Below are positions 1 through 64,000 of a stretch of DNA of 64,000 nucleotides, in pieces; positions within the stretch are counted from its first letter, which is position 1, and each line of letters begins with the position of its first letter. Origin of the DNA: Pagrus major (lineage: Eukaryota; Chordata; Actinopteri; Spariformes; Sparidae); NCBI RefSeq assembly GCF_040436345.1, contig NC_133223.1, positions 8,412,847 through 8,476,846 of the forward strand. Reading direction: 5' to 3'. Both the position numbers and the translations under genes were made by a program. Under the pieces are notes generated by a model that saw only the letters and a list, made by a program, of their open reading frames with translations, ran no database searches and was not told where the DNA came from.

Positions 1-673
1 TTCCTCAACCCATGATTGTGAGCTTTTAGCCCAGGCTTGGTGTTTATACTCCCCCACCTCCACTTTTACTTTGTGGAGGTACTTTTCTTACAATCCACGC
101 TCTTCTAATAAAAAGCAAAAATGCAGCCCTCGGGTCAATATTTAGATGGTTACATGAGTCTATGCACATCTGGACACTGCAACTTTTTGGCATTTCTTTG
201 TTGCAAAACTACTTAAGCTCTGATGAGTGATCAGCAGTTACAAGTTCTGTCACAAATTCTGGTTTCGAATGAGGTCTGGACTAAAACCCAGTGGCAGTGT
301 TTGTCTATAGTCACACCTGTGTAGCTACAGCTTTTTGTTCTCCCAGGCTGCAGCTCCAATGCAGACTGCAGCAGGATTTCCTCCAGCATTTCTCTGTTTT
401 ACTGAATTAATTATTTGTCTGTACCTACACAAACCTCCCAGGGCCTGTTGCAGAGAAGCATCTCCAGAGCATGATGCTGCCACAACAGGGTTTAATGGTG
501 GAGACAGAGTGTGTGCCTAGTGATGTGCAGTGCTTGTATTACAGCAAACATACAGTAGGTAACAAGGTTAACAAGGTACATTTATAGTCATTTTTTTTAA
601 ACACAAGGGTTAAAAAAACAAAACTATATTTGAGTCTTTGTGTTACATCTATTTTAGATAATTGAGTGTTGAG

Positions 674-793
674 GTTCAGGAGTCTCTCTGCCTGGGGAGT
701 GAGGCTGCTCTGTAGTCTGGTGGTACAGCAGCAGATACTTCTGTATCTGTTGTCAGATGGCAGCAGGGTGAACAGACTGTGACTGGGTGGGTG
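674..793 (-). mobile_element. LINE ORF2 C-terminal remnant
   Basis: The minus frame reads HSLFTLLPSDNRYRSI followed by TTRLQSSLTPQAERLLN, the recurrent C-terminal signature (LLPSGRRYRS ... FPQAxRLLN) of L2/CR1-like fish LINEs. It is surrounded by stops and has no reverse transcriptase domain in the window. Confidence 0.55.
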
Positions 794-1686
794 TTGTCTT
801 TTAGTATCTTTTGGGATCTGTGCAGACATCTCACTTCCAGAGTGTCCCACATGCCTTTTTGTATTTGTGGCGTTTTCTTCTGCTATAAAGCTTTCACCAC
901 TGAAGTATCGGCTAAACATTGTCATAAGTCTCCTGCTGGCCTCACTCACAACTTTCTAACACAGTTTGAGGATGTCCTTCTCAAGACAGATTTAGTTTCT
1001 GCTGTCATCTGTTTGAATCTTTTTATGATTGCTGTACTCCGAGGGAATCATTCTTGTATCCCTCCCCTGAGAGGTGATGTTGTCAATATGTTGCCATCTT
1101 TGACAGGAAATTGACTAGCCCTTCCAGACCTTCCAGATCCAGCTGTATTTGACCAAAAATCATATCTCACAGTCACACCTTGAATACGCACAGGTGACCT
1201 CAATCCAAAAACATTATGTGAATTCATTTGGCTGCAATAGTGATGCTTCAGGTGCAACATAGTAAAAGGGAGGGAACACTTAATTATGCAATAACTTTTG
1301 TTTTATATTTGTACTTCATTTGGATCCATTTGTAGTGGTTTGTTCTCACTGTTTAAAGCTGCTGTATCTGGTATTCAGCTTAAGATCGGGTTTGACCTGT
1401 AGTGTTAGATGGTATTGCATTATTAATATTGGCTACATTTGGTATAAAATCTGTAAATGCGTGATGAAATTATTGCATTGACAACATAACTACATAAAGC
1501 TGCTGAAAGGAGCTTTCATTTTGTTGATTCTGGCGACCCCTGTGGACAAAAGCGGTGCAAGCTATTTTCCTTTTTCAAACAGCTCTTTGCAGGATGCATG
1601 GCGATGATGTAATCTATCCATTTGTAGCTATGTAAGATTAATAACCGTAATATAATGATGGTGAAACAAAATAAGATTTGTTTTAG

Positions 1687-1747
1687 TGCCGTAAAACCAG
1701 ACTAAAGAGCAGCTTCTTTCCTCAGGCTGTGAGACTCATTAGTCTTG
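1687..1747 (+). mobile_element. second LINE tail, opposite orientation
   Basis: The plus frame reads CRKTRLKSSFFPQAVRL, the same LINE tail motif as at 674-793 but inverted. Too short for subfamily assignment. Confidence 0.5.
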
Positions 1748-1994
1748 ATTTAACAAAAATTGTTTTAATTTTATGACTTATCCGACCCAGATATGTGGTA
1801 ATCCTATGACTTTTAAGAAATGGCCAGTCCTCTCACAGATGGTCACACTTGCTTTTGTAGGTCATATAAGAGCATCAGCATTATAGTGAGACTGCTTCAT
1901 AACCACTCAAAAGTTCCTTTTAGTACATTTAACGGAGGAAAGAAATCAAGAATTGAAATAACACTCAGGGATGATGTGTGTAATGAGTTATAAT

Positions 1995-2559
1995 TAGTGA
2001 TGCATATATACCGGACGTATAAATGATCAGCCTGTTAATGGAAAATTTACATTATCGGTTATCAGCAGACAATAAAATTATAGCCGATAAATAGAACTAA
2101 TAATACAAAGCCAAACCAGTTTAGCTGACTTAACAAGTGCAGCATTTACACACAGTATGTGGTGGTATGCACCTTTAAAGTTGGTTTGCCAGCTGCCAAT
2201 AAACACAGAGAAGAACAACAACTGTTGTCACATTCATGACGTAGAGCTGCTGCACCTGTGTAGAGCCACGCAATGTAGACAAGAGCCAGAGTGAGCGTTG
2301 TTTTTCAAGTTCAGAAGAAGACAACACAATTAAGTTGCAACACGTGTTCCACAAGCGTTCATAAAGGAGGTGGTCTGGGTTTAACACAATAAATGTTATT
2401 AGAGCTATGAATAATAAATCATCCATCTTCGCCTGCTACATATTAACCTCTTTACCCTGCATCAACTACAGGTTATGACCTTATTTTTAAAATGCAAAAA
2501 TGTGAAATTATTATTGGTTATCGGTATCTACTGAAAAAAATCCATATCGTGCATCCCTA
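1995..2559. mobile_element. non-autonomous hAT element with 8-bp target duplication
   Basis: The 565-bp element starts TAGTGATGCA and ends TGCATCCCTA (imperfect inverted termini, consensus TAGGGATGCA). It is flanked on both sides by GTTATAAT (1987-1994 and 2560-2567), a perfect 8-bp duplication typical of hAT insertion. The interior is AT-rich and has no transposase. A 30-bp interior segment (about 2179-2211) recurs inverted at about 6892-6922. Confidence 0.8.
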
Positions 2560-3014
2560 GTTATAATGCATTTTGTTTTTCCAATGATGTACAAAGCTTT
2601 TACATTGTTAGAATGAAATAATTAAGCTGTAAAAGTTGTTTGACAGCTTTTCCTGAAATCAGAGTTTACTTAAGAGAAATTATGGAGCAAGACAAGAAAA
2701 GGGAATCACTTTTCTACAGGGTGCCTACATTTTTAAAATATCTCTTCTGTGACCACACCAAACTAAACCAAAGTATAGATCAGCTACACAATCTTCTGTG
2801 AAATCACAACATCCCCAGAGACGCTCCTTCTTCATCCCTCACCTCTGGTCCACTCTGTCCGGCCCTAAAACACATAAAAGCAAAAACCTAAAAAACTAGT
2901 TTGAAAAGACATGTTCGGGGCACCTTGTTTTTCACATAAACTAACTGCAAATGTACCTCCCAATGGTTGATTGAATACAGGCAGAGAGACCAGTGTGGAA
3001 ATATATGTACACAT

Positions 3015-6000
3015 TTTATTTAGGACAGAGACACAGCCTCGGGGTGAGCAGCAACTGGCTGCAGCGTCTATACAAACAACATTGAGATCATCCTTTCTCA
3101 CACATACATACAGTACATCTACCTACAGGCAAATTCAGAGCCAATTATTTTCCAACACCCCAAAATAAAGGTGTGTACGGAAGGACAGAAGTGGTGGGAA
3201 TTGGCAAAGAAGTCAGGAAATAATGAGGATAAAAAAAAAAATCAGCACACGAAGAATCAAGACAAACTTGAACAGCCTGTTCACAAGTGTTATCTCAACA
3301 ACATATCTGAGTAATTTTTCATTACTAATGACTCACTGTTCAATGCATGCTCTTAATTGACTTTTCCTTCCTTCCATGTCGCCACTGACTTCATTTCTTG
3401 TGGTTTACACATCTTAAGAAAGTTTCAAGAGTCTGATGATGATTTTCATCCAATTTGGCAAATTAACAGGAACCAATCAGTGTGTGGAAAGTAGGAAAAA
3501 AAACATGCAAACTATGACGCACAGCTCAGCGATTTGCAGAATGGTTACTTGTCACTGCAAAGTATGTCATAAATGGGCTTAAACATGCAAAATCTCTCTT
3601 AGAGTCTGCTCTGGAGTCTTCTCAAATTATCTATGGATAGCAAAGAGCGAGTAATCCTCAAACAGCCCTCACAATTCCACAGGCTGGAGGTTCACATCTT
3701 TGTTGTTTAAAGTCTAACACCACCACCCCTCGGTTTCCCATCTTTTTCTGTCACTCTCCATCAGTTGTCACTTAACTACAGAGCTACCCTGATCTTACTT
3801 CTCTTCAAAAACTTCCACCCAAACGCAAACTTTTCCACATACTGATTCGTCACTCTGTCACAAGACATGCAGGGTAAAAGATGAAAATGAAAACCATCTA
3901 AAGCCAGTTCTGATGTTGCTTTGGCTGCATTATAAAGCTCCCCTTCCATTGAACACGGTCACATGAAACTGTGTTGCATGAAAACGACAAATTAAAGGGC
4001 GGTTGTTGTTAGCAAGAGTGACTAACAAGAATATGGTCAGGGAGTGATGGAAAGGCCGGACAGGCTTTTGCACAGTGTACACACCAAAGTCTGTATCTGC
4101 TCAAGAAAAACAGAAAGAGATTATATTTTCATGCAAACAGCAGCGAGTGCAGGCGTCCAGACTGTCTCGTCTGGCTACAAGCTCAGCAGTTTGGCTCTTT
4201 TTCGAACGTTTTGTGTGTTGTCATTGAGACAAAATCACAGAACAGGAAGCAAGCTATTCAAATCCATGGATTAACAGCAAACATTAGCGTTAGCGTTACA
4301 TGTGTGCCACTGAGCTGTTGTTAATAATGTTTTTTAAAATTCAAAAATAACAACAGGGTTTATTCCTTCTTCACTTTTTAACTTTGACAGGAAATAGAAA
4401 GAAAAACACACAGTAAAAGTAAAAACTGTAGGTTTTAAGGCAGCATGGAGAGGCGCCATCAGTTTGAAGTTTCTGACAGCAGCAGTGGTTCATTTAACAT
4501 CGCAGATGTTCAACGCTTTGAAGACATATTGATGCCCCGAGCTCTGAGTTCACAGGCAATATCATACAGCTAAAATCTAGGCGTGTTGTCACGACATTTA
4601 GGTTTATGTCTCGCTGTAGAGGGGCTCCTCTAATATCAACTACACTTTTCAAATCCTAGGGAAAAAGATTGTCAGAGGAGAGTGAAGGGGAGCGCTGACT
4701 TTTGATTGGCAGTCCTGCACTGACAGGCTTGGTAAGGACTCTGCAGCGATCAGTAAGCGACTAAAAAGCTTTTCAATTTAAAAACCCAGAACCTTTTCCA
4801 ACAGGGCCGTCGATCTAAGGTGACGTCGATCTTAGCCCATCAAAGTAACTTTACATCGGAGCTTTTTACTGTACACACTAAATAAGTTAACCCACTCCTA
4901 CAGTGGCAAGAGAGCAACGAAACAAAGTCAGTCATCAGATGACCACTTTATAACAGTATGCATGTACGTATATATTTATATATAGTATGTGAATATGTAC
5001 AGACCTGAAAATATAAACAACAACTCTGTGCATGGCAGGCAAAGGGAACTTTTCTTCATTCATTAAAACACTCAACATGTTACTTTGCAGTCTTGTCATT
5101 CTAGTGTATTAACTTTTGGTTTTAAACAGTGTTTTAAACAAGACACAGGGTGAGTAAAGGGAAACAACACAAAATTAAGTAATGCAACTATGTTGTGCCT
5201 CAGGAGGGTCGAGACAGTGTTGATGTGACTGCTCTGCCGATAACAAACTGGTCTCAAGCAAACAAATGTGACACAAAGGAATAATTTGGGAATTAGAAAA
5301 GTACACAAAAAGTATTTGCCATTTGTTGTCAATGGAGCACATCTGACATCCAAAGCACATCATAGCTTTAGAAAAGAGTTTTGGCCTCCTTGTCCACCAT
5401 GACAGAAATGTTAGTACACTGAAAAGAATCCATTACAAAATAATGTGTCACCAAAAACAGGATTTGGAAAGCATTAACTTGGTCCAAGAAAAATGCTAAA
5501 AACCGAAAAAAAAACAGTGAAGGAAAATTCCCTCCCTATGTTCTTCAAATGCACCCAAAAAACGTTCTACACACACGTACACACAGGCTAGGTTTACAAA
5601 CAACACACACATCTATCACATCCACTCTGACAGAAGGTGGAACTCAGAAAAAGGCACGACTCAGGAGGGTCTCAGTCTGGGAAGTTACTACAGTGAGAGA
5701 GGAGGGAGTTTCTGAGGGCCTCCCTCTACCCAGAAGCTGCGTGGCGATGGCATCACCAACGAATGGACGGGCTGCTCGAGGGTTACTCAAAGTTTAAATC
5801 GACCTCACGAGATCCTCAGATTTGTGCTGCATATGTGGGCCAGTGCAGAGCTGTGGCCTGGACAAGATTCAAATGTCATCAATGAGCTTCAGTCTTTGAG
5901 AAGTTGCAGTGATGTCAGAGGAAGCCAGCGCTTAATTAACTTCAGCGTGACGAAGATCCAACAAACTCTTCCTCTCTTAGAAGACAATGAGCTTGGCAGA

Positions 6001-6073
6001 GTGTTTCAGCTGCTGCTCAGTGTGTTTGTGTGTGTGTGTGTGTTTAATTGTGTTTTGCTGATCAGAGTGGGGA
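3015..6073 (-). other. mphosph8: probable mphosph8 3' UTR
   Basis: About 3 kb after the TGA at 6074 without coding signal. AATAAA on minus occurs at 4359-4364 and 3015-3020, either of which could end the transcript. Pumilio-type octamers (TGTACATA on minus) occur at 4994-5001 and 3004-3011. The block 4960-5000 is a TA-rich low-complexity tract. Confidence 0.4.
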
Positions 6074-9000
6074 TCATTGCAGCTGGACTCTGTACGCAGA
6101 GATGAGGAGCTTGACCTGAGGAAAGAAAAAAGGAGCAGTTAGCATAATCCACAACTGCTTCATCACAATTAACGTTTGCCTTTTAGCCTCTTACACTGAG
6201 TGAGGCAACAATGTGGAAGCTTTGTTTTTTAAAAGCTTTGCATTGGCGGGTTCTACAACCCCTATTTCTAAAAAAGTTTGGACACCTTGTTAAATGTAAA
6301 TAGAAAAAGAAGGGAATCATTTGCAAATCCTTTTTCACCTTTACTTGATTGAATGCAGTACAAAGACAAGACATTTAAACAGGAACTTTAATGATTTTCA
6401 ACCAACTTTGTATCACTACAATGTTGGTAGCAGCTGTACAATGGCAAACTTTTCTCTATTGCCTGCACCCAGAGCCCCCAACTCTTTTACTGTCAAAAAT
6501 CCACCAAATGATGAAAAACACATTATCTGGTGTTTTCTAGAGCTGTTGTATCAACTACAGATTGATATGCCACATTTTTGTATGTGTGCATCCCTGGACA
6601 TAAAAGAGTATAGTCAGATCCTCACACCCCTCACCCGTTACAAGAAAGACTATCTCTCTCTGGTAACGAGTGAGGGGCGTCTCAACAGACTCTGATCAAA
6701 CCTAAAAACATATTTTAGTGTTCTGTTTAGCTGCAATACTATATTGTTTGTTACCAGCCTACCGCCTCGCTGTTTCCTGCTTAAAAACGGACTACAATCG
6801 AAAACCAAGCACCGCCCAGCTCGCAGTCCGTCACCCAGCACGTGCAGCGCAGTGCAATCTGGTTGTTGTAGGTTTTCTACCTTTTCAGCTTCTCTGTGTT
6901 TATTGGCAGCTGGCAAACCAACTTTCAGTTTTGGTGAGAGTTCAATGAGACGACGTCACTAACGACACTATTGGCTGTGTAGTCTTTATAATGACATATC
7001 TTCACAGTCTGATATTTCATTAGTTTTATGACAAAATGAGACTTTTATTGACTTGAAAATTATCTTTTAAATTGACAAACATCATATGTGTGACTCATGG
7101 CACAAGGATCAATCAATTATTTGTCTCCATTCACTACCAGGTCCCATGAGGGCCACCAGAAGGGTCGGGACTTCAGCACTCTATACCGTCAGTCTTAACA
7201 GGGCCTGTTAGAGCATAGCAGCTGTGGTCAGCTTGGACTGTCAGTTACAATTTATTAAGTTTTAACAGTTGAAAACATTTAACAAAATGTCCATAAAAGA
7301 AATGTCAAACAAGACCTGTAGTATATTTCACTCCTCCACCATCCATCTATATACTTGTATGATCCACTTTTATTACATAACACATTTTCACAGAAGTTGG
7401 CTACATAAGCAGCTTCAGTCTCTGTCTTCGCAGTTACTCTGGTGGTCTCCTGCACTTTCATTGGTCAGGAGTGCTACTGTATACTTGCTCACTCATTCGA
7501 AAATTACAAATGGATTCATCTCATTACCTTGACATTACCAAAGTCTGTGTTTTTGTGAAAGTGCATCACCTTGGCTGTTGGTGCCTCTGCTAGACGAATG
7601 AAGAGTCTGTTGATGCCTGGAACCGGGCTGAAGGAGTAGATGAAGTGACTATCCTGAAATGTTTGAGGACAAGAAAGTATACATTAGGAACAAGAAGCAT
7701 TTTCCATGAATAACTTCGATTTTACACATTATGATATTTTGTTATTGTTTTATCTTTTGATCTGTTTCTGTTTTGTATGTTTTCTCTGTCATTTTACCCC
7801 TTTGTATTTTACCAAGTGTTTTCTGTTTGTTCTAATAATCTACTCACAAACTTTTGCTTTTAGTTCAGTGCTGTGTGATTGTCTGCTGTTTTTGTTAAGA
7901 ACCAACCAGGAAGATGGGCAGCTGGAATTTGTCGTTGAGCACCACGGCATGGACGCTGCAGGGTCCGCAGAGCCTGGCTGTGATTTCATTCAGGAAGTTA
8001 GCATGGAAGATGAAGAGGAGGATGCCTGATCCTGGAGTGGGAGGGAGGGACAGAGGTATTGTGGGAGACAAAAAAAATTTAAAAAGGTACAGAGAATATC
8101 AGAAGTCTCTCACAATGTCATCTTCACAGCAGAGGTCCCAAATCTCAAATTGATCAATGACAATGTCATCAGCTCAACAACATAAAACCAAACCACATGT
8201 CTTATGTTATGTGACCTGATAAAGTTGTTTATCAGCTGTAAACATATATGATGAGCTCTAAATTGAAAGTTTGTGTTTTACCCTCAGGTTGAGGCTGTGA
8301 CTTGAAGCCAAACTCCATGGAAAAGTCTGGTCCTTCACAAAGCCTGTGACAGGCGAGAGGGAAGACGGGCTCCAGCAGCACCAGACGAGACTCAAAGTAT
8401 GCTCGGATGGTGTCCTCCGCCACACTGGACAGCCTGAGAGACCAAGAGATGGTCATAAAAAAAACGTTCTAAATGCCATTATGAGCAAAATGCATGAGAA
8501 TACATGATGGATGGATGGACAAGAACACAAACACACATCAAAACGCAGGGATTCGATTTTAAAACTGCTGTGTAACCTTCTGTTTATTGGTCAGTATTAG
8601 TAATATAGTGCTGTATTCAATTTACTGACTTCACCTCTGATGATTTCTTCTAAGTACTCACGTTAAGATTTTTTGCAGACATGCCAAACTGTCATTAATA
8701 AAATATTTTAATTTTTCTTTCTCCTCCAACACACATTGTCTCTGCATGCTTTCGCCACCACTAGTGTTGAGCGAGGGTGGATGCTATGCTTAACACTTAC
8801 ATGCTTATGTGGTCCTTGATGAGGTCATAAACCATCAGACTGTTGCTGAGCTTGGCGAAGTACATGGCCGTGTTCTTGTGTTTGGACAGGATGTTGCAGT
8901 CAGCTCCGTACTCCAGCAGGAGGCGCACTACATCAGCGTTCCCTCTTTTGCATGCCTGAAGTGAAGGACAGGAAACATTTACCAACACAACCTGAGTCCC

Positions 9001-12000
9001 TTGTACAGATCTGACCACTGGAAATTACTCTGGGTAAGAAACCTGAAGGTACATTAAGTGTTTTCATCACAGCCTGTCTCTTTCTCTTGCTTTATCCCCT
9101 GTGACCGAGGATAGATTTGCTATGGTAATATGGCTAATGGTAAAAGTGTGTCATCCAACCTGGTTTTGAGTCTCTAGCTTTAACATATTTGTGACACCTC
9201 TTGGCTCAGGTGTGAAATTGTAAAAAGACACAGAAGTCAAACACAGAAGTTTGTGTGTGAAAGTGAGCATCACCCTCATCAGTGCCGTCTCCCCGCCTAA
9301 TGTCTGAGCGTTGACATAGGAGCCTGCCTCCAGCAGAATTGCAACAGTCGTCAAGAAATTCTGAGAGAAGACAGAAATAAAAAACAAATGAGTGAGGAAA
9401 CAGGACTGTATGATGTGCTGTGAACCACCAGTGTTTTATATTTCAAACCTGCATCAGTTGGTTTTTGGCCACTTTGGGGCAGTTCAACAAGCTGAAATAA
9501 CAACGCTGACATATTATCATGGTCTAAAGATTTTAATGCTAATGTGTTGGCTTATTTAAACATTAAGCAGAGAGTAGCAATATTCCAATATGTAGTCCAA
9601 TATTTACTTTGACTGAACTGTCTTCACCAACTCCTGAAGGAGGGGCTGAGATATCTATTCTAAGAGAAAACCATCATAGTAAATAGTCAAATATAAGGTT
9701 GAGAGGTGATGTTACCTTGTCAGCAGCATGCATCAGGGCTGTGGTGCCATTCTTCTGCCGACCATTCACCCTCACCCCCTTCTTTATCAGCAACCTGAGG
9801 ATGTCGTCCTGCCCCCCCGCTGCTGCGAGCATGCTCAGGGACATACCACTGGCATCCTGTGGACAGAGCAACAGATACAAGGCTACCATGTCACAGATGA
9901 AGAGTGGATGAATAAATGAATAAATAAAATGTATGTCAAAAAAATATTCTGATTTAAAAACCTTGCGTAGACCCACTGGGGAAAATGACCAAGTATTGTC
10001 CCATAGGCCTGATTTTATTTTCACTAACTATTAATTATGTCATAAAGAAAAGGCTACTCCCTAATTGTACATAGTTCTTTTATTTTGCTTCATTAATATT
10101 ATTATAAATACTTTTCTGTGTGTACTTTTGAAAATGACTATTCTAGAATCTATAACGTTGTGCGCAATTTCCAAAACCAACTTGAAATCTATGTGTTATG
10201 TGACATGTGAGGGTGAGAGAGTGCTGAGTTGGTTTATATCTTTTACAAGTGATATAGAAGCACAAATAACAATGCTGGTGTGAATATTTATGATGAGGTG
10301 GATCTATAAATGACTTGTGATATGACGTCAAGGCATCAGGCAGGGCACTTGCATGCTGTATACTTGGCTATCTTGTCACAGGAATGTCCATTCTAGGGCC
10401 TCTCAGACTGGGGAGTCAATCAGTAAACAATGAAAGTCATAATGCAGTAATTGCTCTTCACTGTTCAACAACCTCAGTTGTATTTCAGGAAGCATTTATG
10501 TTCACTTCAATCAGCCTCTGTAGATGATTTATGGATTCTGAAAAAATGCCTGTCCCCCTCAGCAGAAACTGATGTGTGATACAATGTGTAGGTGTTTCTG
10601 CAAAATCAGTGTCAAATAACTGTGCACAAAAAGCCAGGAGGTTTAAGCATGGTTGTTGCTGATATTAGTAATATTTCAAATAGTCACAGTCATTCTGAAA
10701 TTTGATTTGCAGGCTTGCAGGAGCCAGGAGCCAATCTCAGTTGACATTAGGAGGCCTGGTGCAACCTGGACAGGTTGTCAGTCTATCACAGGGTTGGCAG
10801 TTATACACAAACAACCATTCACACAATCTTCTCTACGGGCAATTTAGTACTTGGATTTCTACACTAGGAGCAAACCCACACAGGAACAGCGAGAACATGC
10901 AAAACCTGCCAGGTTAAGACCCAGAATCTTCTTACTGTGATGTAATGTCCAGTGTACCACCCCTAACTATGGATTTACAGGTGAAACACTTCAACTTTCT
11001 AACATTTGTATATTGCTGACATTCACATTGTGAATTCACAAAGCTTCAGCAAGGTTTGTATCTCACAAAGAAAAAAACTTAAGTTTAAAATGAAATGTAT
11101 TCGACTGATGAGAAAAAAACACAAAAAAGCCAACGACAATACATACGTTTAAAATTAAATGCATCATGGAACCCGTTCACATTATGAGCGGGTTATTTCA
11201 GAAAAAAACTTTGTATGGTAGTGAATGGAGAACATTGTAGACCTGCTCCTGTATATTAGCAGCTCACAGAACTGACCAACTCTCCTTTCACATAACTGCA
11301 GTTGTCAATATGAGTAGATATATTGTGATTTTCATCAGTTTTTAGTACCTTTTCTGTGCCGAGTTGGCGCCCATGTTGGTGTTGGTGACGTGTGTTGAGT
11401 GAGACGATGTAGTTCACTGAGCGCTTCAAGACAAAACTAGATGATATTCAACTCAAATCATGACAAACTGCGACCTTCTTGACTAAGAAAATTATCTTTC
11501 AAATTGACAAACATCATATGTATAGTTCATGGTACGAAAAAAGGTCCCATGGGCTGCAATTGAAGAGGTGAGACTTCGGCTCTCTATACACTTGCAAGCT
11601 CAAATCCACTAAACATAGTTTCCTTGGGCACTTTGTATTACAAAAAGTCTGAGTAATCAAATAAAACGCTGAAAATTTGACATTCAACCCAGTAAGAACA
11701 AATAAACCATATCTTTTCATAACAATACAATGTTTTTTAAGTCAAGAAGCATTTTATTGTACAAGCAGAAGTCATAAGATTCTTACAATACTTGATAAGA
11801 GGCATTAACTGAAGGCATCATAATTGCACCAGAATGAACAGTAACACGCACTGTGTGCTTATACAAGAGAAAGAAAGCTATCTACTTTACAGGAAAAAAA
11901 AAGTGTTGATTTGCAACAACAAACAGCAATGGTAGTGTCTAAATGATCATTTATCATTTGAGGACCTCAAACAGCTTCATTTTCCAAACACTGATGTATC

Positions 12001-15000
12001 TGAGGTGTAACCCTAACTACTGTATGTACTGCAATACAGATATACCCCTTTCACATGGAAGCAACAACACAGGAAAAATCTGTTTGCCATTGGTATGAAT
12101 GAGTTATGGGTTATCCGACCTGGTTCTGCATCAGTCAGGATTGTGTGTCTGAGACTAATTGCTTTGGTATGAAAGGGTGAACACTTGTTACTCTACACAG
12201 GTTCACTACAGCTGCTACTGACGATAACACAAAAGGTTTTGTCCATGACAAATAGCAGCAGTGCTATCTAGAACTCTTAACCATAACTTCTGCTCCTTTT
12301 GATCATAAAAAAATAGTGAAAATTACTGTAGACTGCATGTTAAATGCAAATGAATACATCTAGTGTCATCTAGTGAATATCCAGCATAAAATAAAAGCTG
12401 TGGTGACCAATTTTTAAAACTGAAATGGGACAACCCTGTTTAGCCAAGACTACGGTCACAAGTCTGGGACCAGCAGTCTGCTTGTGGTAAATGTAGGTTG
12501 AACATGTGTTCATAATCTGAAGGTTTGTATCTCACAGAGAAAAAAAACCTAAAGTTTCAAATTAAATGTAGTCAGCAGATGAAAAAAAACAAACACAAAA
12601 AACAAAAACAAAACACACGTTTAAAATTAAATGTTCACATCCTGTTTCTTTACGTTTTTACACACACTAACCGGATTAACGGTATACATGCGCTGAATAA
12701 AACGGAATATTGGGCAAAAACCTAGGTGTGTTCATCAGATTTTTCATGATCTGATAACTGCTTTCATCCCATAAAGCGTACCACATTATGCTGTTTACAT
12801 GACCACTTGAATAATCTGGTAACTCCATTAATCAGATAATGATCGGCTTATTAGTGAGCATTTAAATGGGCTCATTGTTTCAGAAATACTTTACGGCATT
12901 TTCAGTTAAAGGTGATAATACTAGGAACAATCTGAATTTACTTAAAGGGGTTCAATGTAACAATTAGTAGTAACGTGCAGATAGTAACATGACATGAAAA
13001 ATGAGACCTTCCCCATCTCCCTCAGGTGTCTATATAGGCCTGTGGGCGATTTGTTGAAGTATTTTTAATGCTGCTGGACTGCGGATTTCTTTGTGAAGGA
13101 AATGAAGTCTGCTAACATAATCCAATGTCAGGCTTCCACCACAACACAAAAGTTCTGCAAAGCCCCATTAACATCCACTGTCTAATGTCTGTTTTGCTCA
13201 TCCACTTATGTTTAAAAATGTAAAAGGGATGCCATTTTCAACTGGTTTTTGATGCTTGTCATGTATTAACTTTGTAACAACACTAAAAACAATAACCAGA
13301 ATTCTAACCTGTAGGTTTACAGGCCAAGGTAGTAAACAGCTCACAAAAGTTATCAGGAGCAGAATTACTATGCTTGTGTAAGCAATCAACATAATTAGGA
13401 CAAAGTGTAATAAAGCAAATTATCAAAATAATAAGGCAATCTGATCTTGGCAACTGGATATTAGTGTTAAAAATATCCAGATAATAAAAGCTTAAAACGA
13501 ATTAATACAAATGAGACCAATGCAGTGCATTTTACCTCAAATTAGAGTACATCAAATACGATCAAGTACTAAAATGTTCTACACAGTTGCAGTATAGTGA
13601 TACAAAAATACAACCAAACTTTTCGGCAGTTTGTTAAAAAAACAAATCTATAAATGAAGATAATGAACATTTATCGACAGAATCCTCAAAGAACAAAAAA
13701 TATGTTTTCAATATTTAAGTGCGAGGTATACAAACAGAGCTCCTAAATCTCTAACATCAGCAAGGAAGGTAAGTCATGACTGCTGCAGGCTATCAGGGGC
13801 CATCTACAATTTAGGCTACTGGCTAAAGCAAGAATATTATACAATTAGGCCAGGCATTTGGGAGTTATGTAAAGCAAATCAACACACATGTTGGAGGGAC
13901 TAGCTGCAAAGATTTGCTGGTAGTTTTTCAATTTCAGTTTTGATCATCAAAATTGATACAAATGCTACTGAAAACATTACAGGCAGAAATATAGATCCAA
14001 GTAAGTTTTGATGTGAATAAAAGTAAAAATCCCACTCAATGTACAGTCACTGATGCTACCTTTGCCCAGTGCAGGGTGGGGAATGCCCTGATCACGATGG
14101 CTGGGAAGTCCCAGACGATTCCGTGTTTACTTTCACCATTTTCACAAATATTGTGTTTGAAACTGTGAAAGTCTATTTGGGTGCCATGGTGGCTAATTGC
14201 CACGGACAATGACTTGTGGCAAATTGCAAATCCTGGCGAAATAATGTTCACATTTACTAAATGATCACACATCTAAAACTTGAATATTTCTAGAGATAAC
14301 CTGTGATGATCTGACAAATTGACAGTGTTATATATTTGACTATGTTACATACGTAGATGCAATCGAACCATATTCAACATTAAAACCTGCTTTTCCTGAC
14401 CCAAAGCTACTGTTCAAACACCCTTAGTTCAACCTCTTTTGTTTATATTCATGCAACAGCACACCAGGAGCTTGGTCTGATGGACTTGATCCAGAATATT
14501 TCAAAAGCTTCTTAAAAAGTGTGACTCAAAGAAAGGCAGGGCAGTTTGTCAACATCCATATGGCTAGTGAGACCAAGGTTCACTGACAGTACTACTCACA
14601 TCTGCTAAATTCTTGAGCCCCCACACACCTAAAATGTCACCGATCACTTATTCACTTATATTGACTATAGCAAGTCCTTTTTACAAATATTTACAGAGAT
14701 AGATAAACAGGACCATCCCACTCCGTGTTTGGATTAAGTGTCTCTGGTTCCTGTCCACCACTTTGTTTGGAGGCGACTGGATGCCCTCTTCTTTTCATTG
14801 ACTGAATTGAGTTATGTACATAGTATTTGACTTCCCTCCATGTTCTGCTGTTCAGGGCAGGTTCAGCAGCTAAACATGCATCACAATCCTTTTTGCCTGG
14901 CACTTTGACCAGTTTACAGAAGTCTCCAAATTGACGCCTCACAGCTGCCTGTTCCTCCTCACTCCATAACCTCTTGATTCTCTTTTGAGGCTTGGCAGCT

Positions 15001-18000
15001 GAAGTGACCGCAGGGGACATTGGCGAACTTTCCTGTACCACTCGTGTTCTGTCAGGAACGCTGGGTCTATGGATTGTTGGGACAACCTGTGCAGTTGCAG
15101 GGGTCCTCGGTGGGTTTGCGGGGTAAGCTGGTGTACTTGAATGGTTTAGAGGTGTGAATGAAGAAATGATAGGCCTACTTCTGTCATTTAGTGTTGAGAA
15201 TGCAGGGATCATTGGTGAGCTCGGAGTATTTAATGGTGTGAATGTAGACACCATTGAGGTGCTTGGTGCATTAAGCGCGCTAAAAGTAGGAATCATTTGT
15301 GAACTTGTAGTGTCCTGTGGTGCATACACAGAAGGGGGCAAAATACTTGTGGCATTCTGTGTGTAAGGAGGAGACATTGGCAGCATCATGTTCTCCGATG
15401 TGTATGCAGGAGGCATTAGTGCATTTGTAGTGTTGTGCGGAGTAAATGTAGGAACCACTTGTGTATCAGTAGCATTCAGTGGCGTGAAAGTAGAAATCAG
15501 TGGTTGACTGGTATGGACCATGTCTGTACTAGTGGAACACAAGGATGCATAAGTTGGAGTCAGCTCTGTGGGGAATGGTGTTGATGATTCACTCAGGTTG
15601 GTTTGTGGTGCCATTGTCATACAACAATTTGAAGTCAGGTGATCAGGATGCACTGTTGTCAGACTACAGACAACACTCTCATCTTCCAAAACTTTCTTAG
15701 CGGTTTGAACTCCAGATTTTGGACTGTCATCTGCAATCCCTTCAGACTTATTTCTCCTCCGTATCGTCTGTAGTGTGTTGTGAACATAGTTTTTGACATC
15801 TGTCCAAGATCTTCCACAAAGATCTGGTTCAGCAGCTATGCAAGCATTGCACTCCTTTTTGCCTGGAACCTTCATTGTTGTGATGAATTCACACAAGTAA
15901 CGCTTCACTGCAGCCTGCTCCCTCTCACTCCAAGGTCTTCTCTTCAAAGCCGACTTCTGTGCAGTTCCTAAGAAGATAAAAGTGTATTAAATCATCATTT
16001 TATTGTAGAAACACAATGTTGAATACAATTAGATTGCAATACTCTCTCAATTTAAAATCATACAAAATTTAAACTGTTGGGTTTGACAGTTCATTTTTGA
16101 CCACGGAAAAAGCAAAATTTTGTTTTGTCAGCTGCTATTTGCGAGATAGTTTGATATTGTCAAAAAATCCTGAACAAACAACTAAGTGTACCTAGAGTGG
16201 GGACTGTTTGGCAACTGCCGTTTCAAAGATCAACAATAAACTGTCAAGTCCTAAAAAGGTTTGGATAATGGGAAGTTTAAACATCTATTGATCCATGTCA
16301 ATGAGAAAACTGCATCTGCTGATTAACAAGTAATTAAGTGTACCTGAGTGGAGATTGTTAAGTAAAATTTTAACTATACTTCGAGAGCACAGGCTATTTG
16401 CCATCCAACCGTTGTAATCAAAGAACACATTAATGCAAAAGGATCCATAGGAGCAAAAGGTAATCACCGTCTCTAGCAGTACTGGGTGGACTTGATGGCA
16501 GTGTTCGATCTATCTTGAGAAGTTGTTTGCTCACTTCCTCCAGCTGTGATGCATTTTTTGAGAGCCTATAACACTCCTGGCTGCTCCTTCCGACCAGTTT
16601 GGCCACTTGATCCAATTCGTGTTCACTGAGGCTCATTATCTGCCAGCAGCTGGCAATTTGCTCTCTTAATGATGAAGACAGAAGTGCTTCTGGGTTTTTA
16701 ACTCCACATTCCATTGCGGCCCGTCGGAAACAGTCCAATCCTCTAATGAAGGATGGGCCTTCAGTCCTTGCAAACAGGTATGGGTTAGTTTTGGACACAC
16801 CTGCTTGTTCTCGATTTTCAATGAGTAAATCAACTGACAAAACCATCCTTTCTGTTAGCAGAACCAGCATGTTCCTTCCATACTGACCTTCAAGTTCCAA
16901 CCTGGTGAAATTGGCACCAAGGTCCAGCTCCAATTTAGTGCTTTTCCTTATTTGATCTGCAGAGGGCACAAATGTTCCCCGACTCTTTTTGTGAGTATAG
17001 GTTTGCAAGAGCAATCTACCAATATTTCCTACCCTTCCTCTGTTAAACAGACACACATCTGCTAGAGTGGCCTCGCTGAGCTTTTTCCATGTTGACAGAT
17101 TAGGACTTTCTTTCAGCTCTTTCCTCGCTTCATCTTCTTCCCTTGTGATAAACCTATGGAGTTTTATCAAATCTTCCGTCACAGTTGATTTGTCTACTTC
17201 CACTTTTTTGACCTCTTGCTTGAGAGATAATGCAAGAGCTTTGCGTGAAAAACACTCACTCCATTTTGTATCAAGAAGCTGTATGAACTTTTTCACTTCA
17301 CTTTCAGTTTCACTGTCCTCCGTCATACGACTTTCCCCGAAAGCTATTTCTGCAGCTCGTTTCAAAGAGTAGCCGATCTTCGAGACAAGGGAAACGGTTT
17401 TAAATTTACTGGAACTGGGATCAAATCCACTCACTTTTTTGGCCCCTTCAACAGCTAATTCAAATCTGGATGGTAGACATACTTCATGCAAATACGTAAC
17501 GCTCTTGTCAAGCTCATGTACAGCAAGCACAAATCTACCCAGTTCCCTCATCTTTTGTGCAATATACGCAAACTGAGACTTATCATGGTCATACTTAGCA
17601 GACAAGGCATTGCCATATTTACAAATAAGTGGGTCGTTTCTGATATGCCTTGAAATGTCATCTTGATGCATGATGTGTATGATTTCCTCGCAGCGTTCAG
17701 TTAGGAACTCTGACATTGGAAGCAGCCGAGAGGCGGCACTGTGGACTCCGCTTCTTTTTGTCCTTTCAGAGGATTTCTGATCTCCCTTTCTGGCCTTACA
17801 TGACCTCTCATGTCTCCATAAATCAGTTTTGCGATAAAAAGCAAAGCAGTGCTGACAAGGCAGGAAGTCACGTACTGATATGCTGGGATTTTTCACCTGC
17901 TTCTTTGTGACAATTTCCCCCTCACCACTTTTGAGAACTTTGAAATTATGTTCATAGTCTCCTTTATTTCGGATTTGGTCAAGCAAAGTCTGTCTGACTT

Positions 18001-18944
18001 TGGAACCTTTGGGAAAGTGTATTGCATGGGCAACATCTGTTTCTTCTGCATGTTTCCTCTCCAAATGCTTTGCAAGTTGGGTAAAAGCCATTTTGCAATA
18101 TAAACAGAAGTGCTTTTTGCATGACTCTTTTTTCTCATCATCCACTGGGGTTGGTTTTGTTTCAAGCACTTTTTTGCAGGTCCTTAAACTGGATCGCGTT
18201 GGTTGTTTCCTCTCCACATTTTTCCTGCGGCGCCTTGATCGTCTTTTAGCAATCCCCTTTGTTTCTGACTTTAACAGAACTTGTTCTGTACTATCTGACT
18301 GACCTGCCACAACATCCTCTGCCTCATCACCTGACTCATTTGCTTTCTCGGGGGAACTCTGTTCGTTAACTACGCCATTTTTTTCTGTTTTGTCACTGTC
18401 CCTTGTCAGCATCCCTTCTGCATTTCTGGCTGGATTTGAATTATCAAAGTTCAAACTCATTTTACTTGATAAACCACCTTTTGTGTTGTCTGAGATCTTG
18501 TCTTCTTGTGCTTGCTTCTGGTCTTCCTCTCCTTGACTTTCCTGCATGGTAGCTGAATCACAAGCAGCATAATCGGATTCAGTTATATCCCTCCCACATG
18601 TTTGGATCTTTTCATGTTCCTTCACTGTCACTTGCTCAGTGTTTGTACTGGCAAGGCAGCTTGGAATTTTTTCACCATCGTTTGGGCCATCCAAATCTTG
18701 TGGGATAAGCTCATTTAGTGTTGGAGTACCCTCTTCATTTTGTGCACTGTCAAGGTTAGAGGTCAACTTAAGAGCATCACTTGAACTCCTCTCTTCAATC
18801 AAGCTCCTCTCTCCTTCAAATGACTTCGTCTCACCAATAGTACAAGCCTGCAAAAGAACAAGTATATGTAAGACTCATCGCCAAATCAGACCTCATGAAT
18901 ATTTTGATTGGTGAACTTATAAGACAGATCCATAAGGACATAAA

Positions 18945-18990
<46 letters not shown>

Positions 18991-21900
18991 TGCGTGTGGT
19001 GGGGGTGGTTTGACTTTTGGTTGTTAAGCGGTGGTGATAAGCTATGCTTTTTTGCTATTGCCTTTTCAAAATCCTGTGCACATTTTTCAGTTGCTGTTTA
19101 CACATCAGCACCTTGGTAATGCCCCATAAAGAGTCAGGCTCATTCAAACAGAAGTCAACGTGATGGCCACACATCACCTTTTAGCCCAACATCAGTATCA
19201 GAAGACCCCTGACAACTCTCGAATCTCCAGTACAAAAACCACATGTGACCCATTCAGGAATAGTTAATGGCTTTATTGGATCAAGCAGCGTTTTGACATT
19301 GTAATTGTCTAACCAAGTATATGTAGTCATGGGGTGTTGGATGAAATGCTACATGGAGAGAACATAATATGCACTGACACTAGACCTACATTCATGGCTT
19401 GCAATCAAAACAAATAATTATATTACTTTTGATGGCATATACAAAATATTTCAACTAACCGTTGCTGTGTTTTTACAGTAAAATCTATGAAAGTGGTGAT
19501 TCAACACAACAGTCTTCAATGTGGCTTAAAAAGAAAAGAGAAAAAAATAAAAATAAAATAATAAACCATTACAGATTCCAGGACCAGGCCAAGTACAAAT
19601 GGCAAAACATGGGAACATTTTCATTGTGTCTGGCCATTCACAACATAAAGTTTTTCTTTTAGATCTATGCTTCGAAACTTTTGATGGTAAGATAAAAGCA
19701 AAAATAAATCCTGAATACATGAAAAGTTACTGACGATGGGGGGTGCACATGTTCTATGATCATGATTATGATACATGTTCTGAAAGCACAGTATGTACCT
19801 GCTTCAAAGGGTTCATCTTGTCCTGTTACTTCATGTGTTCAGTATCTTCTTCCATTGGCTTGTTCTCTGCAAGGTAAAATGACACCACAGTCTCTAATGT
19901 GCAATAATTATAATGAATATACCATATGATGAATTCATATTAGATCCAAGTTACCAACCACACAGTTACACCTAGATTAACAACTTAAATAAACCATTTA
20001 TTGTTTTATATAATAACCTAGGTTAACTTAAGCTGCTAAGAGCAATGAGTAAACAGAGTGAAGAACATCTTAAGTCATCCAGAGAGAAGCAGTAAGATCT
20101 CATAACAGAGCTCTGGTGGAAATTTTCATTAGCTTTTTGCAGATTCTGCCCACAAACAACAATACAGTTCACGTTAAAATTAAGCTGCATGGCCCTTTAA
20201 TACTCAATACATTATTGGTATAATTTGATACTAAAAACTTGTAATTACAACAAAGTTGTTCCTTCTTCATAAAATACAAAGTCTTAAGCAAACTAAATGA
20301 CTACATCACAAAATATTTACAACATTACATCACTGTCGCTTAACAAATATCATATTTTTGAGGTCACACTCTTACCTTTTTGTAGAAGCAATGGTGCTTT
20401 GGAGTTGTATAAACATCTTGAGGCGTTGAATTATTAGTAGACATGAAGTATTTAGATGTAGATCTTGACGAAACAGATTCTTTGGTGCACAGTTCTATAC
20501 TACATTTTATCATCTGTAAGTGTAGTATGGGTTAATTATTAAGATGCTTTGAATGCGACGGAATGAAGTCTTCTCTGCCTACATCATGTAGCCCTTGTGA
20601 GCCATTTCCCTCATGTTTACGGTTCAGTATTTTCCATTCCTGCTGATACTGTTGCATAACTTGCACATTTACTCAAGGGTTTTCTAAGATATTTCAAAGT
20701 GCTTCCAAATTTGATCCAGTCAATTCACAAACAGATGATTGTATCCTGACACAGAAAATTTCTCTACAAGCATCTGTTGTCTCATAATAATTACCACCTT
20801 GACATCATTGTAAGAAGTCTGAAGATTGTGCTGAAAACTGTTAAAATACTTCTTGCGGAGACATTCCACATAGGACAAAAGCAAGGATGACCATTGTAAA
20901 ATGGCCTTTAAAATATTTCCAACCACTTCCACAATTGGAAGGACTATTTTTAACCTAATGTCAGTTCATGTTTAGGTAATGCAGAGGACCTTGCTGGGCA
21001 ACTATTCAGTGCCGGTGTAACAAACAGAACTGTGTGACACTGGTTATCCAAAGAAATTCACATTTTTCCCATACTGGACTGCACAAACACACCCACACAT
21101 ACACACTGGGGACGACCAAGGTGCGAGCTGTTAAATATGTGAAATGTGTTTTGGAATTGAAAGCTTAGGAAGTCTTGATATATATGTAAAAAAAAAAAAA
21201 AAAGATAAAATAAATAATAATAAAATAAGGCACAAGATATTCAGCAGATAGAAATTAGATGGTTTGGAAGTATGGCTTTATAAAATGTACTTAAAAAACA
21301 ATGTTTGGAAGGGGATTGAACATACCTCCTGGTCCAGATTGTAGTCCTCTTTGGAATTAAGTGCCAATTTTACAGCCATGTAATTTCCATTTTTCACAGC
21401 ATCCCGCAACTCACCTAACAGGAACAAAGTGAAGCGAAATTAAATTTAAAGAATGTATCAATTATAGATTTCACAACCAAACATTCATGAAAAAAATAAA
21501 AAAATAGGGCCTTCTAGTGGTACAACAATTCTCAAGTGCAGAAACTGTATGCATTGTATGCTTTTACTGACAACCTAGCTCTGATAAAGCTACTAGCATA
21601 GTAACATATTAGCAGCAATGGTGTGATTACCTTACTGTTAAAAGGCACAGTACAATAAAGTATATTTTAGAAAATGTTATCATGTGTCCCTGTGTTAATT
21701 GTGCTGCACTTAAGGATGAATACATATGTACATTTATCAAACCAAATAGGATTTGCACCCACAGCACCCATCAAATAAAATGGCATTTGACTGTAAGCTT
21801 GTGGCTCACTGTAGCTAGCAAAGCAATATCATGGATCAGACCTGTGTGTTTAGATGTCGTTAATAACATTTTAGTAAGAATGTGATTGTGCTGCAATTAG

Positions 21901-24900
21901 TTAATTTGGTCCTTGTTTCCTCCTCCTCCTCTTGATTTAAGAAAGTGGGTAAGGGAGGTGGGGATTAAAGCCAACAGTCCTCTATAAATCCATACTGTTT
22001 CATAAAGGCTAAGCCATGTCCATTAATTCAATCTAAATCTCTCATGTACCTATATCCAGCCCACATATTTCAAATAGGCAACATTAAAGACGCTAAAGAG
22101 TCTGAAACTGCCATTTCATCTGGACTTTTAAAGACAAGGAGATAAAAATTCTACTGCAGCTCCTTAGAAGCTTCTAGATGCAGCAGTAGTCAGTCAGTAG
22201 ACAAAAGTCGGCCATTTGTCTTCAACTTGAATACTCACTGGGTGATAAAGGTGGAGCTGAAAGGATCTCATCCTCCCCATTCAGATGTTTCTGAAAGTCA
22301 TCCAGAGTCATCCAGTCCAGGTTGAGGTCCATTCCTAGACTCAAAGTGGCTTGGCCCTTGTCTGTACAACACACAGTGCAGAGAAAGATGCTACATTAGT
22401 TGACAGGCTGAAACCTTGAATACTGCAATTCAAATGTTCTCTTGTCTTAAAATGTCTTGCTCACATTTATCTTTCAAATCTGGATTAATGTTGTTTCACT
22501 GAGGTCATATGTTAAACTGATCAAAAATCAAGGGAAATGTATCATTTAATATGAAACAACAATCTGGTATGTGGAAGCAGCGAAGATGAGCATGTGCTTA
22601 GTGGCCTGTCAGAAACATACCAGATTTGTCAGCGCCCTCTGGTGTGTCCTGGGTGTCCTGATTGTCATCACAGGCCATAAAGAGTCTGGGCTCACTGTCC
22701 TCTCTCCTCTTCTTCCTGTCATCTGTTGGGGTTCTCCTCTCCCAGCCGGGACGCTGTGTCTCCTCTTGCCTCTCCTTCCGCTCCCTGGGTTCCTCTCCCG
22801 GCCGCTGCTTTGCTGTAGGTTCATCTCCTTCCCTCTCATCACTGTCCAGGTTGAAGCCATAACTCTGGCCAGGCTTGGAGACTATAGGGGGAGTAGACAA
22901 ACGGTCATATATTCTTGGGAGATAAAGACCCTAGACAGTCTTACATCTTCCATCACAGCCATCCATCAAACCTATAGACAACAACAGCTTGCTTTATCTT
23001 CATGGTTGCCATTCATCTTTCCTGCCTGGTGAAGACTATTCTTTCTTTGTCTATAGTGGGCATGTTGATAAAGTGGTGATGGCACTTAAAAACAAGAAAG
23101 GTTTGAAATTATGATGGGACATGGTGCTGTATCAAAGAGGGATACTCACGGCTAAAATGAGCGTAATCTACAAATTGTTTCATTGCTCCCTTAATTGTCA
23201 AAATATGAAGGCTTTACAAAATACTTAGAAAGTAAATTTCGTGTTAAGATGTCCTTTTGTATGCCAATCTAAAGTAGATAATCTCTTGGAGCAAATGACA
23301 AACAACAAACATCCATCAAGCCCTATTTTTCAGCCTTCACCTGTGGCACCTAACAACAAAGTTCTTCAGGTCTTCTCTGTGGTGCACTGTGACGCTGCCT
23401 TACTGCAATGATGGTGCTTTGCCTTCTGATTGTGCCGTGAACAAAGTGCTAACAGCTACTCAGCTTTTAGCTACACTACAGTGCGGTTCACCACTTGCAC
23501 GATGACAACAAGGAAAAGATGAATACTGATACTGCTGATACAAAAGTACTTATACTTCACACACACAAAAGAAAAAGAGTAAGTATAAGAGCATTAGATA
23601 CGTAATAACTTAATGTCGAGGAGGGAATCTTTTCCCTTGACTAGTGTGTTCTTCTCATGAGAGGCAATCCTCACGACATCAGAGCTTCTGATTGCTCTTT
23701 CCCTGAGATACAAAATCTCCTTCAACACCTCTGACAAACGTTTCTATTCCATGGTTTGTGGGAAACAAAAAGCTAGAAATGATTAAAAAAAAACCCACAC
23801 AAATGCAAAATTGATAATACTGCATCTCTCACTGTGTAACTGCTCTCTACACTCACACTACAGATACTCTGTTGATGAATGAGTAGTTTGGACTACAAAC
23901 ACATCTGGGGTAATGAAAAAACCAACTGAACATTCAACAAAATCAGGCATGCCATTCATTGTTGAGTACTTCTAAATTTTGTTTCATGAGTAACTTGTTT
24001 CACATGTAAACGGATTGTAGATGCCAGTGTCAACACACTAAAGGTGTAATCAAATATATTTTGCACGGTTTTACATATTTGGATTCCTGTATTTGGTTTA
24101 TTTTCACCTGGTGTTAGGTTGCTCTTTGACTGAAGTCAGTCTGGGTTGATGTGAATACATGTTCAAACTAAGAAAATCAACAACTACACGTTTCATACAT
24201 GTAATATGTTTCACATTTGTGTCATGCATACCATCTGATTGCTTGTTCTTCTCCGTCTTCTTGGGCTCTGGTTTCTGCACTGGAGAATCTTTGTTTGTCT
24301 TGGGGATCTTCTCAATCTTTCCTATTATCTATTGTTGGGGAAAAAAACAAAAAATGTTAAAACCTTGTAGTTTTCCAGGCAAACCACTGAGCAGCAGGGT
24401 CCATCAAACAGGGCAAACATTAATGCATTTGACTTGGTTATCCTGAAACAATAAGCATTTTGTTGATGTGGTCATGTCATGTCATGTCCTGACTTTTTGG
24501 ATTTCCATCAATTATGTCTTAATGGAAATGAAGCATTCACACCATTCTATTTGACAAACTAAAATTAATAAAGAAATTACAGAAACATCTGATCATATTC
24601 TCAGAGGTGCTTGCAGGTGCCTTTGGTGCTTTTCTACAACTGCTTCAACGAGTTCTTCAGGTATTCTCTGTTTTAGCCAGGTAACTGCTCATCAGGACCA
24701 ACCTTGTTGTCAATGCCTCTTACTGTTTCCTCTCTGGGCTTTTCGTCAGCTGATGAGGCAAAATACTGTTTTGCTGATGTGACTTTTTAAATAAGCTATA
24801 TGTATTTTTTAATTTAACCATACACAAGAGATGCAACCTGTTACAGATCATTGTAAACAGATCAGATATCACAAATTCCCATTAAATCCAGCTTTGTGTT

Positions 24901-25043
24901 TTACAGTGGTATACTTACATGTTCAATTACCACTCAGTGCTTCACAATTAATGCACCATAAATTTTAATCTGAAGATAATGGTCAGCCTTTACTGTGAAA
25001 AGGTTTCTTCTTTTCTAACAGAATAATAATGATAATAATAATG

Positions 25044-25079
<36 letters not shown>

Positions 25080-28000
25080 TAAATAAATTAATTAATTACA
25101 ATTTCATAGGCCTAAAAAGCACGTCTGTGTATGAACGTCTTCAGTTGAACCCAGTCAGATATTTTTCATTTTGTTAAGACTGAGACTTTGAGTCTGGGTA
25201 TCACAACTGCGTAAGAGGAAAACTAGAATTACTGCCTTGCGATTGTAAGCCTCCACCAATCAGTCAAGTTGCAGTTTACATCCATGTCTGTCCAGAAGGG
25301 TATAATACATGTAGTAAACACTTTGAAGGAATTTAATAACAAGTATTAAATGTATTTTTTAGGCAAAATGGAAGTTATCACTATATTGACATGTATGATT
25401 AGTTTCTATTAAACATGCTGTCTTCACTTACAGACTATTTTTTACAGAGGAGTACAGAGGACTGATAGAGAGCTTCATCACATGATGCAACGACAATCAC
25501 CTGAGGATCAATATCAGCAATATGAGCTTATGGTGGAAAACAATGCTTCAAATATTAATGTTACTGCAAAGAAGCTACTAATTCTAAAACGTGAATGCTT
25601 CACACACATCTTCAATCCGGCAGCACAAAAGATCTATACAGATTACTGAGTTGAATAATGGTCAGAAAAGTGTTTTTTCAGATCATTATGTCACAGCGAA
25701 GTTGACCTTTGACCTTTTGTGTATAAAACATCTTCCCTTCATTTTATCCTAATAGACATTTGTGTGAAATTCTGTCACAGTTAGCATATGAATTCCTGCG
25801 ATAAGGGAAAACAAAACAAAACATTTTTGGTGAGGTCACAGTGAGCTTTGACCACTAAAATCTAATCAGTTTATCCGACAAAATGGGCTTCAACCATTTT
25901 TTTTGCACTTTTGACGAGTTAAATCAACATGTATCACACTTTCAACTCCAACAAATTACTGTCGTACGATGCAAAAAAAAAAAAAGCAAAAATATACATA
26001 GCACTAATACTGTACCTTTGTGGATTTGCTGCTGCTCTTTTCTGCGGGGGCCTGATGCACTGGCTGCCTGCGGGGGGCGCGGTCCTTGGCCTCACAGTTT
26101 AACAGGAACTTTTCAAACAGGTTTGTGGAGCCTGTGGCATCCTTCTGTCCCAAAACCTCCTCTTTAGCCACCTCTTCCTCCTTACCCTTGCTGCTGCTAG
26201 CTGCTGTGACAGAGGATGAGGACGACGAGGATGTGGAGGAAGACGGTACTTTGGGTGGTGCTGATGAGCTCTCCTGTCCTTTGCTCTTGGCTTTCTTATG
26301 TAAGGTGGAGCTATCGCTGGAGTCTGAGTGTGGGGCAGATTCGTCCTTGCCTTTAGAGGTGAGGCTCTTTAGTTTTTGGAGGCTGATTTCTTTCGTGGCA
26401 GCGTCTGGCTTTCTGCTCTTTTTGTCATGGATGAGGTCCTTAATGCCCTGCAGCTTTACTTCCCACTTCCCCTTCTTTTGCTTAGACTCATCCAAACGTG
26501 CCTTTTCAGCTGACTTTACCGCAGTTTCCGTTGATGCAGTAACGTCCATTTGGGCCTCTGATGGGCCATCACTCAGGTAGTCTTCCAGAGGTGCAGCGGC
26601 CTCGTCTTCCGAGGTTTCAATTTTCCTTTCCTTCTTCCCTTTCTTTTTCTTCCCCTCCTCTCCTTTTTCTTTCTTATGCTTTCCTCCCTCCTTTCCCTTG
26701 TCCTTCCTGTGTTTTTTGGAGGGAACAGGCTCATCTTCCTCCTCATCAGAGTCAACCAGCCGCTTTTTTGATTCAGTCTTTTTCTCCTTGGAAGGAGAGG
26801 GTGGAGTTGGGGGTCTCTCTTCTTCTACTTCTTCTTCTTCTTCTTCTTCATCTTCTTCTTCTTCATCTTCATCTGTCTCTGGTGCTGGGAGAGGCCTGAT
26901 ATCCTCCTTCCGTTTGTCTTTATTCTTCTTCTTTTTCTCCTTTGGAGGTGGCTCCTCTTCCCGGATCTTTGTCTTTTTCTTCTTCTTTATGGGTGACTCA
27001 GTTGGACGGTCTTTGTCACCGTCACTCTCCGAGTCGGCATCGAAGACGTCGCTCTTTGTAGGCAGCAGTTTCTAAAAAGGGAACGGAACAGGCACTGTCA
27101 TATTTTTTAAGATTATACATTATATTTTAGGATTTCTGGCTTGAAGGCTCCCTGTGGAGTTTTAGACCTCTAGAAGAAATATGGAGCCGTTTCTCTTTGA
27201 GTCGGTCCCCATTTGTTTTATCACATACTCATACATGAGAACACACCTGCACGTCCACATGGGTGACGCAGTACACAGTTCTACCAATGATGTCACACTA
27301 ATCCACTGATTTACAGGTGGCGGTAATATGCCAAGATATGCTGCAATGCGTCAACAAAGAGCTGCAAGCTAGTAAATATGGATGTTAACAATGCTGGACT
27401 TTGGCAAATGTTTTAAAAAGGAAGAAGATGCACTTGACCCTGTCTGTTTGACCTCAAGGATACACACACAAACTTGTTTTGATGAGTAACACTGAACTTT
27501 GGCTTGTTAACAATAAAACTCTACCAGGCCCCTTTAAGTCAAAATGGTCAGCTCTCTGAATAAAAATGTGGTGCTGTTCTCAAACTAATTCTCCCTCCTC
27601 ATTCTATTAATTACACATATACAGATTTGACTACAACATCAGTAATATTAGACAGCGTTTTCTTAAAATTAACCTGACGGCAAACTACAGCATCTGTCTC
27701 GTTATAAAGGACAGCATGGAAAACTATGGCGCAGATCATTTACACTTCAGTAGATTCAACACAGACTCACTTATGGTTAGCCTTGGGGCTGCACAATACA
27801 ATAAAATATTATAATGCAATTATTCTGAGAGATATTAGTTTAAGCTATATAATTCACAATTAGCGGGAATTATTATTTTTGCATTATTCTGTTTTCACAA
27901 AAAAAAAAAAAAAAAAAAGATAAAAATCATTATGATGTGATGTGACAGTGGTTGGGGTCTGTACCAAACAAACATGTTTTCTTACATCTTAAGAACAAAG

Positions 28001-29770
28001 TTTGTAGGCCAGGGCCTCTCTGCTGCATTACAGGTCTCCTGTTTTGTCACACATTTTACCCTTCGAAAAATTACGACTTCTGTGATTTGGATATTTAATC
28101 TATATCTACAGAGACACGGACTGTTTTAAAATTATAAATAGATAGTACCTAGTACACCAGTATTACTGTTACACAATTATTATGTATACCTGGCTGTCAC
28201 TTAAACTTACCACAGTCTTCTTGGGTTCTGCTTCTTTCTTGGCCTTTACTTCAGCCATGTTCTTCTTAAAAGATAAGAGGACCTCGCGACAGTCCTCCAA
28301 ATGGGCCTCTGGCTCCCAAGTGTCATCATCAGAGCAATAATTCTTCCAACGGACTCTGTAGAGCACTTCACCCTAAAAACAGACAAAAGAGGTATGAAGC
28401 TAGAACTTGGCTGAAGGCTCTTTTACCAGCCAACAGAATCGGTTGAGCAATACAACATTTCCATATGATAGCTGCCTGCATGCAAACATGGCTGATGGAT
28501 GAGATAAAATTAATAATAGTAGTATTTTGAATGGTGGACACTTTTTTTGTTCCACTGGTTGTATTCATAATAGATTATACATTACACACAAGACAGCATG
28601 AGTTCATTGGGGAGAAAAAGCAAAACACTTAAAGCTACACTAGAAAACTGCTGGAAAAATATAAACATCAGCAAATGCTCATTGCAGGTGCACATATTAA
28701 CTGACCTGAACCATGTTGTAATTATTTACACAATGGAAAACAAATGTGACAAGCTAGGAAAATGCTTTAATGTCAGGTTCAGGGTTTTGATGGCATGCAC
28801 ATAAATGTGATTTAATTAAGCAGTTGCATCACCAACATTTATTTGGGCATTCCAGTGTCTCTACAACAACTAAGTTTACAGGACAGCCGTCAAGAAAACA
28901 AAGCAAATGCTGAAAAAAGTATGAAACTTTTTTTTATATATATGACATTACCAGAAGCCTTGAGTGATAGCCTGCAAGTGTGACTTCTCTCAAACGAGAA
29001 TAGTTCTAAATTTCAAAAATATTTGTGCTTTTTGTCAGGACATTATTTTCATACAAGAGAACTTATATGAAAATCATGTAGTTGAAGAGCAGCCAATGAT
29101 TCCTGAGGCTAAGGCTTACATTTAACAAGCCAGGATCAAGGTAATTCAGTTAAACAATGTTTTTCGCCTTTGGTGGATTTAAAGAGGAGTGTTTTCATAC
29201 AAACATTTGAAAGTGGCCAACACTGGGAGACAACAGCACACAAAATAATAAGTATACCCTAATCTTCTTAAAGTCAAACATGTCTATGCAGAAATAATAA
29301 CAGGAAAACTGCACCAGTGACAAAACAAGTATCTACAGCATTAGTGTACTTATCACTGTGACAGTCTCTCCAGCACAGTATTTAGCAAACAATACTGGCA
29401 CTGCTCAAGTTCATTTAAATTCATGTTTCGTATAAGAAAACTGTTACATTTAAGACTTGACCGTGATGCTGCTTTGATAAAGTTGAAATAACTGTTTAAC
29501 AGTGTAAAGGTGAGGATAGCACTGTAGCTGGAGATAATTTTTTTTGTCAGTGTGAATGCGTCTTAAAACGGCTAACTGTTCAGTTATGGAAACTAACTTA
29601 TTTAGTAGTTAACTTTTGATGGGAAGATCAATACATTTCTCTTCAGTTGGAAGCAACATTGGCAAGTGATCTCTCCCTTTCTGCCAAGTTGCTCCCTCAC
29701 CTATACTTAACTTATTCATGTGTCTTCATAATGCAAAAAAAACAACAACCTAATTATGATAAAAACAGAC

Positions 29771-29805
<35 letters not shown>

Positions 29806-29988
29806 TTTCTCTAGCATAAATTCACCTATGTTAACTCAGTGTTTCTGAATCTTTAAATCTCATAAATCACCTTAAGAGTTTCAAAAGCTGGGGGAAAATC
29901 TCATTACTTTAATTGATGTAAACAAACAAAGTGAATGTGAAGCCTGGCACTCAAAGAACAAAACAAACCTGACCCTCCAACACCTCCA

Positions 29989-30057
<69 letters not shown>

Positions 30058-31267
30058 ACACACACTCACACACACACACAAAAGCACTCCCTCCATAATC
30101 ACCCACGTGAAGGGCTAGTTATTATTTAAGTGTGAAAATGTGGCACCTCCTTGGGACTAGGCATTACTTTGTAAACACAATTTAAGAGTATAATGGGAGG
30201 GATCACCTCTGTAAAGAAGGGGGGGATTAACTGTGTAGTCACCCACAATCAACAACAGCTAAAGCATTTAGTCAAAAGTCTGATTTAATTCTATTTTTTT
30301 TCAATAAAATCTTGATACACGCCAAAGATACCTTGGCTACGATATACTTGGCTAATAAATGGTATTTTTGATGCTTTTGTTCCATTCAGCACTACACTGT
30401 AATCAATAAGAGTGAAGGTTTATCATTAGTGGGTCAGGTGCTAAACCCCAAACTGAAATATTCAAGTAACTTTACGTAGCAGATCAACACGTTACAACTA
30501 CGTTACTATGTGCTCGGAAAGACACCACGTAACTTAAAACAATTAAAACCAACTCCAGTTGATTATTATCCTCTGTGGCATTTCTCTATTAATGCACAGA
30601 AATGTACAATACAGCTTAGTCGGTCAGTTTATGTCATTTCAAATACGGCGGCCACAATGGTAACCCTAGCAGCCTTCGTACTGGGAATTAACTACGTTAA
30701 CTGGCTTTGTTTACCATCAGGGAACCATCAACCATTCAATCTGTTTGGTGCACAATGTGACTAGCATTATTATCCCCAATATTTGTTTGATCTAGCTATG
30801 CCGCTGGTCAAGAGCGCCCGTGATGAAAATATTTGCAGGCTTGCAAAGCGCCCGTCCTTGGCCCCAGCAGGGGAGAGGCGAGCGGACATCATGGGAGAAG
30901 TTGTACAGAAAACGATGCTGTGTGTGCACGAGCAGGGAGCCCCGTCAAAGGAGTAGTGTCATATGACTGCTTAACTGACACAAGAGCAATTCACTGCACC
31001 AAAATACACTTGAAATACATTGCAGAGAGGCGTTTAGATGACAGAAAGTGTCTGGGCATCGTTGTAGGTGGGCTATGCGTCGTGGGAGTGGAGTGAAAGC
31101 AATGCCAGCCATGTTTGCCAAGCTAGCCAGGCGGCTACGTAGCATTTAGCTAGCTTTAACGTTACCTCTTCCACTCGCATGTCAATGATCCGCTCCACTT
31201 CGTACACATCTTCTTCCTCGTCTTGTTCACTGTCCGCAGGCTCTACCTTATCAGTCTCAGCATCCAT
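6074..31267 (-). CDS. mphosph8: MPP8 / M-phase phosphoprotein 8, HUSH complex subunit (14 coding exons, 891 aa)
   Basis: MPP8 reads H3K9me3 and, with TASOR and periphilin, forms the nuclear HUSH complex that silences transposons and long intron-poor transcripts (family knowledge). Exons (minus): 31267-31166, 28372-28211, 27071-26016, 24328-24232, 22881-22621, 22361-22239, 21414-21326, 9856-9716, 9360-9274, 8955-8801, 8433-8282, 8031-7907, 7653-7570, 6115-6074. All junctions are GT-AG, phases match, and the 2676 bp close at a TGA. The chromodomain lies at residues 20-80 with cage residues Y22, W43 and Y46 (human has F at the first). A Lys/Glu/Ser-rich disordered middle follows (exons 3-5). Ankyrin repeats span about 601-760 and the conserved C-terminus ends AYRVQLQ as in human. 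Human MPP8 is 860 aa, so length fits. ATG 31267 precedes an acidic stretch. Intron 7 (11.5 kb) hosts another gene. Confidence 0.95.
6255..6400. repeat. dispersed teleost repeat (mphosph8 intron 13)
   Basis: The block acaacccctatttctaa ... tttgcaaatcctttttca ... acaaagacaagacattt matches from memory a very common teleost interspersed element whose consensus begins CAACCCC(A/T)ATTTC. Class is not certain, probably the end of a DNA transposon. Confidence 0.5.
6700..6960. repeat. transposon-derived fragment sharing sequence with the hAT element
   Basis: About 6892-6922 carries cttctctgtgtttattggc and its continuation to caaacc, the reverse complement of 2179-2211 in the hAT element. The surrounding 200 bases are more GC-rich than the intron and have no target duplication I could find. 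Confidence 0.45.
7055..7205. repeat. dispersed repeat, copy A
   Basis: Shares aaattgacaaacatcatatg, then ggtcccatg, gggacttc and ctctatac, in order, with copy B at 11484-11600. It lies in mphosph8 intron 13. Confidence 0.5.
10735..10975. repeat. common teleost interspersed repeat
   Basis: Contains, in order, gacaggttgtcagtctatc, caaccattcacac, cgggcaatttag and gagaacatgcaaa. I recall these as the core of a very abundant teleost repeat (consensus ...CCATTCACACTCACA...GGGCAATTTAGAG...GGAGAACATGCAAACTCC). Class unassigned. It lies in mphosph8 intron 7. Confidence 0.6.
11484..11600. repeat. dispersed repeat, copy B
   Basis: Same family and orientation as 7055-7205, shorter by an internal gap. 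It lies in mphosph8 intron 7 beyond the likely 3' end of the nested gene. Confidence 0.5.
11753..11758 (-). terminator. candidate poly(A) signal of the nested gene
   Basis: AATAAA on minus in tacaataaaatgcttcttg, about 2.9 kb after the stop at 14691. The sequence between has no coding potential and could be a long 3' UTR. No closer AATAAA was noticed, but a non-canonical signal nearer the stop is possible. Confidence 0.3.
14691..15967 (-). other. terminal coding exon of the nested gene: duplicated W-S-E domain and 14-residue repeat
   Basis: The acceptor ttatcttcttag precedes 15967, and joining to 16468 gives ...STARDG-TAQKSALKRRPW without breaking frame. Two copies of a ~62-residue module (W-S-E-x-E-Q-A-A-V ... 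V-P-G-K-K-x-C-x2-C-x-A-A-E-P ... W-x2-V-K-x-Y-V-H-N) lie at 811-872 and 1131-1194. Between them lies a Pro/Ser/Thr-rich stretch. Similar single modules occur at the C-terminus of related teleost recombinase-like predicted proteins (recall). Confidence 0.75.
14691..19816 (-). CDS. nested zinc-finger / degenerate tyrosine-recombinase-like protein, transposon-derived (3 coding exons, ~1224 aa)
   Basis: I cannot give a gene name. Exons: 19816-19799 (ATG, six residues MNPLKQ), 18847-16468, 15967-14691. Phases are 0 then 1, all GT-AG, 3675 bp, stop TAA. Residues 1-240 are acidic and disordered, with a basic RRSRRRRK stretch near 207. A short C2H2 finger (C254, C257, H267, H272) and a C2HC finger (C337, C340, H352, C356) follow. 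Residues about 380-790 resemble the phage-integrase-like core of a teleost family of Crypton-like proteins: LFNRGR (R609), a C-terminal SLRE (R734) and ECYRL (Y766). The usual LRKH and GH histidines read LREQ and GR, so catalysis is probably lost. The tail has two W-S-E domains (811-872, 1131-1194) around a 14-residue repeat. The whole gene sits in intron 7 of mphosph8, same strand. An alternative first exon (20444-20376, 23 residues) also joins 18847 in frame. The family assignment is from memory, not a search. Confidence 0.75.
15096..15497 (-). repeat. in-frame 42-bp tandem repeat coding a 14-residue unit
   Basis: About nine degenerate units follow the pattern I/V-P/S-T/A-F-T-P-L-N then six variable residues often ending in Met or Val, for example ISTFTPLNATDTQV, IPTFSALNAPSTSM and VSTFTPLNTPSSPM. 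Two central units are 13 residues long. The repeat separates the two W-S-E modules and is likely a disordered spacer. It is coding minisatellite, not a CRISPR or regulatory array. Confidence 0.8.
16468..18847 (-). other. 2380-bp main exon of the nested gene (fingers plus recombinase-like core)
   Basis: The exon opens after a strong acceptor (cttgttcttttgcag) and stays open for 793 codons. There is no ATG at its start, so coding must begin in an upstream exon. It ends at donor GTGATT. If the intron is retained, the frame continues only 11 codons past the junction to a stop. It encodes both zinc fingers and the entire recombinase-like core. Absence of stops over 2.4 kb argues for selection on the protein. 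Confidence 0.8.
18945..18998. repeat. (TG)n / (TGCG)n microsatellite
   Basis: TG dinucleotides to about 18970, then six or so TGCG units. It lies about 100 bases upstream of the acceptor of the nested gene's main exon, reading (CA)n in its transcript. Confidence 0.9.
19799..19866 (-). other. 5' exon of the nested gene with candidate start codon and a short uORF
   Basis: The exon is bounded by acceptor tttaccttgcag and donor GTACAT. It holds a short uORF starting atggaagaag that stops after nine codons, then ATG at 19816 giving MNPLKQ before the junction (phase 0) to 18847. A further upstream exon probably ends at donor GTAAGAGT after 20376. Joining that exon here would hit a stop within 12 codons, so the two 5' exons look like alternatives or a UTR arrangement. 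Confidence 0.55.
20376..20444 (-). other. alternative first coding exon of the nested gene
   Basis: ATG at 20444 opens 23 codons ending ...HHCFYKK at the strong donor GTAAGAGT. The phase is 0, so splicing straight to 18847 gives a protein with a different N-terminus. The peptide is rich in Thr, Asn and Pro. No transcript evidence is available, so this is inference from open frame plus donor quality. Confidence 0.4.
25021..25098. repeat. (TAA)n microsatellite
   Basis: AATAATAATGATAA-type repeats grading to pure TAA and then TAAA units, in mphosph8 intron 3. Confidence 0.85.
26016..27071 (-). other. mphosph8: exon 3 of mphosph8: low-complexity Lys/Glu/Ser linker
   Basis: This single 1056-bp exon encodes 352 residues (about 89-440) rich in K, E, D and S. 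It contains basic clusters that could act as nuclear signals, a long acidic run encoded by a GAA/GAG-type tract (plus-strand TTC/TCT around 26815-26875), and a serine run around 26180-26245. No folded domain is visible. The repeat-like codon composition suggests this linker length varies between related species (inference). Confidence 0.85.
27130..27540. repeat. dispersed repeat shared with the cenpj 3' UTR
   Basis: Shares, in order, ctc(c)(c/a)tgtggagtttt-like, acaggtggcgg, caacaaag, aatatggatgt and a ...cctttaa end with 59490-59785. It lies in mphosph8 intron 2, next to the acceptor of exon 3. Confidence 0.45.
27785..28105. repeat. GGGGCTGCA-type dispersed element, copy 1
   Basis: Begins ggggctgcacaatac and contains ggcctctctgctgcattaca, then gtcacacattttaccctt. 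The same blocks occur in order at 44180-44455. A 20-bp poly(A) lies inside at about 27899-27918. In mphosph8 intron 2. Confidence 0.5.
29768..29804. repeat. (TAA)n microsatellite
   Basis: Pure TAA/ATA repeats in mphosph8 intron 1. Confidence 0.85.
29993..30080. repeat. (CA)n microsatellite
   Basis: A long CA tract interrupted by ctcaca units near its right end, in mphosph8 intron 1. Confidence 0.9.
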
Positions 31268-32520
31268 GGCTGCGGGTTGGTGCTGGTTTGCAAAAATTTA
31301 GCTATTCAGATTCAGCACTCCTTAAGGCCGCGTTGGTTGCTTGCTCACCGAGACAGGACGCTAGCGTACCTGGCCGTAGTTACTGCACTAGCGCCGCAGA
31401 CCAGCTACCGCCCGCTCTCACAATGCTGCATTCACATGCTGCTCCCAGCCTCCCATTATTCTACTTCCAAGTCGTATTCACGCTATTCATCAATTTTTAG
31501 TTGTTGTGCTCGAAGTTTGTAAGGGGCAAAACTAATCTGTGCATTACGGTACGTAGCATGTATCATATAACTGAAGTAATTCAGAAACACGCGATACTAA
31601 TCACTACTAAATGGCGAACACCGGTATATTGTTTCAACCTCCGGGGTCTGATATGCATGTTATGCCCCTTTTTAGTTTCCACTATAGACATGTATTGACT
31701 ATTTGGATTGTGACGACATTAGCTTAGTGCAATATCGATTTTCCGACATGTGGATGCCAATACTACTGTGTATAGTTGTTTCAGATGTTAAAACCCAAAA
31801 CTCCTATGTTTAGTAAAGGCAGCATGGACCCTCAGATTTTTACGTACCGAGCGATGTAAATATGGCGGACTACTCAAAGCAGACAGTCAGAGCCAGAAAT
31901 CAAGAGATTAATCTGATACAACACTTTGACACGCATTTATAATTGAAAACAGCATTTGTGTTATCATCTCCTGCATATGGCTACGTTTAAAACACAAAAC
32001 TAACTCAAAATAAAGTTTTTGTTTAGCCAATAAAGGTGGGTGACATTAAATTTAACGATTTATGTGTATTCTGAATACCTTACCTTATATAGAGTACATT
32101 CAGTGTCCAAGATATGTTTCAGATAAATAAATAGCATATTCAAAATATCAGGAAATGTATACTTGTGAAGTTTAATAGTTTGTTAGCAGTGACTTGTTCT
32201 GACAGCATTTAGTTTAATTCAAACCTGCCTTAGAAAATTAAAATAATGACCTAACTAACATTTTGAATTGATAAATCATTTAAATTGACAATGCAAAGGA
32301 CATCATACATCGTGTATGTTCAGTTATTACCTGGATTTATTTAAACATGAACACACATACAACAAAATAAAAAAATCAGGTGAAAAAAAATAGAGGGAAA
32401 TATTTGCTTCACTCCAATAATGAGTAAGCTACCAGAAATTAAAATAACTATGACAGAGGCTGCACAAATAAATCATAACATTGCAGAAAATGAGTGCTCC
32501 AGTATCTTCGATTTATGTCA
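31268..32520. promoter_or_regulatory. mphosph8 promoter and intergenic spacer after ttf2
   Basis: About 1.25 kb separates the ttf2 poly(A) signal from the mphosph8 start, both on minus. The first 200 bases above the mphosph8 ATG are relatively CpG-rich. A YY1-like AAATATGGCGG lies at about 31857-31867. Most of the remainder is AT-rich with nothing recognisable. Confidence 0.4.
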
Positions 32521-32526
32521 TTTATT
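32521..32526 (-). terminator. ttf2: ttf2 poly(A) signal AATAAA
   Basis: AATAAA on the minus strand, 124 nt after the ttf2 stop. A second copy at 32337-32342 is a backup candidate. Confidence 0.5.
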
Positions 32527-32649
32527 ACCTCAGTCTGATTAGATTTTTCAGATTTATAACCTGAATTTTTAAAACTTGTATGAACGGCCATCTGGTGTTG
32601 TAGCTGTGGGTTTGACTGTGTGGCACAGCGTCTTCAGTTCTCTCCCATC

Positions 32650-46474
<13,825 letters not shown>

Positions 46475-46944
46475 TGTTCCTACAGTTAGTTCAGTGTCAG
46501 TTGCTATAACGTGGAATTCAGTATTTTCGTATCAACCAATCAAAACCTTCAGAAAATACATCCGGTGCGTTTATTTTCAGTATAGTGGTTCTTGTCCAAA
46601 TTAGTAAATGAAAATCATGTATATTTTCCACAAATGAAAATATATAATAAAATACAAAGTGTTATAACTTGTACTACATAAAACTACATTGCGCAAAATT
46701 GAAACTCGGCGCTACGCAAAATTGTATTCGCTTGATGACGTTTATTGTGAAATATTTTTGCGAAGAACCGTTTAACCGGATGTAATTCACGGCTAGTTTT
46801 TCTAATCAGTAATTTTTTCTGTCACTTTTAATGATTTAAAACGTCTAGTTTGTACACATCAACTATTATATTCGTTATATTATATGACACAAAGAGCCAA
46901 ATTTAAAATAAGTCCGCGAAACCGATAGTTTAAAACCCATGTGA

Positions 46945-46964
46945 ACTACATTACCCAAAATGCA
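46945..46964 (+). promoter_or_regulatory. ZNF143/THAP11 (SBS) site
   Basis: The sequence aactacattacccaaaatg(c) matches the well-known ACTACA-nn-(T/A)CCCA-nn-ATGC motif at nearly all fixed positions. Such sites are common at bidirectional housekeeping promoters, and this one lies just before the likely cenpj start. A weaker relative (actacattgcgcaaaatt) is at about 46684-46701. Confidence 0.55.
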
Positions 46965-47008
46965 CCAACTGATTTGTCGGTTTGCTTTACTCTCGCGGGC
47001 TTTGTTTT

Positions 47009-47020
47009 GATATGGCGGCA
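47009..47020 (+). promoter_or_regulatory. YY1-type element overlapping an upstream ATG
   Basis: gatATGGCGGCa matches the YY1 consensus (AANATGGCGGC), which often sits just downstream of transcription starts and can also serve as a start codon. Here it opens an upstream frame that reaches the main cenpj ATG if transcription begins before it. Confidence 0.5.
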
Positions 47021-47629
47021 GGCTTCGAAACTTTTGTCTGTTATGTTTCTGTAAGGCTCGCTATCGCTCCAGTAACACTGCTTTCCGCCCATGTTACAGG
47101 TAAATCACATGTGTTATGACACTTTTATAAATGTTCCTAACTTGTCTGCCTCGTCACTGCAGTGTAACGCCTGTAAAAAAAACTTTCTTCTGTCTCAAGT
47201 AAAACGCAGCCTGCTAACAACAGGCAGGTAGCCAAGCCTTTAAAAGGCACCTAAAACTGACTGACGACACCAAAGTGTCTAAATATAAGATAGTTAACTC
47301 CATGTCATGAATGGAGTCACGCTGTCAATGATTCATCCAGGCTGTTTTCAGCACCTGTGATGTAGTTTACTGTTGCTAACCAAACAAACGCTCATTTAAA
47401 ACCGACATCATTCTCTCGTGACATGTCAAGGTGTTACATTTAACCGGTCCAAGCCAGATAACGTGTCTTAGAAAATTAGCTAATGTTACTTCAGTTTAAA
47501 CCGGCTGCTATATATAGTTTTCTTGGATCTGGACTTTATTCACGGTATGATTAACACTTAACCTGTCACCATAATCTGTTCGGTCAAATCCCGGATTAGG
47601 GAGCCGCTGCCTGAGTCAGTGCGGTCAAC

Positions 47630-50600
47630 ATGTCATCTCCAGCCGGGCTTCACTTCTCCCAGGCAGACTTCCTGGCGCGGTGGATGCCAAGTAGCACCAG
47701 AGCCGGGGTTATCCTCAACCCCTGCCTGGACTTGGTTGGCCCCTTGCGGAACACTTCTGCTGTGGAATCCCCGTCACTGGAACCAGACGACTCCTTTGCC
47801 TCAGACTTCGCCCCTCTACCCGCCTCCGCAGACAGCAGCTGCATCGGTGTGGATGGATATGGCCGATTACCTGGAGGAGAGAGGGCTGGGACTGATAGGC
47901 CAGAGAACGGTCTGTCCTCCGAGCCCCCGAGAAATTTAGATGGAGAGCTGGACAGTTTGGATGAGATGGCAAGCAAGTCCGAGGATCTGCCTGTAAGAAT
48001 GAAGCTGGAACAGGTAGGAACATTAGTGCATTTTACAATCTGGTTGTGACAATTAATACAGAAGAGATGTTCTCAGTCAGACTTACCTGACCACACCATC
48101 TGAAATAGACAGCTCTTCCCACTACCATGTAATCTGAAGGGATGGACATCTGCCTGACAATTTAACCAGAGTGTTTCCATACCTAAACAGATATTGTGAT
48201 ATATTCTATCAAAACTGGGAGAAGGTCTTCTAGCAGTTGTGGTCTGAGGCTGAGAGAACACCTTTAATTATTTTGATGTATGCCCAGCTAACAGCTCAAT
48301 ACATCAAACCAAATGGAAACAGGCCTGCAGCAATGTATTCGTCACTAATGTTATCTGCTGATGTCCTGAAAATGAGATTTGTGTGGACTCAATCAACTGT
48401 TCCCGTTTGCTTAATACCCTCATCTCATTCACACTCACTCACTCCCACACACACACACCTTGTGCTCTTCCTGCTACTCTTAGTATTTTTCTCCGAAGGC
48501 TATTTATGTCCGCACGACTCAAACAGTGTCTGAAGCGAGAGTGCATGCAAGTCAGTTAGCACTTTTAATATGTCATCTTATCAGTATGTGCAGTGTACAG
48601 TTGTGGTGGGCAGCCACAAATATAAGAAAAAGAAGAGTCTTGCTATATTGTGAGGTAAAATATAGTTTTGTGTGTTTGTGCAGTTGAGACAATGGCAGCA
48701 GCATATGCAGGAACAGCTTAAAGCCCATCAGCTGGAGGAGCTGCTGCGTCTGCAGGAGGAGCAGCAGAGGCTGCTCGGAATGATAAATGGATCGCAGGAC
48801 TGCACAGGAGGTAAAAAAGAGAAATTACCAGAATAACTGCAAATGTAAAGTAGAGTTGTACAGCAGCCAGCAAAGCCTACCCTTACTTTCATCAGATTGT
48901 TGACATGGTTGTGAAGACAAATCAGTTCTGTGTGAAATTCTAACAGTGTATGTTTCTGACAGGCACGTGGAACTCCAGAGAAGATGATCAGGATCAGAGT
49001 GTCGATACTTGCCATTTTCATGAACATGATGACACGTTTCTACCAAGCAATGGTGTGACTTTGACTGAAGACAACAGCGGAAAAGAAGATGCAGCCTTCT
49101 CTGACAGGTAAATACTATATCACATTTTATTAAGCATTAAAAAGAGACTCTCAAGAAGAGATAAACCAAGCAAGTCATGCAACAAGCACCTACGCAGCTC
49201 TTTGTATAACTGTATTTCTTGAAAGACTTGTCTGTTTGCATACATTTGCTTTGTTTGCTTTCCAGGCCTATTGAGGGTCAGAAGAAGACTTTTGAGGAGT
49301 TGTTGGAGGAGCAGCTGAGGCTGGAGGAGCAGAGGCTGAAGTCTGCCCAGCAACAGCAGGTCAGAAAATATAACAATGGCCCCTATACAAACAAATGGCC
49401 TATATAAAAATAAAAACATCAGTCAGTACTTAAACACAGTAGATAGTGTTCAAAGCTGGAGAGTTTTGAAAGCAAAGTTCTAAAGAAAGCCAATCATTTA
49501 ATTATGAGCCATTTCATTTGATTGTGTCATTGTGACATGATAATGTTATTGCAAGCAGAGTGTCTCCGTATTGGTGAATTCAAGGAAGCTTTGTGATCTT
49601 AGGCTTTAAAGTTGCTAAATGTCCAAATTCACATTATATTCACATTGTGTCTCCTCACCTGAACAGAGCCAAGATGGAGCTGAAGCTGATCAAGCTCCTC
49701 CCAAGCGGGCCTTTCTGAAGCGAGGCGAGGGTCTCTCAAGATTCACCAACAATCGTAAAACCTTGTTACCAAAAACAGAGGTGAAAAAGGACCCGAAACC
49801 ACAAGTCCAGGCCAGAGGAATGTCTCGCAGCAACTCAGAGCCTGCATCTATCCAGAGAGGGAGCACAAATGGTGTCCAGCGGCTTCCTGTCCAACGCAAA
49901 ACTGCCACGCTCAACAAGGAGAACCGACAGAGAGGTCTCAGTTCACCACCTCAGGATATTAGAGTTGAGAGTAAGACAGCTCGGACAAAAGTTTTGGGGA
50001 GTCATCAAAGGCATAACACAGAGGGATCAGAGTTGATTCAAACTGACCCAGAGGGTGGACGAACCAAACAACATCAAATGGGGCAAGTAAATGTGCAGAA
50101 TAATAGGAAAGTGGCCCTGTCAACTCAGGCTGCAAGGAACCCTGGTCATAACACACAGCCCAACCCTGTGACCAAACAGGTGGGCATGGGAAGAGGGCCA
50201 GAGAAGGCTGAAAATGATGCAGCTAAAGAGACAATTTGTTGTTCAGTAGTGGAATCAGCAGAAGGAAGAACAGGGTCAGAAGACAGAGGAGGAGTTCCCC
50301 AGGAATCGTTTGAGTTGTCGTTCCAGGAGAAGCTCAAGCGCTGGGAGTGTGACCGGCAGTTGGAAAGCATGGAGCTGGGAGAGTTTGAGTTGCTGGAAGA
50401 AGCTGCCGAGGAGCTGTCCTTCTCATCTAACTCCTCCTTTGTCATGAAGGTGCTTTATTCAACTCACGTAGCAAGTGTTAGCAACAAAACTTTATGGTAC
50501 AAGTATTCAGCATAAGCATTCTCTTAGTTGCAATATGGGGATTGCAGAAAACAACCACTTGGACTTGAGTAAAGAAAGCTAAACAGAATTTCCAGTAGTT

Positions 50601-52435
50601 ATAGACTTGATTGTGTGGATTTTTGTTCCCGGTATCGTCCCATTATATTTTACCTGTTGACTTTAGCTGTGTGGTTTTAAAGACTTTGTTCTGTACTCGC
50701 AGGTTCTTCAGATGGACCGGCTGCAGGCTGCCAGGGGGCACCATCCGCGGCGGCTCTCCTCCACCCCTATTAAGTCACCCCCCAAAGTTTCACTTCAGAG
50801 GTGCAGTAGTGTTGGTAGTATTGGTGGTTTGGCATGTAAAAGCAGTTCCATGAACTCAGAAGCATTTGTGACGAAGATAAGAGACAACACTCTGAAGAAC
50901 AAAGTGAGCATTGGTGATAAGGAGGAACAGGACAGTGGGAGAGAAGACGAGCACCTGAACTCTGATCTGTCTTCTTTAAGTGGCTCTGAATCTGAAGACC
51001 AGGAAGCGGCAGTCAAACCACATTTGTTTCCCAGCACTCGTTGCTTTCCTGCACAGTCTAACCCACCATACAACAAGCGGTCGTATCAGGACGAAGACAG
51101 TTTCAGGGATTCAGCTTCAGATGTGACGGGAGCTGATGAAAGGGAGAGTGACAGCGTCCTCAGCGTGGCTGACGAGTCCACTCTGCTAGAGGACAAAGAC
51201 GGGCACGAGGGTGGAGTTGTGTTTGACGACAATGACACGTGGAACGACCTGGAAGACACCGTCAGCAAAGCCAATAACAGTAGAGGAGTTTATTCAGTTT
51301 CGAAAGCAACGGCCAATGGAATCTCACCACCAGAGCGGACTCTGTCAAGGAAGGTGGCAACGAGCAAAGTTGTGGAGCTGGATAAGGGCACAGTTATTGT
51401 TTCCGCTAATCATGAGCCAGATCCTCCTCCTCCTCCTGCCTCCCAGCTCATGACAAGATTGTTCCCCTCCCTGAAGCCGAAGACCCAGAGTGCACCTCTC
51501 CCTCCGCCTCCTGCTGCCCTTGCTGCTCCTGAGTCCAAAAAAACAGAGGTGGAGACAGGTGAGACAAACACTTGTAGTCTTTTGAAGGTCATAACCTCCA
51601 TCAGTATTTATATTCTCAGACAGGAAGCACTTTTTCATGGCTGTTCACGAATGAATTAGATTTTTCACTGAAGCATGACAACTTAATGCAACGTTTTCGT
51701 GCTTTCATTATTAAGCTGGTTGTTATTATTCTTCAGTTAATGGATTAATTCAGGTTTCAAGATATTCAGTTTGCGATTTTGAGGCAGGTATTGATATTAT
51801 AATTTTTGTTTAAGTAATTCTTACATCTAGAGAGCTGGTGCCAGTGAATGTTAGCATTTTTGATTGCTAAATGACTTGTACGATTGATCATGTATCAAAA
51901 TAATTTTTTGTTGATCTACTAATGATTCCAACACAACATGTCAACAACATCTTTCTTCTACTTTTTCTTTGTACTGTAAAGTTTACAGAACCAAATCCAA
52001 CAATACCCTCAGTACCTTTTAAAAAACTACACATATGCATGGGACAGATTCTAATGATCTGTCACTCTTGTGCCATGTAAAGTATATTTAATCTGAAACA
52101 CTTTTGTGTTTTGAGCCCTGAGACCACATCGGTTAAACCTCAAAGGATTGTGAGAAGAATAATTTTGCTGACTGGTGATTTTTGCCACAGCAGAGAGCAG
52201 AGAGTGAAACAGACTTGAGGTAATGTGTGTATTTTTGTGTGTCCTTGTCCACAGGCCAGCAGGTTCAGTCTAGACTGCTGAGGGAGAGACTGGTTGAGCT
52301 GGAGATTGAGATTGAGAGATTCAAGAAGGAGAATGCTGCGCTCGCCAAACTCAGACAGGAGAATGAGAAAAACCAGGAAAATCTCAGGTGATACATCTGC
52401 TTATACTCAGTGTGTCGTGTGTGTGTGTGGTCATG

Positions 52436-52472
<37 letters not shown>

Positions 52473-55400
52473 CATTGTGGATATTTTGTGGATCCAGTTT
52501 TTTTATGTCAGTGGGACTTCCTGGTAAAATAAAGATAAAATAGATACATATTGTTGTTAAACACCCAAAGTTAATCTTTCAACTTCCCGTTTGATGCTGT
52601 TTTTACATTTTTTGGATTTTCATTTTTATTAATTTTACGTGTGCCGGTATTACGATGAAGTGAGGCGATCCCTTACAAATCAAAATCAAAATGTTGTGGC
52701 AATCCCAACTATGTCTTTTAAGATTCATCCTTGCACAAGTATACAATTCTGTTCCAGGTTCAGAGGTTCTGACATCTCTGAATGAGTCATGCCAGCATTC
52801 CACAGATCATTAACTGTGTAATAGTTTGCTTACACTATAGAATTTGACAAAAACATATGTTACAAAAAAACAGACGTCTTTTTTTGTTTTGTTTTTACGA
52901 TCAAGAGACCTGACAACATTTTAGGAGACTGTGAATGATGAACACTCAATCAATTGGGTGATTCTCTTCAAATGTACATCCACTTCTTTAACTTCTTTAA
53001 TCATGTCCAGTTTTGGGAACAGATATTTTGATGAATTATGGGTTTGTGTCTACTGGGCTGTTTGATTTATGTCTGCTTTATTGTTATTTTCGTAGGAAAG
53101 AGCTTTTGGAGTTTGAGCAGATAAAAGCAGAGGAGCTGGCCAAGTTTGAGGAGTACAAGAAGGAGGAGAACAGGAAGCTGCAGAAGGAGCGTAAACTGTT
53201 TGAGAAGCATGCATCAGCCGCCAGAGCCATCCCCGACAAGAAAGAACGAGAAGAGATCCAGGTGACCCAGGATCAAAACTTGTACCATATCAGCAATGTA
53301 TATTTTAATAATCTGGAATAATAAAACCAGTGAATTATTTAAAATGACATGTACATGCACACAATGTGAAACAATTCAATGATCAGTTGACTCATCCCTC
53401 CAAAAATGAAGTTCTGACTATAAAAAGAAGCTATTGTCTGTCGAATCTTGAAAAAGGCTGAACTCTCCTTGAATCTGTCCTTGTCCTCCCTGCCAGGCGT
53501 TGAAGCAGCAGCTGCTCTCCCTGCAGGAGGAGGTGAGGGGGAAGGAGAGTCGCTGGGCCTCCACACAGAGCCGGCTGAGGCAACAGATCGACTCGCTCAG
53601 ACAGGAGAACACTTCTCTCCAAGACGAGGTACCCCCCTGACCTCTGACCCTTTCGCCCCATTCACACCTGGCATTATCTGGCCATGCATAAGTTGTGTTT
53701 CTAAGCATACCTTCTTCTTTTAATTCAAGATTCAAATGATGGAAAAGCTCCGGCTCAGCACCTGGAAGAAAAACCCTGTCAGTGCAGAAAAGGACAAAGA
53801 ACCCAAAGACAGTCCCAGAATGTTTGAGAACAACGTGTCAGCTGTGACCAAAGGAGTGAAATTTGCTGTGAGCATGTTTATATTTTTTATTGGTTATTTT
53901 CACCTTCTCTGAGTCACATTTCTCAATTTTATGATCACAAAAAATATACTCAGACTTAATTGATTATATTGAAACTGAAATCAGCCATTTCAAATCAGTG
54001 ACTAGGACAGTGTGGGAAGAATAATGGGTCCATAATACTTATTTTTGATTTGTGTTATCTTTGCACTTAAAGCGACTCATCATGTCTCTTTGATGGTCCC
54101 CAGTCTTTCATTGACCAAATGTCACTTTAATTCCAATTATCTCTTCAGATTTTTTTTTGCATCTTTGTATAATAATTAAATCACAAGTTCTCTGTCGTTG
54201 TTATCAGAGTCCACTTGACTCAAGAGGATGCAGCACAATCAGCAGCAGCCCTCCACAGAGCAGCACTGCTGCAGCCACCAGAAGAGGCTCCAGGGAGAGC
54301 AGTCAGGCTGCTACAGGTACGGTTTCTACTGCTTAGTTACAGGTTTTTGCAGACTTTGAAGTACTTATCATAGATATTTTAACAAGGGATCACATGATCA
54401 CTTTCTTGTATGTAAAAGGTGTTGCGTGTAGTGATGACCCAACAGAAAATTATCATCCAACTCATCAGTTCCCCTTCAGCTTTATGGAACATCATAGTGA
54501 CTTTCAGCTCATAAATTTTGATTTTCCAGCTCACCACTTTACCATTTTGGTTCACTCTCACTGTTCTTAGCGTGTCATTTTTCGCTGCAGCAGGAAGCTT
54601 TGCTCAGTAACAAAAGCTCTGATAAACCCACTGTACACTACCTGCTCAGCACCAAACAGCAGCCAAACACAATTCGAGACTAGTGGAGCATTTGACAGCT
54701 AAAGAGACAGATATTTCCTAACGAGTAGGTTTGAGACCAGAAAGGAAGTAAAAGGAGAGTAAAGGACTGGACACGTGGTTGGACTGGACACTGCTCCAAA
54801 TGAATGATAATGTTACTCTGTATTTGATAGATGAGTTATTAGGTAACTCTTTTCTCTTTGATAATATGTCAGTGTCGAACTTACAGCATGTTTTTTACTG
54901 CCCCTGAGTGCACATACTAATCAGTTACTGCAGGTTTAAATTTTTTTTGACAGGTAGAAAAATGGCCGGTTTTATAATGTTTGTGGAAAATAAGTCCTCT
55001 GACTTTTAGTAACGGGTTCCTTTATGTTGGTGTTCAGTGTTTACTGAAGTTAATCTCAATCAACCCTTGATTTATAAAAGTTTGATGTTGGAACCAATTT
55101 TCTAGTAGTTGAGAATGATTAACATTTTTCTGTTTTGTGTTGACTGTCAGCAGGGATGAAGAGCAGCCTGAGGAGGCCAGGCTCCTTTTCCTCGGCCTCC
55201 TCTTCGTCCTCATTGCCTGGCAGGAGGACCGAGGAGAGGTCGACACCCGCCAGCAAGAGTCAGGACAAATCTCCAAACCAAGAACACTCAAACGACTGCT
55301 CTCCGGTGAGAGACGTTGTTAGTGCTGTCCTCTCTCTGGTGTAACAAATCTGTATAAATGTATTATAGATGTAATGTGTATTGGAAAACTAGCTAAAGCT

Positions 55401-58400
55401 AATTTACAGCTTCTGATCCTGTTCAGAGTCTGTTGACAGTGGTGTGGTGGTCAGTTCAGCCAGTCACCATGTTTATTTACCTTCTTATTCTGTTCAAGCC
55501 AGAGAGCTGCTGGAGCCTGGACATGCTGCTGTCTTTCAGGGCTCAGTCACCACAGCCATGTTTAATTCTTTGCTTTTTTTTTATTATATTATTATTGTAG
55601 AAAAGAGATTCTCTGCCAAAAGAACCAGAGTCCAGTGAGGCTGAAGAGGCAGAAGAAGCTCAGGAGGTTATCACACATCCTGATGGAAAGGTGAGAAAGT
55701 GGAAAGATGTCATTGGACTCGGTCAAAATAATCTATAGTGTGTTTACTCATGCCAGTAAAGGAACATGTCCCCCAGAGCAACAGTGTGGCTCATTGATCG
55801 TTTGTGGGCATCAGTGGAGCACTATTGCACAGAATGGCAGAGAATAAGATTTATCAGGCTTCAAATATACAGAAAAACGTATACATACATTTAGTGTTGT
55901 TTTGGGGCTTTTCACTTGATTCTCACTGAGCAAAAACATATCCAAAAGACGTTAACTCCATGTCTTTGCTGACCTTGTAAAATTTGAACGTCATACAAGA
56001 TTTTCATTTTGTATTTGTACTTTATGTATTCTTTAGACATCTGTGACTGAAGTCGAAAACATGTCTGAAATAACAGCGTAGAAACTTTCATTTTGAACCC
56101 TGTGAGGACGTCACTTGGACATCAAAAGTGAACGTTGAAAAGATGTCAGAAGAACTTTCATTCTGGTTCTCCAGTGGAAGTCTTTTCAACTTTGTGAAAG
56201 ACGTTAACTTGCCGTCTTTTGGATGTTTTTGCTCAGTGGGTTTGTTGACAGTAAAATAGAGAATAATCCCAGACTTATCCCTTAACTTGGGATGTAATAT
56301 TTCTCAGAATAGGTAATCAAACAAAGTATTTAATGAGATAATCAAGATAAAGTATCATAGTAAAAGTATTAGCGGTAATAATAACATAAATATTTATGAT
56401 ATTCTTAGATATAGATATTTAAAGTTAGTTCAATATGACCAATGTTAAAATGTTTTTTAAGAGGTAAATACTGCAGATAGTAACTATATCAGACACTTTG
56501 CAAAACTTCACATTAAAAACTCACATTGTCAGTGAGTTTGTTTGGTGTGATTGATGATAACTAGAATGTGCTGATAAAACCTGGTCGCGATCCTTCCAGA
56601 TCGAGAAGGTTCTGGCCGGCGGTGATCGTCTTATTACCTTCCCCAACGGGACCAGGAAGGAGGTTTCAGCAGACGGACTGACGGTCAAAGTCACCTTCTT
56701 CAACGGAGACACCAAACAGATCACAGCTGACCAGAGAGTGGTGAGACATTTACATTTTGTCCAAAGTGACTCACAATAACTGCGTTCAGCCTCCGTATCC
56801 AGACAAATAAGTGAGTGTGTGTGTAGTGGTACAGTGAGCCAGGGAACGTTTGCTGAGTAAGCTTTTTGATAGTTAAAAATATTCACTGTGTTCCTGGGAG
56901 CTGTTGGACCTGATGCACCATGCTCAGATGTAGAATTGTTGAAGGAGGGTTGGTGGTATCTGACTAACCTTTCCCACTCTGATTTTCTTGGTTGAGATTT
57001 AAACACAGGAGAACCAGATGTAGTCAACAAGCTCCTAAAAAAATGACGATGATGCAATGATCCACCTTCAAGGTCTTCATTGTTTTCTCCTGCGCCTGAA
57101 CACAGTTGGGGTTCAGTGTGCAAACCACCAACCTTCTTTGTGGAGATTTGAACACAAATATGCTCCTTGTGTAAATAATTAACAATAAACAGATTATAAA
57201 TTACCATTATTCATATCAGCTAAACAGACTGATTACAGGAAATAGATTTGTTCTTTTGAAGTGATTGATGGCACCTCGTTAAAATAAATTGTTGTGCTTA
57301 AAGGGCAGCGTGTGTCTTTAGTCTTGGAATAAAAAATTGCCTTACGTAGACTAAATATTTTACGTTTTCTAATGAAGCTGATTATGTACTTATATTGGTT
57401 TTTGAAGACTTCATTATTATGGAAACTTATTTCAGTGTTAAGGAAGAGAAGGTTGCAAGCACTCTAAGAAGCCTATAAATAAAAACTCTTGGCTGTGACG
57501 TTATGTGGACATTGAGTTCATCTTAAATTGAAGTTTTAACCTCCTAAACTCAGGATGTGAATTTGATTGAATTTGAGAGCTCACAGTTGAACTTGAGCAG
57601 TCTCCTGTGAAATAAGATAAACATAAGGAGCACATCTGTTACCCATCTGAATGTATCTACTCAGTAGATTCTACTGGGGACACTTTTAACACGACTCTGC
57701 TCCTTGTGCTCAGATCTACTACTACGCTGAAGCCCAGACGACACACATCACCTATCCAGATGGGATGGAGGTGCTGCACTTCCCCAACAACCAGACTGGT
57801 GAGAGCAGATGCTCACTCTAGAGTGAGCAGTTAGTTGAGATTTTGTTGCACATTTGTAAAATGTGATCATGGATCATTTTTGACACTCAGAGGGTACTTA
57901 TTGTGCGCCATATAATAAATAAGGAGTGATTTTGGCAGCGGTGGAAGAAGAACTCAGATCTTTTACTTAAGTAAAATTAGTAATACCACTAATGTTGCCT
58001 GGTCTATAATATGTTAGAAAATAGTGAAAAGCCCAGCGCTCACAGTGATGTCTCCAAATATCTAATTTTATCTGACACGCAGTCTAACATGCAAAGGTAT
58101 TTGTTTACTTCCATAAATGAGAAATAAATCCTACAAAATACTGGAATATTTTGACTTTTTTTCTTTGACCCTTCTCAAAATTATTGATCAGTTCTCAAAG
58201 TAGTAGTTGCAGATTATTTTTCTGTTGATCAGCTAATCACTAAAATTGATGCCTCAGTGTGTAAGGATCAATGTAATGGTTGTAAATATCGCTTTCAAAT
58301 AAACCGGTAAAAATTCAACATTTCCCTCTCAGATGTAGTGTAGTAGAAGTATAAAGTAGGAGAACATGAGAGTCCATCACTGGAGTTTGTCACAGCCCAG

Positions 58401-59061
58401 TTATCAGGTTGTTTTATTTTACTTTATTAATCCAGTTTACAAGTGGTTTGAAAAACAACAATTTTATACCTATCCTGGCTTCACTTGTAAATTGATTGCG
58501 CTGAAAATTAAGTCAAAAAACAAAAAAACAGGTTTTGAGTGCAAAAGTGCAAATCAGTCATGATCACTTCACAGTTATGATGGCAATGTATTGTACATTA
58601 CACTTTGTTTTATTTCTGCTCCAGAAAAGCATTTCCCAGATGGCCGTAAGGAAATCACCTTCCCAGACCAGACAGTCAAGAACCTGTTTCCCAATGGCAG
58701 AGAGGAGAGCGTGCTGACAGATGGCACCATCATACAGGTCAACCCGTAAGTAGAGACCACAGCGCCTGTTTGTCTCTCTGCCTCTGTCGTTTGTTGAGTT
58801 TATTTCTATGTTCAAGTCTCACCTTGATTGAAAACTAACTGGGTGTGAATGTGTGCTGCCTCTCTCAGGGACGGCACCAAGGAGATCCTTTTCAACACAG
58901 GCCAGAAGGAGATCCACACGGCAGACTACAAGAGGAGGGAGTATCCAGACGGCACCGTGAAGACGGTCTACACTGACGGCAAGCAGGAGACACGCTACCC
59001 CAATGGACGGCTCAGGATCAAAGACAAAGATGGCAACGTCATCGTGGACAACAGAGCGTAG
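47630..59061 (+). CDS. cenpj: centromere protein J / CPAP, centriole-length regulator (17 coding exons, 1283 aa)
   Basis: CPAP/SAS-4 recruits and caps tubulin during procentriole elongation and binds STIL through its C-terminal G-box. Exons: 47630-48013, 48684-48810, 48963-49107, 49266-49359, 49667-50449, 50703-51558, 52255-52387, 53096-53261, 53497-53628, 53730-53867, 54208-54316, 55151-55305, 55601-55690, 56600-56740, 57714-57798, 58625-58745, 58869-59061 (3852 bp, stop TAG). Visible parts: a Gln/Glu/Leu coiled coil in exons 2-4; the PN2-3 tubulin-binding motif [11 protein letters not shown] (268-278, F276 matching the human tubulin-contact Phe); a long coiled coil about 797-985; and the TCP10-type G-box beta repeats about 1065-1283 ([29 protein letters not shown]). 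Human CENPJ is 1338 aa. A non-coding exon probably ends at 47099. The 3' UTR runs to about 60145. Confidence 0.95.
51770..51935. repeat. dispersed repeat (cenpj intron 7)
   Basis: gagctggtgccagtgaatgt, then gcatttttgattgctaaatg and ttgttgatctactaatg match from memory the same teleost family as 57990-58250. Confidence 0.45.
52437..52471. repeat. (GT)n microsatellite
   Basis: Pure GT run about 50 bases downstream of the cenpj exon ending at 52387, with a further gtgtgtgtgt block just before it at about 52417. Confidence 0.9.
55924..56238. mobile_element. 315-bp inverted-terminal-repeat element (cenpj intron 14 of the coding set)
   Basis: Starts CACTGAGCAAAAACATATCC and continues AAAAGACGTTAAC. 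Ends GTCTTTTGGATGTTTTTGC then TCAGTG. The ends are inverted copies of about 27 bp with small indels. Internally AACGT/GACGT motifs recur. No transposase; superfamily not assigned (CACTG ends hint at a CACTA-like element, unproven). Confidence 0.65.
57934..58372. repeat. composite teleost dispersed repeat (cenpj intron before exon at 58625)
   Basis: Begins ggtggaagaagaactcagat then cttttacttaagtaaa, and closes with tgtagtgtagtagaagtata and aagtag. Both ends match from memory one very common teleost element. The middle (57990-58250) is a second family, with gcagattatttttctgttga, so it may be a nested insertion. Confidence 0.5.
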
Positions 59062-59489
59062 AGACAGTCTCTCACAGTTAAAGATTTCGGGATCCTAAGG
59101 CTGATTTCAGAACTATGATTCCCAAAGACTTGCAAAAAGTCTCAAACAAGTCAGACTCGGTGGAATCACTTGTCTCTCTTGCTCCCCCCTAATGAAATCA
59201 GCTGTGTTGGTATGCAGAGCCTTTAAAATCACTCTCCAGATGGACACATCTCAGCTGCTACACCTACACTACGTTCCTTCTGTATGGCAGCCGATGTGTT
59301 GTAAACACTTTTTTACATTAGATTCAGTGAAACATGTCACATCTTCTTGAAGTTTGGCAAATGTGTCGAATGCAATTCTGTTCACATAAGTTATTTACTC
59401 ATTTATGTTTATTTGCACGTTACCACCACCGATTGTAACTTGGTGTAACTGAACAGACAGAACAGAGCTCTCAAGATGTTGCTCTGCAG

Positions 59490-59785
59490 TGCTACTAGTG
59501 GTTAAAAACTCCACAGGGACCTTCAGACTTTTTACATGTGTGTTCTCGTGCACAGGTGGCGGAGCCAGAAATGAAATGTAGCAATGTGCCAACAAAGGCA
59601 GGACTGCTGGCATTAACATGGATGTAAACAATATGGATTTCAATCATTTAAGAAAAAACTGGCTTCACAATGTTTAATGAGGAAGGAAATGCATTCAGTA
59701 TATTCATTTGACTTCAAAGACACAAACAAAACTTTTCCTGAACAAAAACTTTGCAAGAAAACTCAACAAGGCACCTTTAATGTAT
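59490..59785. repeat. dispersed repeat in cenpj 3' UTR
   Basis: Second copy of the family at 27130-27540 (acaggtggcgg, caacaaag, atggatgtaaacaatatg, caaggcacctttaa). If the cenpj poly(A) site at 60123 is used, this copy is part of the mRNA. Confidence 0.45.
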
Positions 59786-60122
59786 TTAAGTGATGTAAAG
59801 AATGTTTCAGGTCTAAAAAGGTGTATATATATTTTGCAGTGAAGTCCCTTCTTACTTCTGTTTGACAGTCTTGTTTGTAGCAGGATGTTTTGGCCCATTA
59901 CCTACCACCAGACCTCATTCAGTCTTATTGTTTAAATATTAACATTCATAACTCAATGTTTACATTTTCAGTGAAGGCCTGGGAGAAGAAATGCTGAACA
60001 GAAACAAAATGTGACCTGTGCAGCAGTGTTTTTCTGTTTTAAATGTTTGTTTACAACTATTTTAATTTGTAAAAATTTTAAATACATATTTATTTTCTTA
60101 GCTGACTGTACATTTTTTGTAA

Positions 60123-60128
60123 AATAAA
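60123..60128 (+). terminator. cenpj: cenpj poly(A) signal AATAAA
   Basis: AATAAA about 1.06 kb after the cenpj stop, followed by a T-rich stretch (cctttttttcc) suited to a downstream element. The intervening 3' UTR (59062-60145) contains a dispersed repeat copy at about 59490-59785. Confidence 0.6.
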
Positions 60129-60145
60129 TTTTAACCTTTTTTTCC

Positions 60146-61555
60146 ACGTTTGAGTTTTCATTATAACATTATAAACGACAACAAACAACACAAACAGTGA
60201 GATGTACAGTCGAATACAAAGTAGAAAAAAAACAGTTGGAGATATTTCAATATTCATACTATTATACTATAATTAGACATTTATTTAGTTGGTGTCATAA
60301 GCAGTATAGATGTTCTATTCTTTCCAGTTCTTATTAAATGCATCCTCTCTGACTCAGTGGGTATGTCAGGTTTAACAAACAATCGGACAAATTCCAGCCA
60401 CTGATCCTGTTTTGGGGTGTTTACATTAAGCCAGTTCCTTGTAATAGTTTTTTTTTTACTTGCTTCCAGCAAGACTTTGATCAGGCAGATCTTCTCTCAT
60501 TACAGCATTCTCAATATTTCTTAGATACATCACAGGGCAGATTTCATGTCCCAAAATTGATTTTATAACTGTAGTTACATTTACCCAATATGACCTTATA
60601 TTTGAACAGTTCCAGAAAATGCGGGAATGGTCAGCCACCATACGCCCACACAGCCTCCAACACTGTTGTTGTGCAAGTTGCCTGCCTTTTATTTTTGGAT
60701 GTTATGAAAAAACGGGTTTAATTCTTCCAGCAGAATTCCCTCCATACTAGTGAATTTGTGGATGCACATTGTGTCTTGCACATTTGGTACCATTCTTCTT
60801 CTGTTATTTGAGTCCCTAACTCTGCTTCCTATTTTGCTTTTATATAGAGCGTTGAATCCCCCCTTGCTTATGTGCGTGACTGTGTCACAGGTATTATATA
60901 AAAATATATATTTATATATTTATTATAAAATATATACACTCCACTTTGTCAATACTTTAGGAGTTCAATGACTCTGTATGTGCTTAACTAGAAGTGGACA
61001 CGTAAACCATCTGCCAGGATCACTCTGTCCTGTTACTCGAGGACAGACGGACTGTCGTCAGGTATTTACAAAGAAAACACAGCCAAGAGTCTAGACAGCA
61101 TTGGAAAACTTTAATCTGACCCTTCTTACAGACAAGTCCGTCTCACATGAGTCACATGACTAGAAATCAAAGTGCTCAGCCAAACACAAAACAGTCAAAC
61201 TTCAAGTAAATCACTGCTCTGCAGGAACACTGAAAGTAAAGACTACTGTCAACTCTCTACAACAACAGCAGTCAGACAGCAAAACAGAACGAAATCAAGA
61301 TGTTCATTAAACAGGACGTCAGCAACTAAACCTGGAGAAAGACACAACAGGGAACTTATTAACCGCGGCTCAAATTTGTTAAACTACTGTTTCAATGCTT
61401 ACTTTTCATTAAGATCAATTGTTGACTATAAAATGTCAGGGGGTAGTGAACAAAGGTCCATTGCAATTGCCAACCTTTTTTTAAAATTATTTCTCAGCAG
61501 CTATATTTAGTCTTGATGCCATCCAGTCACAATGTATGCAATATATGATCAGTGA
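60146..61555. other. cenpj / RNF17-like intergenic region
   Basis: Apart from the LINE remnant (60281-60641) and a TA-rich tract (60895-60940), nothing recognisable is present. Confidence 0.4.
60281..60641 (-). mobile_element. L1/Tx1-type LINE ORF2 C-terminal remnant
   Basis: Two overlapping minus frames, joined by a frameshift near 60460, read VADHSRIFWNCSNIRSYW and later KKTITRNWLNVNTP. These are the H-x-FW-x-C and K-x-I-x-R-x-W-L signatures at the end of L1-like ORF2. Upstream domains are absent or unrecognisable, so this is a 5'-truncated, decayed copy in the cenpj/RNF17-like intergenic space. Confidence 0.65.
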
Positions 61556-61561
61556 TTTATT
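61556..61561 (-). terminator. poly(A) signal for the RNF17-like gene
   Basis: AATAAA on minus about 200 nt after the stop at 61760. It fits a short 3' UTR that does not reach the cenpj 3' end, leaving about 1.4 kb between the convergent transcripts. Confidence 0.4.
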
Positions 61562-61759
61562 TTTTCAAAGTGACAAATAACAAAGTGATATGAGGTTTAA
61601 CTTTGAGCTTTAACAAATCAGACTATATCGAAATTCAGAGATACCAAAACTTTAACAAGCACTCTGTCTAAATGTGTTTTTAATGGTAATATCTGAAATA
61701 AATCTGAAAACGTACATGAAGTGAACCCTGTGGGTTGAGGAGGTCGTCTCCACTCTGCT

Positions 61760-61855
61760 TCACTCGCGCTCAGCCAGTCCACTGCTGACCAGAGGCTGAT
61801 GGACCAACTCTCCGTCCTCGTCGTACAGCAGCACTGTGAGCTCTGGTTCCTGGGC
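61760..61855 (-). CDS. last coding exon of a gene convergent with cenpj; candidate RNF17 (Tudor protein)
   Basis: Acceptor ccgtctgttcag precedes 61855. The exon encodes 31 residues, from AQEPELTVLLYDEDGELV to a C-terminus ending SSGLAERE, then TGA. The pattern hydrophobic-L-Y-D-x-D-G ... L-V-x-x-G-L-A resembles the end strand and helix of an extended Tudor domain. In human, RNF17 lies tail to tail with CENPJ, which is exactly this arrangement. Only this exon is in the window as far as I can see; the rest should lie beyond base 64000. The gene could be another Tudor-domain protein. Frame phase is 0 at the acceptor. Confidence 0.5.
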   Translation of the reverse strand, partial: AQEPELTVLLYDEDGELVHQPLVSSGLAERE

Positions 61856-63057
61856 CTGAACAGACGGGAAGGACACATGAAGGTGGTGAGATGCTGACAA
61901 AAGAAAGTCAGGTCCTGTGATCTGACAAACATCTGTGAGAGCACACTTTGGACGTAAACTCTTTGTCGCAATAGAGACTATTTAAGTATAAAACTGCAGA
62001 CTTTTATTATGTTGAGTCTTATTAAACTGTAGTTAATCAGATAGCCGTAGATGTAAAAGAGCTGAGAACGAGAAACAGTCCCTGTCACACAATAACACAA
62101 CCAGCATAAAAAAAACACGAATAATGCCAAACGACCACAATCATGCAACAAATAGACTTCAAACTATTTACTCCAGTCGACGCCCATCAGACAATAAAGC
62201 ATAAAAATCTCCAAGGGGTTCACTCCTTTTAAAAAGGGGTATATATGCTGAAACTCTGGAAAACTGGAATATCTCAGGATAAGTAGATACTGGACTGTGT
62301 ACTGTAGCTACAAGATGTAAATGTTGAGCTTGTTAGTTGAGCTTTATAGATGAATACCGAATGATTATTCTTTCTGGTCAATAATTAAGTCTTACTGTTG
62401 AACTAATTGATGCAGATTAGAGTTGCAACGGTTTGAGGTTTTCGCTGCGCCAGAACCATTTCTGAAAATGTCACTGTTTTACAGTCCTGACAGACATGAC
62501 ACTTGATATAAAATGATACTGTAGAATTCGATACTGTAGACAAGCAAATGTAGATAGTATGATAACTGTCAAATTTATTTTCACAGTATATAACCAGCAT
62601 ACTGCTGCAACCCTAATACAGAAAGCTGCATCACAGCTACAAGCCATAATATATTTTGATCTTTAACATCCATTGAACTAAGAGGATGCTTCAAGTTTAG
62701 TGATAAAAAATATTTTTGTCACTAAATCACGATCATATCATGTAGCTAAATAATTGTTTTGGTCACAGTTGTGGATCCTTTTAATTAAATGTAGTCTCAG
62801 CAAAGAAAGTTTCATGTAGAGTTGTTCGATAGTCCGATAAAATGCAGGAATCGATATCGGTGAGTACGTGAGTCTAGGCACCGATCCGATACCACGTAAT
62901 TTAGAAACGGGACCCTGCTCCTTCCCTGTTAGCTCTGTTAGCTCTGCTTAATGTTACACACCCAAAAATCAGTTCTTCTTCTACTCTAAAAGCCAACACA
63001 GGAAGTTGCGCTGTGTGACCCCTGGCAACTACTGTTTTTAGAGCAGCAAAGAAGAAG

Positions 63058-63265
63058 TTGATTTCACGCGAGTCAGATGGAGCTAGCAACATATCAGCTA
63101 TTTGGCAATATTTGACTATGGATAACCTCACCAGTACAATGGCGACATATTCAGTATGCACGGCTGTAATTTGGATGGCACAAGTGTTGCCAGTTTCAAC
63201 ACCAGCAGTGTATTTTCACACAGTATGTAATTCACACAGCAAGCCGGTGCTGCGGATCCAAAAGA
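63058..63265 (+). pseudogene. hAT transposase N-terminal (BED finger) remnant with frameshift
   Basis: The plus frame reads SAIWQYLTMDN then ATYSVC, typical of a BED finger start. After a frameshift near 63165 the next frame reads SVASFNTSSVFSH, the usual continuation. Stops follow. The flanks about 62820-63050 (cgatatcggtgag, caccgatccgatacc) look like transposon UTR. No intact transposase core is seen. Confidence 0.55.
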
Positions 63266-63879
63266 GGCGTGACGGTACACCTCATGATGATGAAGCCTGT
63301 GTGTTTTTTTCAACGTGTTTCCCCCCGTGTCCTCCTGTTAATCTAAACATGTACCCGCTGACTGTTTATAATCATATGGATGCTGTTATAATGTGTTGTG
63401 ATTGAGATCCTGACCCACCATGCATCCTGGAAAGTGACAAAGTTACGTTTTTCGCTCTAAATTACGTAATTACATAATCAGCATCAGTCAACAGGATGCT
63501 GTCTGACTCACTCGCGGGGGAGGGATGCTGTTTTATGGGGGGAAGTTCACTAAGTCTCGGTCAGGAGGGCTGACCGTCGGAGTGATTTTTTTCACCGCGA
63601 CAAACAGTTGGTGAGTTAAAGTTTTTTGCCGGGGACAGACACAGACACTTCTCCACAAATAACTATGGTATTTTTTGTCCTCATATAAGTTGCAAAAGAC
63701 ACGACCAGTTACTACGTTACCGTTGTTTGGTCCTGTAACTCCTGTTGCTTTGTGGGACATTTCTCTTTATTTTGTTGAGTGAAGGATCTGTTTAGTTATC
63801 AGACAGTGAACACCATCAGATCGACACGCCCTCACTCTGCGCTGCCGGCTTATCCATTCATGTGGTTCGGTTCGCCAAT

Positions 63880-63924
63880 ACTGCGCCTCTGATACTACCT
63901 CCGGAGGCGCATCAGAGGCGCAGT
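63880..63924. repeat. 14-bp perfect inverted repeat (hairpin)
   Basis: Arms ACTGCGCCTCTGAT (63880-63893) and ATCAGAGGCGCAGT (63911-63924) with a 17-base spacer that itself contains CCTCCGGAGG. GC-rich against an AT-rich setting. Could be a transposon terminus or a structured RNA; function unknown. Confidence 0.7.
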
Positions 63925-64000
63925 GAAATCGGAGACTTTCACACAGAAGCGGATGCGGAGAATTGGTGCAGGATCCCCGCATGCAAATGACAGTGTGAAT

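Follow-up and report, generated by a model that had tools for sequence, protein, structure and literature searches.

A single-copy, probably domesticated CryptonV-like recombinase unit on the sense strand of an mphosph8 intron in Pagrus major

Several host genes have been traced to the recombinases of Crypton elements, and according to passages of PMC3212892 these DUF3504 genes include KCTD1, KIAA1958, ZMYM2-4, QRICH1 and WOC, whose catalytic residues have been lost. In the same passages, those vertebrate genes known to derive from Cryptons all fall into the DUF3504 group (PMC3212892). A Crypton recombinase also lies within an intron of ATF7IP, where alternative splicing has been predicted, and the consulted portions of PMC3212892 and PMC9004415 describe it as a CryptonA relic that is intact only in some vertebrates. 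ATF7IP, when methylated, is bound by MPP8 (PMC6172828, in part). Some CryptonV families are described as inserting specifically in microsatellites (PMC8869645, in part, citing Kapitonov and Jurka 2012).

The stretch of DNA analyzed here, a window of 64,000 nucleotides from Pagrus major, carries a two-exon unit within the intron that separates exons 7 and 8 of mphosph8 (9857..21325, minus strand). Judged from its sequence, the unit is real and present as a single copy, lies on the sense strand of mphosph8 and derives from a CryptonV-like recombinase whose catalytic part is damaged; its domestication is probable. The nearest precedent, by analogy, is the ATF7IP-intron Crypton, since in both cases a recombinase frame sits inside an intron and the host gene encodes a silencing protein linked to SETDB1; the window gene differs in its lineage and in having zinc fingers and a W-S-E tail. 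The DUF3504 genes are likewise host genes that came from recombinases and are without the catalytic residues, but the DUF3504 profile (PF12012), which has 30 matches genome-wide, overlaps neither the window nor any of the listed places of its family. CryptonV is the closest described kind, a label that rests on the target site as given in CryptonV descriptions. The likeness lies in a tyrosine recombinase and in the (TG)n found at both ends of two relatives in this genome, to be set beside the microsatellite insertion described for some CryptonV families, whereas the window gene departs from CryptonV in being single-copy and catalytically damaged. No recombinase gene in mphosph8 was found described in the literature searched, by titles and the openings of abstracts. 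The reading preferred here, to which we give a probability of roughly 0.55, is that a CryptonV-like recombinase element lost catalysis and that its frame was retained by the host as a DNA-binding protein.

The host gene was recognized as that of MPP8 from matches to PDB entries for M-phase phosphoprotein 8. The peptide of the ankyrin-part exons matches 8qfb_B (E 1.6e-101) in an alignment that runs unbroken over the join of exons 7 and 8, and the peptide of the chromodomain exon matches 3qo2_A (E 3.5e-27). Together with the frames, these exon matches define the intron. A first-pass annotation of this DNA had ended exon 7 at 21326 and started exon 8 at 9856, each in phase 0, and a re-reading of the frames agreed. 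Its claim of same-strand nesting in the exon 7-8 intron was also borne out, as both exons of the nested unit, exons A and B, lie on the minus strand like mphosph8 itself.

Exon A (16468..18847, minus strand) comprises 793 open codons and encodes an acidic N-terminal part, two zinc fingers and a recombinase-derived core. Exon B (14691..15967, minus strand; 425 codons, with the stop at 14691) encodes two W-S-E domains separated by a P-, S- and T-rich linker. Joined in phase 1, the two exons give 1218 codons uninterrupted up to the terminal stop. When the intron was shuffled 200 times, no open frame exceeded 179 codons, compared to 793 in exon A. Exon A is bounded by a phase-0 acceptor and a weak phase-1 donor that matches 5 of 9 consensus bases. 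Relatives at other places in the genome have exons with the phases of A and B, and this shared exon plan confirms the A-B join that had been inferred in the first-pass annotation.

The first methionine within exon A is residue 101, so translation probably enters via an upstream exon. One candidate (20376..20513, minus strand) is a stretch of 46 open codons, with AG before it and ATGs at 20513 and 20444, that could be a first or an internal exon; its donor is AAG/GTAAGA and it would be in phase 0 at the join. An alternative candidate first exon (19799..19866, minus strand), with an ATG at 19816 (MNPLKQ) and the donor CAG/GTACAT, would also join in phase 0. Reading from ATG 19816 (MNPLKQ/GTACAT) and adding the 1218 codons gives the 1224 codons of the first-pass annotation. 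As first exons the two are equally possible, and neither shares a peptide with the relatives compared. What stands of the complete spliced gene of about 1224 codons that had been proposed is thus its frames, junction and stop, not a start of its own: the 5' exons are guesses, none resembling relatives.

It is in this setting that the best placed of the alternatives has to be weighed, namely that the unit is an alternative 3' end of mphosph8, with exon 7 spliced to 18847, so that one protein would carry the MPP8 chromodomain together with the zinc-finger, dead-recombinase and W-S-E parts. Exon 7 would join exon A in frame, which makes an MPP8 fusion isoform an alternative to a separate nested gene, and which leaves the earlier statement that host splicing must skip the nested gene no more than a possibility. 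Such a fusion is also favored by the pyrimidine-rich acceptor of exon A, by the upstream exon that its late first methionine makes probable, and by the precedent of the ATF7IP-intron Crypton, with its predicted alternative splicing (PMC3212892, in part). That said, a phase match would occur by chance about 1 time in 3, phase 0 is inherited from the family, and candidate private first exons are present, so that we consider the fusion unlikely. Host-transposase fusions, in which an intronic transposase is captured by splicing, were reportedly treated by Cosby in 2021; that mode of capture is the likeness, and in mphosph8 the fusion is only a candidate.

There is a good case, resting on profile comparison, for placing the family of the nested protein in the tyrosine recombinase superfamily. 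A profile of 12 relatives, from which the window protein was excluded, was compared with 42 bacterial and phage tyrosine recombinases using hhalign, and it aligned with XerD-type recombinases over the catalytic domain with a score of 43.4 and Prob 60.4 (E 8.4e-5, for one comparison). Reversal of the profile gave a score of 19.7, and 40 column shuffles gave at most 17.8. In the longer alignment FNRRREGE falls opposite the box I motif, GKRGRK opposite the XerD hairpin, STKLRKHxAT opposite LRHSFAT and LGHDIRVHRxxYR opposite the LGH...Y stretch. Searches of Pfam and NCBIfam (E up to 1) and of PDB sequences (E up to 10) produced no match to a recombinase, and the PHROGs matches of the family carry no description, with no family among them named as a recombinase. 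An AlphaFold model of the window core from its single sequence (pLDDT 38) was unusable. The view that the zinc fingers, recombinase core and W-S-E tail are foreign to MPP8 is supported, for the core by this alignment of the family profile to recombinases.

Relatives of the unit are numerous in the same 786-Mb genome, where exon A has at least 61 and exon B at least 43 further matching pieces (E up to 1); none were found in the viral contigs or the bacterial and archaeal genomes searched. Several groups of copies that are more than 99% identical lie on different chromosomes (L033/L034, L036/L037/L038, L044/L045/L046, L040/L043, L041/L042 and L059/L060). In relatives with a full frame the recombinase exon runs from a phase-0 acceptor to a phase-1 donor, while the W-S-E domain has a short exon to itself, and the window unit has the same plan plus a second W-S-E copy after its linker. 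As DNA the window unit is single-copy: exon B has 1 match, and exon A matches itself and one 174-base piece at 70%. The nearest relative of the window protein shows 40-41% identity. In a tree the protein joins L033/L034 with support of 100/100, on an end branch of 1.38 compared to 0.6 for the L033/L034 stem, a length that weighs against the preferred reading.

Other diverged relatives are scattered over the genome. L050 and L054 (C16:11539025-11547913) are adjacent, have open frames and have lost the box I Arg, and on these sequence features it is possible that they are further domesticated genes; a DUF3504 match at C16:11524557-11525384 lies about 14 kb away. A fragmented, diverged relative at C11:34903111-34906555, the tail of which is covered by L003, is open over 566, 354 and 360 codons in its pieces, and its W-S-E domain is followed by a Q-rich stretch. 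The catalytic end of a relative at C5:19388604-19393591 (L048, L028, L027) is damaged, and behind it come two successive W-S-E exons, which resemble the doubled domain of the window gene.

The ends of the relatives are the basis of the CryptonV label. Two relatives, one on C14 (about 24.2 kb) and one on C8 (about 20.7 kb), are bounded on either side by (TG)n and have unrelated flanks, and they seem, from these ends, to be large recombinase elements that target TG microsatellites. Two subfamilies terminate in AGTATG(TG)n. Among 29 tail loci, an array of at least 7 units directly follows AGTA in 7 and an interrupted array is found in an eighth, while 20 have no array in the retrieved flank. The L033/L034 copies start with a LINE-like frame rather than with (TG)n. 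The mphosph8 intron 7-8 contains no visible (TG)n pair or relative-like element ends. A single TG/CA array in it reaches 4 units or more, the (TG)14 array (18945..18972, plus strand) about 100 bases upstream of exon A, which has no proven relation to an old insertion end. The C14 and C8 copies, at C14:2409203-2433402 (L020/L045/L066/L068/L070) and C8:24100098-24120799 (L021/L046/L067/L069), match each other over most of their length.

The core of the window protein (residues 366-793; 16469..17752, minus strand), delimited by family alignment and profile comparison, is without the full R-K-H-R-H-Y set, whose hairpin Lys, GH His, box I and box II Arg and Tyr we take to be the catalytic residues. 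The hairpin Lys is replaced by Gln (655) and the GH His is gone with a 3-residue deletion; the box I Arg and box II Arg are kept, as is the Tyr at a spacing 3 shorter. The GHDIRVHR motif is kept in 12 of the 15 relatives whose frame reaches the end. The best reading of these lost motifs is that the window recombinase is catalytically dead. Alignment with relatives also locates zinc finger 1 (C248 C251 H261 H266; 18050..18106, minus strand) and zinc finger 2 (C331 C334 H346 C350; 17798..17857, minus strand). Invariant columns of the family were defined by six relatives, which therefore provide no control. Over these columns the zinc fingers of the window protein keep 22 of 26 residues, ligands included, and the core-binding part keeps 12 of 19; the catalytic part keeps 37 of 62, with 25 changed. 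With key catalytic residues lost and zinc-finger residues kept, the host may have kept the unit as a DNA-binding protein. The contrast between zinc fingers and catalytic part is not special to the window gene: L048, L050 and L054, which lie outside the column definition, are much alike in pattern, with 20-21 of 26 zinc-finger and 28-38 of 67 catalytic residues kept over a slightly different column set.

These losses might also be expected of a decaying mobile-element copy whose frames are open by chance or through recent loss of activity, and a repeated family in which several copies are more than 99% identical fits such an origin. Yet a near-identical source copy was not found in the same genome, and conserved catalytic residues have decayed much while no stop has appeared. 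In a simulation of neutral drift, stop-free runs numbered 16 of 300 at 2% divergence, 3 of 300 at 3% and 0 of 300 at 5%. The catalytic part has diverged well beyond these levels. A stop-free frame in which 25 of 62 family-invariant residues of the catalytic domain have changed is one that outlasted the loss of catalysis, and simple decay is, in our estimation, slightly less likely than the MPP8 fusion. Two histories would account for these comparisons: selection maintained the frame once catalysis had gone, or catalysis was lost ahead of an unseen stage of constraint. That the element is still mobile and has an unusual active site is very improbable: a box I Arg, a box II Arg and a Tyr remain, but the hairpin Lys and the GH do not, the unit is single-copy, and the intron is without a (TG)n pair or relative-like element ends.

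The two W-S-E domains of exon B, recognized by sequence comparison (copy 1, 15753..15938; copy 2, 14787..14972; both minus strand), are identical at 36 of 62 residues. Between them dN is 0.277 and dS 1.716 by NG86, and 0.232 and 1.422 by LWL85; dS above 1 is near saturation, and the constraint seen may predate the host copy. A model of the W-S-E domain (pLDDT 68) had 22 Foldseek matches, none at E of 0.001 or below and the best at 2.9. Homeodomains make up 10 of the 22, which is a hint at most.

Under the preferred reading, domestication as a DNA-binding protein, a CryptonV-like tyrosine-recombinase element would long ago have inserted into the mphosph8 intron in sense orientation, the recombinase would have lost catalysis, and the host would have kept the reading frame. 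The zinc fingers and W-S-E domains would bind DNA, with the dead core serving as a scaffold or DNA clamp, and the protein could begin with a private first exon (20513-20376 or 19866-19799) or form the terminal part of an MPP8 isoform. Retention by the host, DNA binding and a silencing or regulatory role are what we infer for it. A more specific proposal, which we hold to be quite doubtful, is a fish MPP8 isoform that combines the H3K9me3-reading chromodomain with the dead CryptonV-like recombinase, the zinc fingers and W-S-E domains recognizing element DNA and steering silencing to relatives. If true, the SETDB1 silencing axis would have captured two recombinases, this one and the ATF7IP Crypton.

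About 37 kb before the window, near mphosph8, there is a DUF3504 match at C9:8373434-8375496, which by synteny is probably zmym2, as we assume. Two recombinase-derived genes of different lineages would then lie close together. The window gene would represent a domestication from a recombinase lineage other than DUF3504, and since mobile relatives are still present in the same genome, they allow a direct comparison of the dead protein with apparently live ones. The gene in which the unit sits encodes a transposon-silencing protein, and a host exon is in frame with the unit; the mphosph8 case would repeat, in MPP8, the situation described for ATF7IP, its binding partner when methylated.
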